Shown here: positions 1-64,000 of the stretch, in pieces
Position numbering within the stretch: position 1 is the stretch's first letter
Layout of the letters: each line of letters begins with the position of its first letter
Source: Methanococcoides methylutens
GTDB taxonomy: Archaea > Halobacteriota > Methanosarcinia > Methanosarcinales > Methanosarcinaceae
Direction of reading: 5' to 3'
Assembly: GCF_000765475.1 (NCBI RefSeq)
Contig: NZ_JRHO01000002.1
Coordinates: 1-64,000, forward strand
DNA length: 64,000 nucleotides
Notes under the pieces: generated by a model
Databases searched by the model: none
Told to the model about the DNA's origin: nothing
What the model saw: only the letters and a program-made list of their open reading frames with translations
Translations under genes and position numbers: made by a program

Positions 1-111
1 ATAATATTTCATGGACTGGCACATTTTATGCCTTATAAATGTAGTGCATGAGCTATGCTCAGAGTAGTATCAGTAGTCTTGAAAAAAGAGTTACGCTTTT
101 AAAGCGAAAAG

Positions 112-636
112 CTAATTTGATGATCTCAATTTACCAATCGTATTTTCAGCAGCAAAATGCAGGATACCAATTCCTCCAGCATCTTTCCAATTTTCAATAT
201 TTTCAGCATTATCATCTACAAGGATACAATTAGGGGTTGAATACATCTTTTTTTCCGAACGCCTGCAAATAATGGCTTTATCCGCAAAGTCCTTTCCAAT
301 CTCTCTGGCCAGCCAGTCGTACTTTCCTTTCTTACTGAATTCTACTACACTTCCTCTTTTAGGATTTGGGTGCGCTGAAAGAATTGTTGTGTTATAATTC
401 AGTAGATAGTCAACAAGTTCTTTACCATCTCTTTTCCATGGCATCTCTGACCAAAAAGAGATTCCTTGTGATCCAATTACCTTCCAGAATTCATGTCTGT
501 CAAAACTATGTAACTTAACAAGGTCAGATGAAATGCTGTTGCAAGTATAATTGAAATCAGTGATGACATTATCCATGTCAAGATAGATTCGGTACTGGAC
601 ATTGACATGATGAGTAGAGTTGATTTTTGTTAGCAT
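112..636 (-). CDS. HAD-superfamily 5'(3')-nucleotidase-like phosphatase
   Basis: A protein of about 174 residues with the HAD phosphatase core. Motif I is DMDNV (Asp20 and Asp22, the nucleophile and acid/base pair), a motif-II-like Ser sits in LSAHP, and motif III/IV acid residues are in ILVDDNAENI near the C-terminus. The size and motif spacing fit the NT5C 5'(3')-deoxyribonucleotidase family, which removes phosphate from nucleoside monophosphates. The ATG at 636 is preferred over the GTG at 645 because AAAGGTG lies just ahead of it. It is divergent from the TPR-HEPN gene across about 100 bp. Because a viperin and a nucleotide kinase lie 3 kb away, a role in nucleotide handling is plausible, but this is inferred from context only. 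A general HAD hydrolase is the alternative. Confidence 0.75.
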   Translation of the reverse strand: MLTKINSTHHVNVQYRIYLDMDNVITDFNYTCNSISSDLVKLHSFDRHEFWKVIGSQGISFWSEMPWKRDGKELVDYLLNYNTTILSAHPNPKRGSVVEFSKKGKYDWLAREIGKDFADKAIICRRSEKKMYSTPNCILVDDNAENIENWKDAGGIGILHFAAENTIGKLRSSN

Positions 637-744
637 TTGATCCACCTTTATATCATAGTAAAAATAAAGTTATACACCATACAAATATTTTAAATAATAA
701 TTAAGTTTATACAAAAACACTTCTTCAAAAGGAAAAGCATCACT

Positions 745-3700
745 ATGTCATATCAGCTATTAAATCTTAAAAATTGTCTTTGGGAGTCATACTATATTGG
801 ATACAGGAAAGCTATTCGTAAATCTATAAAAGTAGCTTCGGAAGATGAACAAACTATAATTAATAATCGTCTTACATTAATTCATCATTTCCTTATTCGG
901 AGAAAGTATGATCCAGGATTTTATCTATACATTTCAGATCAAATTGCAAATAACAAGGAAAAAGGCACAGTTCTTCCAAGAGTACGATTGATTCTTTCAA
1001 AGCTCCTTTTTGATAATTCTGATGATATTGAAAATTTTATTTATTTCAATGAACATGCTAATGTTATAGATCAATCCAAAAAAGAGATTTATGACGAATG
1101 GGATGCTTCTTTTCAAAAAATAGACGATAAATTCAAAGCTGGATTTCCGCCACATTTAAAAGATAAATTAAATTATCTTTATATGAGGCAAGATATTGCT
1201 GAGAAAAATAAGGATGACGATGAAATTTTATCGGTATCTTCTATAATAGAGGAAATTGACCTTGAACAGAGAAATATTCATCATAACTACACCAAAAAAT
1301 CAGTTTTTTCAAAACCAACATATGAATCAACACATCATATGCTGTTTGCAGACAATACATTCTACTATGGAACAAGTTATACCGAGAAATGGAACTATCT
1401 TTCTAGAAAGTTTGCTATCGAAAATATTCATATGCTTGAGTACTATAGCATTCCATTTAGTCCCCAACACAAAAATATTGCATCGCTTGTAGATGATTTC
1501 TATTTTCATTATTGGATTCTTGAAACTATGCTACAGGTAGGATATAAACAAGAACCAAAAAAATATCCTGATGAAGTAAATGATGTCATAAAAATTGCAC
1601 ATTTTGCATGGTTTTTGGAAAAGGATGAATCTGAAATGTTGGATATTTTGAATAAAAGTTATCCTTTTATTGTAGACATGAAACCTAATGAAGATAAATA
1701 TCCAATATACATGCAGGCTTTCAATTCTCCATACCATTTAGCCGAGTTTGTTTATACAACTGGTTATTTTGATCAGGCAAAGTCAATTTATTCTTATTTG
1801 CTAACTAAAGATGCTAAAACAAAAGGTGAACAATACATTTGTTATCTTTATTTAGGAAAGATAGCTGTTCAGAAAAGTGAACATAAATCTGGTTATAAAT
1901 TACTTTTAAAAGCATTAAAATTAATTAAAAGCTTTTCAGGTCACGAATATGATGTATCGCTAGTTAATTTGTTCCTCTATGAGTCATGTTTTGCTCTAAA
2001 CAAGAAAAAAGAGGCTTCTTTCCATAAAGATGAATACTTTAAACATCTTATGCTTTCCACCCCGGAAGATAAAATAAAATTATGTACTGAAGGCCTTATA
2101 GTTTCGAATCGTCTTATCATTTTTAATAAAAATAATCTGTTCCTTGAAGAACTATTATCTTTAGATGAAGAACCATGCACAGAAATTGTTAATCTATTCA
2201 AAAATAAATTATCATCTACTTCAAGAGATTGTAACTCTCTACTCAAGGAATCGGCTTTAAAATATGGATACTCTTCACATTTAGACAATGTTAACCAGTT
2301 AAGATTCCATTTCCAATTTGAAGATGCTACAAGATATTTGAATACTATTCCTAATATCAACGGTGACAATAATCTATTGCTAACAAAATCAATGATTTCG
2401 TATTTGCTTAACAAAGGAAATATGAATCAATTAGAAAAGAAGACAAGACCATTATTTGAAGATGTTATTTTTCATTATCCAGAAGACAATTTTCCATATC
2501 TATATTTGAGCCTTATAGATTTCGAAATTGGAAATTTTGAGTCAGCTGCCTTGAATTTGGAGAAATCATTAGATATTTCATATGCAACAGGTAATTCTCA
2601 TCAGGCATTTGATTTTTTGTTAACATTAGATATTGATACAAATAAATTACAATCTCCTGCACCCCTAATTGCTTTTGATATGATTATACGAATTTTCATA
2701 AAAGAGCTGGCTTCTACAGGTAAATATCGTGAAATGTGCAATATCTTTGATGGAATAGAGCCATGTCTAGAAAAATATATGAAAACTTTTTTTGCAGATA
2801 TAGGAAATGCTTTTACAGACTTTGGTTTCTTTGAAATGGGACTGAGCTACTATAATAAGTGCCTTGAAAGACTTTCAGCAATTGAAAAAGTCCAAGAACA
2901 TCAGGCTCTTGTATATTGTAACATTGGAACTAATTATGCAAACCAGAATTTGCACCGTGATGCAATAGTAAATTATTCAAAGTCAATCAAACTGAAAAAA
3001 GATTATCATGAAGCATGGAGAAACAAAGCATCATCAGAAGGTTTTTTGTTAAACTATAAAGATGGTGCTAAAAGCATGGAAAAGGCAATTTTTTACCTAA
3101 ATTCCAATGAGAACTACCAATCTGAGAAACTTCAATCATACAGGAAACAAAAAGAAACATACGACAATCTCAGTTCAAGCACAATTCTCTTTACACAAAT
3201 AAAGAATGATCCTGAAGTTGATAAATTGTTAAGAACTGCTGAATCAATAATGTTTAAGCTATCTATGAATAAGCAAATTAAAGAAAGTTTTGATTTTTCG
3301 CTTGTTCTTTTGGAATATGGCAAAGCCGTTGAGACAATGCTTGATGAGCACATCTCTCGGAAGATAAGAAAATACATTTTTGAAGAAGTTCCACTTGAAA
3401 AAAGAAAAAAGTATCTGTACACTGATGGCAAGGTTAAAAATAGATATTTTTATGGAACAAAAAACACACATTCTCTACCACAAACTTTAAAGAACATATT
3501 AAGAGAGGAACCAAAAACAATTTCTTTAGGGCAGTGGGGATATGTTGAAGAGGATCTCAAGAAAGCTAAAAACAATGATGTGGTTAGACTGGTTTCTAAA
3601 TACCTAAAAGAAAATACCCAGTATGATATGCCCAAGATCTATGAAGTGTGTGACACTATCGTAGAGTTAAGGAATGGATCAGCTCATCGTGGGATTAAGG

Positions 3701-3774
3701 GAATAGACGAAGTCTGGGATTTGAGAAAAAGTGTCATTGAACCAATAAATGATGCGATAAAAATAATTTATTGA
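745..3774 (+). CDS. Large TPR-repeat protein with C-terminal HEPN domain
   Basis: A 1009-residue, lysine-rich, AT-rich-coded protein with no signal peptide or membrane segment. Helical repeats fill most of it. The clearest TPRs lie at about residues 725-805 (YCNIGTNYANQNLHRDAI... then KDYHEAWRNKASSEG), with weaker ones around 330-420 and 570-640. The last 170 residues are helical and contain LRNGSAHRG, that is Arg976-Asn-x3-His981. This is the R-x4-H signature of HEPN RNase domains, which cut RNA in many toxin and anti-phage systems. The combination suggests a TPR sensor or scaffold controlling a HEPN ribonuclease. No nucleotidyltransferase antitoxin partner is adjacent. It faces the viperin/kinase operon convergently, with 58 bp between the genes. 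The RNase function is inference; the HEPN motif and the repeats are visible. Confidence 0.7.
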   Translation: MSYQLLNLKNCLWESYYIGYRKAIRKSIKVASEDEQTIINNRLTLIHHFLIRRKYDPGFYLYISDQIANNKEKGTVLPRVRLILSKLLFDNSDDIENFIYFNEHANVIDQSKKEIYDEWDASFQKIDDKFKAGFPPHLKDKLNYLYMRQDIAEKNKDDDEILSVSSIIEEIDLEQRNIHHNYTKKSVFSKPTYESTHHMLFADNTFYYGTSYTEKWNYLSRKFAIENIHMLEYYSIPFSPQHKNIASLVDDFYFHYWILETMLQVGYKQEPKKYPDEVNDVIKIAHFAWFLEKDESEMLDILNKSYPFIVDMKPNEDKYPIYMQAFNSPYHLAEFVYTTGYFDQAKSIYSYLLTKDAKTKGEQYICYLYLGKIAVQKSEHKSGYKLLLKALKLIKSFSGHEYDVSLVNLFLYESCFALNKKKEASFHKDEYFKHLMLSTPEDKIKLCTEGLIVSNRLIIFNKNNLFLEELLSLDEEPCTEIVNLFKNKLSSTSRDCNSLLKESALKYGYSSHLDNVNQLRFHFQFEDATRYLNTIPNINGDNNLLLTKSMISYLLNKGNMNQLEKKTRPLFEDVIFHYPEDNFPYLYLSLIDFEIGNFESAALNLEKSLDISYATGNSHQAFDFLLTLDIDTNKLQSPAPLIAFDMIIRIFIKELASTGKYREMCNIFDGIEPCLEKYMKTFFADIGNAFTDFGFFEMGLSYYNKCLERLSAIEKVQEHQALVYCNIGTNYANQNLHRDAIVNYSKSIKLKKDYHEAWRNKASSEGFLLNYKDGAKSMEKAIFYLNSNENYQSEKLQSYRKQKETYDNLSSSTILFTQIKNDPEVDKLLRTAESIMFKLSMNKQIKESFDFSLVLLEYGKAVETMLDEHISRKIRKYIFEEVPLEKRKKYLYTDGKVKNRYFYGTKNTHSLPQTLKNILREEPKTISLGQWGYVEEDLKKAKNNDVVRLVSKYLKENTQYDMPKIYEVCDTIVELRNGSAHRGIKGIDEVWDLRKSVIEPINDAIKIIY

Positions 3775-3832
3775 TAATCAGACACATTTAAAAGTATGAT
3801 TTTAAATAATCATACTGTTCTTTATTAATAAT

Positions 3833-4438
3833 CTACTGTAGCTTTACAAGTATTCTTTCTAGATTCTGTGTAGCACCCTCTCCCATCTCAACTACATTAA
3901 ACCTTATTCCATACTTTTTTGCTATCTCTGCAGCTTTTTGTCTTTCGAAATCAAGCTCCCAACGGATAATTTCAAGGTCGGTGACCCGTTTCTTCTTAGT
4001 ATCCCTCTGTCTGTGATCCTGGATACGTTCAGGATAAGAATCAAGCAGTATTATGTCCGTATAGAACTTATAATCCATATGAGTAAAAATCACATCGATA
4101 TCTCCAGTCTTCAGATTGTAGACAGTAAGATGTGAATCGATAAGCAGATCTCTCTTGTGAATCTCCTGAATTCTTTGTAGTTTCTCTCTGATTTCCAACC
4201 TGTAGGCATACTTCTCATTTTCAGGTAAGAACTCAAAATGAGCATAGGCTTCTCCCATTATGTCCTGCAGCATGCCAGACCCGGAAGCAAAGCACATATT
4301 GATACTTTGTTTATCTATCTCTTCCAGCACGGTCGACTTTCCAACTCCCCTTACTCCGGTAAAGCAGATCCTTCTAAGTGAATTCAGATCATCCTGAGAT
4401 GAGCCCGAAAAAGAAGAGACTGGGTTAGTTCCAGTCAT
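3833..4438 (-). CDS. AdkA-like P-loop nucleotide kinase, partner of viperin
   Basis: A 201-residue P-loop kinase. The Walker A motif GVRGVGKST is at residues 28-36, an LLIDSHLTV strand matches the VVVDTH region of archaeal adenylate kinase (AdkA), and a basic lid-like stretch RIQDHRQRDTKKKR follows the LLDSYPE strand. About 20 extra residues precede the P-loop. The start is the ATG at 4438, which overlaps the last 14 bases of the viperin gene and has a GAGGTG ribosome binding site inside that gene, so the two are translationally coupled. In vertebrates the viperin gene RSAD2 neighbours CMPK2, a UMP/CMP kinase, and some prokaryotic viperins are reported near nucleotide kinases. The likely role is to phosphorylate the nucleotide that viperin uses or makes. 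Base specificity cannot be read from the sequence. Confidence 0.8.
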   Translation of the reverse strand: MTGTNPVSSFSGSSQDDLNSLRRICFTGVRGVGKSTVLEEIDKQSINMCFASGSGMLQDIMGEAYAHFEFLPENEKYAYRLEIREKLQRIQEIHKRDLLIDSHLTVYNLKTGDIDVIFTHMDYKFYTDIILLDSYPERIQDHRQRDTKKKRVTDLEIIRWELDFERQKAAEIAKKYGIRFNVVEMGEGATQNLERILVKLQ

Positions 4439-5255
4439 AGTTACCACCTCTTCCCAAATACTTGTCTTCATCGACAAGATCAATAAGCTCCATATTCTCC
4501 AGTGATTCGAACGGAATAGTAGAGCGCTGATTGCCCTTACTTAAGAGGATGTTTCCATCAGGTCCTATTATGAAATAGGAGTTAAGCATATCTTCTGCAG
4601 ATTCAAAGGTTGGATAAGAGCCATTGTTAAGCATTAACCCACCATTCAAACTCCTGAAGACGTTAAACTCTTCACTGGTCAGGGTAAGGTCCAGAGCATC
4701 ATCGTTCTGGCCTTTCATGTGGAGTATCTGGAAGACTTTCCATCTGTCAGGGGCCAGGGATAAAATGAACGGCTTCATATCTTCAGAGTAGTTTATTTTG
4801 GTGATAGTTGAGTTAATCTTCAGCTTCATACCGTTCTCATGAACAAGCTTGCAAACCTTTCGAACATGTTCCACATGATTTCCATTTCCCCTCCCCAGTT
4901 GTCTTTCGATCTCTTCATCGACAGAATCGACAGATATGCCCACCCAATCCACGTACTCGCTCATTTCTCTGAGGTTCTTCTCATTGAGCAGAGCCGCATT
5001 TGTGACAATGCTGACAGTAAACCCAATATCCTTTGCCATCTTCAAAAGTTGATTCAGGTTCTTGTATAACAGAGGCTCTCCACCAGCAAAATTAATTTTT
5101 TCAATTCCCTTAGCCTTTAAGGTTTCAAGCTTTTGTCTGCCTTTTTCAATGTCTTTGAATTCCCCACTCATATTTTTGTAAAAGCAAAATCTACAGTTGT
5201 AGTTGCAGTTCATAGTAACGTGCCAGTTTACCGATCTTATTGTTGCGTTTGTCAT
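4425..5255 (-). CDS. Prokaryotic viperin (pVip), antiviral radical SAM enzyme
   Basis: A 276-residue radical SAM enzyme. The viperin signature is present at the N-terminus: NWHVTMNCNYNCRFCFY, with the [4Fe-4S] ligands Cys17, Cys21 and Cys24 in CxxxCxxC. It continues with GGEPLLY (58-64), SIVTNAALL, VGISVDSVDEE, a Gly-Arg-Gly after the sixth strand, KINSTITKINYSEDM and DRWKVFQIL, all in the order and wording of vertebrate viperin and pVips rather than of MoaA or SPASM proteins. Viperins convert CTP, and in prokaryotes also UTP or GTP, into 3'-deoxy-3',4'-didehydro nucleotides that terminate viral RNA chains. The amphipathic membrane helix of animal viperin is absent, as expected. The ATG at 5255 is chosen; a TTG lies immediately before it. 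The kinase gene overlaps its 3' end. The nucleotide substrate is not determinable here. Confidence 0.9.
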   Translation of the reverse strand: MTNATIRSVNWHVTMNCNYNCRFCFYKNMSGEFKDIEKGRQKLETLKAKGIEKINFAGGEPLLYKNLNQLLKMAKDIGFTVSIVTNAALLNEKNLREMSEYVDWVGISVDSVDEEIERQLGRGNGNHVEHVRKVCKLVHENGMKLKINSTITKINYSEDMKPFILSLAPDRWKVFQILHMKGQNDDALDLTLTSEEFNVFRSLNGGLMLNNGSYPTFESAEDMLNSYFIIGPDGNILLSKGNQRSTIPFESLENMELIDLVDEDKYLGRGGNYDWN

Positions 5256-5311
5256 CAATTGAGAATAACCACATTAAAAAACTTAATAATTTTTTAGTTT
5301 TTCCTATTATT

Positions 5312-5329
5312 TAATAAATAGATTTATTA
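5312..5329. promoter_or_regulatory. Palindrome in the divergent viperin / CARF-HTH promoter
   Basis: TAATAAAT and ATTTATTA form perfect 8-bp inverted arms with a 2-base centre. They lie in the only intergenic space (about 115 bp) between the viperin start and the CARF-HTH start. The surrounding sequence is almost pure A/T and carries TATA-like stretches for both directions. A dimeric winged-helix protein encoded next door could bind here and control both genes. In such AT-rich DNA palindromes also occur by chance, so confidence is moderate. Confidence 0.4.
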
Positions 5330-5370
5330 TATAATAGATTAATATTGGTTTGAACATTGAAGGTATAACC

Positions 5371-6141
5371 ATGGCAGAGAAGGACAAAATCCATATAATG
5401 ACTGCAGGTGCAAATGTGCATAATACATTCTCAATAGCTATCTACAATATATCACCAGCGTCCGAAGTTTATGTTATTGCTGAAAAGAGAATATTTGCTG
5501 ATTCAGAAAATCCGAAGACCCAAGAAGCAAGAGAAGCGATTAGAAATTCTATAGGGGATCTAAAAAAGCTTGCAACTCCGATAGCAAAAAAAGGAGTGTA
5601 TGTTAAGATCATAGAAAAGGACACATTAGATCACATAAAAGATGCAGTCTTTGAAATATACAAAAATAATCCTGATGCACAATATTACTTTAACGTTTCT
5701 GGAGGTACAAAGATCTTATCGATTGGTCTGTTCATGATGGCTTTATGGCTTGAAGCAAAACCTTACCACATAGATATGGAAGGTGAAGCTAACGAAATTC
5801 CAATTCCGAAAGTACATATCGAAGATTTCCAAGCAAACCCAAACCGAGTAACAATTCTGAAAATACTGGCTGCGCAAAAACCTTCTGATGATGAGAAACT
5901 GAAGAAACTATCAAGAAAAGAACTATTTAAAGAGTTATCAAAGGAATATATTCCAATCAGAGAGAAAAACAGGACAAAAAGAGAACTTAAAGACGGTGTT
6001 TTCAACTCACTTACATCGAATCTTCTCGACTGGAAACTTATTGGTGAAAAACATGTAGAGGGTAGTAAGAAGGAGAAAGAGTACATTTTAACATCAGATG
6101 GGGAATTCACTTTGAAATTTGTGAGCTTAAAAGGGAAATAA
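5371..6141 (+). CDS. CARF-domain winged-helix regulator (DUF6293/HFX_2341-like)
   Basis: 256 residues in two parts. Residues 1-150 form a Rossmann-like CARF domain: a first strand IHIMTAGAN, then YYFNVSGGTKILSIGL with the diagnostic N-x-S-G-G-T-K (108-114) ligand-binding turn. Residues 160-256 form a winged helix (ILKILAAQ, SRKELFKELSKEY, LTSNLLDWKLI, KEYILTSDGEF). CARF domains bind cyclic oligoadenylates in type III CRISPR systems and probably other nucleotides elsewhere. Archaeal CARF-HTH proteins act as transcription regulators. The ATG at 5371 with GAAGGT six bases upstream is preferred to the TTG at 5350. No cas gene or repeat array is present in the window, so its ligand may come from the neighbouring viperin/kinase/HEPN genes. 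That link is inference. Confidence 0.8.
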   Translation: MAEKDKIHIMTAGANVHNTFSIAIYNISPASEVYVIAEKRIFADSENPKTQEAREAIRNSIGDLKKLATPIAKKGVYVKIIEKDTLDHIKDAVFEIYKNNPDAQYYFNVSGGTKILSIGLFMMALWLEAKPYHIDMEGEANEIPIPKVHIEDFQANPNRVTILKILAAQKPSDDEKLKKLSRKELFKELSKEYIPIREKNRTKRELKDGVFNSLTSNLLDWKLIGEKHVEGSKKEKEYILTSDGEFTLKFVSLKGK

Positions 6142-6652
6142 TATCTTTGCCTCATGTATGCTATTCAGCGTATAATTGTTTCTCAGATGAAATAGGTAGT
6201 CAATTTTAACTACTTATTTATAGTCAAAAGTAAATATTGTTAAAATTAACGATATAATATTCAATCTATTTTCACTCTGCAAATGTGCACATAAATTATA
6301 CAAAAAAATAATGCAATCAAATTATTCAATGAAGCAAAAAACACAATTGAAGATCTGTCAGATGAAGTCAAACGAGTTTAATTTATAGTTTTTAACTCTT
6401 CTATTTTCAGAAATAACTTCTTGAATTTTTAAGTATCTATTTTTCAAGATACCTATTACCCCGACTTGCTATGCGAGGGGAGAAATTCGAACCCTCACCT
6501 TTTTTTAGTTCTTTTACTTTGTTTGGTATGATACAAGATAACTCAAGTATAGGGTATTTTTTAACCAAAGTGTTCAAACAGCATGAAAAGACAGCGAAGG
6601 AAGAGATTTGTGCATAAAGAATACAATATAGAAAAAGTAAAAGAAAAACGGT
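6142..6652. other. Non-coding right flank of the defence island
   Basis: About 510 bases without a convincing gene. A 23-codon open stretch at about 6313-6381 (ending KRV, then TAA) looks like the tail of a lost gene but has no start. A short hairpin GTATCT/AGATAC lies at 6433-6452. A tRNA-like 3' end lies at 6472-6498. The composition is very AT-rich on the island side. The far end carries the 3' flank of the bcp gene. Confidence 0.5.
6472..6498 (-). other. tRNA 3'-end fragment, att-like (tRNA-Leu type)
   Basis: Read on the minus strand, 6496-6480 fold as a T-arm: GAGGG stem, TTCGAAT loop, TTCTC stem (two G-U pairs). The seven-base acceptor strand CCCTCGC follows directly, then a discriminator A at 6472, with no encoded CCA. 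The 5+7+5+7+1 geometry is exact. A GCGAGGG acceptor partner is typical of archaeal tRNA-Leu, but no 5' half, D-arm or anticodon arm precedes it. Such 3' pieces are left when elements integrate into tRNA genes, so this is a likely att scar. Confidence 0.6.
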
Positions 6653-7135
6653 TTATTCTCCCTTGATCGCCCTCAGCTCTTCAAGTACTTCCATTGCATG
6701 CCCTTTGGCCTTGACCTTATCCCATACCTTCGCGATATTCCCTTCTGGATCGATAAGGAAAGTTGTCCTGACAGTACCCATGTACTCCTTGCCTGCCATC
6801 TTCTTCAGCTGCCACACATCATAGCTTTGCTGTAACTCAGTACTTTCGTCTGAAAGAAGGGTAATCCCCAGTTCTTTCTTCTCAATGAACCTTTGATGTG
6901 ATTTCTGGCTGTCCTTACTGACACCGAGTATGAAAGCACCTTCTTTTTCGAAATCAATCTTGAGCTTTGTGAATTCCATGGCTTCTATGCTGCATCCTGA
7001 TGTGTTATCCTTGGGATAGAAATAAAGAACTACCCATTTTCCTTTAAGGTCCTCTAAAGATACGTCATTGCCTTCAGGATCCGGTAGACAAAGGTTTGGG
7101 GCTTTTTCGCCTGCAGAAAGTGATGTTTTAGCCAT
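6653..7135 (-). CDS. bcp: Peroxiredoxin of the Bcp/PrxQ family
   Basis: A 160-residue cytoplasmic thiol peroxidase that reduces hydrogen peroxide and organic hydroperoxides. The peroxiredoxin fold runs from GEKAPNLCLPD through VVLYFYPKDNTSGCS, where the Cys is the peroxidatic residue, to VRTTFLIDPEGNI near the C-terminus. The Arg-Thr-Thr and the Pro-Lys-x-x-Thr-x-x-Cys active site are intact. The usual Bcp resolving cysteine, five residues after the peroxidatic one, is Met here (CSIEAM), so this looks like a one-Cys or atypical form that needs an external thiol. It is a single gene, with an inverted repeat upstream. Confidence 0.92.
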   Translation of the reverse strand: MAKTSLSAGEKAPNLCLPDPEGNDVSLEDLKGKWVVLYFYPKDNTSGCSIEAMEFTKLKIDFEKEGAFILGVSKDSQKSHQRFIEKKELGITLLSDESTELQQSYDVWQLKKMAGKEYMGTVRTTFLIDPEGNIAKVWDKVKAKGHAMEVLEELRAIKGE

Positions 7136-7196
7136 TTTATTACCTCACAATAATATTGACATACAGATACAAAAACCCATCTAAGAAGTAAACATG

Positions 7197-7245
7197 ATGG
7201 CCATAGCTATCGGATGATACTTTCTTCTATCAATAGTATGGCCAT
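7197..7245. promoter_or_regulatory. Long inverted repeat upstream of bcp
   Basis: ATGGCCATAGCTAT (7197-7210) and ATAGTATGGCCAT (7233-7245) pair over about 13 bases with one offset, leaving a loop of 22 bases. Each arm also contains the self-complementary ATGGCCAT. The site lies about 60-110 bp upstream of the bcp start and about 50 bp before the end of the flavoprotein gene's upstream side, so it may be an operator for bcp or an RNA hairpin. Confidence 0.35.
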
Positions 7246-7295
7246 AACGATAAAAAGAATTGAGATATAAGCTAATTATATCCCGGTTCAGCAAC

Positions 7296-7892
7296 TTATC
7301 GAAGAGCCAATGCCATCTTTTTGCCAGATTCGAAAGCTTTCTCCAGAATATCTTCATCTTTTAAGACCTCACCCTTCCTGAAGCAGCCGGTTGACAGGAA
7401 TTTTTCCAGTACCTCATAACCCAGTGCTTCAAGAGGCATTCCAAGGGCCTCAAGCGTAAATCCCATTTCTTCGGCTTTGACCTGTTCGCAGACGGTAAAG
7501 ACAAGTGCTTTTCTTCCCTGATCTCCAAGTTTGCTCGAGTAGGGTCCCGGACGTTCTTCAGCAAAATTGTAGAATGGATAGAGACGATCAATGAAAGATT
7601 TCATGGGGGCAGTTATGTTGTAATTATAAGTGGGAGAACCAAGGATAAGACCATTAGAAGCTTCGATTTCCGGATAGAGCAAGTTCATACCATCGTGGAA
7701 CTGCGTGCAAGTACCGGCTTTCCTGCAGGCCTCACATCCAATGCAGGATTCGATAGAATAATCCCTTAGATGGAGTTTCTTTGTTTCAGCTCCTTCGGAT
7801 TCTGCTCCTTTCAAAAAAGTATCAAGCAGAATATCAGTGTTCCCGTTTTTACGGGGGCTTCCTCCGACTCCAAGAATTTTAACATTGTTCAT
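7296..7892 (-). CDS. Iron-sulfur flavoprotein (Isf-type NADPH-dependent FMN reductase)
   Basis: A 198-residue flavodoxin-like fold protein. The FMN phosphate loop is GSPRKNGNTD near the N-terminus. A compact cysteine motif CIGCEACRKAGTC (C-x2-C-x2-C-x5-C) about 40 residues later matches the [4Fe-4S] site of methanogen Isf proteins, and GSPTYNYNITAPMKSFIDR binds the isoalloxazine ring. Isf accepts electrons from ferredoxin and is implicated in O2/H2O2 reduction in Methanosarcina, which fits its position next to a peroxiredoxin. It is transcribed alone, leftward. Confidence 0.88.
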   Translation of the reverse strand: MNNVKILGVGGSPRKNGNTDILLDTFLKGAESEGAETKKLHLRDYSIESCIGCEACRKAGTCTQFHDGMNLLYPEIEASNGLILGSPTYNYNITAPMKSFIDRLYPFYNFAEERPGPYSSKLGDQGRKALVFTVCEQVKAEEMGFTLEALGMPLEALGYEVLEKFLSTGCFRKGEVLKDEDILEKAFESGKKMALALR

Positions 7893-8073
7893 ATTGTGTT
7901 TCCGTTCTTTAGATTAACTTTAATGAATATAACGAAAATGATCGATCAAGTTATACTAAATTTGAATGGAATGCTAAAGTATCTTTTTGTCATAGAACTA
8001 CGATCAGCTTTAAAGCCAATACTATCCCTCTTGCTAAGAAGGAACTATCTGCCAGGTAAGGGTGAATACATCA

Positions 8074-8397
8074 ATGAGCTACGTATTTCTTTTTGCAGCC
8101 ATACTTTTCGAAGTCATGGGAACTACCTGCATGAAACTATCAGAAGGTTTTACCAAAACGCTTCCTTCCATAATGATATTTGTGTTCTACGGAGTAAGTT
8201 TCACCCTCTTCACACTGGCCCTCAAACGTCTTGAGGTCAGCCTTGCATATGCGATCTGGTCAGGTATCGGTACACTGAGCATTACTGCTATTGGCATCTT
8301 CTATTTTGATGAAACGCTGACAGCCCTGAAAGTAGGTTCCATTGCCCTTATTATCATTGGTGTCATCGGACTCAACTTAAGCAGTGGGATGCACTAA
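8074..8397 (+). CDS. Small multidrug resistance (SMR/EmrE-type) efflux protein
   Basis: A 107-residue, four-helix membrane protein. Helix 1 carries the essential glutamate (FAAILFEVMGTTCMKLSEGF, Glu13), and helix 3 contains the SMR signature AYAIWSGIGT followed by the Gly-rich dimerisation helix. SMR proteins act as antiparallel dimers that exchange protons for quaternary ammonium or guanidinium compounds. The ATG at 8074 aligns with the EmrE start and has AAGGGTG upstream; a GTG at 8062 is less likely. The gene converges on the ABC exporter operon with a gap of only 13 bp. Confidence 0.92.
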   Translation: MSYVFLFAAILFEVMGTTCMKLSEGFTKTLPSIMIFVFYGVSFTLFTLALKRLEVSLAYAIWSGIGTLSITAIGIFYFDETLTALKVGSIALIIIGVIGLNLSSGMH

Positions 8398-8410
8398 AAA
8401 CATAAAAGAA

Positions 8411-9625
8411 TCAGCTCTTTCTTAAGGAATCCACCGGATCGAGCTTTGATGCTTTATTTGCAGGATAGACACCTGCGATCAGACCAACAACTACGGCTAT
8501 GCCAACACCGAGAATTAAAAGATATGACGGGAAGATGTAAGGGAGATTAAGGAAACTTACTGCAGCGTAAGAGCCAACAAAGCCCAGTATCGTTCCCAGG
8601 ATACCACCGATCAAACCGAGTATTATTGACTCTGTAATGAACAGGTAGAGAATATTTGATCTAGTATAACCAAGCGATTTCAAAAGCCCTATCTCTTTTG
8701 TCCTTTCGGTCACTGTCACAAGCATGATATTCATAATACCGATAGAACCGACTATTAGTGAGATCAGAGCAACCGAGATAAAGAGGGATGTCAGACCGGC
8801 TGAGAGCTCATCAAGCTGATCAAGAATATCAGCCTGGTTAAAAATGCTATAAGGCTTTACGTCCTCATTATCAAGTTCCCTTTCAGAGACACCAAGGCTT
8901 CTGGCTATCTTCTTATCGATCTCATCAGAAACAGGACGCACCGATTCAGCATCCTCAACGGTTATCGAGAATCCACCATAGTCCTCAATTCCCAGCATCT
9001 CGTTCATCGTATCTATCGGAATGAATATCCTTACATCAGACTCAGCCCCGCTCTGGATAAAAGTAGTATCAGGGCTATCAATAATGCCGATCACCTTGAA
9101 ACTGCGAGATACAGGTGTACCATCCCTGCGTATGAACTCGATATCAATGGAGTTTCGATAGGAGACCTTCTGATCAAACTTCTCGTATGCAACATCCGAA
9201 CCCAGCACAGCAGCATACTTATCCTGCTCCGAGAAGAAATTTCCGACCTCCAGCTGTATATTGCCGATCTGTTCATAATCGGCCGAAGTCCCCTGAATAT
9301 CAACCTGCCGGAGAGTACTGATATATGTAACACCCGCCAATTGCTGCCGGATAGGGGACACTCCTTCGACCTTTGGAGTGTTCTTTATTACATCAAGCTG
9401 ATTGTCATAGAAGAGATTAATATCCTCGCTGTAAATGACGATGAAATTCGACCCCTGTGAACCAAGCTCATCAACAAAGAACTGGTTGAAGCTGGCACCA
9501 AGAGATACATTTGCAACAACAGCAGCTATTCCTATGATAATACCAAGAGTGGTCAGTGCAGACCGCAGCTTGTAGCTACTGATGCTGCCAATGGAAAGAT
9601 GCAGGGCCTGTGAGAACTTCAGCAT
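8411..9625 (-). CDS. MacB/FtsX-type ABC transporter permease (distal paralogue)
   Basis: 404 residues with one N-terminal membrane helix (LRSALTTLGIIIGIAAVVANVSL), a large extracytoplasmic MacB-like domain (about 45-270), then three helices with the FtsX signature (MLVTVTERTKEIGLLKSLGYT on the coupling loop). This is the architecture of permeases driven by LolD/MacB-type ATPases in mechanotransmission or export. It is the last gene of a four-gene leftward operon (ATPase, S-layer-type protein, permease, permease). It is of the same length as the gene before it and similar throughout, so the two may form a heterodimer. The substrate is unknown. Confidence 0.88.
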   Translation of the reverse strand: MLKFSQALHLSIGSISSYKLRSALTTLGIIIGIAAVVANVSLGASFNQFFVDELGSQGSNFIVIYSEDINLFYDNQLDVIKNTPKVEGVSPIRQQLAGVTYISTLRQVDIQGTSADYEQIGNIQLEVGNFFSEQDKYAAVLGSDVAYEKFDQKVSYRNSIDIEFIRRDGTPVSRSFKVIGIIDSPDTTFIQSGAESDVRIFIPIDTMNEMLGIEDYGGFSITVEDAESVRPVSDEIDKKIARSLGVSERELDNEDVKPYSIFNQADILDQLDELSAGLTSLFISVALISLIVGSIGIMNIMLVTVTERTKEIGLLKSLGYTRSNILYLFITESIILGLIGGILGTILGFVGSYAAVSFLNLPYIFPSYLLILGVGIAVVVGLIAGVYPANKASKLDPVDSLRKS

Positions 9626-9664
9626 CCGGGAACACCTCTTTCATTCATAACATCACACGTACCA

Positions 9665-10879
9665 TCATTCATATCTCAACGACTCCCCGGGGTCCATTCT
9701 AGCTGCTTTATTAGCAGGATATACTCCTGATATGACACCTACAAAGAGTGCGATACCAAATCCCAGGAAAACAAGGGATATCGGGAAGATGAACGGTACA
9801 TCAAGGTACTGGTTCACAATGTAAGAGCCTATAACTCCAAGGATAACACCAAAGATACCGCCTAAGAAACCAATAATAGCCGATTCCACAACAAAGATCG
9901 TCAGAATATCCCTGTAGGTATATCCAAGGGACTTGAGAATACCTATCTCTTTTGTCCTTTCGGTAACCGTCACGAGCATGATGTTCGTAATACCAATAGA
10001 ACCAACAAGAAGGGCTATCAATGCGATCGCTGTCAGGATCGATGTGAGTGCATTGGAGATCTGGTTTAACTGCTCAAGGATCTCCTGCTGGCTGAAGATC
10101 ACATAGGGTTTTGCGTCCTCGTTATCAATATCACGACTTGGAACACCAACGGACCTTGCAAGGTTCTCGTCAACCTCATCAGTAGTAGCTTCAAGACCCT
10201 CAAGGCTCTCAGCTTTTATGAAAAAGCCACCGATATCATTTACACCCTGCATCTCCTGCATCACGTCCAGTGGGATAAATACCCTGAACCTTGGATCGAC
10301 CTCAGGAGCAATATAAGTAGCATCAGGGTCCTGAACGATACCTTTCACCGTGAACTTGCGGGTGCTTACAGTACCATCTATCCTGTTTATTGAAATGTTG
10401 ATGGAGTTCTTTACAGAAAGATTCCTTTCAAATTTATCATATGCTATATCCGAACCTATCACAGCAACGAACTGATCCTGGTCAGTAAGGAACTGACCTT
10501 TTTCCATCAAGATATTACCTACTTCCTCATATTCGGAACTGACACCATTTATTGAGGCACTCCTGCTTGAAGATTGATACGTGAGAGTCCCTATTTGTGC
10601 ATTGACAGGTGATACCGCCTCGACACCTGCTGTGTTCTTTACAACCTCAAGCTGATTGTCATGGAATACATTGTTCTTTTGAGTAAAGACAACAATAAAA
10701 TTAGAGCCTACAGCTCCAATGTTATCTTCAAAGCTCTGGCTAAATCCCACACCAAGCGAAATGTTCACAATAACAGCCGCTACCCCTATGACAATACCAA
10801 GAGTGGTCAAAGCAGAGCGTACCTTAGCACTACGTATGCTACCAAGTGCTATCTTCGTTGCCTGTGAGAGATTTACCAT
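9665..10879 (-). CDS. MacB/FtsX-type ABC transporter permease (proximal paralogue)
   Basis: 404 residues with the same layout as the downstream paralogue: an N-terminal helix (VRSALTTLGIVIGVAAVIVNISL), a MacB-like periplasmic-type domain and a C-terminal three-helix FtsX block with VTERTKEIGILKSLGYT. It begins 4 bp after the S-layer-type gene stops and is followed by the second permease after 39 bp. The pair arose by tandem duplication and has since diverged, mainly in the external domain. Confidence 0.88.
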   Translation of the reverse strand: MVNLSQATKIALGSIRSAKVRSALTTLGIVIGVAAVIVNISLGVGFSQSFEDNIGAVGSNFIVVFTQKNNVFHDNQLEVVKNTAGVEAVSPVNAQIGTLTYQSSSRSASINGVSSEYEEVGNILMEKGQFLTDQDQFVAVIGSDIAYDKFERNLSVKNSINISINRIDGTVSTRKFTVKGIVQDPDATYIAPEVDPRFRVFIPLDVMQEMQGVNDIGGFFIKAESLEGLEATTDEVDENLARSVGVPSRDIDNEDAKPYVIFSQQEILEQLNQISNALTSILTAIALIALLVGSIGITNIMLVTVTERTKEIGILKSLGYTYRDILTIFVVESAIIGFLGGIFGVILGVIGSYIVNQYLDVPFIFPISLVFLGFGIALFVGVISGVYPANKAARMDPGESLRYE

Positions 10880-10883
10880 TGTT

Positions 10884-12131
10884 TCAGCGGTCCATAGATA
10901 TTCTCAGGCCTTTCTTCCTGTACATGTAATAGCCAACAGCTACAATGATACCACCGATCAATAGTATAGCAAGTGCAGTATTATTGCCGTCCTCCTCAAC
11001 ATGTTCCAGTGTAAGAACATGTGATCCAATGACTTCCTCGTGTTCGTTCAAACCGTTCCTGTAATCCGTGTAGATGCTGAGGTTCACCGGACCGGTCTTA
11101 TCAGGATCTTCTGCATTTGCTTCTATCTCAATGGTAAACAGTTCATCAGGATCCATAGATCCAACAAAATATTCCTGTGGAAGGAATTCCACACCATCTG
11201 CTTCAAGCTTTACCAGCACAGAGGACAATGCGTTCGGATGGACATTAGCAACATCGAACTCCAGTTCAGCCTTGCCATTCTCCAGGACAAGTGGCATGGA
11301 AGGGATCACCCTCACAGCAGAGGAGTCCACAACAACCGGTACCATCCAGTTGTTATTGAAAGAATGGGAGTTACCTACCATGACCAGATCAAGGAAATAA
11401 GTACCATCCTCCATCGAATCACTTACCTTGATGTTATAAGTGACCTGTACGAAATCCCCGGGTCCCAGTACACCCTTACCTTCATACGGCTGGCTGGTCA
11501 CTGTGATCATATCAGTGCCCATGAGCGTTGCTGACTGCACTCTTGCATAGGTATCAAAACTTTCATCGTCGATAATGATCGTACTCTGCTGAGCAGTATT
11601 TATCAAAGTGAAACTTACACTGCCCTCATCACCCGGCATGAATACCTCAGGAGAGGAGATCACGTTTGAGAGTCCTACCGTACCCTTACTATCAAAAGTG
11701 GTGGAGCCTACTTTGATATCAAAAGTGGTCTTTTGCCAGGAAGATTCGTCACTTGCACGATACAGTATATCAAAACTTCCTGTACCTGCCTTTGCGCCAT
11801 CATCCACATAAAGACGATACTCATGGATAGCAGTCCTTTCAGGAGGCAAGTTACCAAAGTTCTTGATTGCATTATTCTCCGAATCCAGTGAAAAAGGATA
11901 CTCTGGTTCGATCTTTATTGAAACGTCTTCAGCAGTACCTGATGCAAAGTTCTCAATTTTGATCCACACATCTACGTAGGAACCTATTTCCGCAGGATAA
12001 GGATCATACCTCAACAGGTCCACTCTTAATGTACTGCTGGAAGATGCTGCACCAGCAATTATGGGACCTGCAGTAACAAATAATAACATCAACAATACCA
12101 GGATCCCTATTGGTTTTTTATAATTCATCAT
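10884..12131 (-). CDS. S-layer-type (COG1361) exported protein of the ABC operon
   Basis: About 415 residues. An N-terminal signal helix (IGILVLLMLLFVTAGPIIAG) is followed by repeated beta-rich CARDB/COG1361-like modules (VDVWIKIENFASGTAEDV, VSFTLINTAQQS, VTYNIKVSDSMEDGTYFLD) and one C-terminal membrane helix with a short basic tail. The protein would sit outside the membrane, anchored at the C-terminus. In archaea such proteins are often encoded with LolD/MacB ABC genes, possibly as the extracytoplasmic partner. The start at 12131 has GGTGGAG six bases upstream. Confidence 0.8.
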   Translation of the reverse strand: MMNYKKPIGILVLLMLLFVTAGPIIAGAASSSSTLRVDLLRYDPYPAEIGSYVDVWIKIENFASGTAEDVSIKIEPEYPFSLDSENNAIKNFGNLPPERTAIHEYRLYVDDGAKAGTGSFDILYRASDESSWQKTTFDIKVGSTTFDSKGTVGLSNVISSPEVFMPGDEGSVSFTLINTAQQSTIIIDDESFDTYARVQSATLMGTDMITVTSQPYEGKGVLGPGDFVQVTYNIKVSDSMEDGTYFLDLVMVGNSHSFNNNWMVPVVVDSSAVRVIPSMPLVLENGKAELEFDVANVHPNALSSVLVKLEADGVEFLPQEYFVGSMDPDELFTIEIEANAEDPDKTGPVNLSIYTDYRNGLNEHEEVIGSHVLTLEHVEEDGNNTALAILLIGGIIVAVGYYMYRKKGLRISMDR

Positions 12132-12169
12132 AATATACTCCACCTTTAATCAGTTAATCCATCCTTCTA

Positions 12170-12892
12170 TCAGTTAGCAGTATTAGTACGGTCTTCGACA
12201 TACCCATCTTTCAGGTATACCACCCGGTCAGCATATTTTTTTGCAAGATTCGGATCATGCGTGATCATTATGATCGTACGTCCCTTATTATTGAGATCAG
12301 TGAACAATTCCATGATCTCCTTGCCGGTCTTTGAATCAAGATTACCGGTAGGCTCATCAGCAAGGATAAGCGACGGATCATTGATCAAAGCACGTGCAAC
12401 AGCAACTCTCTGAGATTGACCACCCGAAAGCTCAGTCGGACGGTAATTCATTCGGTCTTCCAGGCCCACCAGTTCCAGAAGTTCTTTTGCATATTTTCGA
12501 TTATCAACACCTGGCCTGCTATTGGCATAAGTGGGAAGTTCTACATTCTCAAGAGCGGTAAGTCTTGGAACAAGGTTGAAGCTCTGGAACACAAAACCAA
12601 TTTCAAGCCCCCGAAGTTTTGCCAGTTCATTGTCAGAGATGCTGTTCACATCTTTCCCCATAAGAAGCACAGCACCACATGTAGGACGATCCAGACAACC
12701 TATCAGGTTCATAAGCGTACTTTTACCCGAACCTGAAGGACCCATTATAGCTACAAACTCCCCTTTTTTAACGACCATGTTCACATTTTTAAGAACAGGA
12801 ATGGTCATCTCACCTACCTGATAATCACGACAGACATTATCAGCCCTTACAACAGCGGGATCTTCAATATCCGAACTCTGAGTTGTTTCCAA
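12170..12892 (-). CDS. LolD/MacB-type ABC transporter ATP-binding protein
   Basis: 240 residues with all ABC motifs: Walker A GPSGSGKST, Q-loop FVFQSFNL, signature LSGGQSQRVAVARAL, Walker B ILADEPTGNLD and switch His in ITHDP. It belongs to the MacB/LolD class. The start is a TTG with AGAGGTG upstream. It is the first gene of the leftward operon that also encodes the S-layer-type protein and two FtsX-like permeases, and would power that complex. Confidence 0.93.
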   Translation of the reverse strand: METTQSSDIEDPAVVRADNVCRDYQVGEMTIPVLKNVNMVVKKGEFVAIMGPSGSGKSTLMNLIGCLDRPTCGAVLLMGKDVNSISDNELAKLRGLEIGFVFQSFNLVPRLTALENVELPTYANSRPGVDNRKYAKELLELVGLEDRMNYRPTELSGGQSQRVAVARALINDPSLILADEPTGNLDSKTGKEIMELFTDLNNKGRTIIMITHDPNLAKKYADRVVYLKDGYVEDRTNTAN

Positions 12893-13298
12893 ATATTCAC
12901 CTCTAAAAGATCACAGGTAGGTATTCATCAAGTCTAAATAAGATTTGATCACAGCAATATGAACAGACGGTTTCTATTGCAATAATCAGATACAATATTG
13001 ATACATCAATAGTACAATAACTCCATAGAAATATTGGGTTTCTGTTTATTTAAGAGTTAGCATATAGAAAAAGGAATTATAGTCACCTTTTGCAGTAAGC
13101 TTGCCAATATGTCAGCAGAATTATTAAGCCATTATTAAATTATCATATGATTAATATATTTATTAAATTCAATATCTTCCGCTTTCTTTTTAAAAAGGTT
13201 TATATAGATAAGTAACAGATATCTTTATGAAGAAAATTTTTTGCACGTCTAAATTTTAGACATTTATTCTTCAGAAATAATATACGGGGGTATATATA
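12893..13298. promoter_or_regulatory. Divergent promoter region with 15-bp palindrome
   Basis: 406 bases between the ABC operon and the conserved-TM-helix gene, with no ORF. A TATA-like TTTATATAG lies at 13199-13207 (+ direction) after TTTTAAAAAGG. A perfect inverted repeat GTCTAAA-T-TTTAGAC is at 13247-13261, downstream of the expected start of transcription, where a repressor could block the rightward gene. A GGGGG ribosome binding site precedes the ATG at 13299. Confidence 0.45.
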
Positions 13299-14219
13299 AT
13301 GGCGGAATCACCAATACTGGAAAGTTTATATGGAATGGTAGATCAATTCATTGCTTTTATTCCAACACTGATAGCTGTCATAATATTGTTGATATTAGGA
13401 AAATTTGTCGGAAAAGCACTTGGAAAGATCGGAGCGAAGATCCTTGATAAGGTCGGTCTGGATGATCTTATTGATAAGACGGCTTTAGGTGGCATGATAC
13501 AAAAAACCGGAACAACCACCGTTGAAACGTTTGATGCGATTATCAGATGGTTCGTCTACATCATATTTGCTGTGATCATTATAGACCTGCTGAAGATACA
13601 GGTAGTGGCAGATTTTATCACCCAAATAATCTTATTCCTGCCTCTTGTGGTCTCGGCACTGATAACCCTTATCATTGGGTTGCTTATTGTTGATTTCCTG
13701 GCCGGACTGATAAAGACGATCATCATGGCATCAGGTGTTGATGATAAGATCGGTAAGAGTGGTATAGGAGAAGGTCTTGATGCATCAGGATTAACAACTT
13801 CAGGTATAATTTCAGGCATTGTGAAAGCTTTCGGATATCTTATCTTCATCCTGGCAGCTTCTAATATCCTGGGACTGGATGTCATATCTAATTTCCTGGT
13901 AGGAATCCTTGATTACATACCAAATGTATTTGCAGGAGTTCTAATACTTGTAGTTGGCCTATTAGTAATTGATTTCCTCACAGATTACCTAAAAGGGATC
14001 ATGGAAGGAATGGAAGTAGAGGGCGCTAATGTCTGGATCCCACTATTAAAGGGTTTTCTTGCACTGATATTGATCTTACTGGCACTTGATACAATGCTCA
14101 TAGATACGAGCATCTTCTATCTGCTGATAGGACCACTGGCTTGGGGAATCGCTGTTGTTGTGGCTTTCAAATGGGGTATCAAAGAAGCTCTTGTAGCATA
14201 TGCCAAAGAGAAGAAATGA
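13299..14219 (+). CDS. Conserved-TM-helix repeat membrane protein (PF05552 type)
   Basis: 306 residues, strongly hydrophobic, with about five to six helices arranged as two repeats. Each pairs a long helix (IPTLIAVIILLILGKFVGKALG; FLPLVVSALITLIIGLLIVDFL) with an amphipathic DLIDKT/DDKIGKSG segment. This is the TM_helix repeat found at the N-terminus of some MscS channels, here without the MscS beta domain. The function is uncertain: an osmotic or ion-channel role is inferred from the family. It is monocistronic, preceded by a promoter with a 15-bp palindrome. Confidence 0.75.
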   Translation: MAESPILESLYGMVDQFIAFIPTLIAVIILLILGKFVGKALGKIGAKILDKVGLDDLIDKTALGGMIQKTGTTTVETFDAIIRWFVYIIFAVIIIDLLKIQVVADFITQIILFLPLVVSALITLIIGLLIVDFLAGLIKTIIMASGVDDKIGKSGIGEGLDASGLTTSGIISGIVKAFGYLIFILAASNILGLDVISNFLVGILDYIPNVFAGVLILVVGLLVIDFLTDYLKGIMEGMEVEGANVWIPLLKGFLALILILLALDTMLIDTSIFYLLIGPLAWGIAVVVAFKWGIKEALVAYAKEKK

Positions 14220-14352
14220 CCTCCCCATTTTCTTTTTTTACATTTTGGCCTTTGAAACTAACTTTTTTTATTTGCTTTATGATAAAATTCACTCCATATG
14301 AATGTATGAATAGAAATAAAAAGCATTGAAGAATATTACATAAAGGGGTTTT

Positions 14353-15417
14353 ATGGGTAAAATAATTCATACGGGTTCCAGAAAAGTAGGTGTTGCTCCC
14401 GGAACACTGATCCATATTGGGAAAAAGCAGCTAACAGAGCCAAAAATAACTGTTATTGATTACAATGCAGATCATTTCCAGGAAATGGTAGCAGAAAACA
14501 TTGAGGAAGCATATCCATTTAAAGATAGTGAAAATGTTTCCTGGATCAATATTCACGGAGTACATCATGTCGACCTGATCGAAAAGATAGGTACTAACTT
14601 TGGAATACATCCCCTTGTGCTTGAAGATATCGTCCATACTGATCAACGACCAAAAGTAGAGTTCTTCGATTCTTATATCTACATCGTCCTGAAGATGCTA
14701 CAATATGATAAGGAAAAAGAAGAGATCATAGCTGAACAGGTCAGCATTATCCTCGGCTCAAATTTTGTAATTTCGTTCCAGGAAATTCTGGGAGATACTT
14801 TCGATCCGATAAGAGATCGAATAAGAACATCAAAGGGCCGGATACGAAAGCAAGGTCCGGACTATCTGACTTATGCACTTCTGGATTCTATAGTTGACAG
14901 CTATTTTGTTATGCTTGAGATAATAGGTGAAAATATAGAATCGCTAGATGACGAACTTTTGGATAGTCCTACACCAAAAACTCTCGAAAGCATCCATCGA
15001 TTAAAGAAGGAAGTTATTCTTTTAAGAAAATTCGTCTGGCCTTTAAGAGAAGTTGTTAACAGTTTGCAGAGGGATGAATCATTTTTTGTTAAAGAGTCAA
15101 CATCAATTTTCCTGAAAGATATCTATGACCACATAATTCAGGTAATGGATACAATTGAATCATACAGAGACATTCTCTCCACGATGCTCGATCTTTATCT
15201 TTCGACTGCAAGCAATAAAATGAATGAGATCATGAAGGTGCTTACCATCATAGCTACCATCTTTATTCCCCTCACATTTATTGCAGGGATATATGGTATG
15301 AACTTTGAATATATGCCAGAACTGAAATGGCATTTGGGATATCCTGTGATCTGGGCACTAATGATAACTGTAGCTCTTGTAATGCTTGCTTATTTCAGAA
15401 AACTGAAATGGATCTGA
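14353..15417 (+). CDS. corA: CorA-family divalent metal ion channel
   Basis: 354 residues. A long acidic cytoplasmic domain (about 1-285) is followed by two C-terminal membrane helices, the first ending in the hallmark YGMNFEYMPEL loop that forms the pentameric selectivity filter. It transports Mg2+ (also Co2+ or Ni2+) into the cell. Length and motif are normal for the family. It lies downstream of the TM-helix protein, with 133 bp between, and may have its own promoter. Confidence 0.93.
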   Translation: MGKIIHTGSRKVGVAPGTLIHIGKKQLTEPKITVIDYNADHFQEMVAENIEEAYPFKDSENVSWINIHGVHHVDLIEKIGTNFGIHPLVLEDIVHTDQRPKVEFFDSYIYIVLKMLQYDKEKEEIIAEQVSIILGSNFVISFQEILGDTFDPIRDRIRTSKGRIRKQGPDYLTYALLDSIVDSYFVMLEIIGENIESLDDELLDSPTPKTLESIHRLKKEVILLRKFVWPLREVVNSLQRDESFFVKESTSIFLKDIYDHIIQVMDTIESYRDILSTMLDLYLSTASNKMNEIMKVLTIIATIFIPLTFIAGIYGMNFEYMPELKWHLGYPVIWALMITVALVMLAYFRKLKWI

Positions 15418-15435
15418 AGAAGCATTAAACTGAAT

Positions 15436-16080
15436 TCAAGTTGGCAATGCGATCATGCTCAGGTAAATTCCCCAGATACCACTTGCGATCATAGTTACTG
15501 AGATCGCACCCAGGAACAGGCCAAATAGTCTGGTAAGTACAAGCATTCCATTATATCCCATTTTTTTATGTATTCTCCTAGAAAAGAGAAATGTTACCAG
15601 GGCTATTGAATAGGTCAGGACTGTTGCAAGTATTACGAGCAATTTTTCCTGGACCACTTCAGCGGTCTCTGTAAGAATTATAGCTGTTGTTATAGTGGCA
15701 GGACCGGTTAGAATAGGCATTGCAATTGGGAAGATCCAGAGATCTTCACGATCAGCAGATGCGTCTATCTCTTTGTCAGTAATGCTTTCTCTTGATATCT
15801 TGGCATGCATCATATCAAAAGATATCGTGAAAAGTAACAATCCACCGGCAACCTTCAACGAATCAAGACTGATCCCAAGAATATCAAGAATAATGTTTCC
15901 CGTTAAAATGAAGAACATGGCAATAACAAATGCCAACAAAACGGATTTCTTTGCGATCACATTCTTTGCATTCAGAGTGAGACCATTGGTTAGTGTTATA
16001 AAAGTAATTACTCCGGTAATAGGGCTTACAATAATAAATAAAGTGACAAAAGAATAGATAAAATATCCGATTAAGTCCAT
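15436..16080 (-). CDS. MarC-family integral membrane protein
   Basis: 214 residues with six predicted helices and the two-fold MarC pattern (FIIVSPITGVITFITLT; FPIAMPILTGPATITTAIIL). The PIAMPILTGPATI stretch is the family signature. MarC/YchE proteins are transporter-like, but their substrate is not established. It converges with corA, with only 18 bp between the stops. Confidence 0.85.
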   Translation of the reverse strand: MDLIGYFIYSFVTLFIIVSPITGVITFITLTNGLTLNAKNVIAKKSVLLAFVIAMFFILTGNIILDILGISLDSLKVAGGLLLFTISFDMMHAKISRESITDKEIDASADREDLWIFPIAMPILTGPATITTAIILTETAEVVQEKLLVILATVLTYSIALVTFLFSRRIHKKMGYNGMLVLTRLFGLFLGAISVTMIASGIWGIYLSMIALPT

Positions 16081-16415
16081 TAATTAGTAAAAGGCCATGG
16101 TATTTTAAAAAGCATGCGATTGAGGAATCTACTTTTGCTCAATGTAGATAGATGGCACTTCACCCACGATTTTTTTAGTTTGTTAACACTATTAACATAA
16201 AGTTTAAGTTGTATGCTATTTATTATTACAAAAATTGAATTTCGTATTAATAAATAAGTGAAATATTATATTACATAGCATTTGATTGTTGCAGATGATC
16301 ATGCCAATAGAACTTAAAACAAAGAAAAAATGCAGCCATAAACGGGAATTAACTTAAAAATTCAGGTTCTGTTCATGAAAAAGATTTGTAACATCATATC
16401 GGTGGTGTTAACAAA
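16081..16415. promoter_or_regulatory. Promoter region of the metal ABC importer, with TGTTAA-N5-TTAACA
   Basis: 335 AT-rich bases without a gene. TGTTAA (16181-16186) and TTAACA (16192-16197) form perfect 6-bp arms around CACTA. GTTAAC also recurs at the ribosome binding site, GGTGGTGTTAACAAAATG (from 16400). As the downstream operon imports a metal chelate, a metalloregulator site is a reasonable reading, although the dyad lies about 220 bp from the start codon. Confidence 0.35.
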
Positions 16416-17534
16416 ATGAAACTCAAAGCATATAGTGGAATACTAATTATCCTCGTACTGATGCTGTCCTGTATCGGTGCTGGTTGTCTTTCAGGCTCCG
16501 GCCAGTCATCAGAGGAAAATGTTGAAGTTCAGACCATAACCGATGGTCTTGGCAGAAAAGTAACTGTCCCTGTTGATCCTGAAAGAATTGTCTGTCAGGG
16601 CTCCGGAGCATTAAGGTATATTTGCTATCTTGGTGCACAGGATGCAGTTGTTGGCGTGGAAGACATTGAATTGAGAAAAGATGAAAATAAAAGACCCTAT
16701 GCTATTGCTAATCCCCAATTCCAGAACATGCCTCTGATCGGCGAATACAGGGGAAACACTGACCCCGAAAAGATCGTTACTGTCGATCCGGATGTGATCT
16801 TCTGGACATACGTACAGTCAGCTGATGATGCAGATGAACTTCAGGCAAAGACAGGGATCCCTGTGGTAGCCCTTAATTATGGAGATCTCGGCGTCTATCG
16901 CACTGATATGTACCTTTCACTGAATATAATGGCAGAAGTAATGGGGAAGGAAGAGAGAGCTGAAGAGGTCATCAAGTTCTTCGATATGACAATTGAAGAC
17001 CTCGAATCCCGGACATCGGATATCCCTGAAGACGAAAAGATATCAGTCTATGTTGGTGGCATAGCATACAGGGGTCCGCATGGATTCCAGTCAACAGAAC
17101 CATCCTACCCGCCATTTACCCTGATCAAAGCAAAAAATGTAGCAACTTCACTTGGGACCGAGCACGCTGATGTGTCAAAGGAAGCTATCATTGAATGGGA
17201 CCCGGAGATCATTTTTGTTGACCTTTCAACGTACCAGACAACGCCTTCCGCAGTTGATGAGCTAGAAACTGATCCCGCATATACATCATTGACAGCTGTA
17301 AAGAACGGCGATGTCTATGGAGTGCTGCCATACAACTGGTACACCACAAACCATGGTTCAGTCCTTGCTGCTGCTTACTATTCAGGAAAGGTGATCTACC
17401 CTGAAAGGTTCCAGGACATCGAACCTTCCGACAAAGCAGATGAGATCTCTACATTCCTTCTTGGGGAACCAGTTTATGAAAACCTGAGCTCCGGATTCAG
17501 TGCAGGATTCGGACAGATCGAACTGGATCAATAA
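16416..17534 (+). CDS. Fe3+/corrinoid-type ABC importer substrate-binding lipoprotein
   Basis: 372 residues. The signal peptide ends in a lipobox (LSCIGAGC), so the protein is lipid-anchored outside the cell. The mature part is a two-lobed class III binding protein: DGLGRKVTVPVDPERIV starts lobe 1, and DPDVIFW and DPEIIFVDLS are the usual hinge-proximal strands. FepB/BtuF-type proteins bind siderophores, haem or cobalamin, and the exact ligand is not evident. It is the first gene of a three-gene importer operon. Confidence 0.88.
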   Translation: MKLKAYSGILIILVLMLSCIGAGCLSGSGQSSEENVEVQTITDGLGRKVTVPVDPERIVCQGSGALRYICYLGAQDAVVGVEDIELRKDENKRPYAIANPQFQNMPLIGEYRGNTDPEKIVTVDPDVIFWTYVQSADDADELQAKTGIPVVALNYGDLGVYRTDMYLSLNIMAEVMGKEERAEEVIKFFDMTIEDLESRTSDIPEDEKISVYVGGIAYRGPHGFQSTEPSYPPFTLIKAKNVATSLGTEHADVSKEAIIEWDPEIIFVDLSTYQTTPSAVDELETDPAYTSLTAVKNGDVYGVLPYNWYTTNHGSVLAAAYYSGKVIYPERFQDIEPSDKADEISTFLLGEPVYENLSSGFSAGFGQIELDQ

Positions 17535-17569
17535 AGAGTGAGTGGAACCTGGAGAATATCGGAGGAAAA

Positions 17570-18661
17570 ATGGAATATATAGAAGGTAAAATGGATGATC
17601 TAAAGGAAGATACACTTCCTTTGGCCTATACAGATTACATAAGAAAGAAGATCTCCTTCATGATCATCTCATCGATCCTATTGTTCCTGTTACTGATCTA
17701 TTCCATAGCTGTAGGCGCTGCAAATATCTCTTTCACAGATGTTATGGCTGCACTGCTGGGTTACGATGTTGGAAATGTTTCCACCATTATATGGAACATA
17801 CGCCTCCCAAGAGCACTGACAGCCATTGTTTCAGGCATAGGGCTATCTGTTGCAGGCGTAGCGCTCCAGTCAATCCTCCGAAACCCGCTTGGTTCACCAT
17901 ACACGCTGGGAATATCACATGCTGCTGCATTCGGTGCAGCATTGTCAGTGATCGTTCTTGGCAGCGGCAGTATGCGAAGCACAGGAGCAGATGCGGTCAT
18001 GCTGAACAATCCTTACATGACAACAGCAGTTGCATTCTTGTTCTCCATGATAGCCACATTCATCCTGATAGCTATCGCAAGGTACAGGAATGCTTCCCCG
18101 GAAGTTATGATCCTCACAGGGGTTGCACTGGCATCTCTTTTTACTGCGGGTACAATGTTCTTACAGTATTTTGCAGACGATGTCCAGCTTGCAGCGGTAG
18201 TTTTCTGGACCTTCGGGGATGTCGGAAGAGCCGATTGGGGAGATCTCGGGATACTGACAGCAGTCATTGTTCCTTCAATGGTATATTTCATCCTCAACCG
18301 CTGGAACTACAATGCCATTGATGCAGGAGATGAAACAGCCAAAGGACTTGGTGTTGACGTGGAAAAGATCCGGCTCTGGGGTATGCTGGTAGCATCCCTT
18401 ATGACCGCTTTTGTCGTGGCTTTCCTGGGTGTGATCGGTTTTGTCGGGCTGGTCTGTCCGCATATTGCACGCAAGTTCGTAGGTGATGAACAAAGATTCC
18501 TCCTGCCGGCATCCTGCCTTACAGGTGGGCTGTTGTTACTTGGTGCAGACACTGCAGCACGCCTTATGCTCGCACCCCACGAGCTCCCGGTAGCTATACT
18601 GACCGCATTTATGGGTGCTCCGCTATTCCTTTACTTACTTATCAGGGGGTATCAACACTAA
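17570..18661 (+). CDS. FecCD/BtuC-type ABC importer permease
   Basis: 363 residues with about ten helices of the FecCD fold. Typical stretches are RLPRALTAIVSGIGLSVAGV, LRNPLGSPYTLGISHAAAFG, the coupling loop before FVGLVCPHIARKFVG, and HELPVAILTAFMGAPLFLYLL at the C-terminus. The start ATG has GGAGG upstream. The stop overlaps the ATG of the ATPase by one base, so the genes are translationally coupled. It forms the membrane channel of the iron/corrinoid importer. Confidence 0.93.
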   Translation: MEYIEGKMDDLKEDTLPLAYTDYIRKKISFMIISSILLFLLLIYSIAVGAANISFTDVMAALLGYDVGNVSTIIWNIRLPRALTAIVSGIGLSVAGVALQSILRNPLGSPYTLGISHAAAFGAALSVIVLGSGSMRSTGADAVMLNNPYMTTAVAFLFSMIATFILIAIARYRNASPEVMILTGVALASLFTAGTMFLQYFADDVQLAAVVFWTFGDVGRADWGDLGILTAVIVPSMVYFILNRWNYNAIDAGDETAKGLGVDVEKIRLWGMLVASLMTAFVVAFLGVIGFVGLVCPHIARKFVGDEQRFLLPASCLTGGLLLLGADTAARLMLAPHELPVAILTAFMGAPLFLYLLIRGYQH

Positions 18662-19416
18662 TGTTGAACGTAGAAGGACTTGGCTTTAACTATAAGACCA
18701 GAAAAGTACTCGAGCAAATACACTTCGGGTTAAGACCAGGAGAGGTCCTTGCCATCCTTGGTCCCAACGGTGTTGGGAAATCGACACTTCTCAGATGCAT
18801 AAATACCATACATCCACCTGCTACAGGAACTATTTTCGTTGATGGTGAAGAGGTCCTTTCTCTTGAAAAACATGAGGTCGCAAAGAGGATCGGTTATGTT
18901 CCACAAAGGTCTGAAGCCGGAAGGCTAACTGCCTATGATGCTATCCTGCTCGGAAGGAAGCCACATATTGGCTGGAACATCAAAGAAAAGGATCACCGTA
19001 TCGTTGAGTCCATCATTATGAAGCTGGAACTTGAAAAACTTGCACTCAGGTACATCAATGAAATAAGTGGAGGAGAACTTCAAAGAGTTGCAATAGCAAG
19101 AGCCCTCGTTCAGGAACCAAAGCTGTTATTGCTTGATGAGCCGACCAGCAGTCTTGACCTTAAAAAACAACTGGAGATATTACGTACTGTCAGGCAGGTT
19201 GTAAAAGATAACAGAGTGTCTGCCGTCATAACAATGCATGACATTAATCTTGCACTCCGTTTCGCGGACAGGTATATTTTCCTGAAGGATGGAAACATTT
19301 TCGCCCATGGGGGACATGAGATAGTCGTGCCTGAAACTATTGAACAGGTATACGGTGTTTCTGCAACCGTGGAAGAATTGAATGGATTCCGCATAGTTGT
19401 ACCAAATGAAGATTGA
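18661..19416 (+). CDS. FecE/BtuD-type ABC importer ATP-binding protein
   Basis: 251 residues with Walker A GPNGVGKST, Q-loop VPQRSEAG, signature ISGGELQRVAIARAL, Walker B LLLLDEPTSSLD and switch His in TMHDINLA. It pairs with the FecCD permease encoded immediately upstream. It ends convergently with the unknown gene at 19578. Confidence 0.94.
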   Translation: MLNVEGLGFNYKTRKVLEQIHFGLRPGEVLAILGPNGVGKSTLLRCINTIHPPATGTIFVDGEEVLSLEKHEVAKRIGYVPQRSEAGRLTAYDAILLGRKPHIGWNIKEKDHRIVESIIMKLELEKLALRYINEISGGELQRVAIARALVQEPKLLLLDEPTSSLDLKKQLEILRTVRQVVKDNRVSAVITMHDINLALRFADRYIFLKDGNIFAHGGHEIVVPETIEQVYGVSATVEELNGFRIVVPNED

Positions 19417-19577
19417 TGTGTAATAATAATTTATTACATAGGGCGGGAAAAGAAAAATTAAATGAAAAAATGACAAAAAAGTAAGCTTAAACGAAAGAAG
19501 ATATAGCAGAAATAAGGATAATGGATGTGTCAAAGGAAGTAAAACCACATCCATTCACCTTCTTTTCCGATCTTGGA

Positions 19578-20186
19578 TCAATAAACACTACCCTTAACAG
19601 AAGTACACTCTGCAGAGTTCCCAAAAATGTGATTTTTGATATTGAATCCCAGAAGGAAAGAACCAATGCAGTGTTTTTTGCTATTAGGCTGCAACCTTGA
19701 TCTTATATATTCATCCGTAAAACGGGAAGGTGAAGCCATGAGAGCATCGGAAATGCCAGGGATGTGGCCTATGTGAGGGAAGGGTTTCGGATTAACTACC
19801 ATACAGATAGAATCAGCAGAAGACCCTTTTTTTACTAACTTATCAAGTTCTACAACGATATTTCCAAAAACACAGTAACCTGAATGTTCCTGGTACTCCT
19901 GAAGTTTGACAGGATCAGTCACATCACCGCCTATTATCTTATCGCCATGCATCAATTTGATATTATTGGCCGGCCATCCAAACTCCTTGTTCGTCAGGAA
20001 AGCCATCATTACATCACAATCAAGAACCTGCTTAACACCAAGGTTGTTCTTTTTACCGAAGAGAACTGATTTGACCTTTTCATCCTCCCCCTCCAGTTCA
20101 ATTATTTTCTTTCGGTCCACATTATTAAGAAGCACTATTTGATCGATACCCCTTGTGGAATTTAGCTTGATCCTCACTTTGTCCAT
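19578..20186 (-). CDS. Uncharacterised protein, about 202 residues
   Basis: I do not recognise the family. The protein is soluble, with no signal peptide. The N-terminal half is beta-rich (RIKLNSTRGIDQIVLLNNVDRKKI) and the middle has EHSGYCVFGNIVVELDKL. The C-terminal half carries short conserved-looking motifs (NPKPFPHIGHIPG, HCIGSFLLGFNI) with two cysteines and several histidines that could bind a metal. The annotated ATG has no close ribosome binding site. The only strong one, AGGGGG, lies 26 bases upstream, spaced correctly for an in-frame ATA codon at 20204, so the start is uncertain. It is preceded by its own TATA box. Confidence 0.6.
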   Translation of the reverse strand: MDKVRIKLNSTRGIDQIVLLNNVDRKKIIELEGEDEKVKSVLFGKKNNLGVKQVLDCDVMMAFLTNKEFGWPANNIKLMHGDKIIGGDVTDPVKLQEYQEHSGYCVFGNIVVELDKLVKKGSSADSICMVVNPKPFPHIGHIPGISDALMASPSRFTDEYIRSRLQPNSKKHCIGSFLLGFNIKNHIFGNSAECTSVKGSVY

Positions 20187-20506
20187 TGTGTCTTCGTATG
20201 ATATGGTATAACCCCCTATGAAATACCAGTATTTTTACTAAAAAAACCAATATATAGTATTGTAATTCAATCATATTTAAGTCTTGTTTTATTGATTTAG
20301 AAAATAAGGATAAAAATATACCCGTAAGCCCTTATAAAGAAAGGGAGAAGACAAGGTGCCATTTTTTATTTGAAATCATGTTCAATAGACACTAAAAATA
20401 GTTTAAATTCGAAAGCAAGGAGACTCAAATTAAAATAATATTAAAAAGACAATCAGAAAAAAAGAAAAGTAAAGTTGAGTGAAGTAAATAAAAAAGGCTG
20501 AGAATA
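20187..20506. promoter_or_regulatory. Promoter region of the unknown gene; otherwise empty
   Basis: 320 bases. On the minus strand a TATA box (ACTATATATTGG, about 20250-20261) precedes the AGGGGG ribosome binding site near 20213-20218. The rest, up to the Rsm22-like gene stop, is AT-rich and contains no ORF or clear hairpin. Confidence 0.45.
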
Positions 20507-21997
20507 TTACTTCACCTTTTTAACAATGCTTTGTTTGCTCAAAAGCAGATTGTATGCACCTTTATCTTTGTTGTACTTAACAAGGACATTATGGAGCTCA
20601 AGAACATTTCCATAACTTTCCTCTTTGAGAAGCGCATTTTCATAAACGACATTATGTGAAGGTAAGACAGCATATACCTGCTTATTTGAAGTTCCATCAC
20701 ATAACTTATAGACGGAATATTTATTGTCACCAAGATCTCCGGACATGAGGGAACAAACAACGTTAATGCGTTTGTCAACATACTTTTTCATATCAGACAA
20801 TCTGGCAAATTTTGCTTTTAGTGGTACCTTGTAGCTTACTTTGGACAAATTATCCTTTCTCATTATGGCATATGAATATTTGATATCAGTGTTAAGGTAC
20901 CTGAAAGGCTCCTCGCATTCCGCGAGTTTTGACATAAGGACAGGTGGCTTGATATCCTCTTTCTGCTCAAAGCTCCAGCACTCGTCAGGGTTACAGCCTC
21001 TGCACCAGATAAAGGAACATGGACTATAGATCCCAAGACCAAGATGCTTAAGAGCAAGGGTAAGCTTCCTGAACTCAGTTGAATTAACCCTGTCCGCAGG
21101 CTCGATAAGAACAATGTTACCATCGCCTGTGAGCTTCTCGGACAGTTTTTTGACAAGCTCTGCTTTCTCCTTGATTGTAAGCTCTTTGATCTCATTGAGA
21201 ACGTTGGAGAATACCATCAGGTCGATGTTATCAGGTAGGTCCTCAGGCTTAAGGTCCACAATATTGGCTTTAATGGGTTTTTCCACGGACACTCTTGCTT
21301 TGTTCTTTGCATATTCCGGCACGATGTGATCATATGCCTCGATATTCTCATCATAGAGTTCAACGCTATGGATAGATGCTTCTGCAACGTCGAGTCGCTT
21401 GTAGAAGTCAATAATAGAAAGTGGTACTGTACCCGGACCGGTGCCGATGTCAAGGATCTTCATCCTTGTCTTCAGCATACCATCAAGTGCCATACTGTAA
21501 AGGATGTGTTCGAACTGTACGAAATAGACCGGAAACTGATAAGCAAGATAGGCAAGGATGCTATAGCCTTTTTCATAAGAGATATTCCTGGACTTTCCTG
21601 ATTTCCAGTAAGCATTCTTCTGTGCTACTATCGCTTTTCTTATTTTTTCCAGAACCAGAGGGTCGTCCCAGTCCTTTGTAGTCTTATATTCGATGTACTG
21701 CTCAATATCCTTCTGGAGTTGTTTTGAGACAACAGGAGACCTGAAGAATGACCTGGTCCTACCCTGCTCTTCAACTGTAAGCTCCAGCTTTTCTTTAATG
21801 AGAGCACGAGTCATCCTGAAATCTTCATCCTGAGGTGTTGCATTGATCTTAAGATCAAATAAAAATGGTGATACGACTTGGTAGATGTCCTGTGTTGACA
21901 TCTCTTCTTCTATGTAATCTTTTATCTCCGATAGCATGAACTCCTTGTTCATACGTGAGACGTACTTCAGCACGGAGAGTATATTATTTTGGGGCAT
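20507..21997 (-). CDS. Rsm22-family ribosomal SAM methyltransferase-like protein
   Basis: 496 residues. A helical N-terminal half precedes a Rossmann methyltransferase core with motif I ILDIGTGPGTVPLSI (about residue 180) and the acidic ribose-binding strand IHSVELYDEN. Downstream is a four-cysteine cluster CSFIWCRGCNPDECW (C-x4-C-x2-C-x4-C), the feature shared by Rsm22/METTL17 proteins and thought to hold an iron-sulfur cluster or zinc. Mitochondrial relatives help to mature the small ribosomal subunit. The role in archaea is inferred to be similar. It is transcribed alone. Confidence 0.82.
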   Translation of the reverse strand: MPQNNILSVLKYVSRMNKEFMLSEIKDYIEEEMSTQDIYQVVSPFLFDLKINATPQDEDFRMTRALIKEKLELTVEEQGRTRSFFRSPVVSKQLQKDIEQYIEYKTTKDWDDPLVLEKIRKAIVAQKNAYWKSGKSRNISYEKGYSILAYLAYQFPVYFVQFEHILYSMALDGMLKTRMKILDIGTGPGTVPLSIIDFYKRLDVAEASIHSVELYDENIEAYDHIVPEYAKNKARVSVEKPIKANIVDLKPEDLPDNIDLMVFSNVLNEIKELTIKEKAELVKKLSEKLTGDGNIVLIEPADRVNSTEFRKLTLALKHLGLGIYSPCSFIWCRGCNPDECWSFEQKEDIKPPVLMSKLAECEEPFRYLNTDIKYSYAIMRKDNLSKVSYKVPLKAKFARLSDMKKYVDKRINVVCSLMSGDLGDNKYSVYKLCDGTSNKQVYAVLPSHNVVYENALLKEESYGNVLELHNVLVKYNKDKGAYNLLLSKQSIVKKVK

Positions 21998-22150
21998 CTT
22001 TTGAGAGGAAGGATCGCAAGTAATTAAAGCATTTTGGGAAAAGAAGAAAAAAGAACAGAAATGAAGAATTAGATAGAAGAAAAGTTCATCGAGATCTCAA
22101 GATGGGGTGAGATCCTTCGAACTTCTTCAAACAATGATTAAGTATAAAAA

Positions 22151-22420
22151 TCAGCTCCTTGCAAGGGAGTATTCGCCAAGCACCTTCAGGTATTCATCAT
22201 CCACTTCCATCAGTACCGTCTCGAACATGGCCACATGGATCATCTCTTCTCTTGCGATATCAAGAAGTATCGCCCTGAGATCTTCATCATCGGTCAGAGC
22301 AGCCATTTGCTCATAAAGGTTGACAGCATCCAATTCAGCTATCATGGAAAGCCTCATGAGTTCCTTGTCAATATTTTTCTTATCCACTTTTTCAAGTTCA
22401 ATAGGTATTTCTGATAACAT
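22151..22420 (-). CDS. Small ferritin-like protein (EncFtn/rubrerythrin-type), copy 1
   Basis: 89 residues, two long helices. Conserved metal ligands are visible: Glu in IAELDAVNLYEQ on helix 1, and E-E-M-I-H with further Glu on helix 2 (REEMIHVAMFE). A two-helix half-ferritin needs dimerisation to build its di-iron site, as in encapsulated ferritins. AAGGAGG precedes the start. It follows a close paralogue by 14 bp and probably shares its transcript. Iron oxidation or storage, or peroxide protection, is inferred from the family. Confidence 0.8.
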   Translation of the reverse strand: MLSEIPIELEKVDKKNIDKELMRLSMIAELDAVNLYEQMAALTDDEDLRAILLDIAREEMIHVAMFETVLMEVDDEYLKVLGEYSLARS

Positions 22421-22434
22421 TACAGGAGCCTCCT

Positions 22435-22719
22435 TTATTTTTCGAGCTTTTCTTCAACTTCCCTTTTGCCCATCTTTAGCTCATAGTCCTGCTGTTCATC
22501 TTCTTTGAGTAAAAGTGTCTGGAACTCACCCACGTGAGTCTTTTCTTCTTTTGCAACATCCAGAAGGACTCGTTTTACTTCAACATTATCTGTAAGAGCA
22601 GCCATTTGCTCATAGAGACTTATAGCATCCAACTCGGCAATTATCCCAAGCCTCAGAATCTCTTTATTGACATCTTCAGCAGCTACTTTTGAAAAGTCGA
22701 TCGGTATTTTTGATAGCAT
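22435..22719 (-). CDS. Small ferritin-like protein, copy 2 (first in operon)
   Basis: 94 residues, starting MLSKIPIDF, like the MLSEIPIEL of its neighbour. The same ligand set is present: IAELDAISLYEQMAALTD and KEEKTHVGEFQ. The ATG at 22719 has AAAGGGTG upstream, whereas the longer open frame to 22815 has no such site and is ignored. A tandem duplication produced the two genes. Compared with copy 1, the second helix has Lys-Thr in place of Met-Ile and an extra charged tail, so the subunits may have different roles. Confidence 0.8.
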   Translation of the reverse strand: MLSKIPIDFSKVAAEDVNKEILRLGIIAELDAISLYEQMAALTDNVEVKRVLLDVAKEEKTHVGEFQTLLLKEDEQQDYELKMGKREVEEKLEK

Positions 22720-22881
22720 GTTTGCACCCTTTAAAGCTATGATGATATCGAGTCGATCATAGTAAGCATTTAAACAAAAACAAAAATGCCACAACTCGAT
22801 AAAACTCCCAATCAAATATCATCAACTTAACTATTAATAAATTTCGCAAGACTTTCGTTGGGAAAATGCATATTATTGATG

Positions 22882-22900
22882 TTAACCTAAATTTAGTTAA
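22882..22900. promoter_or_regulatory. 19-bp palindrome upstream of the cupredoxin gene
   Basis: TTAACCTAAATTTAGTTAA is symmetric apart from one mismatched pair, and its core CTAAATTTAG is perfect. Its 19-bp size is that of DtxR/IdeR-type metal boxes. It lies 25 bp before the cupredoxin start and about 165 bp from the ferritin pair, between the divergent units. Confidence 0.4.
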
Positions 22901-22924
22901 TTTAGAAATAATCAAGGGGGACTT

Positions 22925-23377
22925 ATGATGAGAGCATTAATTCTATTTATCGTCCTATTGACGACAATATTAATGGCAGGATGTGTACAGGATAGTGAAC
23001 AACCTGTACAGGAAACAGATATAACCACACCTGAAGATACGGATAAAGCCACAACAGAAGAAAACATTGTCGAGGATGCTGAAGATGAGGTAAAAGTAGC
23101 CGATGATATCGATGAAACTCTGTCAAAGGACCATGAGGTTCTGATCGAGGACTTTGAGTTCAAACCTGCCACACTTCAGATATCAGTTGGTGACACTGTC
23201 ACATGGATCAATATGGATTCAGCAGCACACACAGCCACCTCAAGTGATGAAGGCTTCGATTCAGGAAGTCTTTCAAAAGGTGAAAGTTTCAGCTTTACTT
23301 TCGAAGAAGAAGGAATTTTTGGTTATATATGCACTTTCCATCCATATATGGAAGGAGAGATTACAGTAGAAGCTTAA
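22925..23377 (+). CDS. Lipid-anchored cupredoxin (blue copper protein)
   Basis: 150 residues. The signal sequence ends in a lipobox (LMAGC), an acidic Thr/Glu-rich linker of about 45 residues follows, then a plastocyanin-like domain (about 60-150). Type 1 copper ligands are all there: His in AAHTATS, then Cys, His and Met in YICTFHPYMEG. It would carry electrons or bind copper outside the membrane. A GGGGG ribosome binding site precedes the start, where two ATGs occur in a row. A hairpin terminator follows. Confidence 0.88.
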   Translation: MMRALILFIVLLTTILMAGCVQDSEQPVQETDITTPEDTDKATTEENIVEDAEDEVKVADDIDETLSKDHEVLIEDFEFKPATLQISVGDTVTWINMDSAAHTATSSDEGFDSGSLSKGESFSFTFEEEGIFGYICTFHPYMEGEITVEA

Positions 23378-23412
23378 AATGATCGCCTGAAAACTGAGTA
23401 TTTTGGATAAAA

Positions 23413-23433
23413 ATGGATGGAAATTCCATCCAT
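23413..23433 (+). terminator. Hairpin terminator after cupredoxin gene
   Basis: ATGGATGG and CCATCCAT form an 8-bp perfect stem around AAATT, followed by a T-rich run (CCTATTTTATTC). It begins 36 bases after the stop codon. Confidence 0.6.
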
Positions 23434-23470
23434 CCTATTTTATTCTGCCACTTTATTTTAGTGAGATCTC

Positions 23471-23497
23471 ATCTTATCTTATCTTATCTTATCTTAT
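23471..23497. repeat. Pentanucleotide tandem repeat (ATCTT)5 over the MerR stop codon
   Basis: Five tandem copies of ATCTT. On the minus strand the copies read AAGAT/AGATA and include the last codons (Ile-Arg) and the TAA of the MerR-type regulator. Gain or loss of a unit would leave the protein unchanged, because the stop lies in the first unit reached. Confidence 0.8.
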
Positions 23498-24325
23498 AGG
23501 GACCTGTACTTCTGTCAATAATTCTTCCTCTGAAACATCATTCGGATCATTAAGATAAAGAGCTCTTGAAGGACCTGCCTGTTCCATCCCATTTTCAGCC
23601 ATATATTCGAAAATACGGGAATACGCAACATCTACTTCCTGATATGGTCCTTTATGGATCACAGATACTGCTTTGATAGCAGGAAGTGTCTTAAGGGTAA
23701 TAGAGGGTGTTTCCAAGCCAAGATTTCCTGAGATCGGCAGTGAAACTTCTATATCCGCATCGTTTTCCTTATATTCTTTATCGTGACAAAGGAACATTGC
23801 CGGACCAGTCAACTTAATGGTCTTACCTGTACCACTTGAATTTTCAACAAACCCAAATAATTCACCGATCAGTTTTCCGATCGTTACTTCATAACTTCCT
23901 GTTTCACGCATACTAAGTACACGCATCTTTGGTATTTCTTTTGTAATTGGTTCTGATACTGACATGCTGATCAACTCCAGTGTATCTGTCTGATTGAGCA
24001 AAAGATTCTGTATTTTTTGGAGTCTCCTTATCTCCAGCTGGGTTTCAGTATATCTTTTTTGCATCATCCCACCAATGAATTCACCATCCCTTTGATTTTC
24101 TGCCTCTAACAAAGAGGATATTTCATCCAGACCGAATCCCATCCATGAGAGTATCCGGATCTTAACCCCCCTCTCGATTTGAGGATAACTGTAGCATCGG
24201 TAGCCCGAGAAAGCATCTTTTGCTTCGGGGACAAGAAGCCCTTTCTGGTCGTATAGCCTGAGAGCTTTTTGGGTTAAGTGTGTCATTAAGGAGAATTTGC
24301 CAATTGGTATTCGATCGAATTTCAT
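23489..24325 (-). CDS. MerR-family regulator with GyrI-like effector domain (BmrR type)
   Basis: 278 residues. The N-terminal winged helix (IGKFSLMTHLTQKALRLYDQ, then GYRCYSY) is followed by a dimerisation coiled coil (about 85-120) and a C-terminal GyrI-like drug-binding domain with LPAIKAVSVIHKGPY. BmrR-like proteins bind hydrophobic cations and activate efflux genes. The longer open frame to 24394 begins in the upstream promoter, and the ATG at 24325 aligns with the HTH. No efflux gene is adjacent. Confidence 0.85.
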   Translation of the reverse strand: MKFDRIPIGKFSLMTHLTQKALRLYDQKGLLVPEAKDAFSGYRCYSYPQIERGVKIRILSWMGFGLDEISSLLEAENQRDGEFIGGMMQKRYTETQLEIRRLQKIQNLLLNQTDTLELISMSVSEPITKEIPKMRVLSMRETGSYEVTIGKLIGELFGFVENSSGTGKTIKLTGPAMFLCHDKEYKENDADIEVSLPISGNLGLETPSITLKTLPAIKAVSVIHKGPYQEVDVAYSRIFEYMAENGMEQAGPSRALYLNDPNDVSEEELLTEVQVPIR

Positions 24326-24527
24326 TGTGCTCAATAGATGATCGGTTTTAAAGTATATAAGAGAATTTTTTCTGACGCGGGGGAGAGTTTTCAACTAAGA
24401 TTGAAATAAAAGACGTTAAAGTAACAAAAAACAGAACATTAAAATAAGCCCTATTTAAAACATACATTCATTCAAGGATAAATAATTCGTAAAACTGAGC
24501 ATCACTAACAAAAATAGAGGGTTTAAA

Positions 24528-25562
24528 TTGACAGATCTAACACCAAAAGAAAGGTTCATGCGAGCTTTAGAATGCAAAGATGTAGACAAAGTTCCGGTCT
24601 GTTCAGTTACCCAGACAGGCACTATTCAACTTATGGAGATCACAGGTGCAAAATGGCCGGAAGCACATTTTGATGCAGAGAAAATGGCAACCCTTGCAAT
24701 TGCAGGACATGAGGTCGCAGGACTTGAAGCAGTACGCTATCCTTTTGATGGGACGGACATTCCACAGACACTTGGATGCAAGATAATCGAAGGAACTTAT
24801 GATACACAGCCATCGATCGTTGATTTCCCCTGTAAAAAATCGAAAGATGTGAACGATCTGGACATCCCTGAGAATCTCCTTGAATGTGAAAGGGTAGCAA
24901 CTCTCCTGAAAACAACAGATATCGTTAAAGAACGAGTTAGTGATGACATCCCGATAGTTGCAGGGATGCTCGGACCGGCAGCACTTGCAATGTCACTGGT
25001 TGGTGCAAGGAACTACCTCATGTGGTTTATTTCAAAACCCGACACCATAAAGGAACTGCTCACGATCGGCACTGATATATGTATAGAATATTCCAATGCT
25101 CTTTTAGAACATGGGGCTGATGTGATCTGCCTTCCCGATTCCGAAGCCGGACCTGACCTGATACCGCCTGAGTTCTTCGAAACGATGATATTGGACGAGT
25201 ATAAGAGACTCAATCAGAAAGTGCACGGGAAGACAATTGCACACATTTGCGGAGATGCTTCCGATATCCTCGAGCCTCTGTCAACTTCCGGCTTTGACGG
25301 CATAAGTATCGAGGAAAAGGTCGATGTCGGATATGCAAAGAGCATCATCGGGAACAAAGCCTGCCTGATAGGAAATATATCACCTGTACATACGCTTCTT
25401 GGAATGCCTCCGGAAAAGCTAAAGGAAGAGGCAAAAGCATGTATTGACGATGGTATCGATATACTTGCACCCGGATGTGGATTAGCTCCGCATACCTCAC
25501 TTAATAATTTGAAGGCGTTCGTTGATTCAAGAGATGAATATTATCTGGAGAAAGAGGGGTAA
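24528..25562 (+). CDS. MtaA/MtbA-type methylcobamide:coenzyme M methyltransferase
   Basis: 344 residues of the uroporphyrinogen decarboxylase/MtaA superfamily, a TIM barrel. The zinc site that activates coenzyme M is present: His-x-Cys in IAHICGDA (about residue 236) and a distant Cys in LAPGCGLAP (about 318). The enzyme moves the methyl group from a methylated corrinoid protein to CoM in methanol or methylamine methanogenesis. The best start is a TTG with GAGGGT upstream; the next ATG is ten codons in. No corrinoid protein gene is adjacent. Which of MtaA, MtbA or a related isozyme it is cannot be decided from sequence alone. Confidence 0.85.
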   Translation: MTDLTPKERFMRALECKDVDKVPVCSVTQTGTIQLMEITGAKWPEAHFDAEKMATLAIAGHEVAGLEAVRYPFDGTDIPQTLGCKIIEGTYDTQPSIVDFPCKKSKDVNDLDIPENLLECERVATLLKTTDIVKERVSDDIPIVAGMLGPAALAMSLVGARNYLMWFISKPDTIKELLTIGTDICIEYSNALLEHGADVICLPDSEAGPDLIPPEFFETMILDEYKRLNQKVHGKTIAHICGDASDILEPLSTSGFDGISIEEKVDVGYAKSIIGNKACLIGNISPVHTLLGMPPEKLKEEAKACIDDGIDILAPGCGLAPHTSLNNLKAFVDSRDEYYLEKEG

Positions 25563-25868
25563 TAGGATCATATTACATCCATCATTTTAGCATTCACAGA
25601 CTACTAAAGAATAACTGCGTTAAATATAAGATCCGGTTTCGATGGATTTTGAAAAGATAGAATTTTCCATACAAATACATATAACATTTTTAGATAAACT
25701 ATAAAAATAAAAATTTGTCGCGGATAACGTACTATTTTGGTCGGTGAAGTCCGCGATCTCGGAATGCCTTACTTTACATTACTTTACTTTCTCTCCATCT
25801 AATCCCATTCTATCTATCCCCTACAAGAATTTTAAACTCCCTCATACCATGAGGATCTGGGGGTGTCC
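25563..25868. other. Intergenic region with a small hairpin
   Basis: 306 bases with no gene. TCGCGGA (25718-25724) and TCCGCGA (25750-25756) form a perfect 7-bp GC-rich stem in otherwise AT-rich DNA, with a 25-base loop. A run of TACTTTACATTACTTTACTTT follows. It could be a processing or termination signal after mtaA. Confidence 0.35.
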
Positions 25869-26411
25869 TCACACAGCCTGCGAATCGTATATACCAGCTC
25901 CGAGGAACCACTCATCGTCCACCATCATAACGTAACTGAGTTTTTGTTTGACCGTGAAGTTATCTGCAGGGTCTACATAGAGATACCGGAAGAGACTCCC
26001 GTTGGACTGTGCGGTGGCTGCCATTTCCTGGATATATGCTGTACCGTTCGCATCTGTGATGTTCCATCGGTCCGTCCCGATTATCTCAGGCTGGAATGGA
26101 AGAGCCAGTGTGGTGCCATCTATATCGTAGGCAAAGATGTAGAGTTCGCCGTCAACGAACTGACCAGTCTGGTTGTTGAATTCGCGAAGGGCGGCTTCCT
26201 GTCCTTGAACGTTCGCATATTCGTAAGCATTCTCGACGAATGCAATGAGTTCCTCTGGAGATGCAGTGGAACTGAGGTCTGGAGACAATGTGCCGGTCAA
26301 CGATGCTTCCGATTGATTCTGAGAAGGTTCGGGATTGGTGTCCGTGCATCCAGCACCAAGAATAGCCATCAGCACGAGTGTAATTACAAGAAGAATATTA
26401 TAAGCTCTCAT
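25869..26411 (-). CDS. Lipoprotein with a single Cache sensor domain
   Basis: 180 residues. The signal peptide ends in a lipobox (LGAGC), a low-complexity linker follows, then a compact Cache-like domain (about 55-180) with FVENAYEYANVQGQEAAL, GELYIFAYDIDGTTLALP and YVMMVDDEWFLGAGIYD, typical of sCache modules found in methanogen sensors. There is no kinase or methyl-accepting part, so it is a stand-alone ligand-binding lipoprotein outside the cell. It is monocistronic. Confidence 0.8.
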   Translation of the reverse strand: MRAYNILLVITLVLMAILGAGCTDTNPEPSQNQSEASLTGTLSPDLSSTASPEELIAFVENAYEYANVQGQEAALREFNNQTGQFVDGELYIFAYDIDGTTLALPFQPEIIGTDRWNITDANGTAYIQEMAATAQSNGSLFRYLYVDPADNFTVKQKLSYVMMVDDEWFLGAGIYDSQAV

Positions 26412-26588
26412 ACATCGGAATTAGGGATAGTATCAATTAAAAAATTGTCCCTTTCGAGATTGCTTCAGAATTCGCCATAATTTTCTTATAATCACAACCA
26501 TATTTCTAGCCTCCATGAACATTAAAAGCTTAGTACCTCCACCATTCAGATAACAGAAGTTGATTATTAGAAATGTTGTACCATATGT

Positions 26589-26632
26589 CTGGAGAAAGGC
26601 AAGCTCTAAACTTAAAGAGCTGCCTTCTCCAG
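26589..26632 (-). ncRNA. 17-bp bulged hairpin downstream of the nitroreductase gene
   Basis: CTGGAGAAAGGCAAGCTCT (26589-26607) pairs with 26616-26632 (AGAGCTGCCTTCTCCAG) over 17 base pairs, interrupted only by two single-A bulges at 26597 and 26601, with an 8-base loop. It starts 28 bases after the stop of the leftward nitroreductase gene, so it lies in its 3' UTR. There is no U-run behind it. It may be an mRNA stability element or a small RNA. Confidence 0.4.
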
Positions 26633-26659
26633 AGATCGATCTATAAGGAACTATCTTTT

Positions 26660-27484
26660 TTATTTCCACGTCACTCTTGGAGGCTCCCTTCCCGGAATTC
26701 CCTTCACCTTGTGTTCAGGGTGTCCAAACATCATGCAATACTGGATCGCATTCCCTTGAGGAAGTTCCAGTTCATCAATCAGTGGTTTGTAAGATGCAGC
26801 TGCAATGGCAAGGAATCCTGCCCAGCATGTTCCGACCTCAAAGACTTGTGCTGCAAGTTCGAACCACGAAAGTGCTATGATACTGTCAGTGTAACCGGTC
26901 GGGCTCTCAGCTGGTGTATGTGCTATTACCAGATGAGGGGCTCCCCTGCATATAGGATCCACGCCCATTTCATAGGCAGAGATCAGACCCGGCATTAGTG
27001 GTTTGAGAGGATGATCTTCTTCACTTGCAACAACCTCACGCATCCAGTCGATGCTCAAACCGGCGATCTTTTTCACATCCTCAGGATCATGAACGATGGT
27101 CCAGTGTACAGGCTGCTTGTTCATTCCGGAAGGAGCATAGCGGGAAATATCAAGTATTTTCTCTATTGTGTCCTTGTCGACGGATTCGTCCTTGTAGCTC
27201 CTGATAGAGCGGCGCATTACCATGTATTTGCCTAGCTCTGAAGGGGGTATGGTAGGAAATTCATCATCCTGAAGCTGATAGTAAGTTGAATCAAACAAAG
27301 TAGAGATAGCACCTTCAGGACAGAATACCTCGCAATGCCCACATTTTGCACAATATTCAGCAGCATCTTCAGGTGAGTAAGGGGTTTCGCCTTCCTTTGA
27401 AGGAAGGATTATAGACATCGGACAGATTTCTACGCATATCTCACAATTCGTACACAATTCTGGTTCAATTGATATCACAGTCAT
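26660..27484 (-). CDS. Nitroreductase fused to an N-terminal 2x[4Fe-4S] ferredoxin domain
   Basis: 274 residues. Residues 1-75 are a bacterial-type ferredoxin with CTNCEICVEICP and CAKCGHCEVFCP. Residues 85-274 are an FMN nitroreductase domain (RRSIRSYKDESVDKDTIEKIL, SGMNKQPVHWTIV, and GTCWAGFLAIAA near the C-terminus). Such fusions take electrons from reduced ferredoxin to reduce nitro or related groups; the true substrate in methanogens is unknown. GAGGTG precedes the ATG. Confidence 0.9.
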   Translation of the reverse strand: MTVISIEPELCTNCEICVEICPMSIILPSKEGETPYSPEDAAEYCAKCGHCEVFCPEGAISTLFDSTYYQLQDDEFPTIPPSELGKYMVMRRSIRSYKDESVDKDTIEKILDISRYAPSGMNKQPVHWTIVHDPEDVKKIAGLSIDWMREVVASEEDHPLKPLMPGLISAYEMGVDPICRGAPHLVIAHTPAESPTGYTDSIIALSWFELAAQVFEVGTCWAGFLAIAAASYKPLIDELELPQGNAIQYCMMFGHPEHKVKGIPGREPPRVTWK

Positions 27485-27635
27485 TAAGTCACCTCAGCTC
27501 CCAAAAAATATATCCATTCAATGTTGGTCGCTGAAGGTTATAAGCTTTTCATCTGTTGAATGGAAAATAATAATGGAAACAGACATAGAAAACTCTCATA
27601 TAACATCAGCCAAGCATACATTATGGGGAATTATC

Positions 27636-28553
27636 ATGGGAGTTACAAGATCCATCAAAAAGATAATGAAAAGCATGCCGACCATTGAAGGAGCAGGAGT
27701 TCACCTGAAAAGAGCCTTTGGATTCAATCATGTACCGCAACTGGACCCTTTTCTACTGCTTGACGATTTTCATTCGGATGATCCGAAAGAATACATTATG
27801 GGTTTCCCCTGGCATCCTCACAGAGGGATTGAGACAATAACCTATATGTTGTCCGGAGAAGTTGAACACGGAGACAGCATGGGGAACAAGGGGGTCATTG
27901 AGTCAGGGGATGTTCAATGGATGACCGCCGGAAGCGGGATCGTTCATCAGGAAATGCCAAAGAGTCAGGAAGGAACAACTCTCTGGGGATTCCAGCTTTG
28001 GGCCAATCTACCGGCATCCCATAAAATGATGGAACCACGATATCAGGAAGTTAAGAGCGAGCAGATACCGGAAGTGCCAATGAATAATGGTATCCGGATC
28101 AAGGTCATTTGCGGTGAAGTTAATGGTACAAAGGGTCCCGTACAGGACATTGTAACCGATCCGGAATATCTGGATATTACAATTCCTCCTGAAACATCAT
28201 TTTCACATCCGACAAAGACCGGATATACTGTATTTGCCTATGTTCTCGAAGGTGAAGGCTCTTTTGGAAAAGATCAGGAACCATATTCCTTCGAAGTGGA
28301 GGGTTCAAAATATTTTGATCTCAATGAATCATCAACGATCGGACCTGAGAATCTGGTTATGTTCGATGATGGTGATGAAATAGTAGCAACGGCGGGAAAT
28401 AAAGGATTGAGATTCCTGCTTATTTCGGGTAAGCCCATCAATGAGCCGGTTGCCTGGTATGGTCCGATCGTGATGAACACGCAGGAAGAATTGAAGGTGG
28501 CTTTTGAAGAATACAGGAATGGGACTTTTATTAAGTCGGGTAATTCAGATTGA
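27636..28553 (+). CDS. Pirin-family cupin protein
   Basis: About 305 residues with the two cupin domains of pirin. The metal-binding His/Glu set is in FPWHPHRGIETITYMLSGEVEHGD, and the family hallmark GDVQWMTAGSGIVHQEMP follows. The C-terminal cupin has EGEGSF and LVMFDDGDEI. Some pirins are quercetinases, others regulators. A GGGGA ribosome binding site six bases ahead supports the ATG at 27636; the frame opens further upstream at 27573, which would add 21 residues unlike pirins. Confidence 0.88.
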   Translation: MGVTRSIKKIMKSMPTIEGAGVHLKRAFGFNHVPQLDPFLLLDDFHSDDPKEYIMGFPWHPHRGIETITYMLSGEVEHGDSMGNKGVIESGDVQWMTAGSGIVHQEMPKSQEGTTLWGFQLWANLPASHKMMEPRYQEVKSEQIPEVPMNNGIRIKVICGEVNGTKGPVQDIVTDPEYLDITIPPETSFSHPTKTGYTVFAYVLEGEGSFGKDQEPYSFEVEGSKYFDLNESSTIGPENLVMFDDGDEIVATAGNKGLRFLLISGKPINEPVAWYGPIVMNTQEELKVAFEEYRNGTFIKSGNSD

Positions 28554-28658
28554 CCCACTCTTTTTTTAATTTCCAAAGAATGATTACATTTATATACTGA
28601 AAGTATGTTTTACGAACCCTGATAACTTTAACAGGAGATCTCTAAAAGGATCGAAATA

Positions 28659-28852
28659 ATGGAATTCGAGAAATATATCATAGATCATTCCTGAATGATC
28701 TAAAAACAGGTTTTATTCTAGCAATTGTAGCACTTCCAATTGCCTTTGCAATAACTTCTGGCCCGGAACCGATAATAGTTCTTTGTGATGCTATTATTAG
28801 AGGCCTGCTTGTTTTTTCCTTTGATAATTCACAACATTCCCTATCCAGATAA
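28659..28852 (+). pseudogene. Remnant of a SulP-type anion transporter gene
   Basis: After a ribosome binding site (AAAGGA) and an ATG at 28659 the frame hits TGA within 12 codons. In another frame a SulP N-terminal helix follows: FLNDLKTGFILAIVALPIA then FAITSGPEPIIVL and a broken GLL, before a TAA at 28850. It resembles the NDL.AG...AIVALPLA start of bacterial-type SulP transporters more than the intact SulP gene downstream, so it is a different, decayed gene rather than a copy. The rest of the gene is gone. Confidence 0.65.
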
Positions 28853-28980
28853 GTAATCACCAGATTCCTCGATCTGGAATTACATTATCATTAAGTTCCA
28901 AAATTTATTTTGGCACTTTTCAGTTTCAACCGTTGGCATAACTTACGGGTGCATAGCAATCTTTAAAATTTGGTATAAAT

Positions 28981-30519
28981 ATGGCATTTATAGAACAACT
29001 AAAGAACGATCAATTGAATTTCAAAAATGAGGTATTATCCGGGATGACAGTTTCACTGGCACTTGTGCCTGAAGCTGTAGCCTTCTCAATAATAGCAAAT
29101 GTAAGTCCATTGGTTGGACTCTATTCTGCATTCATCATTGGATTAATAACCGCAATTATCGGTGGCAGACCGGGAATGATATCAGGTGCTACGGGTGCAA
29201 TCGCAGTTGTAGTTGTAGCCCTGGTGATCAGGCACGGAGTTGAGTATCTTTTCGCTGCTGTAATTCTGATGGGTATTATTCAAATGACCATTGGATTTTT
29301 TAAGTTGGGTAAATTTATTCGGCTTGTACCACATGCAGTAATGTTCGGCTTTGTAAATGGGCTGGCAATCGTGATCTTCATGGCCCAGCTTTCCCAGTTC
29401 AAATTTACTGATATTAATGGGATCGAACATTGGCTGGGAGGACAGACACTTCTGGTCATGTTAGGTTTAGTGGGATTGACCATGGGTATTATCTATATAA
29501 TGCCAAAATTAACAAAAGCAGTTCCTGCTTCACTAACTGCAATTATAGTTGTTTCAGCTATTGTCATCTATTTCCAGGTCCAGACAAGAACAGTTGGTGA
29601 TATTGCATCAATTGCAGGCGGTTTTCCTGAATTCCACATACCACAGGTTCCACTAAATCTGGAAACACTGAAAATTGTTTTCCCGTATTCACTCGTCATG
29701 GCATTGGTCGGATTGATCGAAAGTCTGTTGACACTGACAGTGATCGATGAAATGACAGAAACAAGAAGCAGGGCAAATAAAGAAAGTGTTGCACAGGGTA
29801 TTGCCAACTTTGTTTGCGGACTCTTTGGAGGCATGGGCGGATGTGCCATGATAGGACAGAGTCTCATCAACATAAACTCAGGTGCCAGAAACAGAACCTC
29901 AGGGATCGTTGCAGCTGTGGGCCTATTACTTATTGTACTAGTAGGTGCCCCTCTTATCGAAAAGATACCAATGGCAGCATTGGTTGGTGTGATGTTCGTG
30001 GTTGCCATCGGAACATTCGAATGGGCATCATTAAAGATATTCAGAAAAGTACCCATTACAGACGTACTTGTTATGGTGGTCGTTGCAGGCATAACCGTCA
30101 TTTACCACAACCTTGCAGTAGCTGTGATCGCAGGTGTCGTTATTTCTGCACTGGCTTTTGCATGGGAAAATGCAAAACTTGTCCGTGCAAGGGAAATAAT
30201 TGATGATAACGGGATCAAACATTACGAATTTTTTGGCCCGTTATTCTTTGGTTCAGTTACTGAATTCCAAAATAAATTCGATGTATTAAATGACCCTGAC
30301 GAGATAATAATCGATCTCAAAGAATCAAGAGTTGCTGACCATTCTGCCATCGAAGCGTTGAATAAGATAACTGAACGCTATGCAAAGGTTGGTAAAAAGG
30401 TCCATCTTCGACACTTAAGCGAAGATTGTCTGGTACTGCTGGATAATGCATCTGCCATAATTGATGTCAATCACTGGGAAGATCCGCATTACAAAGTACC
30501 TTCTGATATACTGGGATAA
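28981..30519 (+). CDS. SulP-family anion transporter with C-terminal STAS domain
   Basis: 512 residues. The membrane part (about 15-395) has the SulP 7+7 inverted-repeat helices, with VSLALVPEAVAFSIIANVSPLVGLYSA-like N-terminal helices and the conserved MGGCAMIGQSLINI stretch. The STAS domain (about 405-505) includes IIIDLKESRVADHSAIEAL. Substrates in the family include sulfate, bicarbonate and molybdate; this subgroup is often annotated as sulfate permease, without proof of substrate. A hairpin terminator lies 75 bp after the stop. Confidence 0.9.
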   Translation: MAFIEQLKNDQLNFKNEVLSGMTVSLALVPEAVAFSIIANVSPLVGLYSAFIIGLITAIIGGRPGMISGATGAIAVVVVALVIRHGVEYLFAAVILMGIIQMTIGFFKLGKFIRLVPHAVMFGFVNGLAIVIFMAQLSQFKFTDINGIEHWLGGQTLLVMLGLVGLTMGIIYIMPKLTKAVPASLTAIIVVSAIVIYFQVQTRTVGDIASIAGGFPEFHIPQVPLNLETLKIVFPYSLVMALVGLIESLLTLTVIDEMTETRSRANKESVAQGIANFVCGLFGGMGGCAMIGQSLININSGARNRTSGIVAAVGLLLIVLVGAPLIEKIPMAALVGVMFVVAIGTFEWASLKIFRKVPITDVLVMVVVAGITVIYHNLAVAVIAGVVISALAFAWENAKLVRAREIIDDNGIKHYEFFGPLFFGSVTEFQNKFDVLNDPDEIIIDLKESRVADHSAIEALNKITERYAKVGKKVHLRHLSEDCLVLLDNASAIIDVNHWEDPHYKVPSDILG

Positions 30520-30593
30520 GAAACACATTACAATGTAGAAGGTCGATACCTTTCAATTGAAAAATCGCAAAGAATGTCATCTTCAACATATTG

Positions 30594-30612
30594 ATGCCAG
30601 CAGAGCTGGCAT
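30594..30612 (+). terminator. Hairpin terminator after the SulP gene
   Basis: ATGCCAGC and GCTGGCAT form a perfect 8-bp stem with an AGA loop, followed by TTTATGTTTTAT. It lies between the SulP stop and the convergent KamA-like gene. Confidence 0.6.
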
Positions 30613-30639
30613 TTTATGTTTTATAGTTAGATACTCAGA

Positions 30640-31716
30640 TCACTCAGGGATGTTCGGGAACTCTGTCAGTTCACCGCGATGATTTTTCAGGATATACTTC
30701 TCATCAGTTTTGTCCATGATGTAATAATCAGGCATCAACGGAATCTTACCAATATTTGTAGCTATGACATACATTGGCTGAGCAAGTCCTGTAGTATGGC
30801 CTCTGAGTCCGTCACGTATAAGTTCAGCTCCCTTTTCAACAGGTGTACGAAAATGATCTATACCTGGTGCAGGTTCACAATAGAACAGATAGTATGGCCT
30901 TATCCTTGCAGTAAGCAATTTCTGATGAAGTTCACGTATGGCCTTCACATCATCATTGATACCTTTAAGGAGAACTGCCTGGTTTCCTACATTAACACCT
31001 GATGAAACGAGGTCATATACCGCACGTTTTGTTTTCTCGGTAATCTCTTTGGGATGATTACACTGAGTGTTCAGCCAGATAGGCACATCATGATAACCGC
31101 CAAGTATCCTTTTCAGGTCTTCAGTGATCCTTTGTGGCAGGACAATAGGCAAACGTGACCCAATACGTATCATTTCAATGTGTGGAATTGCACGGAGACT
31201 TGCGATAATGTATTCGATCTTATCATCGGATAACAAAAGCGGATCTCCACCAGTTATCAGGACATCCCGGATCTCTTCATGCTGACTGATCCATTCAAGA
31301 CCTTCATCGATATTGAAATCAAGTTCCAGATCGTGGTCAACAACTAGTTCTTTCCTGAAACAATGACGACAATAGATCCCACATTTCTTGAATACTGTAA
31401 AAGCGATCCTGTCCTTATATTGTCTGGCTATACTGTCAGGGCGCACTTCATCGGTGGCCCTGTTTTCCTTCCAGACAAGATAATCGTGCATCCCATACTT
31501 ATTATGTTTTTCTTCAAGAGAAGGGATCACTTGTTTTCTGATAGGACATTCGGGATCATCTTTGTCCATAAGAGAAGCAAAATAAGGTGTGGTACCCCAG
31601 CGTGTATCAAGGGTATTGATGGCTTCTTTTTCAGAATCTGTTAAATTTATTATTTCTTCGAGCTTTTCTAAGGTATTGATTTGGTTGTTTATTTGATCTT
31701 TCCATTCTTCACTCAT
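30640..31716 (-). CDS. KamA-family radical SAM aminomutase-like protein
   Basis: About 358 residues. The radical SAM cluster motif CGIYCRHC is present, followed by ITGGDPLLLSDD, RIGSRLPIVLPQRI and the PLP-lysine region HTTGLAQPMYVIA, which give the lysine 2,3-aminomutase fold with SAM and PLP. Methanogens use AblA of this family to make the osmolyte N-acetyl-beta-lysine. Here, however, the C-terminal tail is short, and the two Asp residues that bind the lysine side chain in clostridial enzyme (D293, D330) appear as Glu (FYCEPAPG) and Ala/Thr (VIATNIGK). The substrate may therefore be different. The ATG at 31716 follows AAGGAG. Confidence 0.82.
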   Translation of the reverse strand: MSEEWKDQINNQINTLEKLEEIINLTDSEKEAINTLDTRWGTTPYFASLMDKDDPECPIRKQVIPSLEEKHNKYGMHDYLVWKENRATDEVRPDSIARQYKDRIAFTVFKKCGIYCRHCFRKELVVDHDLELDFNIDEGLEWISQHEEIRDVLITGGDPLLLSDDKIEYIIASLRAIPHIEMIRIGSRLPIVLPQRITEDLKRILGGYHDVPIWLNTQCNHPKEITEKTKRAVYDLVSSGVNVGNQAVLLKGINDDVKAIRELHQKLLTARIRPYYLFYCEPAPGIDHFRTPVEKGAELIRDGLRGHTTGLAQPMYVIATNIGKIPLMPDYYIMDKTDEKYILKNHRGELTEFPNIPE

Positions 31717-31752
31717 TATAGTGAATACTCCTTGGTCAAAGGTAGGGGTCAT

Positions 31753-32323
31753 AAAATATACATTTTATTGTAGAAATCAATAAATATTGAAATCCAAAAT
31801 ATGAAGGGATTTTTATAAACCACTACAGTTGTTAAAGTTAAAACGCATTTGAAAACTACAAATGCCACCCGCTATAACATTAAAAGTCAATATATATAAA
31901 TATTTGGAGCATGTCACATAAAGCAATTTGCAGATCATATCTCGATAAATACACTAAGAATTCTATTCTCGATCGAATATTCCTTTGCATTTGACAACTG
32001 CATATCCTTTGGTTCACTAACCCATCAAATATTCATAATTTTCTTTTCTTTTCTTTTCTTTTCCTTGTGCCCACAACAGACTTTTTTTACATTATCAGAG
32101 TTATCTCGATCCTGCATACATTACCTTCATTGACCTCTTCTGCATCAACCCTGTATTTCTTCTGGATATGGATCATAGAAAGCCCTAAATTGTAAAATCC
32201 AAGTTATAATCCCCATATAGATATTAGTCATAATTCGATAAATACAATATTCTCAAAAAATAAAAATAAGAGGCATAAACCCAAATAGCTTCAACATTAT
32301 AGTTATTCCAGAGGACAAAATAC
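31753..32323. other. Gene-poor region with decay products
   Basis: 571 bases without an intact gene. It contains five tandem copies of TTTTC (32039-32063). A minus-strand open stretch ends at 32087 and reads NLGLSMIHIQKKYRVDAEE, then CRIEITLIM. Its wording recalls the C-terminus of a histidine kinase ATPase domain and is probably a remnant. The right end carries the promoter of the EamA gene. Confidence 0.4.
32087..32200 (-). pseudogene. Possible histidine-kinase C-terminal remnant
   Basis: About 37 codons open on the minus strand to a TAA at 32087-32089. GLSMIHIQKKY followed by a strand ending CRIEITL resembles the last helix and strand of HATPase domains. There is no start codon or upstream domain. 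It is short, so the assignment is tentative. Confidence 0.25.
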
Positions 32324-33172
32324 ATGATACCTGCTGAATTCCTTGTGGTTTTCTTTGGACTTATGGCAGCCATATCCTGGGGTGCCGGAGATTTCAGCGG
32401 CGGGTTCGCCTCTAAACGTGCGAATGTCTATAGTGTTGTCCTGATAACTCAGGCAGTCGGAGTATTCCTTCTTGCAGCTTCAGCCCATCTGATGGCAGAA
32501 GAAATGCCACCTCTTGGCGGTATGATATGGGGAGCTGTTGCCGGAGTTTTCATCAGCATCGGACTTCTGGCACTTTATCGTGGTCTTTCACAGGGAAGAA
32601 TGGGATTTGTTGCACCAATTTCCGCGGTTGTAGCTGCTACCGTACCAGCCATCTATGGTACATTCTATGAAGGATTGCCTGCTGTTCATCAACTGGTCGG
32701 GTTTGTTTTTGCACTTGTAGCAGTCTGGCTCATTGCCGGCGGAGGAGATGAGAGCAGCAAGATCGAACGCACAGACCTTATACTTCCATTGATCGCCGGA
32801 ACCGGATTCGGACTATTCTTCATATCAATTGACAAAGTTAGTGATACGGCTGTACTCTGGCCCCTTACCGCTGCAAGGATCGCAGCCGTGATAACATTGA
32901 TCGTATTTATCGCATTAAGCAAACAGGTCTACTTACCACCAAAAAATGTCCTTCCGATAATAATCATTGCAGGAGTTTTTGATACAGGAGGAAACACCTT
33001 TTTTGCACTGGCTTCCCAGGCAGGTAGGCTCGACATAGCATCCATTATATCTTCACTTTACCCTGCAGGAACAGTCTTACTTGCATGGCTGATACTCAAG
33101 GAAAAACTTTCCCTAAAGCAATGGATTGGTGTAGCTGCTGCACTTATTGCTATTGTGTTCATCTCGGCTTGA
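32324..33172 (+). CDS. EamA/DMT-superfamily transporter
   Basis: 282 residues with ten membrane helices as two five-helix EamA repeats (FFGLMAAISWGAGDFSGGFASK; VLPIIIIAGVFDTGGNTFFALAS). The final helices have YPAGTVLLAWLILKEKLSLKQWIG, the typical DMT ending. These proteins export or import metabolites such as amino acids, but no substrate can be assigned. The gene's promoter and first 35 codons are duplicated, in degraded form, 1 kb downstream. Confidence 0.88.
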   Translation: MIPAEFLVVFFGLMAAISWGAGDFSGGFASKRANVYSVVLITQAVGVFLLAASAHLMAEEMPPLGGMIWGAVAGVFISIGLLALYRGLSQGRMGFVAPISAVVAATVPAIYGTFYEGLPAVHQLVGFVFALVAVWLIAGGGDESSKIERTDLILPLIAGTGFGLFFISIDKVSDTAVLWPLTAARIAAVITLIVFIALSKQVYLPPKNVLPIIIIAGVFDTGGNTFFALASQAGRLDIASIISSLYPAGTVLLAWLILKEKLSLKQWIGVAAALIAIVFISA

Positions 33173-33295
33173 GCTTAGATGAAAATTTCTGATATTTTGG
33201 CTCTGTAGAAATCATCTTCTCGAAATTCGTGACCATATAGTAATTAAATGATTTCGCTTTTAAAAATATATCATACAGAAAGCGGAAAGTATAAA

Positions 33296-33432
33296 TCCAA
33301 ATTACTTCAATAATATATTTATTCTAAGAGAATAAATGTGTAGTACCTGCTGAATTTCTGATGGTTTTCTTTGGACTTATGGCAGCTATATCGTGAGGTG
33401 CCAGAGATTTCAGCGGTGAATTGGGTTATCAA
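33296..33432 (+). pseudogene. Degraded partial copy of the EamA gene and its promoter
   Basis: The stretch repeats 32281-32417 (the upstream region and codons 1-35 of the EamA gene). CCTGCTGAATT, GTTTTCTTTGGACTTATGGC and GATTTCAGCGG are kept. The start codon has become GTA (33340), and Trp codon 19 is TGA. Similarity fades around 33432. It is a clear partial duplication, now non-coding. Confidence 0.85.
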
Positions 33433-33521
33433 CGCACATATTTCCTTATGAAGTAAAGAACTTTAATAGGAAAATGTGTAAATCGTATATTGAAAAAATT
33501 GAAAGAAATTGAGGGGATGAA

Positions 33522-33908
33522 ATGAAACTAAAAAACATTTTGTTGTTGTTTCTTGTATTGAATTCTATGTTTATTTTAGGATATACTTTAGGGATAAATA
33601 ATATAGAAATGTCATTTGAAAATAACACAAAACTGTCTTTTGGAAATAAAAATAATATATCTGATAACTTTAAAGTCGAAAATGATTATGTATTTAAAAT
33701 TGGTGAAAATGTAAGTACATCGAAATAGTTTAATACAGCCAGTCGTAGCTTTTCAGGAACAGTTGTGGATATTAATTATTTTGAAACTGGAAATGTTCTA
33801 ACAATTTATAATTCATCGACCGATGAGACTAAAATGCTAAATGAAGAATGGATTGCAGAATTTGGACAAAGAAAATTCGACTTGATAAATGATGGAAATA
33901 ATTTCTGA
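33522..33908 (+). CDS. Small exported protein with one in-frame TAG (possible pyrrolysine)
   Basis: An N-terminal hydrophobic segment (LLLFLVLNSMFILGYTLG) suggests export. The frame meets TAG at 33726 after 68 codons but continues open for 59 more to a TGA at 33906. The second part (FSGTVVDINYFETGNVLTIY, then EEWIAEFGQRKF) has normal protein character and follows on from GENVSTSK. In Methanosarcinaceae TAG can be read as pyrrolysine, giving a 128-residue product with Pyl at position 69. Termination at 68 residues or a decaying gene are the alternatives; a pseudogene lies just upstream. The start ATG has GAGGGG ahead. No family is recognised. Confidence 0.5.
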
Positions 33909-34044
33909 AAGGATACGAGACACTGCTATTTTGAAGATTTAGCTGATTTGTGGAGTGTTTAATAATAGGTAACGAATTTGTAGAGAGTATTCAACAGATA
34001 GATTTATTATTAACTGTCCCCAATTCTTATTGGGGGCTTCTGCA

Positions 34045-34869
34045 ATGAACAAATACCAGATCACATTCCTATTATTTTCAACATTGATCGTAGCTGCTGT
34101 TTCAGGCTGCACGACCTACGGACCGGACTTTGGAGCTGAAAAAATTGAATATTTCAGCGGAGATTATGAAGCAGATAATAACACAACCTTAGCCGTTAAC
34201 AACATAAACGGACAGATCGAGATCGATAGCTGGGATGGCGATAAAGTCGAATTGGAAGCTATCAAAAGAACAAATTATGGCGAAGATGAACTTGAAAAAG
34301 TCCATATTATTGTCAATGAGATCGATGATGTGTTAAAAGTGGAAACAAAATATCCCCCTATTGAAAATGTCAGAGTCTCAGTTGATATGAAGATCAAAGT
34401 TCCGGAAAATGTTACAGTTGATATTATAGAAACAACCAATGGAAACATAGTGATCTCAGACACAAAGGGAAATACTACAGCCATAACCACTAATGGAGCT
34501 GTGACTATAACCAACGTCGAAGGTTACATAACTGCAAGATCAAGCAATGGTGCACTGGACATACAAAGAACAACAGGTATCAACGACCTGAAGACCACTA
34601 ATGGAAAAATAGAAGCCCAGATACTTGACATTAAAAACGATCTCGACATCAGATGCACTAATGGAGCGGTCATAATCCATATCGATCCGTCTTTGGATGC
34701 TGAGATAGAAGTGGAAACAACCAATGGCCAGATTTCAATGAATGAAGTGGAATTGGTAGTAACAAAGCTGGAATCAACTCATGTAGAAGGGATCCTTGGT
34801 GAAGGTGGAAGTAAAATAAGTATAAAGACAACAAATGGAAATGTGAACCTTAACAAACTTATCGTTTGA
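34045..34869 (+). CDS. DUF4097-type beta-helix lipoprotein
   Basis: 274 residues. The signal peptide ends in a lipobox (AAVSGC), then comes a repetitive beta-solenoid: short units ending in TTNG, SSNG or CTNG recur about every 20 residues (ETTNGNIVISD, TTNGAVTITN, SSNGALDIQ, TTNGKIEAQ, CTNGAVIIH, TTNGQISMN, TTNGNVNLN). This is the DUF4097 pattern, a surface-exposed protein of unknown role. The ATG at 34045 with GGGGG upstream is used rather than the TTG at 34030. Confidence 0.85.
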   Translation: MNKYQITFLLFSTLIVAAVSGCTTYGPDFGAEKIEYFSGDYEADNNTTLAVNNINGQIEIDSWDGDKVELEAIKRTNYGEDELEKVHIIVNEIDDVLKVETKYPPIENVRVSVDMKIKVPENVTVDIIETTNGNIVISDTKGNTTAITTNGAVTITNVEGYITARSSNGALDIQRTTGINDLKTTNGKIEAQILDIKNDLDIRCTNGAVIIHIDPSLDAEIEVETTNGQISMNEVELVVTKLESTHVEGILGEGGSKISIKTTNGNVNLNKLIV

Positions 34870-34958
34870 TCAGGGTTCATTTCTGTTTCATATTTATTTT
34901 TAGATTTCACTTTTATTTGTATATCTTATTTTTGTGTTGTCGGGATAGGTTGTTTCCA

Positions 34959-35891
34959 TTAGAATAACACAAAGATGAAACCCACTATTCCTAGCATGAT
35001 GCCATTCTGCATGACCAGCGATACGACCATTATCCTCACACCCAGATTCGGACTGAATATCCCCACATAATAAGGCAGCATGGTCCTTATCCTTGCAACA
35101 CCTGCCAGTATTCTTCCGATGAGAAGTGCAAGGATCACATCTTTGGAAGAAAGCATCCCGGTATCCAAAAGATTTCCTGCTATGGTAAATGCAGCAATAT
35201 TGCTGGCAAACCAGCCAGCGATTATGGGAAGGCCTTCAGCAGGCACATATCGGATCATGAATGAATTTTTCATTATAGATGCTGCCCAGTCAAAAAGACC
35301 TGTATCCATCAGCTGGAATACTACGATCGATACAATGGTCATGGTCAGGACGATCCTTGTCAGAGATCTACGAGACCTTTTCAAGGACTTCACAGAAGCT
35401 TCCCGGAAACTGATCTTTTCTGTATTGCGGTGGATATTTCCCGAAGGCCGGGGTGTTAGAAGAATACGTGCAGCTATTAGTGCCAGTAGTGTTTTCAGGA
35501 ATCCTATGAGCACCACTATCCCCAGATAGATGAGGCCGGTGGTACCAAGCAATATGACCATCACGGGCAGAAGATCTCTTGAGAGTACGATGCCTGAAGG
35601 GAAGGAATTTACCATTGTCGCTATGATGGTCTCTTTTCTATCGATGTGATTATCATCATGCAGTTTTGCGATCATTGAGTTTCCAGCAGCTGAAGAACCA
35701 AAGGATGTGAGAAAGCTCAGGCCGATCTCTTCCCTCAGGTGACCAAAACGCATGAGAGGGGATGCTATAAAGCCCAGCTTGTTCACCCAGCCCATCTCCA
35801 CCATGATATCCATTATCAGAGTTCCGATAACGATCGGCGGGATCACCTTGATGAGATATTCAAATGCTGCATATAATCCATCGATCCACAT
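34959..35891 (-). CDS. Nucleoside-recognition (Gate) domain membrane protein
   Basis: 310 residues, about eight helices. Two Gate-like segments are seen (FLTSFGSSAAGNSMIAKLHDD; then VLALLIGRILAGVARIRTMLPYY after FASNIAAFTIAGNLLD). Related proteins include SpoIIIAE/SpmA-like proteins and archaeal concentrative-transporter relatives; the substrate is unknown. It is convergent with the DUF4097 gene and divergent from the multiheme cytochrome. Confidence 0.78.
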   Translation of the reverse strand: MWIDGLYAAFEYLIKVIPPIVIGTLIMDIMVEMGWVNKLGFIASPLMRFGHLREEIGLSFLTSFGSSAAGNSMIAKLHDDNHIDRKETIIATMVNSFPSGIVLSRDLLPVMVILLGTTGLIYLGIVVLIGFLKTLLALIAARILLTPRPSGNIHRNTEKISFREASVKSLKRSRRSLTRIVLTMTIVSIVVFQLMDTGLFDWAASIMKNSFMIRYVPAEGLPIIAGWFASNIAAFTIAGNLLDTGMLSSKDVILALLIGRILAGVARIRTMLPYYVGIFSPNLGVRIMVVSLVMQNGIMLGIVGFIFVLF

Positions 35892-36067
35892 TGGCGGTCA
35901 TATACCCTATATCAGATAAGAGTCTTACGTGTTCTTACAAAATAAGTATAGACTGAAGCGGAAAATGAAAGACTATTAAATGAGGTATTAATTCAAGGAT
36001 GGATTACGTATCACAGCAAGATTAAATGTATCACAATACATATTTAATATTGGCAGGGGGAGTGCTA

Positions 36068-37186
36068 ATGAGCCAGGGGTTTCAACTAAGCAGAATATTC
36101 ACCAATATTTCCGGAAAGACATTATCCAAACATTGTACAGTAGCTATCGTTCTTGTAATGGTCTCGGTCTTATGCATCATGGCAGTAAATGTTGCTTTTG
36201 CTGTCGAGGAAACAGGAACGGAATCTGGCTTTGAAAGTTGTCAGCCCTGTCATGCAGACATTATCACCAATTTTTCTTCTTCACTCCACTACACCGGCAG
36301 CGGTATGAAAGGAGAATATGAGAAAGGTGCAGCAGGCGAATTTGGAATTGACATGCACACCTTCTATGAGGAAAGAGGCTGTTCTGCTTGCCATGCATCC
36401 TCCTGTACATCATGTCACACAGTCGAAGGAGGACATGGTGGCGACATTACTATAGAAACCTGTGACCAGTGTCACTTCAAGAAGCAGACCTCATATTTCC
36501 AGGGAGAATTACCTGCACACAAGGATGTAGCTCCCAATCCGGATGTCCACTATGAAAAGGAACTGGAATGCACCGATTGCCATACAGCAGAAGAGGTCCA
36601 TGGTGATGGGGTTGCATACGAGTCACAGATGGAAGCTGTGAAAGTGACCTGTGCGGAATGCCACACGGACCCTGAAAAGGAGGTTAATGGCATGGCCGTT
36701 ACACAATATTACCCTGATAGTCCTGCACACAGCATACATGAAGGCAAACTCGACTGCTCAGCCTGCCATTCCGGCTGGGTCATCACATGTGAGAACTGCC
36801 ATCTTGAAACAGGTCAGCTGGATAGGATAGATGTTAGCAAGTTCCACCTTGCAAGATCAGTTGAAGGAACCATCAAACCATTCATCAACATGACCGCATC
36901 CTACAACAATTCTACACATACGGCATTTGCTGAATGGGTCCCTCACACAACCACCACCGAAGCAAAGGATTGTGAATTCTGCCATGAGAACACTGAGATA
37001 TTCGTTGGTGAAAATGACGGAGTGATACTCGGTGCCGGTGGATCGTTCCTTTCACAGGAGACTATTAACAGGATTGCTGAAGCTCCTATCGAGGAGGAAA
37101 GTGATAGTGAGGATACCCCAGGTTTAGTTCCTTATTTAGCAATTATAGGAATACTGGCTGTTTATTTGTTGATGAAACGGAAGTGA
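36068..37186 (+). CDS. Membrane-anchored nine-haem c-type cytochrome
   Basis: 372 residues. The N-terminal signal helix ends AVNVAFA, and nine CxxCH haem-binding motifs follow: CQPCH, CSACH, CTSCH, CDQCH, CTDCH, CAECH, CSACH, CENCH and CEFCH. A C-terminal helix (LVPYLAIIGILAVYLLM) anchors it outside the membrane. Such cytochromes in Methanosarcinales carry electrons between methanophenazine and Rnf, or to external acceptors. The GGGGGAGTG six bases ahead decides the ATG at 36068 over the upstream one at 36026. No Rnf genes lie nearby. Confidence 0.9.
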   Translation: MSQGFQLSRIFTNISGKTLSKHCTVAIVLVMVSVLCIMAVNVAFAVEETGTESGFESCQPCHADIITNFSSSLHYTGSGMKGEYEKGAAGEFGIDMHTFYEERGCSACHASSCTSCHTVEGGHGGDITIETCDQCHFKKQTSYFQGELPAHKDVAPNPDVHYEKELECTDCHTAEEVHGDGVAYESQMEAVKVTCAECHTDPEKEVNGMAVTQYYPDSPAHSIHEGKLDCSACHSGWVITCENCHLETGQLDRIDVSKFHLARSVEGTIKPFINMTASYNNSTHTAFAEWVPHTTTTEAKDCEFCHENTEIFVGENDGVILGAGGSFLSQETINRIAEAPIEEESDSEDTPGLVPYLAIIGILAVYLLMKRK

Positions 37187-37253
37187 AAAAGCTCAGATAT
37201 TTATTAAAAATTAGTTTAAGAAATAAAATAGAAAATTAATTAAAAAAAAGGCT

Positions 37254-38597
37254 TCACTCAAGCCTTTCCTTCAAATAACTCTTGAACTTCTCATAATCCG
37301 TATCCAGGAATTCCATGTGTTCCTCTCTTCCCTCGATCTCTTTCAGACTCTGAGGAGGTTCTGGCTCAATTCCGATAGCAGACATTACTTCTGCAGGGAA
37401 CTTTGCAGGATGAGCAGTTTCCAGTGTCACTGCAAGCGTGTTGTCATTGGTGCTTGCACGATAATCCATCAGGCCCTTAATGCCAACAGCACCATGAGGC
37501 TCAATACAGATGTTGTGCTCCTCGAAGAACTCTTTGACCACTGCTTTGGTTTCTTCGTCGGTAACAGACGTTGAATAGATATCACCGTTCAATCTGTCCA
37601 TGTCAGGAAGCTTGTTGATATTGCCCTGCTCATCCATTTCCCCGCCATAGATCGCGATGAGCCTGGCAAGGTTGCTTGGGTGACCAACGTTCATTGCGTT
37701 TGAGATGCAGTTCTTTGAAGGAACGATCTTTTCATATTCGCCGGAATTAAGGAAACCCGGGACCTCATCGTTCTCGTTAACAGAAGCGATTATCTTTTTG
37801 ATAGGCACGCCCATGTTCTTTGCCAGCACACAGCCCATCATGTTACCGAAGTTGCCTGATGGTATGGAGAATATGATCTCCTCAGGGTAATTCCTCAGCT
37901 TCAGGTAGGAATAGAAGTAATAGAGTGTCTGTGGAACCAGACGGCCTATGTTAATGGAATTTGCTGATGAAAGGTTCAGGTGTTTGAGCTCACTGTCTGC
38001 AAACGCCTGCTTGACCATTGCCTGGCAGTCATCGAACTTTCCGTCTATTGCCAGTGCAGAAATGTTCTTGTTAAGGGTAGTCATCTGCTTTCTCTGGCGG
38101 TCTGAGACCTCTGTTTCAGGGAACAGTACGATGACCTTGATGTTGTCAAGACCATAGAATGCATGAGCAACTGCACTTCCTGTATCTCCGGAAGTTGCTG
38201 TAAGTATGGTCAGCTCCTTGTTCTCCTTCTTGAGATAGAACTGCATGAGCCTTGCCATCATACGGGCTGCAAAGTCCTTGAAGGATGCAGTTGGACCCCG
38301 GTCAAGCCTCATTATGTATGTGTTCTCATTTACCTCTTCCAGTGGTACTTCATAGTCATAAGCATCATAGGTTATCGCTTTGAGAGATTCCTCATCGATC
38401 TCGCCCTCAAGTATCTTTTTAAGCAGCTGGAAAGCGATCTCAGGATACTCTTCGTCCTTTAAGGCTACGAGATCCTCTTCAGAGAAATGTGGAAGAGTCT
38501 TTGGCATGTAAAGGCCTTTGTCGGGAGCAAGACCTGTGATGAGTGCAGTTTCAAAATTTACTTCTTCTGCGTTGAGATTAGTGCTGTAGAGTTTCAT
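37254..38597 (-). CDS. thrC: Threonine synthase
   Basis: 447 residues of the PLP fold-type II family, E. coli/yeast-like class, with the N-terminal YSTNL domain. The PLP lysine is in PTASFKDFAARMM, the phosphate-binding Gly loop in SIPSGNFGNMMG, and TATSGDTGSAVAHAF is conserved. It converts O-phosphohomoserine to threonine. Complete and monocistronic. Confidence 0.94.
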   Translation of the reverse strand: MKLYSTNLNAEEVNFETALITGLAPDKGLYMPKTLPHFSEEDLVALKDEEYPEIAFQLLKKILEGEIDEESLKAITYDAYDYEVPLEEVNENTYIMRLDRGPTASFKDFAARMMARLMQFYLKKENKELTILTATSGDTGSAVAHAFYGLDNIKVIVLFPETEVSDRQRKQMTTLNKNISALAIDGKFDDCQAMVKQAFADSELKHLNLSSANSINIGRLVPQTLYYFYSYLKLRNYPEEIIFSIPSGNFGNMMGCVLAKNMGVPIKKIIASVNENDEVPGFLNSGEYEKIVPSKNCISNAMNVGHPSNLARLIAIYGGEMDEQGNINKLPDMDRLNGDIYSTSVTDEETKAVVKEFFEEHNICIEPHGAVGIKGLMDYRASTNDNTLAVTLETAHPAKFPAEVMSAIGIEPEPPQSLKEIEGREEHMEFLDTDYEKFKSYLKERLE

Positions 38598-38776
38598 ATT
38601 ATCAGGACTCTTGTTTTGATCCGCTGGTTGTATTGGTTCGTTATCGAGTTGATCCAGGGAATCGATGATATTGATAAGTTTATTTTCTGAACGTTAATTC
38701 GATGTATCCTATATAAGCATTACATACCTGGTGTATTTATGGGCTTTTATTCCTTAAGGTCATTGCATTACTGAAT

Positions 38777-39217
38777 TCATCCCATTACGATCTGCACTAC
38801 AATGGGATACTTTCGCATGATAGAATAGGCAATGCTCTTACCAACCCAGAGCCTTCCTTTACTAAAACTGCGGAACTTGCTTAGTTCCCCCAGGATCTGC
38901 AGGGATCTGGCAGCAGTCTCATCATTAAGAAAACTACTGTCTGTCACACGGTTGTCGAGAAAGAAAAGAATAGGGAGGCGAAGCTTTCCATGAAGCTCTG
39001 CTGGTAGTTGCTCTTCAAGAAGAGTTAGTACTTTTTTATCAAATAAATGCTCATTACCACCCTTTGTCTTTGAGGATGGTATCTCCTCCTTAAGCAACTG
39101 AGAAAGGGTTTTTCTCTCAGCAACGATCTCCTTGTTGATCTTGCCCACCTCCAACCTCATCCATCTCATGATACCGGAGTCATCCGGATCCGGCAGTCTT
39201 CCTGACATATCGCTCAC
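38777..39217 (-). CDS. UPF0216 (DUF61) family protein
   Basis: 146 residues. The conserved DUF61 pattern is seen: MRLEVGKINKEIVAERKTLSQLL, then an acidic Lys-rich link and KLRLPILFFLD. The family is found mainly in methanogens and other Euryarchaeota, and its function is unknown. The start is GTG at 39217 or ATG at 39208; the second has GAAGTGAG upstream. Confidence 0.8.
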   Translation of the reverse strand: MSDMSGRLPDPDDSGIMRWMRLEVGKINKEIVAERKTLSQLLKEEIPSSKTKGGNEHLFDKKVLTLLEEQLPAELHGKLRLPILFFLDNRVTDSSFLNDETAARSLQILGELSKFRSFSKGRLWVGKSIAYSIMRKYPIVVQIVMG

Positions 39218-39447
39218 TTCGATATTGCTATTGAGAACGGTTGTTAGATAATGATGTCCGTCATTAGCATTATAGTTCCATATGCTGTTCTTTAGATTAA
39301 TTTCTAGTGCTTGCCACTATAACAAAAATACTGACAGTGAATGAATATCTCCAGAGTAAAAATGAAAGTAATTATATCATATCGACCTATAAATTATAGC
39401 AACTGGAAATAATGTTCACGCTAAGTGGATATCGGGGAGATGGATAT

Positions 39448-40665
39448 TTGAAACTAACAATGGTTATTCCCAGTTACTGGGGAAGAGAAAGCAATGTGGG
39501 ATGGCTTGAAGGTGATTCTGTATATGATCATGCCACTCCGCTGGATTCTGATGGAACACTTGGACGCGCCATCGAAAGTACAGCAATACTTGAAGACACG
39601 GACTTCGAGCTGGTCATACTTGTCGCTCCGAATAATGCAGAGATCACCGACCAAGTGGAGCAGAAGGTAAGAGAGATCATCAGGTCCTCTTCAAATGGTA
39701 ATATCAAAGTCCATATGTTCGGCCCTTCCCATCTGGAAAAACTGCATGAGGAACTGAAGAACGGTGGTATGACCGAATACTGTGACCTCCTCTCGCTAAC
39801 AGGTTATTCCAACATCAGGAACATGTGCCTTTTCATCCCGCATATCATGAACTCAGATGTTGCGCTTCTGATCGATGACGATGAGGTCTTTGAAGACCCG
39901 CAATTCATATCCAAGGCAAAGGAATTCATCGGAAACCATCATGATGGGAAGCTTATCAATGCCATCGCCGGTTACTACCTCCAGCCAGACGGAGATTACC
40001 TTGTTGGTGCTCCTGACAGCCCCTGGACCAGATACTGGAACAAGAATGCCTGTATGAATGAAGGTTTTGAACAGGTAATAGGCACATCCCCACGGCTTAA
40101 GGAAACTCCTTTCGTATTTGGAGGAAATATGGTCATCCACCGGGACCTGTTCATGGAAGTCCCATTCGACCCCATGGTACCGCGAGGGGAAGATATTGAT
40201 TATCTTATGAATGCCAGGATGTTCGGCCATTCATTCTTCCTGGATAACGAACTTGCCATCAAGCACATCCCCCCTGCTAAGTCCCACCCGACATGGAAGC
40301 GGGTGCGAGAAGACATTTACAGGTTCGTCTATGAGCGGGCGAAGCTAATGAGCCAGAAAAAGACCGATGGGATGACAATATTATCTGTAGAAGATATGGG
40401 TTGTTATCCCGGAAATTTCCTTGGTGATGATCTTGAGGAAAAGATAGCAAATGCTTGCAGGCTCCTCTCTGAAGAGTATCTTGGTAAGGGCGATGCGGTT
40501 GGAAGCAAGGAAGCCCTCAGGAACATCGAGCTTTCACTCGACGATGCGATACCCGACCTTGAACCCTTCGGCCATCTTTGCCAGCTGCAAAAGAGATGGA
40601 GCGAACTGATGCTGTATACAGATGAGAGAGAAGGGCTGGATTCGATCATCGATGGTGCTTTGTAA
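39448..40665 (+). CDS. Family-2-like (GT-A) glycosyltransferase
   Basis: About 405 residues. It begins LTMVIPSYWGRES, a GT-A first strand, and the metal-binding motif is LLIDDDEVFEDP. An acceptor-site EDIDYLMNARMFG is followed by a helical C-terminal region. It has no membrane helix, so it is cytosolic or peripheral. A GGGGAGA seven bases ahead of the TTG at 39448 supports that start; an ATG at 39412 would add 12 residues. The donor and acceptor sugars cannot be told. Confidence 0.75.
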   Translation: MKLTMVIPSYWGRESNVGWLEGDSVYDHATPLDSDGTLGRAIESTAILEDTDFELVILVAPNNAEITDQVEQKVREIIRSSSNGNIKVHMFGPSHLEKLHEELKNGGMTEYCDLLSLTGYSNIRNMCLFIPHIMNSDVALLIDDDEVFEDPQFISKAKEFIGNHHDGKLINAIAGYYLQPDGDYLVGAPDSPWTRYWNKNACMNEGFEQVIGTSPRLKETPFVFGGNMVIHRDLFMEVPFDPMVPRGEDIDYLMNARMFGHSFFLDNELAIKHIPPAKSHPTWKRVREDIYRFVYERAKLMSQKKTDGMTILSVEDMGCYPGNFLGDDLEEKIANACRLLSEEYLGKGDAVGSKEALRNIELSLDDAIPDLEPFGHLCQLQKRWSELMLYTDEREGLDSIIDGAL

Positions 40666-40735
40666 GAGCATCATAGGATGGAAGAATACAGACCTCTCAA
40701 CAAATCCTTATAGGGCTTTGTTGTAAGAAGAGTTG

Positions 40736-41500
40736 ATGGCAAACTACAAGTTGATGGTACAGGATGTAATAAAAAAGGCCGATGTCCTTCTCGAAGTAGT
40801 GGACGCCCGCTTCCCGGATGAGACACGGAACAGTGAGGTAGAGCGCAATGTCAAACGTTCACGCAAACCATTGATAATAGTGCTCAGCAAATGCGACCTT
40901 GTCTCAAAGGAAACGCTTGAGAAATCCAAATCCCGCCTTTCAAAGATCGCACCTACGGTCTTCGTTTCCAGCAAGGAAAGGTATGGCACCACCATGCTGA
41001 GACATAAGATCCTTGAAGTTGCCGACATACAGGGACGCGAGATCCTCATCGGATGTCTTGGTTATCCAAACACCGGAAAATCCTCGGTGATCAACGGAGT
41101 GGTGGGGAAAGGAAAGACCAGCACATCATCCATATCCGGACACACTAAGGGGGTACAGCTTGTAAAAGCTGGCTCACGCATTGTTTTTATTGACACTCCG
41201 GGAGTCATACCTTTTGACGAGAATGACGAGTACAGGCAGGGCCTTCTTGGAGTAAAAGATGCCACACATCTGGATGATCTTGAGGGAGTGGCCATGAAGA
41301 TCATCGAGAATGCATGTGAAAAGAACAAGCATGCCCTTGAAGAGTTCTATAAGATCGAGATCAGGAACGAGAATGCTTACGAAATCCTTGAGCTCATAGG
41401 GTTGAAATTAAATTATCTTAAGAAAAAAGGCGAAATCGATGAGATAAGGGCTGCTGTAAGGATCATCAATGACTGGCAACAGGGGAAATTATTGATCTAA
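40736..41500 (+). CDS. Circularly permuted GTPase (YlqF/RbgA-like family)
   Basis: 254 residues. The G motifs occur in permuted order: G4 LSKCD first, G5-like FVSSKERYG, then G1 GYPNTGKSS and G3 DTPGV. YlqF/YawG-type GTPases bind ribosomal subunits during assembly. The protein is short and has no C-terminal RNA-binding extension. The ATG at 40736 directly follows a TTG. It lies 70 bp after the glycosyltransferase gene. Confidence 0.88.
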   Translation: MANYKLMVQDVIKKADVLLEVVDARFPDETRNSEVERNVKRSRKPLIIVLSKCDLVSKETLEKSKSRLSKIAPTVFVSSKERYGTTMLRHKILEVADIQGREILIGCLGYPNTGKSSVINGVVGKGKTSTSSISGHTKGVQLVKAGSRIVFIDTPGVIPFDENDEYRQGLLGVKDATHLDDLEGVAMKIIENACEKNKHALEEFYKIEIRNENAYEILELIGLKLNYLKKKGEIDEIRAAVRIINDWQQGKLLI

Positions 41501-41593
41501 ATTCTTTAAATCTGCCATCACCCGTCAAAGCCTGCGGACACAGCCGTCCCGGCTTTTATAGATTTTTATAATAACCAGGATATGTTATAGCCT

Positions 41594-41791
41594 TTATGAA
41601 AGTATTTCTTTTACTCTCCCAACCTGACCATCCTCCAGCTGAACCTTTATTCCATGGGGATGTGAAGAAGATTTCGTTAGGATTCTCTTGACAATTCCGT
41701 GAGTTATTTTGCCGGATCGTTGATCTTTCTTTAAGACGATCCCTACTTTTGCTCCAATTTTGATATTTGCCCTGGTGTTGCCTGCACTCAT
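41594..41791 (-). CDS. YwbE family protein (DUF2196)
   Basis: 65 residues with the family's NIKIGAKVGIVLKKDQRSGK and HGIVKRILTKSSSHPHGIKV stretches. This is a small beta-barrel-like domain of unknown function, widespread in bacteria and methanogens. Complete. Confidence 0.88.
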   Translation of the reverse strand: MSAGNTRANIKIGAKVGIVLKKDQRSGKITHGIVKRILTKSSSHPHGIKVQLEDGQVGRVKEILS

Positions 41792-41853
41792 AATAGGATG
41801 AAAGTTCCTGAAGCTATAAACATCTATTTTTTAAAAGAACTTCATGCAGTATA

Positions 41854-42639
41854 TCAGCCAATGATCTCTTTTTTGATGGAATGATAGCATTGATCTGCTA
41901 CTTTTGTGGATCCTTCAAATAACTTCTTTTCAAAATCGAACCGGGATGCAAATTCATCAACTGTCTCATCGAACTTCTTTTCATAGCACAGGCCGGTATC
42001 CACTTTTCCGACATGTTTGTAACCAGAGTAATCAAATACCATTTTTGTCATTTCGACATTATCCGGATCAGGAGTTAATTTTGCAAGAACGAGCATTTCT
42101 TTCCAGTTAGCAGCCTGCATGGGGGTTAGGAAGTATGTGCCTGTGCCTCTTTCTTCACCGGACATGGCTTCAACATAAGCACTCCTGTTCCCGAATGCAG
42201 CACAGATACAATCGTCCACGATGTTACCTTCAGCATCTTTAAGGATCCGAACCGGGATTCCGAGGTGATGAAAATCAGATTCTATCGTTCCAAGCACATT
42301 GCCACAAAGACCGTAAAATACCAGCACACCGTCAAATAGTTCTCCATTTTCCTCGATGGTCATGTACACCTTATCCTTGAGAAGATCAGGATCAGCATCC
42401 AGCGCGAACTCCAGAAGATGCAGGACAACCACGAAATCATCCGGCGGACCGAGCTTTGAAGCTACATCTTCAAGTGATACTTTTTCGTAGTCCAAAGAAA
42501 CCTCATCCAGCTTCTTTTCAATTCCTTCAATATTTTCGTTCTCGACCAATAACAAATGGGTCTTTTCGTCTTCTCCTTCGAATATATTTACAAGCTCATC
42601 TTCGAACATACGACAGGACACAAGGTATAGTGATGGCAT
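41854..42639 (-). CDS. DUF1638 protein
   Basis: 261 residues, soluble. It starts PSLYLVSCRMFEDEL and has LVFYGLCGNVLG, CICAAFGNR and TGTYFLTPMQAANW, all DUF1638 landmarks, with conserved cysteines. DUF1638 genes occur beside corrinoid methyltransferase genes in methylotrophic methanogens, but the function is not established. The ATG at 42639 has GGAGGG upstream. A palindrome sits by its TATA box. Confidence 0.82.
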   Translation of the reverse strand: MPSLYLVSCRMFEDELVNIFEGEDEKTHLLLVENENIEGIEKKLDEVSLDYEKVSLEDVASKLGPPDDFVVVLHLLEFALDADPDLLKDKVYMTIEENGELFDGVLVFYGLCGNVLGTIESDFHHLGIPVRILKDAEGNIVDDCICAAFGNRSAYVEAMSGEERGTGTYFLTPMQAANWKEMLVLAKLTPDPDNVEMTKMVFDYSGYKHVGKVDTGLCYEKKFDETVDEFASRFDFEKKLFEGSTKVADQCYHSIKKEIIG

Positions 42640-42973
42640 GTTATAACCCTCCGGTAAAAGATCTTGATCTTTTGAAAATGTGACTTTTTTAGTGTAAATA
42701 ATAATGGAGTTGGTAGCTATAAAAAGCCATCTATGCATAGATATTATGCATCTACTCGTATAAAATGAAATATTGACTTTATATATAAGTATAAATCAAA
42801 TACCTTAATATTCAAAATAACATACTAAACCAGAAAAAAGAGCCATTTTTCCCCATAATGATAATCAGATTTTTAATTCGTTTTAGAAATCAACAAAAAC
42901 TTATTTTTATATTAAAGCCTAATAATTAATATTCAGGAATAATTTGTGGTATGTATTTAAAAGAGGTAGTACA
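42640..42973. promoter_or_regulatory. Divergent promoter with 14-bp palindrome
   Basis: 334 bases between the DUF1638 and subtilase genes. ATCTATGCATAGAT (42729-42742) is a perfect 14-bp palindrome placed just upstream of a minus-strand TATA box (TTTTTATAG, about 42717-42725) for the DUF1638 gene, where a regulator would affect TBP/TFB binding. The right part is AT-rich with a TTTATATATAAG stretch near 42779. There is no ORF. Confidence 0.45.
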
Positions 42974-44887
42974 ATGAGTTTAAACAGTTGGAAAATTACT
43001 GTATTGACCGTTTGTTTATTGATCACAGGGATGGTGATCCCCGTCTCTGCATTCGCTCCATCGATCAATGCTCAATATGATATTTATGATGAACTGACCG
43101 TAGAAATGCCAGATAATGAACTATACGTACATGACGAGATTATTGTCAAGTTCAGTCCCGGTGTTTCAGAGGAAAAGATCGCAAACATAAATGCCAGAAA
43201 CGGGGCTAAAGTAAAATACACAAGCCAGTATGCCGGTTTCAAGGTGCTGAAGATTCCTGAGAACAGGAACGCTGAAAAGATGGTAGAGATGTACAGTAAG
43301 AATCCAAATGTGGAATATGCTGTCCCAAATGCTATCATGACTGCTTTTGCTGTGAATGATCCATATTACCACTACCAGTGGAATTTGCACAGTACATATG
43401 GGATCAATGTTGAACCTGCATGGGAAATTACCACTGGCGATGGTGTTGTCGTAGCTATACTTGATACCGGAGTTGCCCAAAATGCTCCTGACCTCGAAGA
43501 CACAAACTTCGTTTCTGGATACGATTTCATAAATCGAGATAATGATCCAAGCGATGATCACTCCCATGGAACCCACGTTGCAGGAACCATTGCACAAAGT
43601 ACCAACAATGGAATTGGGGTAGCAGGAGTTGCATATGATTGCTCCATCATGCCCGTAAAAGTGCTTGGTGCTGACGGAAGTGGAAACCTTGCTCAGTTGG
43701 TGGAGGGAATATACTTTGCAACCGATAATGGTGCAGATGTTATAAGCATGAGTCTTGGTTACCCACCTAGGTATTACCCTGGTGTGGCCTTAGACAATGC
43801 ACTTGAATATGCAGACGAAAAGGGTGTTACCATTGTAGCTGCTGCAGGTAATGACGGAACACGTTTCATTAGCTACCCTGCTGCTTACGATAAATGTATT
43901 GCAGTCGGAGCAACCGGTTATGATGGAAACTTAGCACCATATTCGAATTATGGACCAGGACTTGATGTGGTAGCACCTGGTGGTAATACAGGACAGGACC
44001 TGAACAACGATGAATATGGAGACGGCATACTTCAGAACACTTTTGACCCAAGCACCCAGGTATTTAGTTACTACTTCTTCCAGGGTACTTCCATGGCAAC
44101 ACCACATGTTTCAGGTGTTGCAGCTTTATTGATATCTCAGGGTGCTTCCAACGATGAAGTTAGAACTGCACTTGAATCAACTGCAATGGATCTTGGAAAA
44201 AACGGCTGGGACACAGCCTATGGATATGGTCTTATTGATGCAAAGGCTGCACTGGACTCTCTGAACGCTGTACCTCTTGAGAATATAGCTCCAACTGCTT
44301 CTATAAATGCTCCATACAGTGGTGTTGTAGGAGAAGCAATAGCATTTGATGGGTCTGGATCGAGCGATTCTGATGGATCAATCGTTTCCTATGACTGGAA
44401 CTTTGGAGATGGTGGCACAGGCAGCGAAATTGCTCCAACATATACATACGATTCGGTTGGAAGCTATACAGCAACGCTCACAGTAACGGACAATAATGGT
44501 GCACAGGACACAGATTATGCTCAGATCACTATTACTGCTGCAGATACTACAAAAGAACAAATGCACATCAGTAGCATAACAATGAACACTGTCCAAAACA
44601 AAGTGCGTAATAGTCCTTTTGTCTATGCTGAAGCAACCGTGACAGTTGTAAATGAAACAGGATATCCTGTGGAAAATGCTGTAGTTACAGGACAATGGAC
44701 TGGAAGTGCTAACAACATTGACTTTGGTCCAACCGGAGAATTTGGGGATGTAACATTATCTTCAGACAATGTTAGATTAAAGAGAGATGCCTTAACATTT
44801 ACTTTCACTGTAAATGACGTTACTTGTCTTGGATATGAATGGAATGTTTCGTCCTCCACATTGGAGAGTACAATAGGATATATCTAA
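42974..44887 (+). CDS. Secreted subtilisin-family protease with PKD domain
   Basis: 637 residues. A signal peptide (LTVCLLITGMVIPVSAFA) is followed by an I9-like propeptide (EIIVKFSPGVSEEKI) and a subtilase domain with the full triad: Asp in VAILDTGVAQ, His in HSHGTHVAGT and Ser in GTSMATPHVSG. A PKD domain follows (SINAPYSGVVGEAIAFDGSG... YDWNFGDG), then a C-terminal beta domain of about 110 residues (EATVTVVNETGYPVENAVV). The start at 42974 follows AGAGGT. It acts outside the cell, perhaps on surface proteins or for nutrient peptides. Confidence 0.92.
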   Translation: MSLNSWKITVLTVCLLITGMVIPVSAFAPSINAQYDIYDELTVEMPDNELYVHDEIIVKFSPGVSEEKIANINARNGAKVKYTSQYAGFKVLKIPENRNAEKMVEMYSKNPNVEYAVPNAIMTAFAVNDPYYHYQWNLHSTYGINVEPAWEITTGDGVVVAILDTGVAQNAPDLEDTNFVSGYDFINRDNDPSDDHSHGTHVAGTIAQSTNNGIGVAGVAYDCSIMPVKVLGADGSGNLAQLVEGIYFATDNGADVISMSLGYPPRYYPGVALDNALEYADEKGVTIVAAAGNDGTRFISYPAAYDKCIAVGATGYDGNLAPYSNYGPGLDVVAPGGNTGQDLNNDEYGDGILQNTFDPSTQVFSYYFFQGTSMATPHVSGVAALLISQGASNDEVRTALESTAMDLGKNGWDTAYGYGLIDAKAALDSLNAVPLENIAPTASINAPYSGVVGEAIAFDGSGSSDSDGSIVSYDWNFGDGGTGSEIAPTYTYDSVGSYTATLTVTDNNGAQDTDYAQITITAADTTKEQMHISSITMNTVQNKVRNSPFVYAEATVTVVNETGYPVENAVVTGQWTGSANNIDFGPTGEFGDVTLSSDNVRLKRDALTFTFTVNDVTCLGYEWNVSSSTLESTIGYI

Positions 44888-44905
44888 ACAGTAAGGCAAA
44901 AATAC

Positions 44906-44924
44906 TGGTCTCAATGTGAGACCA
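44906..44924 (+). terminator. Hairpin terminator after the subtilase gene
   Basis: TGGTCTCA and TGAGACCA form a perfect 8-bp stem around ATG, followed by CCATTTTCTTTTTTCC. It lies 19 bases past the stop codon. Confidence 0.65.
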
Positions 44925-45116
44925 CCATTTTCTTTTTTCCGTTTTATTACAATAATCTGATCCTGCAGATTCTAATCCTTAAACCGGCAACAAAAACTTC
45001 TTTAATATTCACATAAGGAAGCTTTTATGCATTGAACTACAATAGCAATATAGAGAAAACACTAATAATAGACCGAACTGCATCACATTTGAGCACATCG
45101 TGGGGAACTCGCTAAA

Positions 45117-46055
45117 ATGTACGAACTCTTAATTCTACTGATAGGACTTGCAGGCCTGATGTTAGGAGCTGAACTTATCATCAAAGCAGCCCTGACCATC
45201 GCAGAACACTACAAGATCTCACATGCGTTTATCGGTCTTACACTACTAACTCTGGGAACCAACCTGCCGGAGCTTGTCATTAGCGTGACCGGTTCCATCC
45301 AGCGATCAATGGGAACCGAGACATCCGGACTTATCATTGGTGATTCAATAGGATCCTGCTTTGGCCAAATATGCATAACAATGGGCGTTGTCGGTATGTT
45401 TGGGGTTCTGACCTTAACAAAACGTGAACTTTCCAGGGACGGAGTGATGATGCTCGTCTCCGTTGCTCTTCTGTTCCTGACAGGACTGGATGGCACACTT
45501 AGCCGGACAGACGGCCTGATCTTTATTGGAGCTTATGCAGTCTATTTTTTCCTGTTATACAGGGAAGAAGAGGTCCACCAGAAATTCAAGAGTGCTCCGC
45601 CATTATACTTTACACGGACGATCCTTTCTATTAGTGCCGGTTTTGCCATCCTCATACTATCGTCCTATGCAGTTCTCAATAACGCACTATACCTGGCAGA
45701 TATGTGGGGGATCTCACAATCCTTCATAGGGATAGTACTCATCGGACTTGGAACTTCCCTCCCGGAGCTTGCACTTTCCTGGAGCAGTATCAGGAAAAGG
45801 GCCGTCAACCTCTCCGTGTTCAACCTGATCGGAAGCAATATATTCGACATACTGTTCACCCTTGGAGTAGGCAGTCTGATAAGCAGCTTTACCGTAAGTG
45901 AAGCTCTGGTAAGATTTGACATTCCAGCCTTGTTCTTCGTTTCACTTCTAGTTTTGTTGTTCTTCAGAAGGCATATGCAATTGAAAAAGAATGAGGCGTT
46001 TGTGTTGATAATGCTTTATGTGCTTTATATTGGCGTGAAGATCTATAGTCTGTGA
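45117..46055 (+). CDS. CaCA-family cation exchanger (Na+/Ca2+ or K+ type)
   Basis: 312 residues, ten helices in two inverted halves, each with an alpha-repeat: GLTLLTLGTNLPELVISV in the first and GIVLIGLGTSLPELALSW in the second, then IGSNIFDILFTLG. These contain the ion-binding Glu and Asn/Ser residues of the family. It exports Ca2+ or another cation using Na+ or H+. Monocistronic. Confidence 0.9.
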   Translation: MYELLILLIGLAGLMLGAELIIKAALTIAEHYKISHAFIGLTLLTLGTNLPELVISVTGSIQRSMGTETSGLIIGDSIGSCFGQICITMGVVGMFGVLTLTKRELSRDGVMMLVSVALLFLTGLDGTLSRTDGLIFIGAYAVYFFLLYREEEVHQKFKSAPPLYFTRTILSISAGFAILILSSYAVLNNALYLADMWGISQSFIGIVLIGLGTSLPELALSWSSIRKRAVNLSVFNLIGSNIFDILFTLGVGSLISSFTVSEALVRFDIPALFFVSLLVLLFFRRHMQLKKNEAFVLIMLYVLYIGVKIYSL

Positions 46056-46279
46056 GCTAATATCGGAAGTTAAAATGTCTCTTTTTAGTTCTTCGTATCT
46101 GGAAGGAACAAGTAGATAATTTTATATTTTACACACTCTTATTAAATGCATCTGAATTATTTTAGATATTTTATACATTGAGACAGTTAGATTCATTGAT
46201 CTTAAACATAATTCAGGAATCCAGATCTCATTAAATAATGTGCATATGGATCTAGAAATCGTTACAATAAAGGAATAAA

Positions 46280-46657
46280 ATGAAACATCCAAAGACTATC
46301 CAAAAAGGACTGGACTATATCGTAGCAATGGATGCAACAGAATTGTCTCCACTTGAGATCAGAGAGCTGCTGCGTAAAACAGTGACCAAACGCTTTGATA
46401 TCATCGATCAGATAATGTCAGCTGCCAGAAAGGAAGGTATCATAACTGATAAAGATGGCATGTGCCACTTCACTTATGAGGCAAACGATCTGGAATTTTA
46501 CAAACCAAAAATTATACGCTCAAAAGAGATCAACAGCTGTAGATGTTGTGGTAAGAGCATGAAAGAAAGTCACTACATAGAATTAAAATCCGGGTTGCTT
46601 GGTCCATACGGTTCCAAATGTGTCAGGAAGCTCTATCTGGATTATTTGTTTGAATAA
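46280..46657 (+). CDS. Small protein with HTH-like N-terminus and C-terminal zinc knuckle
   Basis: 125 residues. The N-terminal 75 residues are helical and charged (LSPLEIRELLRKTVTKRFDIID, IMSAARKEGIITD), and the C-terminal part has NSCRCCGKSM, then LLGPYGSKCVRKLY, which could bind Zn2+ with three or four cysteines. I do not recognise the family. A nucleic-acid-binding role is possible. It has its own promoter region with no linked neighbour. Confidence 0.6.
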   Translation: MKHPKTIQKGLDYIVAMDATELSPLEIRELLRKTVTKRFDIIDQIMSAARKEGIITDKDGMCHFTYEANDLEFYKPKIIRSKEINSCRCCGKSMKESHYIELKSGLLGPYGSKCVRKLYLDYLFE

Positions 46658-47080
46658 AAGTGATTTTATTTATATTTCACCCGATCTAAACAACCCTTTT
46701 ATCTGGATATCACAATCATCAGTAACCAGCCACCAAAAATCCTTTGTATCCCACCAAAAGTTGTACTCTGCAACTACATGCTATTATTTTGCTTTTGAAT
46801 TTCAAGAAAAAATCGAGATTATAGACTTATCCAACACCCCCCACCGAAACTAGCTTTAACCTAGAACCCAATATACTATATGGGTGTGGGAGTTGTATGT
46901 TAAAAAGCGAGTTTGGGGAAATTACGTGGGGCTGAGATGCCGCTAAAAGGTGGTATTTCAGATCTATGACTCCCACACTTCTTGTTCAACTCATTTTTCT
47001 TTGTTGCTGACCCTTCAGGGATCCATGATATGATCTTTCCGGAGCTTGGGCTCCATTCTGTTTTCATACCAATTCTATCA
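46658..47080. other. Intergenic region holding a structured-RNA candidate
   Basis: 423 bases between the small zinc-knuckle gene and azlD. The centre (46882-46980) folds strongly as RNA on the plus strand and is listed separately. Upstream AT-rich boxes (CTTTAA near 46852; ATATACTATAT near 46870) could be its promoter. The open minus-strand frame through this region has no protein character. Confidence 0.5.
46882..46980 (+). ncRNA. Candidate novel structured RNA, about 99 nt
   Basis: An outer stem of up to 16 bp joins 46882-46897 to 46965-46980; ten central pairs (GTGTGGGAGT with ACTCCCACAC) are Watson-Crick and the rest are mostly G-U. Inside, 46932-46944 and 46949-46961 form a 13-bp hairpin with an AAAA loop. 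It includes several G-U pairs that would be C-A mismatches on the other strand, which points to a plus-strand transcript. The 34-base 5' internal segment is purine-rich (GAGTTTGGGGAAATTACG). It is no known riboswitch, tRNA, SRP or RNase P RNA that I recognise, and no gene follows it on the same strand, so it seems to be a stand-alone RNA. Confidence 0.5.
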
Positions 47081-47425
47081 TTATCCAAATAGAATTGAAA
47101 AAACATCCAACTGCACCAGCATCATATACAGCCCTGTTCCTGCAAAGATGCTGAGCATTGCATTGCGTTTCCAAAAGTGCAGGGCCATTACAGCTGTTAT
47201 TGTGAATATCTCCGGGACTCCGTATGGAGCACAAAGCCACTGTACATCCTTCAGGCAGTAGATCACGAGCAGCAGGAGGATCATCGGGGGAAGGTTCTTC
47301 TCGATGGTGGAGAGGATCTGCGGGGGAGCTCGCGTATTAAAGAATACAAAAGGAATAGCCCTTGTCGCAAAGGTTGCCACTGCTACTACTGCTGTAACGA
47401 CTAGTAAATGTGCCGGATCTTCCAT
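47081..47425 (-). CDS. azlD: AzlD-family branched-chain amino acid transport subunit
   Basis: 114 residues with four helices and the AzlD pattern (VVAVATFATRAIPFVFFN, LPPMILLLLVIYCL). AzlD is the small partner of AzlC in an exporter of branched-chain amino acids or analogues. Its ATG overlaps the azlC stop by one base. Confidence 0.9.
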   Translation of the reverse strand: MEDPAHLLVVTAVVAVATFATRAIPFVFFNTRAPPQILSTIEKNLPPMILLLLVIYCLKDVQWLCAPYGVPEIFTITAVMALHFWKRNAMLSIFAGTGLYMMLVQLDVFSILFG

Positions 47426-48168
47426 TATGGGATCTCCTCCTGATCAGGGTTCTGATCTACAATATTTCCGATATCACGGTCTTCCTGGACGAACCTTTCA
47501 TGTGCTATCAGGATGAGGGTGCCGATGAAAATTGAGAACAGCAACATGTTTTCAGGACTGAAGAGCATCAGTGAAATGATACCTGCACCCATGGCTGCCA
47601 TGAACGGAAAACGGGACCTTGAAGCATGGTACTGCTCAATGGTCAGCACCACGAACAGTGTAGTAAGCACAAAGGTCATTCCTTCCAGGCGGAGATCAAG
47701 TACTGAACCAAGTACAGCTCCAAGGACCGAACCCAGGATCCAGTATGAGTGGTCAAGCACAGTTATGTAAAAGTAGAACTTTCCCTTTGACCCTTCGTCC
47801 GGGGCTTTGGTGGTTGTAAGAAGAGCATAAGTCTCATCGGTAAGGGCGAAGATGAGGTAAGCTTTGATCTTTCCGACACCGGAGAACTTTTCCAGCAAAG
47901 ACAGGCCGTAGAAAGAATGCCTGAGATTGATCAGCAGTGTGGTAATGCCAAATTCTGTGAGGCCTGCACCGGCTGCCAGCAATGCAACTGCAATGAACTG
48001 GCCTGCACCGGCATAGATGAAGATGCTCATCAAGGGTGCATATATCCAGTGGTAGCCGGCTCCTTCGAGAAGGAAGCCAAAAGCCATACCTAATGGGATA
48101 TATCCCAGGAAGACCGGTAGCGTTGTCTTGAGGGCACTTGTGAAGAGACTTTCACTCTGCTGACTCAT
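47425..48168 (-). CDS. azlC: AzlC-family branched-chain amino acid exporter
   Basis: 247 residues, about seven helices. It shows LPVFLGYIPLGMAFGFLLEGAGY, YAGAGQFIAVALLAAGA and LLINLRHSFYGLSLLEKF, the AzlC signatures, and a conserved FALTDETYALLTT. It forms a two-gene operon with azlD and lies at its 5' end. Confidence 0.92.
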   Translation of the reverse strand: MSQQSESLFTSALKTTLPVFLGYIPLGMAFGFLLEGAGYHWIYAPLMSIFIYAGAGQFIAVALLAAGAGLTEFGITTLLINLRHSFYGLSLLEKFSGVGKIKAYLIFALTDETYALLTTTKAPDEGSKGKFYFYITVLDHSYWILGSVLGAVLGSVLDLRLEGMTFVLTTLFVVLTIEQYHASRSRFPFMAAMGAGIISLMLFSPENMLLFSIFIGTLILIAHERFVQEDRDIGNIVDQNPDQEEIP

Positions 48169-48386
48169 AATTCTTGTACACCTTTTGAATTTAAGGATAT
48201 ATTAGCTATTTACTTTCCAAAGTGGGAAATAAAGTGCAAGAAAAGAATTGATTGTATTTATGTTTTATTAAATTAGACTAAGAAGATGAATATCAAGAAC
48301 AAAATTTGTTATCAGAATGATAACTTCTCAATAAAACTAAATAGTATACAATTCAATTTATTTGTATAACTAAATGGGGGAATTTA

Positions 48387-48776
48387 GTGGAACCAGATGT
48401 ATTTAGAACTTTATCTAACCTTTCACTTTTCTTACAGGTACTAGCATTTCTAATGCTAATATATGCGATCAAGCAGAAGACAGAGGGCATAGATAAACAT
48501 GCAAGAGGAGCATCACTTGCTGTTTACACAATTATCCCTACTATCCTGTTCATGTTCTATTCGATCAGTCAGGGTTTTCAGCTGGCATCCTATGGCATTG
48601 TGCTGATCCTGCACAGGCTTCTGGGGTCAATTGTTATACTTTTCATAATACTTTTCGTTACCAACAGATGGAGATTCAAAAAGAAAGTTCACATGGATAT
48701 TGCAACTGGATGCTGGGCAATAACATTGCTTCTTGGAATTGCTGTGTACCTGATATCCTTTGGATACATAAGCTGA
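48387..48776 (+). CDS. Four-helix membrane protein (DUF420-like)
   Basis: 129 residues with four membrane helices (SLFLQVLAFLMLIYAIK; LAVYTIIPTILFMFYSI; IVLILHRLLGSIVILFIILFV; WAITLLLGIAVYLISFGYI). His residues at helix ends (IDKHARG, LHRLLG) recall DUF420/cytochrome b561-like proteins, but haem binding is unproven. The start is a GTG with GGGGGAA upstream. Confidence 0.55.
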   Translation: MEPDVFRTLSNLSLFLQVLAFLMLIYAIKQKTEGIDKHARGASLAVYTIIPTILFMFYSISQGFQLASYGIVLILHRLLGSIVILFIILFVTNRWRFKKKVHMDIATGCWAITLLLGIAVYLISFGYIS

Positions 48777-48871
48777 AATCATAATATCAAGAATTGGATC
48801 TGTTGCAGTTCTTTCTGTCAGCAGATGCAATTCCAAGGACGGTACTCCTGAGACTCAAAGGAGGATCGTTT

Positions 48872-49489
48872 TTGATCATTGGGGGAATTATCACGATCAA
48901 AGAAAATTATAACCTGTTCCTTGGAATTATCAAAAAAATAGATTCATTGTTCTACAGTCCTGTTCCTGAAGTATCTGATGAAGATCAGATCGAATGGGAA
49001 GTATCTGCTCTTCAATTGAAGAAAGGAGATAATTTGATAATTTCAGGTAGAACGAAACCTGAAAGAAGCATAAAAATGAATGTCAATTTTGAGATTCAAA
49101 TTCCTGTAAACGATCAAAAATATGAGCACAGGTTTGATGATGTAGCAATAACTTCGATTCCAAACGAGTTTCAGGTTGTAGCTCAAACTGTAAAAAATAT
49201 GACATTCACAGTTCAAATGTTGATACCTTTTAAGCAGCATAGAGACGCTGAAAATGGAAAGGCAATATATGTTGATAAAAATGTTCCTACAGGAAACTAT
49301 GACATAACCATAAAAGGTGAAACTGATGAAGATATTGAGAACGTGCTATTAAACGTTAAAGCTTCCCAAACAATTGTTTCAGACAGCAAAGGCGATTTTA
49401 TTTGCGAATACTCAACAAAACCATTCCCAAATGGAACTGTCGACTTGTTTTTAGGCCAAGAAAAAAAAGAAATAAAGATAATCCTCTGA
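48872..49489 (+). CDS. Uncharacterised membrane-anchored beta-rich protein
   Basis: About 205 residues. One N-terminal hydrophobic segment (IIGGIITIKENYNLFLGII) is followed by a beta-rich external-type domain (EWEVSALQLKKGDNLIISGRT, EFQVVAQTVKNMTFTVQML, TGNYDITIKGETDEDIENVL). AAAGGAGG seven bases ahead of the TTG at 48872 favours this start; the frame is open to a TTG at 48794. I do not recognise the family. It may be co-transcribed with the four-helix protein before it and ends in a terminator. Confidence 0.6.
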   Translation: MIIGGIITIKENYNLFLGIIKKIDSLFYSPVPEVSDEDQIEWEVSALQLKKGDNLIISGRTKPERSIKMNVNFEIQIPVNDQKYEHRFDDVAITSIPNEFQVVAQTVKNMTFTVQMLIPFKQHRDAENGKAIYVDKNVPTGNYDITIKGETDEDIENVLLNVKASQTIVSDSKGDFICEYSTKPFPNGTVDLFLGQEKKEIKIIL

Positions 49490-49507
49490 AAAACAGAGGA
49501 TTTTACT
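49480..49507 (+). terminator. Hairpin terminator overlapping the stop codon
   Basis: AATCCTCTG and CAGAGGATT make a perfect 9-bp stem with an AAAAA loop, followed by TTACTATTTTT. The stop TGA of the upstream gene is inside the stem-loop. Confidence 0.7.
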
Positions 49508-49521
49508 ATTTTTGGTTTCAA

Positions 49522-49785
49522 TTATTTTTTGCTCATGAGAGACATGAACTTGGTTGATTCCATCACAGGAACACTCTCAATATAGCATACATCCGACCAT
49601 GGAAGGTTGAATGCTGCAAAAGCCTCTGCATCGTCACACTCATACAGGATAAAATATCTGGATCCTGTCAGATCGACCCACTGATTGACGATAGTTATTC
49701 CTGCAGGCACCTTGATCTCTTTAAAGTGCTCAAGTATCTTATCACGGTTCTGTGGTTCCCATGAACTAATTTCCATATATAACAT
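49522..49785 (-). CDS. DUF3303 family small protein, copy 2
   Basis: 87 residues, starting MLYMEISSWEP. It is nearly identical in its second half to the neighbouring gene (DLTGSRYFILYECDDAEAFA and FNLPWSDVCYIESVPVM). It is predicted as a small ferredoxin-like alpha/beta barrel dimer (DUF3303), function unknown. GGGGGAG lies six bases before the ATG at 49785. Confidence 0.85.
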   Translation of the reverse strand: MLYMEISSWEPQNRDKILEHFKEIKVPAGITIVNQWVDLTGSRYFILYECDDAEAFAAFNLPWSDVCYIESVPVMESTKFMSLMSKK

Positions 49786-49864
49786 ATTCTTCTCCCCCAT
49801 TTTGAATTTAACACTTGTCTTTCTGCATTGTCTTCAAATTATTTATTTTCAATAATCTCTGATA

Positions 49865-50131
49865 TCAGCTCTTTTTGCTCATTAATGATATGAATTCGGT
49901 TGATTTCATTACAGGAACCGTGTCAATGTAGCACACATCCGACCATGGAAGATTAAATGCTGCAAAAGCTTCTGCATCATCACACTCATATAAGATGAAA
50001 TACCGAGATCCTGTGAGATCAACCCATTGATTGTGGACTGTTACTCCGGCAGGCATCTTCAGTTCTTTAAAGTGTTCAAGTATCTTATCACGATTCTCTG
50101 GTTCCCAGGTGCTTATTTCCATGTATAGCAT
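49865..50131 (-). CDS. DUF3303 family small protein, copy 1
   Basis: 88 residues, starting MLYMEISTWEPENRDKILEH. It is the upstream member of a tandem pair of DUF3303 genes that differ mainly in residues 26-36 and at the C-terminus. It follows the terminator of the FAS1 gene, so it probably has its own promoter just after 50140. Confidence 0.85.
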   Translation of the reverse strand: MLYMEISTWEPENRDKILEHFKELKMPAGVTVHNQWVDLTGSRYFILYECDDAEAFAAFNLPWSDVCYIDTVPVMKSTEFISLMSKKS

Positions 50132-50170
50132 ATTCATTTCTCCACTTTTAGTTTTAAATTCAGATCATAT

Positions 50171-50199
50171 AAAAAAAATGAGATTCAAAAGAATCTCAT
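50171..50199 (-). terminator. Intrinsic-type terminator after the FAS1 gene
   Basis: On the minus strand ATGAGATTC-TTTT-GAATCTCAT forms a perfect 9-bp stem followed by eight T residues, a textbook rho-independent shape. It starts 9 bases after the FAS1 stop codon. Confidence 0.75.
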
Positions 50200-50207
50200 G
50201 GTAGATA

Positions 50208-51122
50208 TTATGGTATCAGTACTGCGTCAATGACGTGTATGACCCCATTACTTGCTTCAATATCTGTAATCACAACAGTTGCATCATTGACCATTACACC
50301 ATCGTCTGTTACAGTGAATGTAATTTCACTTCCCTGTACAGTTTCAGCTGAATCCATTGTTACAACATCTGCTGCCATGTATTCACCTGCAACCACGTGG
50401 TAGGTCAGTACACCTGCAAGAGCCTCTTCATCTGCAAGTAATGCATCAAGAGTTCCTTCAGGTAATGCTGCAAATGCTTCATCTGTTGGTGCAAATACTG
50501 TGAAAGGACCTTCACTTCTCAGTGTCTCCTCAAGACCGGCAGCCTGGACAGCCTGTACCAGAGTTGTAAATGAACCTGCATCTATTGCAGTATCAACGAT
50601 GTCCATTTCTTCCTCTGCTTCTTCCTCCATCATTGAAGGTGGAAGGAGCACCTTATCGATAACATGGATCACACCGTTGCTGGTCTCAATATCAGCCTGA
50701 ACAACATTTGCATCGTTTACTTTTACACCATCCATGGTATCAAAAGTAACTGATTCACCCTGGACAGTTTCTGCAGATTCCAGACCTGCAACGTCTGCTG
50801 CCATGACCTCACCTGCAACCACATGATATGTCAACACAGCTGCAAGGGCCTCTTCGTCTGCAAGTAATGCATCAAGAGTTCCTTCAGGCAATGCTGCAAA
50901 AGCCTCATCTGTTGGTGCGAATACTGTGAAAGGACCCTCTCCTCTCAATGTATCCTCAAGTCCGGCGGCCTGTACTGCCTGTACAAGAGTAGTAAATGAA
51001 CCAGCGCTCACTGCCGTGTCCACAATGTCCATTTCTTCCTCCTCAGGTTCACTGGTAGTACAACCTGACACTAATACTATTGTTGCTAAAAGCAAAGCTA
51101 CTAATATTTTTACCATTTTCAC
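50208..51122 (-). CDS. Lipoprotein with two fasciclin (FAS1) domains
   Basis: 304 residues. The signal peptide ends in a lipobox (VLVSGC). Two FAS1 domains of about 135 residues (about 30-165 and 175-304) follow an acidic spacer each ([11 protein letters not shown]). The domains are almost identical at their starts ([36 protein letters not shown]), pointing to a recent internal duplication. FAS1 domains mediate adhesion on the cell surface. The GTG at 51122 has GGGGGG six bases ahead; an ATG lies two codons later. Confidence 0.9.
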
Positions 51123-51348
51123 ATGTCGCCCCCCTTGGCCACTAAATAAATTATACATGTCAACTTTGTAATTTATACTATATATAGCTTTTTAATCTAT
51201 TTTTGAGAGATTATACATAAACTGAATTGAAAATTAAGGGTTCTCTTGTATTCTATTATAATAAATACCCTCAAAATATTCCGGAGAAACTCGAATTTCT
51301 GAAGCAATCGTCAGATAACTTATTTTCTAATAATAAAATTAAAAAATC

Positions 51349-53487
51349 TTACTGTCTTTGTATAACTATGATGCCCAGATAACCATCAACAGTAACTTCA
51401 TCCCCGTTACTTATTATATCTATAGCATCCGGAATACCTGTTACACAAGGGATCCCATACTCACGTGCGATTATCGCCCCATGTATGAGCATGCCCCCTC
51501 TACGCTCAATAATACCGGAAACAAGAGACGCAACAAAGGTCATGTTCGGATCGATCGCATCACATACCAGAATTTCACCCGATCTTACAGCAAAAAGATC
51601 ATCCTTTGTTTCTATAACTCTTGCTATGCCTGTAACAACACCTTTACTGGCTGGTTGCCCCTGGATCTGCCTTATCCTGACATTACCTGGATGACTAAGA
51701 TCCCGGGTAATGACTTGTGCTTTTGGAATGTAATTTTTTTCCTTTAACGCCTTTATGACATCATCATCAGTTATGTTCTGCTCAATTCCTCTTTTTGAAA
51801 GTCTGCTTTTTCCTTCCTTAATTGAATCCAGATAATGTCCTTCAATTCTTCCAAGATAGATGTTGTCATCATCACGGAGTTTATAACTTGCTCGACCAAT
51901 ATCAAGCAACTCCGAAGCATATTTTTTTTCTTTCCGGTCGAAAATCGCAAGGAAATTCTCTATTAATTCTTTTGGATCTTTCTGACTTATGATCTCATTC
52001 TCCGGATGTGAAGATAATTCCAGTATTAGTTTTATCATCTGTCTTTTATCCTCGACATAAGATGATCGTCCAAAAACTTCCATGAATTCATCAAAATACT
52101 TTCCAAAATCCCCCCCGATATTTCCAGACTCGATATTTTTCCTCAGCGAATCGTTCTTTCGGATCATTCCTGCAAGTAAGTTAAGCTTCCTGTTCCTACG
52201 CATGCTTAAAAGATCCGAATTTGACAGAAGGTCCATAAACTCATAGGGATCTGAAGGCTTCATCTTTTCATTATACACATCTGCGAACAACCTCATACCA
52301 TGAGCAAAAGGAATGAATTCTTTTGTGTATATTGAATCCCACTTCTCGAATGTACTTCTTCGGGAAACGATCATCTCCGCAAGTTCAATATCATTCAGGC
52401 TTTGAAGATCTACCTGCGACATTGATCCGGAATCAGAGATCATTTCCGGGATCAATATGTCCCCTATTTTAATACGGAGAGCTTTCAGGTTATCAAAGGT
52501 CCTTTTTAAAGAAATGTACCAGCTCTTTTCCTTATCTTCAAGGGTTGTAATTGGCCTTGACTGCAGGAGGAATATTTCATCATCCCGAATTGTCCATTCC
52601 ATATCCTGAGGAGAATCAAACACTTTTTCTGAGAGCATTGCCATCTCATAGATCCTGCTTATATCATCCTCACTTAGCGGTTCCTTATCTGAAAAAGTAG
52701 ACGACAGCTCTTCGATAAAAGTTCCACCTTCTTTTAACCTGACACTTTTCTCCCTATTGGAAGCAACTACATGTTGGACAATTGCACCGTTCTCTCTATC
52801 CAGTATCCACCTGTCAGGTTCAATATCACCACTAACAAGACCCTCATTAAGACCATAAACTGATTCTATGACCAGATGTCTTTCATTATTTGGATCTTTG
52901 CTAAAAACTATTCCGGACCTTTGGCCTTCAACGAGTTCCTGAACTAAGACTGCCATTGAACTTTCCTTTATGTCAAGACCTAACTCCTCTCGATAAAGAA
53001 TTGCAGCATCTGACCATAGAGATGCCCAGACAAGCTTAACATGTTCAAGTATTGGATCGACGCCCCTGACATTCACATAAGACTCATGGATGCCTGCAAA
53101 AGAAGTATTTGCTGAATCTTCACCCGGTGCTGATGATCTTACAACGACCGGCACTTTTTCGTAACTCTTTTTAATTTCTGACCTGATCACATTTTCGAGG
53201 TCTTCAGGAATGGATGAATTCAAAAACCGATTTTTAAGACGCAAGGATGTGTCCCACATCTCCTCCCACCTCATCTTGCCGAAATCTTTTCTGGCAATCT
53301 CAAGTAAGATCTGACCTTCAAGTCCACTGTCTTTTAAAAACTTTCTATATGCATCGGCTGTTACCGAAAAATATTTTGGAACATTGAATCCTTTTTCCCT
53401 GAGCCTTGATAAAGAATAAGCTTTCCCACCAACATTTTCTTTATCTTCCTCGCTGATACTTTCCATCGGGATGATAAGATCGCTCAT
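51349..53487 (-). CDS. PEP synthase / rifampin phosphotransferase-like dikinase
   Basis: 712 residues in three parts: an ATP-grasp domain (about 1-320, with NVGGKAYSLSRL and VPVVVRSSAPGEDSANTSFAG), a helical middle domain (about 330-600) and a swivelling His domain (about 610-712) with the phospho-histidine in RRGGMLIHGAIIAREYG. The PEP/pyruvate-binding TIM barrel of true PEP synthase is missing. The order matches rifampin phosphotransferase, which moves the beta-phosphate of ATP to a drug. The substrate here is unknown. Its ATG overlaps the stop of the FMN-binding gene by four bases, so both are translationally coupled. Confidence 0.85.
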   Translation of the reverse strand: MSDLIIPMESISEEDKENVGGKAYSLSRLREKGFNVPKYFSVTADAYRKFLKDSGLEGQILLEIARKDFGKMRWEEMWDTSLRLKNRFLNSSIPEDLENVIRSEIKKSYEKVPVVVRSSAPGEDSANTSFAGIHESYVNVRGVDPILEHVKLVWASLWSDAAILYREELGLDIKESSMAVLVQELVEGQRSGIVFSKDPNNERHLVIESVYGLNEGLVSGDIEPDRWILDRENGAIVQHVVASNREKSVRLKEGGTFIEELSSTFSDKEPLSEDDISRIYEMAMLSEKVFDSPQDMEWTIRDDEIFLLQSRPITTLEDKEKSWYISLKRTFDNLKALRIKIGDILIPEMISDSGSMSQVDLQSLNDIELAEMIVSRRSTFEKWDSIYTKEFIPFAHGMRLFADVYNEKMKPSDPYEFMDLLSNSDLLSMRRNRKLNLLAGMIRKNDSLRKNIESGNIGGDFGKYFDEFMEVFGRSSYVEDKRQMIKLILELSSHPENEIISQKDPKELIENFLAIFDRKEKKYASELLDIGRASYKLRDDDNIYLGRIEGHYLDSIKEGKSRLSKRGIEQNITDDDVIKALKEKNYIPKAQVITRDLSHPGNVRIRQIQGQPASKGVVTGIARVIETKDDLFAVRSGEILVCDAIDPNMTFVASLVSGIIERRGGMLIHGAIIAREYGIPCVTGIPDAIDIISNGDEVTVDGYLGIIVIQRQ

Positions 53488-53924
53488 TTCAACTCCATCT
53501 CCACAACATTCTGGAAACTCGTTGCAATAATATATTTTTCAACTTCCATCATCATCAATGCAGATGTGGGGGCCTTAAGGAACTTTTCTAAATGTGGTTG
53601 TTTTGAAAGATAGAGATCAGAAAAAACAGGAATTTTATCCACTTCTTTTACAATTCCCATTGCATTAACAACAGTTGCATCCTTAAAATCCGAAACCGTA
53701 TTCGACCTGTTATCCACCATAATTGATGCATAGCTTGAACCTTGTATGTTGGAATATTTTCTTGTAAACCTGGGAGTTACAAAAAGTATGTTTTTGAGGT
53801 CTTCGGTGGCAGCAAACGCTATAAGATTTGTATACGGCCTTCCTTCTTTTTCAGTAGCAAGAACTGCAAGACTCTGCCCTTTTAAGATATCTAGTAAAGC
53901 CTCTTCAGGCGTATTTACAGTCAT
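53484..53924 (-). CDS. Pyridoxamine 5'-phosphate oxidase-like FMN-binding protein
   Basis: 146 residues with the split-barrel fold: QSLAVLATEKEGRPYTNLIAFA, then NILFVTPRFTRKYSN and a VDNRSN turn. Members bind FMN or F420 and reduce small molecules. It is the upstream gene of a two-gene operon with the dikinase-like protein (four-base ATGA overlap), which suggests both act on one small molecule. Complete. Confidence 0.85.
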   Translation of the reverse strand: MTVNTPEEALLDILKGQSLAVLATEKEGRPYTNLIAFAATEDLKNILFVTPRFTRKYSNIQGSSYASIMVDNRSNTVSDFKDATVVNAMGIVKEVDKIPVFSDLYLSKQPHLEKFLKAPTSALMMMEVEKYIIATSFQNVVEMELK

Positions 53925-53998
53925 TTAACCCCCAACATATGTAAAACGCTAATATAATTTTAGATTGCTTCAGTATTTATTAATTGTTAATTCTGGAA

Positions 53999-55021
53999 TC
54001 AATCAGGCTTAGTTGATATCGGGAAATTTGCCCAGAAATCCCTGTCCCTATCAGGTTCTGATTCATTCTTTAATTCTTCCGGATATGGGAAGAACAATCT
54101 GGAATATTCCTCTTTTGAATCACTGAAACGCATAACATAAAGCTTAAGCATCTCAAGTAATGCATCGCATGCCATTCGATTATCCGCATATTTTTTAATT
54201 ACCTGCTCCAGGTATTGCTCTTCAACTTCATTCAGAGAAGAAGCTACACTTAAGAGTAACTCATTTGCAATATCTATAAATTCTTTCGATCCCGGCGATC
54301 TGGAAAAAACCTGTGGAATGAGTTTACCATATTCTGTCATGATCTTATCAGATCCTAATGAGCTTTTATTTTCCAATAACTGATCCATTTTCACAGCCAG
54401 ATCACGATCATACAGGCGGAAAAGATAGCGATTATACTTATGGAACCTCTCCAGCTTTTCAAATGAACCCGACCCATTCACATTCCGAAGATCTGAAAAA
54501 ACAAAAAGTTTTGTAAGGAAATGATGCCTTATAATATTGTTTCTAAGCCGATCGTCCTCTTCAAGAGGATAGTCTGCATATTTTTGAACGAACTTGTCTG
54601 CAAAAAAGCCAGATCCATATTCAATTACGGATCCATTATCAGAAGCCGAATATATCTTGATCTTCCTTATTCCGATCGTAGGTGAACCGGATTTAAAAAT
54701 GAAACCATCAACATCAGGCAGATCTTCCAGAAATTTGTCAGTGAACTTATCCATACTTTCTGTTAGATCAGTCTCTGTTTTTGGCTGAATCAGTCTTTTT
54801 TTGCCATCTACAAGCACGATCCTTATAGTATCACGTGGAACCCCAAGTCCAATTTCAACTTCCGGACAAACTGTGATAAAATCTACAAATGGAATTAGAG
54901 CACGAACAGTAGGGCAATTAATAACGCTTCCATTATAGCGCACAGCTTCAAACTCAAGACATTTACTTGCAACCACGCGAGGTCTTGAGTATGGATACTC
55001 GGGAATATTACAGTTTGACAT
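53999..55021 (-). CDS. DUF523 (TudS-like) plus DUF1722 (YbgA-like) protein
   Basis: 340 residues. The DUF523 domain (about 14-165) has VASKCL (Cys21) and ITVCPEVEIGLGVPR (Cys52), which bind the [4Fe-4S] cluster in 2-thiouracil desulfurase TudS. The third ligand, in SPSCG of relatives, reads SPTIG here (Ile116), so the cluster site looks incomplete. The DUF1722 domain (about 185-310) is helical with RHHFLTKLFVFSDLR and HKYNRYLFRLYD. It is the first gene of a leftward set that continues into the FMN-binding and dikinase-like genes after 74 bp. Confidence 0.85.
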   Translation of the reverse strand: MSNCNIPEYPYSRPRVVASKCLEFEAVRYNGSVINCPTVRALIPFVDFITVCPEVEIGLGVPRDTIRIVLVDGKKRLIQPKTETDLTESMDKFTDKFLEDLPDVDGFIFKSGSPTIGIRKIKIYSASDNGSVIEYGSGFFADKFVQKYADYPLEEDDRLRNNIIRHHFLTKLFVFSDLRNVNGSGSFEKLERFHKYNRYLFRLYDRDLAVKMDQLLENKSSLGSDKIMTEYGKLIPQVFSRSPGSKEFIDIANELLLSVASSLNEVEEQYLEQVIKKYADNRMACDALLEMLKLYVMRFSDSKEEYSRLFFPYPEELKNESEPDRDRDFWANFPISTKPD

Positions 55022-55102
55022 TTAAACCTCCCAATCCCATCAACTTATAATAAAATATAAGTCAGAACTCATATTTAAAAAGAAGGGCAGCAGGTTGCTG
55101 CC

Positions 55103-55303
55103 TCAGTGTTGTTTGTTTGCGAAATAGATCATATAGAGTGCTGATAATCCAACCAGCAGATACACAATTCTCGCAATTATGCTGTAACCGAAGATCAAAG
55201 CCACAAGATTGAAGTCCTGTGAAATTCCGACTAATCCCCAGTTCAAACCTCCAATAACTACCAGAGCTATTGCTATCCAGTCTAATGCAGTTTTCTCTAC
55301 CAT
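55103..55303 (-). CDS. DUF378 small membrane protein
   Basis: 66 residues, two helices (LDWIAIALVVIGGLNWGLVGI and IIARIVYLLVGLSALYMIYF). The GGLNWGLVG motif is the DUF378 hallmark. Function unknown. Complete. Confidence 0.88.
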   Translation of the reverse strand: MVEKTALDWIAIALVVIGGLNWGLVGISQDFNLVALIFGYSIIARIVYLLVGLSALYMIYFANKQH

Positions 55304-55540
55304 ACAATGTACCCTCCAGTAAATTTACAAAAGTAAATATGAAACGTCTACTATTTATTACTTGTTTAAAATAAAAAATTGATTCATATATAAATCTAAT
55401 TAATTTTTAAAATCGTAAACGTACTTTAACCAGGTATTCTGTAAATAAAGAATAATCAATATCAGAAAGCTTCAAATTTATTTATAGCTAAAGACAGGGT
55501 TATATATTTTTAATGAGTTCTTTTCTCAAGGTGAAATAAA

Positions 55541-56152
55541 ATGACAAACAAAGGATTGCAAATCATAAACTTAATGTTGGTCTGCTTTGTGATGGCCGGG
55601 CTAATCTTTACTGCAGGCTGCATATCTGATAATGAAAACCCTGAAAATGACACTGCAGGTTCTGAAAAGATCCTTTTCCTTGACCATCATATCAACAGCC
55701 ATGGTGAATTCATAGAAGGAGACACATGGCCAATGCTTGCAATTGATTTCCCAACCTACTACTTTGATGAAGAAGATCGGGATCTTCACATCGTAACACC
55801 ACTTGAATCATTTAAGGTGAACAGTTCCCTTGTAATGGTAGCAGGTGACGGATCATCCCTTTCCGGGGTAATCGGAATGGGGGCAGGCACAATGAGCTAT
55901 GCTGCATACTCATTACCTTTTGAACTAAACAGCTATGAAGTTGTTTCTATTTCCGAAGAAGGGGTTGCAGTGATATTCTACCATGATGAGACCATCGTCC
56001 TTGAACCGGGAGAGAAATGGGAAAGCATAGAGAACAGTATCGAAGAAAGTGAAGAAGGTCAACCTTATGCAAAAGTGAATATTACAACAACTGATACTTT
56101 CATCAACTATGGTTTCATCGAAGAAGAGGACATCATATTCGATAATTTTTAA
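55541..56152 (+). CDS. Uncharacterised lipoprotein
   Basis: 203 residues. A signal peptide ends in a lipobox (LIFTAGC), and the mature domain is acidic and beta-rich (DDHH-like start ILFLDHHINSHGEF, WPMLAIDFPTYYF, SVVSISEEG-type strands, VIFYHDETIVLEPGEKW). No domain is recognised. It is preceded by a long AT-rich promoter region and AAGGTG. Confidence 0.65.
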   Translation: MTNKGLQIINLMLVCFVMAGLIFTAGCISDNENPENDTAGSEKILFLDHHINSHGEFIEGDTWPMLAIDFPTYYFDEEDRDLHIVTPLESFKVNSSLVMVAGDGSSLSGVIGMGAGTMSYAAYSLPFELNSYEVVSISEEGVAVIFYHDETIVLEPGEKWESIENSIEESEEGQPYAKVNITTTDTFINYGFIEEEDIIFDNF

Positions 56153-56221
56153 AGAGCCTTTTTGATAGGATGAGAACTAAACTAAAAATATTCCCATCCT
56201 TTTATTTACTTGAGAAGATTA

Positions 56222-56767
56222 TCAATTGTCCCTGATATCTTTTCCTTTTTCTATAGCTTCATTAAACGCCTTTGTACAGCATTTGCCTGCAGGATTCCTG
56301 ACCCGACACTGGGCATTTGCTTTACTTTTGATAGCATTAATAATATCCTTCATGCTATCTATACCAGTATTAACAACCGTTTCAATGACCTGTTCCTCTG
56401 TTATCTCATTACAGTAGCATGCATACTTTGGATCAGCATCTCTTTTGAACCATAAAGGAACTTTCAGATCATCTTTTCTGAACATTGCTTTTGTTTCTGT
56501 ATAATATGCAACATCACAATCCTCATCAAGACAAAGCCAGTAGCTGTTATCATCAACAGATAACATCAGCTCTTTTTTGACAAGATGCCTGACCGTGACG
56601 TTCTCAACAGGCTGTCCAATTGTACAACAAACGGGACAAGCATTTTCTTTTTTGTTCAGACCAATATTTTCAGACACGCAACAATTACTGTTCGTTGGAC
56701 CACAACAACTATCCTCTTCAGTTCCACAATCACAACAAGATGCCTGATTCAATATCTGATAAATCAT
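56222..56767 (-). CDS. CopZ-like cysteine-rich protein with BFD-type [2Fe-2S] domain
   Basis: About 181 residues with 17 cysteines. The N-terminus has clustered Cys pairs (SCCDCG, SCCG, NCC, CPVCC). The middle domain (CPVCC...HLVK, then CLDEDCDV) matches the Zn/[2Fe-2S] N-terminal domain of archaeal CopZ. The C-terminal part is a BFD-like [2Fe-2S] domain (CYCNEITEEQVIETVV... CRVRNPAGKCC). The HMA copper-binding domain of bacterial CopZ is absent. It probably traffics copper or other metals or electrons in the cytosol. The ATG at 56767 has GGGAG upstream. Confidence 0.78.
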   Translation of the reverse strand: MIYQILNQASCCDCGTEEDSCCGPTNSNCCVSENIGLNKKENACPVCCTIGQPVENVTVRHLVKKELMLSVDDNSYWLCLDEDCDVAYYTETKAMFRKDDLKVPLWFKRDADPKYACYCNEITEEQVIETVVNTGIDSMKDIINAIKSKANAQCRVRNPAGKCCTKAFNEAIEKGKDIRDN

Positions 56768-57056
56768 TTTCTGAACTCCCACAACATCATAATACACTTT
56801 TAATTTCAGGATTCAATAATTAGAACTTGATTTCTAATTCATTCTTTATTAGCAAACCTATTTCAAAGCTTCTGAATTGCTCTTTTAAAACACATTATGG
56901 AATGCATTAATTGTAGGAAGGAGACACCAGACCTTTTGAAACAGGGCCAACTGTTTCTTCCGATGTTTGATAGAAACTACTGTGATCAAAGCAGCAACTC
57001 TGATCATTGGTAGCAACCACAATGCTATTATATTTAAGCAGTAAATTCCATTTTAT

Positions 57057-58445
57057 ATGGGTATCAAACGATCGATCTCGTGGTTTTTACTATTTATTAT
57101 CATTTGTTCATGCATAGGTTGCATAGCAGAAGAAGAATATCCCGGAGAGAGCGGATCAACTTATCTTGATGAAACTGATATCGCGACTGAGGACTATACT
57201 GAGCAATACAACACTACTCTCAAGAAAACTGCCATACTTGATCTTGAAAATGGATACTCACTGAAGGTTCTGGAGATCGATCGAAAAGAAGATTTTACGG
57301 TTATCTCTTTCAGGAAGAACGGAGAGCAGTATTCTACAAGAACATTATCCACAGGCCAGACGTATAACATAAAGGACCCTGAGGAGGAAAATATTGTTTA
57401 TTCTATCAGGCTGGATAAGATCTATGATAGCAGTTTTTCTATTGATCTGACCTATGAACTAAAGCCGGATATATACCTAGAAACAGAACCTATCAACATT
57501 GAATCTGAACCCAGGATAGCAGTTTCACTAACTGAAGATTCCATTACACGTACTTATGAGTGGGAATACGACAACACAGAGTTCTGGATAAAGAACGAAT
57601 ACTACAAAGACGATTACGAATTGTATTCCGAAAGAAGCCGAAGCAGGGACTATGACCAATTTGCAAATGATCCTTACGATGACGAACTGATCTCACAGGT
57701 AACCACACAACTGGAATATCTCGCTGATGAAGGCGGTTATGACAGCGATGAGATACCATACATTGCAACAGCTTTTGTTCAATCACTTCCTTATGTCAGT
57801 GACAGTGCTTCTGCAGGATACGATGAATACCCGAGATTCCCATTCGAAACGCTATATCACGGTGGAGGGGATTGCGAAGATTCATCGATCCTTCTCGCAT
57901 CACTTCTGCACGATATGGGATATGGAGTAGCATTGATCACATTGCCCGATCATATGGCAGTCGGTGTGCAGGGTGATGAAGGCATCTCCGGAAGTTACTA
58001 TGATTACAACGGGATCAGGTATTTCTACCTTGAAACGACTAATTCCGGCTGGGACGTAGGCGTAATACCTGATGAGTATCGAGATGTAGAGGCAACAATA
58101 ACTCCGATAGGCTTCGGATACCCTCAGCTGCAAATTGAATTTACGGGAAGCAGCCAGAGGCAAGCGGCCTACATATATGCAAATCTGGATATTGAGGTCA
58201 TGAACGTCGGTTCTGCAACTGCAGAAGACGTGATAATATACACGTACCTTGAATCAACAGATGAAGGCATGGCCTGGGACCAGGTCCAGAGTGATGAAAT
58301 CGCTGAAATTGAAGCAGAAGGCGGGGTAACTTATACAGTGACCAATATGAAGGTACCTGTTGGTCAGGAATATCGTGTCGCTGTGGTAGCCTGGGGTTCA
58401 AACGCTGAACAGACAGTTGTTTACAGTGATTGGATAGTTTCCTGA
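57057..58445 (+). CDS. Lipoprotein with transglutaminase-like domain
   Basis: 462 residues. The signal peptide ends in a lipobox (SCIGC). Residues 20-190 are beta-rich with no recognised domain. Residues 215-330 form a transglutaminase-like cysteine peptidase domain: Cys in HGGGDCEDSSILLASLL, His in LPDHMAVGV, and a Glu/Asp in RYFYLETTNSGW. The last 100 residues are a CARDB-like beta domain (NLDIEVMNVGSATAEDVIIY). It acts on the cell surface; the target is unknown. Confidence 0.85.
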   Translation: MGIKRSISWFLLFIIICSCIGCIAEEEYPGESGSTYLDETDIATEDYTEQYNTTLKKTAILDLENGYSLKVLEIDRKEDFTVISFRKNGEQYSTRTLSTGQTYNIKDPEEENIVYSIRLDKIYDSSFSIDLTYELKPDIYLETEPINIESEPRIAVSLTEDSITRTYEWEYDNTEFWIKNEYYKDDYELYSERSRSRDYDQFANDPYDDELISQVTTQLEYLADEGGYDSDEIPYIATAFVQSLPYVSDSASAGYDEYPRFPFETLYHGGGDCEDSSILLASLLHDMGYGVALITLPDHMAVGVQGDEGISGSYYDYNGIRYFYLETTNSGWDVGVIPDEYRDVEATITPIGFGYPQLQIEFTGSSQRQAAYIYANLDIEVMNVGSATAEDVIIYTYLESTDEGMAWDQVQSDEIAEIEAEGGVTYTVTNMKVPVGQEYRVAVVAWGSNAEQTVVYSDWIVS

Positions 58446-58527
58446 AGGTTGATGACTTCACAATAAACTATAAGTAGAAAGGTAATTCAAATTTGTTTAA
58501 TAGTATCCAAAAGTGGGGGAACTGACA

Positions 58528-58758
58528 ATGGCTGATAACGAAAATAAAGTAGCTGAAAATGTACCTGGTCCTTTCTATGTAGATGAAGGATGTATTGGAT
58601 GTCGTTTATGCACAAATGATGCTCCGGATAACTTCAGGATGACTGAAGATGAATCGACTGCATTTGTCTTTAAGCAACCGGAAAATGATTCCGAGACAAA
58701 GGACTGCGAGAATGCAAGGGATTCATGCCCGGTAGATGCGATCGGTAATGATGGCTAA
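58528..58758 (+). CDS. Ferredoxin (single [4Fe-4S], CxxCxxC...CP type)
   Basis: 76 residues. CIGCRLC provides three cluster ligands and SCPVDAI the fourth. A second pair is reduced to one extra Cys (DCENARDSC), possibly a disulfide, as in Thermotoga/Desulfovibrio-type monocluster ferredoxins. The ATG at 58528 has GGGGGA upstream, while the ORF also opens at 58513. It lies upstream of the cytochrome c gene in the same direction. Confidence 0.88.
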   Translation: MADNENKVAENVPGPFYVDEGCIGCRLCTNDAPDNFRMTEDESTAFVFKQPENDSETKDCENARDSCPVDAIGNDG

Positions 58759-58854
58759 CGTTTGATATATATTAAAGGCCTTTTCTTTCTTTTTTATTTA
58801 TTTAGAATAAATTGCTTTGATCAATAATTTCTAAAATCAAGGGGGAAATTGAAG

Positions 58855-59412
58855 TTGACAATACCAATTGCCAGAACATTGATCTCGATCGGAATAATAC
58901 TAATGGTCGCAGGATGTATAAATGTTTACGATGAACGACCTGATACAACTGATCGTGGATATGAGTGGCATGATCCCGGATATATGTACCCGGCACAATA
59001 TGATTCGATGACAGATCCGAACATCATTACAGATTTTTCATCGAACGGAGAAATGATCTATTATACAGGTCTTAATGAAAATAGACAGGAAATACCGGTT
59101 AGTGGTGGTCCTCATTGGTTGTATGTCCATGGTGGAAGTTGTGTAAGCTGTCATGGTGTTGATGGGAAAGGTGGAGTTCCAATAATGATGGGAACTGTAA
59201 TACCTTCAGATATAACCTATGAAGTCCTGACTTCCGAAGAAGACCACGAAGATGAACATGAAGAGCATCCTCCATACACTGATGAAACGATCAGTATTGC
59301 CATAAGGGAAGGAAAGGATCCTTCTGGTGAAGAACTTGATTACACAATGCCCAGATGGGATCTTTCAGATGAAGACATGGAAGATCTGATCGAATATCTG
59401 AAAACGCTTTGA
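58855..59412 (+). CDS. Mono-haem cytochrome c lipoprotein
   Basis: About 185 residues. The signal peptide ends in a lipobox (LMVAGC), and the mature protein has one class I cytochrome c haem site, SCVSCHGVDGKGG, with the Met axial ligand in YTMPRWDLSDEDMEDL about 85 residues later. A His/Glu-rich loop (EEDHEDEHEEHPP) could bind metal. The start is a TTG: 58855 is better spaced from GGGGGAA than the TTG at 58849. It would carry electrons outside the membrane. Such small bacterial-like cytochromes are uncommon in methanogens. Confidence 0.82.
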   Translation: MTIPIARTLISIGIILMVAGCINVYDERPDTTDRGYEWHDPGYMYPAQYDSMTDPNIITDFSSNGEMIYYTGLNENRQEIPVSGGPHWLYVHGGSCVSCHGVDGKGGVPIMMGTVIPSDITYEVLTSEEDHEDEHEEHPPYTDETISIAIREGKDPSGEELDYTMPRWDLSDEDMEDLIEYLKTL

Positions 59413-59569
59413 TACAGGGATCCTTATTTTTAAGTGAAGAATTCCTGCTTTCTTTTTTCTAAAAATACAGATATTGAAAAATGGAACCGGAATGGGATAT
59501 CAATTAATGATCTCTGATACTTTTAGTTAGTTTCCCATAGATGAGTAGAGGATCAAAAAACAGAAAATA

Positions 59570-59863
59570 TCATTCAAAGAAAGTTCCCAGGTCTTCGATA
59601 TTGAGTGAGACATCGAACTCCTTGAGCTTGAAAAATTTCTTCGCCCTCATATCGTCATCTTCAAGACGAAGATCACTTTCTACAAATCCAGCCTTCTCAA
59701 GACGCTTTAAATGAAGATAGAGGACCTGCCGGGAGACATTCAGCTCTTTGGCAAGCTCATACACATACCATTCCCTTTCTGAGAGCATATAGAGAAGCTT
59801 AAGCCTCAGAGGGTGTGAAATAGCCTCGCCTATAGATACTATCTGCTGCATTGTTTTTCCCAT
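59570..59863 (-). CDS. ArsR-type winged-helix regulator
   Basis: 97 residues. It is a winged HTH (ISHPLRLKLLYMLSEREW, VYELAKELNVSRQVLYLHLKRLEKAGFVES), and the wing has DDMRAKKFFKL. It lacks obvious metal-binding Cys motifs, so the effector is unclear. It is followed (in transcript order) by nothing and preceded by three small membrane genes in the same direction. Confidence 0.85.
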   Translation of the reverse strand: MGKTMQQIVSIGEAISHPLRLKLLYMLSEREWYVYELAKELNVSRQVLYLHLKRLEKAGFVESDLRLEDDDMRAKKFFKLKEFDVSLNIEDLGTFFE

Positions 59864-59893
59864 AGTAAGACCGGCTAGGTTGTTGAGTTAGAC

Positions 59894-60109
59894 TTAGATC
59901 TCTTCCAGTTTCTCTTTGATCTCTTCGACAGTCTTCTTGATCTCAGCAACATCTTTCTCCATGCTCACGAGTTTCTCGTTGCTAGCTGCACCTGCACCTG
60001 CAAACCCGGATTTGTTAATGAAGAAAATGACTATACCTACGACCAATAGTATAAGGAGAACTTCCAAGAAAAGATCAAATAAACTAAATGTATTGTAATA
60101 GTGCATCAT
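59894..60109 (-). CDS. Small membrane protein with coiled-coil tail
   Basis: 71 residues. One helix (LFLEVLLILLVVGIVIFFI) is followed by a Gly/Ala hinge and a heptad-repeat tail (LVSMEKDVAEIKKTVEEIKEKLEEI). It is similar in layout to the next gene upstream. It could be a signal-anchored partner of the ArsR regulator, 30 bp away. No family is recognised. Confidence 0.65.
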   Translation of the reverse strand: MMHYYNTFSLFDLFLEVLLILLVVGIVIFFINKSGFAGAGAASNEKLVSMEKDVAEIKKTVEEIKEKLEEI

Positions 60110-60183
60110 AGTTATTCATAAGATGTTTTTGTTTTCATATTAATCTTTACTAATATCCCATATAAATAAACAAAAAATGGGAC

Positions 60184-60435
60184 TCAATCCAGCTTCTTCA
60201 AGATCTTATCCAGTGATTCACGATTGCTCTCCACCTGTTCTTCAATATGGGATAAGCGCGTGTCACGATCGTCTTTGGTATTGCATGACCCACTGTTGAA
60301 AATACACGACCTGTTACTGAAAACGGAAGAAATCAACCAGATAAGAGCTATCAGTATAAGCAAGCTAAATATCATAGAAAAACCTCCTAAACCTCCAAAT
60401 ATCCCATAATCACCATACATTCCATAGCCCATCAT
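60184..60435 (-). CDS. Small membrane protein, Gly/Tyr-rich N-terminus and coiled-coil tail
   Basis: 83 residues. A MGYGMYGDYGIFGG start resembles the Met/Gly/Tyr-rich ends of copper-linked SHOCT-type proteins. One helix (MIFSLLILIALIWLISSVF), two cysteines (NRSCIFNSGSC), then a coiled coil (HIEEQVESNRESLDKILKKL). It belongs to the same leftward group as its neighbours. Confidence 0.65.
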   Translation of the reverse strand: MMGYGMYGDYGIFGGLGGFSMIFSLLILIALIWLISSVFSNRSCIFNSGSCNTKDDRDTRLSHIEEQVESNRESLDKILKKLD

Positions 60436-60555
60436 ATTATCACATTCCTGCTAAGATCAGACTCTTCATAAAGGTAAGTGGATGGTCCCTGCCATAGTTG
60501 GGAGTGGGGGGTACAATTCAAAAATAAATAGCAGGGAATCCACATAATTCATTAA

Positions 60556-61074
60556 TCAGTAACGATACATTCTACTATATCCCATTCCGGGACCATGCCC
60601 CATACCATATCCAGCACTGTACATCATACCGTATCCACGTCCTGTGTTAGAATAATCGTATGACTGAGTTGTAGTGTCCAGAACGTCACCAGTGAATGCA
60701 TCAATGTAGCTACGCATTACAATACCATCATCGTTTGTGTAATACACAACCCACCATCTACCCATCTGGTAGATATTCTCCTCATTCACATCAGCATCGA
60801 TCTGTTCCTGAGCTATGTCTAATGCATCTTCAATGCTTTCAACGGTCAGTTCATAGTTACCGGAATAGGTATTTGCCATGTTATATCCGGAATAGCCCGA
60901 ATAGCCTGAACTATAAGCACCATATGCAGGGCATCCACCCCATCCAGACCCCGGGCCTGAACCATAAGCAGCCTGGACAGTATCAGTTTGCATCGTCAGT
61001 GCGATCATTCCTGCACCGGCAAGAAATATAGCACCTACCAAAAGCATGTTTGTTATTTTTCTCATTTTGCTCAC
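60556..61074 (-). CDS. Exported Gly/Tyr-rich protein with PepSY-like domain
   Basis: 172 residues. A signal peptide (LLVGAIFLAGAGMIALTM) leads to a low-complexity Gly/Ser/Tyr-rich part (SSGYSGYSGYNM), then a PepSY-like domain (VESIEDALDIAQEQIDAD, RWWVVYYTND, SYIDAFTGDVLDT), and a Met/Gly/Tyr-rich tail (YGMMYSAGYGMGHGPG). Met-rich tails can bind copper. It heads the leftward group 61074-59570. Confidence 0.72.
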   Translation of the reverse strand: MSKMRKITNMLLVGAIFLAGAGMIALTMQTDTVQAAYGSGPGSGWGGCPAYGAYSSGYSGYSGYNMANTYSGNYELTVESIEDALDIAQEQIDADVNEENIYQMGRWWVVYYTNDDGIVMRSYIDAFTGDVLDTTTQSYDYSNTGRGYGMMYSAGYGMGHGPGMGYSRMYRY

Positions 61075-61263
61075 ATCCTTTATTCATTTTAAACTATGTA
61101 ACCATAGTTTGTATATGTAGCCTATATGTTACACATGTACTCATTTATATTTAAGGATTGTGCCCTAACCATTCAAAACCATAATGCAAGAATTATATTT
61201 TTTAAGAATATCGGCATCAAACAAAGGTATTTGGTTCAAAAAAGGATATTAAAGAAAGAGAGA

Positions 61264-61289
61264 TGCTACCATCTTTGTTGATAGTAGCA
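61264..61289 (-). terminator. Hairpin after the FTR1 gene
   Basis: TGCTACCATC and GATAGTAGCA pair over ten positions around TTTGTT. The single mismatch is C-A on the plus strand but G-U on the minus strand, which fits transcription from the leftward FTR1 gene, whose stop lies 27 bp away. Confidence 0.5.
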
Positions 61290-61315
61290 GTCAGCTAGGT
61301 TAAGCTAAGACAAGA

Positions 61316-62125
61316 TCAGGCTGTTATTGCAACCTTTTCCCGTCTTCCGGGTACCCTCAGCCCGATACCAACCGCAATGTAGTATCCAACATAGGTCAGC
61401 ACTTCGATAAGCGATGGGTTTCCGTTGTATCCGAGCAGAGATTTCATGATAGAACCAAAGGTTCCTCTCTCATCGATGACGTGATTGATATCCCATACAT
61501 GTTCTACAATGATCGGAACCACGCCTGCTTCCTGTAGCTCGTGTACACCATGTGCTGCCAGTCCCGCTGCAAAGAGGATCAGGAAGATGCTGGTGATCTT
61601 GAAGAAGTTGTTCAGGTCAGTGTGTGAAGAGTATCTGAATACCAGGTATGCGACCACGATGGATACAGAAAGACCTGCAACTCCCCCATAGAGAACAGCA
61701 TTGGTTTCCGTGTTCATTGCTGCTGCACCCAGGAAGAGTACGGTCTCAATACCTTCCCTCAGGACAGAGAGGAATGCCAGTGCAAAGAGTCCGTAGGCTT
61801 TCTTCCCTTCGACCTGCTCCTTTATCGTTGATGAGATATTGTTATTCTCACGTGCCATCCAAATGATCATGGATGTCAGGATAACTGCTGCTATCAGCAT
61901 CACAAGCCCTTCAAAGAGCTCCTCATTACGGCCTTCGAATTGTATTGCAAGAAGGTTGAAGACAACTGCAGCGATCAGGCTTCCAACGATAGCAAGTCCT
62001 GTACCACTATAGACGTATTTGTTTAGTTCAGTTCGTCTTGTCTGCACAAGATACGCGAGGATAATCCCCACTATTAGAAAGGCTTCAAGCCCTTCCCTGA
62101 ATGTTATCATAAAGCTTGAGAACAT
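61316..62125 (-). CDS. FTR1-family high-affinity iron permease
   Basis: 269 residues, seven helices. It has both REGxE iron-binding motifs (FREGLEAFL in helix 1 and LREGIETVLF in helix 4), the mark of FTR1/EfeU transporters. No multicopper oxidase or EfeO/EfeB gene is visible alongside, but small membrane and coiled-coil exported proteins follow upstream. MFSSFMITF at 62125 is preferred over the ATG at 62134 from the AGGA spacing. A DtxR-like palindrome lies at its promoter. Confidence 0.93.
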   Translation of the reverse strand: MFSSFMITFREGLEAFLIVGIILAYLVQTRRTELNKYVYSGTGLAIVGSLIAAVVFNLLAIQFEGRNEELFEGLVMLIAAVILTSMIIWMARENNNISSTIKEQVEGKKAYGLFALAFLSVLREGIETVLFLGAAAMNTETNAVLYGGVAGLSVSIVVAYLVFRYSSHTDLNNFFKITSIFLILFAAGLAAHGVHELQEAGVVPIIVEHVWDINHVIDERGTFGSIMKSLLGYNGNPSLIEVLTYVGYYIAVGIGLRVPGRREKVAITA

Positions 62126-62144
62126 ATTAATCATTCCTATTATT

Positions 62145-62160
62145 GTTTGGTATACCTAAC
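62145..62160. promoter_or_regulatory. DtxR/IdeR-like palindrome at the FTR1 promoter
   Basis: Read on the minus strand, GTTAGGTATACCAAAC is a near-perfect inverted repeat (one mismatched pair), with TTAGG half-site wording as in DtxR-type iron boxes. It lies 20-35 bp before the FTR1 start, where bound repressor would block transcription. The regulator gene is not in the window. Confidence 0.5.
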
Positions 62161-62293
62161 AATGATAGGGGTGATATATTTTAGTTAGTATTGCGGCAAA
62201 TGTTGCAAATCATATTAGGAAAAAAGAAAAAATGAGAAAGGAGAAATTATCTTAAAAGTTCTTTATTCATCCAATAAAGTAAAATTATACATC

Positions 62294-62461
62294 TTATTCA
62301 TCACTTTCCTGAGGGAATTTATCCATGGCTTTAACCCTGATACGACCTTTTTCAAGTGCTTTCTGTGCATTGTATACCCAATGAGATATAACAAGCACAA
62401 TAATAGTAATGAACAGGATTGCCAAAGTCGCTATTATAAGATCTTCTGAAAATAACACCAT
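62294..62461 (-). CDS. Small single-helix membrane protein
   Basis: 55 residues from the ATG at 62461 (a GTG at 62491 would add ten). One helix (LIIATLAILFITIIVLVI) is followed by a charged tail (KALEKGRIRVKAMDKFPQE). It resembles the 33-residue protein at 63228-63329 and lies between FTR1 and the coiled-coil exported protein, as if part of their operon. Confidence 0.65.
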   Translation of the reverse strand: MVLFSEDLIIATLAILFITIIVLVISHWVYNAQKALEKGRIRVKAMDKFPQESDE

Positions 62462-62517
62462 TGATTCACAACCATTACAATTCTTATCCACTTTCGGAAT
62501 TCAGCATTCTAATGCGC

Positions 62518-63132
62518 TTAGATCCACTTCGCAAAGAATCCGAACACCTTATTCTTGATTGAATCAAATGTTCCTTCTTCAGCATTGAATTCAGATGTTT
62601 TCTGAATCACCTTTTTATCGCCATCAATTCCAGAATCAGATCCATTCATGTTTCTAGACATCGGATATTCATTCTCATCCACCTGAGACATCACAATTGA
62701 TTTTCTTATCACTTCAAGTTCTTCCAGAGACTCTGCCGATTCAACTTCTTGTTTTATACTATTGAGAACCTCAATTTGCTCATCGATCTTCTCAACATTT
62801 ATATTTTCATTGTCACTTTCATCGAGATCCTCTTTTTTATTTTCAAGGTCATTGATCCATTTATCAATTAATTCGAACATATCGTTCTGGAAATACTCGA
62901 ACTCTTCTTCTTCGGTCTCAAATTCCGGAATTCTGTCATTCATATTGTCAGGTTTATCCATTCCGGCATTTGATTTACTCATGTTACCATATCTATCCAT
63001 GCTAGGATCTTGTCTGCCCATGTTGTCTAATTTTACATCATTTTCTGCAGCAAGTGCATCCGATGGTAGAAGACTCACCATCATTAACATAACTACAAGA
63101 CAGGAAAATATTTTTACTACATTTTTTACCAT
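62518..63132 (-). CDS. Exported coiled-coil protein, copy 1 of a repeat family
   Basis: 204 residues. A signal peptide (LVVMLMMVSLLPSDALA) is followed by a charged linker, then one helical unit: FETEEEEFEYFQNDMFELID, DEQIEVLNSIKQEVESAESL and EELEVIRKSI. The unit matches the repeats of the protein at the right window edge (FESDEEKFEYILEKMSDSID... ESLEDLREIRESIAS). It is probably exported and soluble or surface-bound. No family is recognised. Confidence 0.7.
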   Translation of the reverse strand: MVKNVVKIFSCLVVMLMMVSLLPSDALAAENDVKLDNMGRQDPSMDRYGNMSKSNAGMDKPDNMNDRIPEFETEEEEFEYFQNDMFELIDKWINDLENKKEDLDESDNENINVEKIDEQIEVLNSIKQEVESAESLEELEVIRKSIVMSQVDENEYPMSRNMNGSDSGIDGDKKVIQKTSEFNAEEGTFDSIKNKVFGFFAKWI

Positions 63133-63227
63133 ACTACCAACTCCTCAAGAATCATTGGATTGCTGATTACCTGATAACGTATTATCTCTCACAATAATCA
63201 CAAAACTAAAACCCGGATAGTCCTGTT

Positions 63228-63329
63228 TCAAGTGTTTTCCCTGCAAGTAATAACTATAACAAGCACAATAGCAACAAAAAACAGGAATCCTATAGCCATA
63301 AATATGACCTCATCAACTGTCAGTGTCAT
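63228..63329 (-). CDS. 33-residue single-helix membrane protein
   Basis: ATG at 63329 to TGA at 63228. The product MTLTVDEVIFMAIGFLFFV then AIVLVIVITCRENT is one membrane helix with a short tail. Its start, helix and IVLVI wording match the 55-residue protein at 62294, and each lies next to a coiled-coil repeat gene, which supports it as a real gene despite its size. Confidence 0.5.
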   Translation of the reverse strand: MTLTVDEVIFMAIGFLFFVAIVLVIVITCRENT

Positions 63330-63443
63330 GACTCTACATCTATTGGGATAATTTGTTCATCAAAACTTAATTGATTATCAGACAATGGATTTTGCTGAAA
63401 AAAGAAAGGGGATTAATTCTCCCTTTTTCAAACTTTCCAGCTA

Positions 63444-64000
63444 TTACTCATCCTCCTGAAGCTCCATTGGAGGATGGGATCTCCTCATTTCTTTAAGGTC
63501 TTCTCTTATTTCCTTAAGGTCCTCAAGAGACGTTGCATCTGTAAGAAATTCCTGTGCCTGTTCGAGATTATCGAGACGCTCCGCGACATCCTCAGCAGTT
63601 ATCCTTTTATCGTCGATCTCATCGAGATCCAGAGATTCAAGAAGCTCAATTCTTTTATCGATGGAATCAGACATTTTTTCCAGAATATACTCGAACTTTT
63701 CCTCATCGCTTTCGAATTCAGGCATATTTTCGATCCTTTCCATATTTCTGTGCCCAGGTCCATCCTGAGGTTTCACTGAAGCAATTGATTCCCTTATTTC
63801 TCTGAGATCTTCCAGAGACTCTGCAGTTTCAAGCTCTTCTTTTACATTATCGAGAGATTCAAGATGCTTCTCAATACCCTCAGCAGTTATCCTTTCATCG
63901 TCGATCTCATCGAGATCAATAGATTCAAGGGCTTCGATCCTTTTATTGATGGATTCGGACATCATTTCCAGAAGATACTCGAATTTCTCTTCATCTGTCT
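63444..64000 (-). CDS. Coiled-coil repeat protein, 5' end beyond the window
   Basis: The last 185 codons are seen; the frame is open to the right edge. Two full units of about 80 residues repeat: EEKFEYLLEMMSESINKRIE... LDEIDDERITAEGIEKHL... ESLEDLREIRESIAS and EEKFEYILEKMSDSIDKRIE... LDEIDDKRITAEDVAERL... TSLEDLKEIREDLKE. They are acidic, all-helical and strongly conserved between units. An exported protein is likely by homology to the gene at 62518, but the signal peptide, if any, is outside the window. Confidence 0.75.
   Translation of the reverse strand, partial: TDEEKFEYLLEMMSESINKRIEALESIDLDEIDDERITAEGIEKHLESLDNVKEELETAESLEDLREIRESIASVKPQDGPGHRNMERIENMPEFESDEEKFEYILEKMSDSIDKRIELLESLDLDEIDDKRITAEDVAERLDNLEQAQEFLTDATSLEDLKEIREDLKEMRRSHPPMELQEDE

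Follow-up and report, generated by a model that had tools for sequence, protein, structure and literature searches.

Viperins are common to archaea, bacteria, and animals, and the chemistry of the family, conversion of an NTP into a ddhNTP, yields a chain terminator of viral RNA. The viperin-associated kinases treated in PMC11249213, and in the PADLOC family VakA, are CMPK2 in animals and TMK/dNK-type enzymes in bacteria, and according to a review a kinase lies beside 15% of bacterial viperins. The viperin-kinase pairing as such is therefore already known, and the parts of the wider locus, its TPR and CARF proteins included, are catalogued in PADLOC. The locus described here, from the methanogen Methanococcoides methylutens, raises the question of which kind of kinase accompanies an archaeal viperin, and whether the two act as a pair or within a larger system. 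The window, i.e., the whole stretch of DNA that was analyzed, comprises the first 64 kb of a 190-kb contig from a genome of 2.5 Mb (completeness 99.9%), and it was considered together with 238 genomes of the class and with 37 archaeal viperin loci, the majority of which extended 7-9 kb on each flank.

The viperin gene and the start site in its last codons

The viperin gene occupies positions 4425 to 5255 of the minus strand and encodes 276 amino acids from an ATG at 5255 (a TTG at 5258 would add one codon). Its product contains the stretches CNYNCRFC, GGEPLLY, and DRWKVFQIL, named as a family signature in the first-pass annotation of this DNA, and matches the PADLOC model for pVips 'associated with kinases' (PDLC02904) at 5.7e-81 and the NCBIfam viperin model NF038283 with 250.9 bits (cut-off 180). 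MoaA models reached 64-72 bits against cut-offs of 231-325, and among solved structures the viperins (6e-46 to 1.7e-36) ranked before MoaA (2.5e-8). A MoaA/SPASM identity is ruled out by these profile scores, and the tree described below likewise groups this radical SAM protein with the viperins, as had been claimed. The radical SAM motif has the form CNYxCxFC, and its cysteines C18, C22, and C25 are invariant in a 16-sequence archaeal alignment. Alignment to mouse viperin (6q2p) pairs KINS with KINS, RWKVFQ with RWKVFQ, and RGGNYDWN with RGGKYVWS; we take the KxN and RWK residues to be substrate-binding. Judged by its sequence, the open reading frame is a viperin. It belongs to the same enzyme family as the prokaryotic viperins (pVips; Bernheim et al. 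2021, as cited in PMC11291487), with which it shares the conserved SAM/Fe-S motif, NWH, KINFAGGEP, KxN, RWK, and RGGxYxW as well as a patchy occurrence, but it differs from them in its membership of an archaeal clade apart from the animal and fungal viperins and in its flanking CARF-HTH and TPR genes.

In a tree of 55 sequences the window viperin groups with those of four other loci, L051, L052, L054, and L055 (97/94). This group adjoins two viperins that have no kinase, and the remaining viperins with a kinase fall into a clade of their own; the tree thus indicates that the kinase has joined at least two viperin lineages. Animal and fungal viperins stand apart (100/99) in the same tree, the outgroup rows of which are long-branched and the deep branching order of which is tentative. 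No viperin relative was found in the phage collection (E <= 1e-10), and the plasmid collection contained distant viperins only. Second viperins, present at 7/37 loci and often degenerate, follow the kinase or the first viperin at L052 (10268-11092), L054 (9832-10590), L055 (6335-7084), L060 (9774-10526), L061 (8447-9361), L065 (7908-8729), and L071 (9774-10517). In several of them neither the RGGxYxW at the C-terminus nor the Lys of RWK is present, and that of L071 lacks the first cysteines.

The kinase ATG (4438-4436) lies inside the final 14 nt of the viperin gene, whose stop codon ends at 4425, and a Shine-Dalgarno-like GAGGTG (4445-4450, minus strand) is located 6 nt upstream of it, which confirms the arrangement noted in the first pass. 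Viperin and kinase genes are found together at 12 loci, with an identical 14-nt overlap (ATGACTGGAACTAA) in the window and in L051, L052, L054, and L055, and an 11-nt overlap (ATGCCTGGTAA) in L057, L060, and L062, and their association is therefore more than chance. Among the remaining loci, L068 has an overlap of another form, L065 and L067 have the two genes a few bases apart, and at L061 the kinase gene has moved to the far side of the CARF gene. In both main overlap types the kinase ATG is made from the conserved C-terminal Tyr codon of the viperin (TAT-G), and in the window the Shine-Dalgarno-like GAGGTGG corresponds to its RGG codons. The RGGxYxW terminus is conserved also in viperins without a kinase. 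Because the bases concerned encode this terminus, conservation of the start site is not independent proof of coupling; the codons of the viperin C-terminus appear to lend themselves to a downstream start, and coupled translation of the two proteins is plausible on the basis of the arrangement of the genes.

A kinase family related to AdkA and dedicated to viperin loci

The kinase gene (3833-4438, minus strand) encodes a predicted AdkA-like NMP kinase of 201 amino acids with the P-loop GVRGVGKS. All 11 intact members of the family match both AAA_17 and AAA_18, and no match to Thymidylate_kin (PF02223) or dNK (PF01712) was found among these 11. Comparison of the family profile with solved structures ranked AdkA-type adenylate kinases first (4e-6), and hhalign aligned the family with AdkA over 164 columns (E 2.7e-11); the profile-profile comparison with archaeal cytidylate kinase covered 68 columns. 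Moreover, the motifs (V/I)D(T/S)H and, in the lid, R..RD are common to the kinase and AdkA. The proposed resemblance to archaeal adenylate kinase (NF003122; PDB 1nks, 6ln3, 7owe) hence holds along the whole length of the protein in both profile and hhalign comparisons, but the kinase scores 38-39 bits (39.1) with the curated model NF003122, below its cut-off of 155, and shows no sign of a housekeeping role, which characterizes it, at the level of sequence, as a family separate from AdkA. A structure model of the kinase, derived from a shallow alignment, had a pLDDT of 40 and was not used.

The PADLOC VakA model (PDLC02911) matches the kinase beside the viperin at 1e-39. It also matches TMK-type kinases, and better, so that VakA membership says little on ancestry; the model appears to be a mixture of two kinds of kinase. 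A search of the 238 class genomes with this model yielded 11 intact matches above 77 bits, all beside viperins, and one broken copy, and eight of the nine weaker matches that were read are one-per-genome archaeal cytidylate kinases. Within these genomes the kinase family is dedicated to viperin loci. No relative of the kinase was found in the plasmid collection (E <= 1e-3) or in viral contigs. The broken copy (L051:8799-9104) stands beside intact viperin, CARF, and TPR genes. The possibility that the kinase is the AdkA or Cmk of its host was ruled out, since the window genome has its own housekeeping Cmk elsewhere and no match to canonical AdkA was detected in that genome; a bacterial-type Adk, read from sequence, adjoins the Cmk.

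The viperins of the two bacterial plasmids that were compared, from Nostoc and Pseudoalteromonas, have an upstream kinase that matches Thymidylate_kin and dNK. As in these bacteria and in animals with CMPK2, a P-loop nucleotide kinase gene is found beside the viperin of the window, but the window kinase matches AAA_17/AAA_18 and AdkA, and its gene lies downstream of the viperin gene and overlaps it. The Nostoc kinase, the one bacterial enzyme aligned with it, has the P-loop alone in common with the window kinase. The first reading set the kinase apart from the CMPK2 type, and sequence supports this as far as the two bacterial Thymidylate_kin/dNK kinases that were compared represent that type. 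If archaea have recruited another family of NMP kinases to viperin, they would have met the same need for supply or recycling independently, and comparing the two kinds of kinase would offer a way to test what the kinase does.

In the locus the viperin would convert a nucleoside triphosphate into its 3'-deoxy-3',4'-didehydro analogue, thereby ending viral RNA chains, and the kinase probably either keeps the viperin provided with the triphosphate that it converts or phosphorylates anew the ddh-nucleoside monophosphates set free from RNA. A role restricted to the latter, product side, with recycling of the chain terminator instead of NTP supply, is a possibility that we hold to be doubtful, albeit a serious one. 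It would agree with the kinase forming a family of its own, distant from the other kinases of the host, with bulk NMP phosphorylation being covered already by the housekeeping Cmk and the bacterial-type Adk, and with a nucleotidase-like protein being encoded at the same locus; the AdkA-like acceptor site, however, would equally suit ordinary AMP or another NMP.

CARF and TPR genes as the commoner partners

Divergently from the viperin gene, a CARF-winged-helix protein, a candidate regulator or sensor, is encoded at positions 5371 to 6141 of the plus strand. It matches PADLOC Csa3 (PDLC02909) at 1.7e-108 (360 bits), and scores below cut-off with NCBIfam Csa3 TIGR01884 (2.3e-7; 30.4 bits, cut-off 60.2) and just below it with Pfam HFX_2341_N (1.4e-6; 29.2 bits, cut-off 30). 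With regulators of the Csa3/HFX_2341 type it shares the CARF fold signature, including an N-x-S-G-G-T-K-type motif, and a C-terminal winged-helix region, but its gene is linked to a viperin and not to CRISPR. At the other end of the locus, positions 745 to 3774 of the plus strand encode a TPR-repeat protein (PADLOC TPR PDLC02907, 1327.7 bits) with a putative C-terminal HEPN domain (R976-N977-x3-H981). R-N-x3-H is the signature of HEPN RNases, and the RNxxxH motif is invariant in 20/20 sequences of the TPR protein, in agreement with the R-x4-6-H pattern of HEPN domains. The model of the C-terminal region was of medium confidence (pLDDT 75.8); a Foldseek search with it gave no significant match (best E 0.47), and in VIA-align 2 the proteins LsoA, RnlA, HepT, and Csm6 were recovered at Z 6-7, with unrelated helical bundles scoring as high or higher. 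The HEPN assignment, which is based on the motif and the mid-confidence model, is accordingly a putative one. Beyond the TPR gene, a HAD-fold 5'(3')-deoxyribonucleotidase-like protein with a DMDNVxTDF motif (PHROG 2643, 1.3e-21) is predicted at positions 112 to 642 of the minus strand.

The TPR gene of the window runs against the order viperin, kinase, TPR, HAD of its relatives, in which these genes all point the same way. No inverted repeats were seen exactly at its flanks, and the inversion, close to the end of the contig, may be an artefact of assembly. In Pseudoalteromonas the viperin gene is overlapped downstream by a gene for a DUF4145-Sel1-SEC-C protein, which, by analogy, is a possible parallel to the archaeal TPR protein.

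Counted over the 37 archaeal viperin loci, which are not independent samples and therefore reveal association but not its strength, the CARF-winged-helix gene is present beside the viperin in 28 (divergent within 200 nt in 26), the TPR gene in 21, and the kinase gene in 12 (11 intact, one broken), all 12 in the archaeal family of the window itself. A nucleotidase is encoded at 6/37 loci, each of them a kinase locus. Kinase loci contain the CARF gene in 12/12 cases and the TPR gene in 11/12, and CARF and TPR genes are found at viperin loci of several archaeal families. Reciprocally, the CARF family adjoins a viperin in 14 of its 16 matches in the class genomes, and the TPR family in all 10. The kinase is a minority accessory at archaeal viperin loci, at which CARF-HTH and TPR genes are the commoner partners, and the recurrence of the latter across the 37 loci indicates that the viperin-kinase pair is part of a wider cassette.

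The initial description of a dedicated and self-contained viperin-kinase pair can thus be retained for its first half, the kinase occurring only at viperin loci in the class genomes, and is not supported in its second by these counts. The overlap of the two genes and the dedication of the kinase to viperin loci, as well as the CMPK2-viperin partnership in animals and the TMK/dNK-type kinases beside bacterial viperins, would fit a pair that acts alone, with the kinase feeding the viperin like animal CMPK2 and the neighbors being unrelated passengers. The recurrence of CARF and TPR genes across several archaeal families, their near confinement to viperin loci in the class, and the CARF gene at every kinase locus speak against such passengers, and we regard this explanation as distinctly unlikely. 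A literature search found no paper describing the wider viperin locus. The PADLOC Csa3 and TPR models fit the window proteins very well, which suggests that this locus or a close relative was known to those who curated the models.

Other neighbors were encountered at part of the loci. At L070, L078, L079, and L084 the viperin and CARF genes adjoin a Mokosh-like MkoA helicase, with PLD proteins in some, and L070, L078, and L079 also encode a small stand-alone CARF protein. The viperins of L056, L066, L073, L075, and L080, which have no CARF gene, adjoin an unrelated gene of 540-590 amino acids, for which no Pfam or PADLOC match was found in the two members scanned.

Proposed control of the locus and the possible origin of its signal

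Between the viperin and CARF genes, a candidate operator is found at positions 5305 to 5336 in the form of a 32-bp inverted repeat with one mismatch (TATTATTTAATAAAT-AG-ATTTATTATATAATA), which is conserved at L051, L052, L054, and L055, with shorter arms at L052. Palindromes as good occurred in 1000 dinucleotide shuffles once for the window, 0 times for L051 and L054, and 95 times for L052. The palindrome is very AT-rich and may in part be core promoter. A promoter-proximal element, CTAAAAAATTATTAAGTTT, precedes the viperin gene at positions 5279 to 5297 (minus strand), and sites like it number two in the 64 kb against 0.06 expected, the sole other one (690-708, plus strand) being located 37 nt before the TPR ATG.

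The reading that we favor, and consider moderately probable, is that of a viperin defence locus of Methanosarcinaceae with four accessory parts under control of the CARF protein; it is supported by the confinement, or near confinement, of the kinase, CARF, and TPR families to viperin loci, and by the shared promoter element and the palindrome. The CARF-winged-helix protein would probably bind a nucleotide signal and control the locus via the palindrome, the TPR protein with its HEPN-type motif probably serves as a further effector with RNase activity, and the nucleotidase might, more speculatively, trim nucleotide or ddh-nucleotide pools.

CARF-HTH proteins are known as CRISPR regulators, and the similarity of the CARF protein to Csa3 could be taken to mean that it reports the cyclic oligoadenylate of a type III CRISPR system, with the viperin as an ancillary CRISPR effector. 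However, no match to Cas10 was detected in the 99.9% complete genome of the window, which makes a type III CRISPR origin of the signal unlikely, and Cas10 is present in 2/15 genomes with this CARF family versus 53/223 without it (Fisher p 0.53); we judge this explanation to be very improbable. Cas1 is present in the window genome, so that another CRISPR type may exist there. A search of this genome for a CD-NTase gave a lone SMODS match (27.1 bits, cut-off 26.5), which resembles a CCA-adding enzyme by sequence and was rejected.

A more far-reaching version would have a CARF sensor independent of type III CRISPR, perhaps with a viperin product or another infection-made nucleotide as its ligand, control several effectors at once: a ddhNTP synthase, an AdkA-type kinase with NMP or ddhNMP as its substrate, a TPR-HEPN RNase, and a nucleotidase. 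Taken jointly, these elements form a tentative and rather unlikely proposal. The recurrent CARF-HTH partner points to a defined on-switch for a prokaryotic viperin, and the TPR-HEPN partner to a viperin that does not act alone; all parts of the locus are small and can be expressed in laboratory hosts.

Two further occurrences of these gene families were noted. At L117 (6923-13152) a member of the same CARF family is found without a viperin, beside a divergent cluster that resembles restriction-modification by sequence. Finally, an archaeal-type viperin is encoded immediately behind a TPR-like open reading frame on a viral contig (IMGVR_UViG_3300038673_000820; L123:3889-8813) that also encodes a major head protein.
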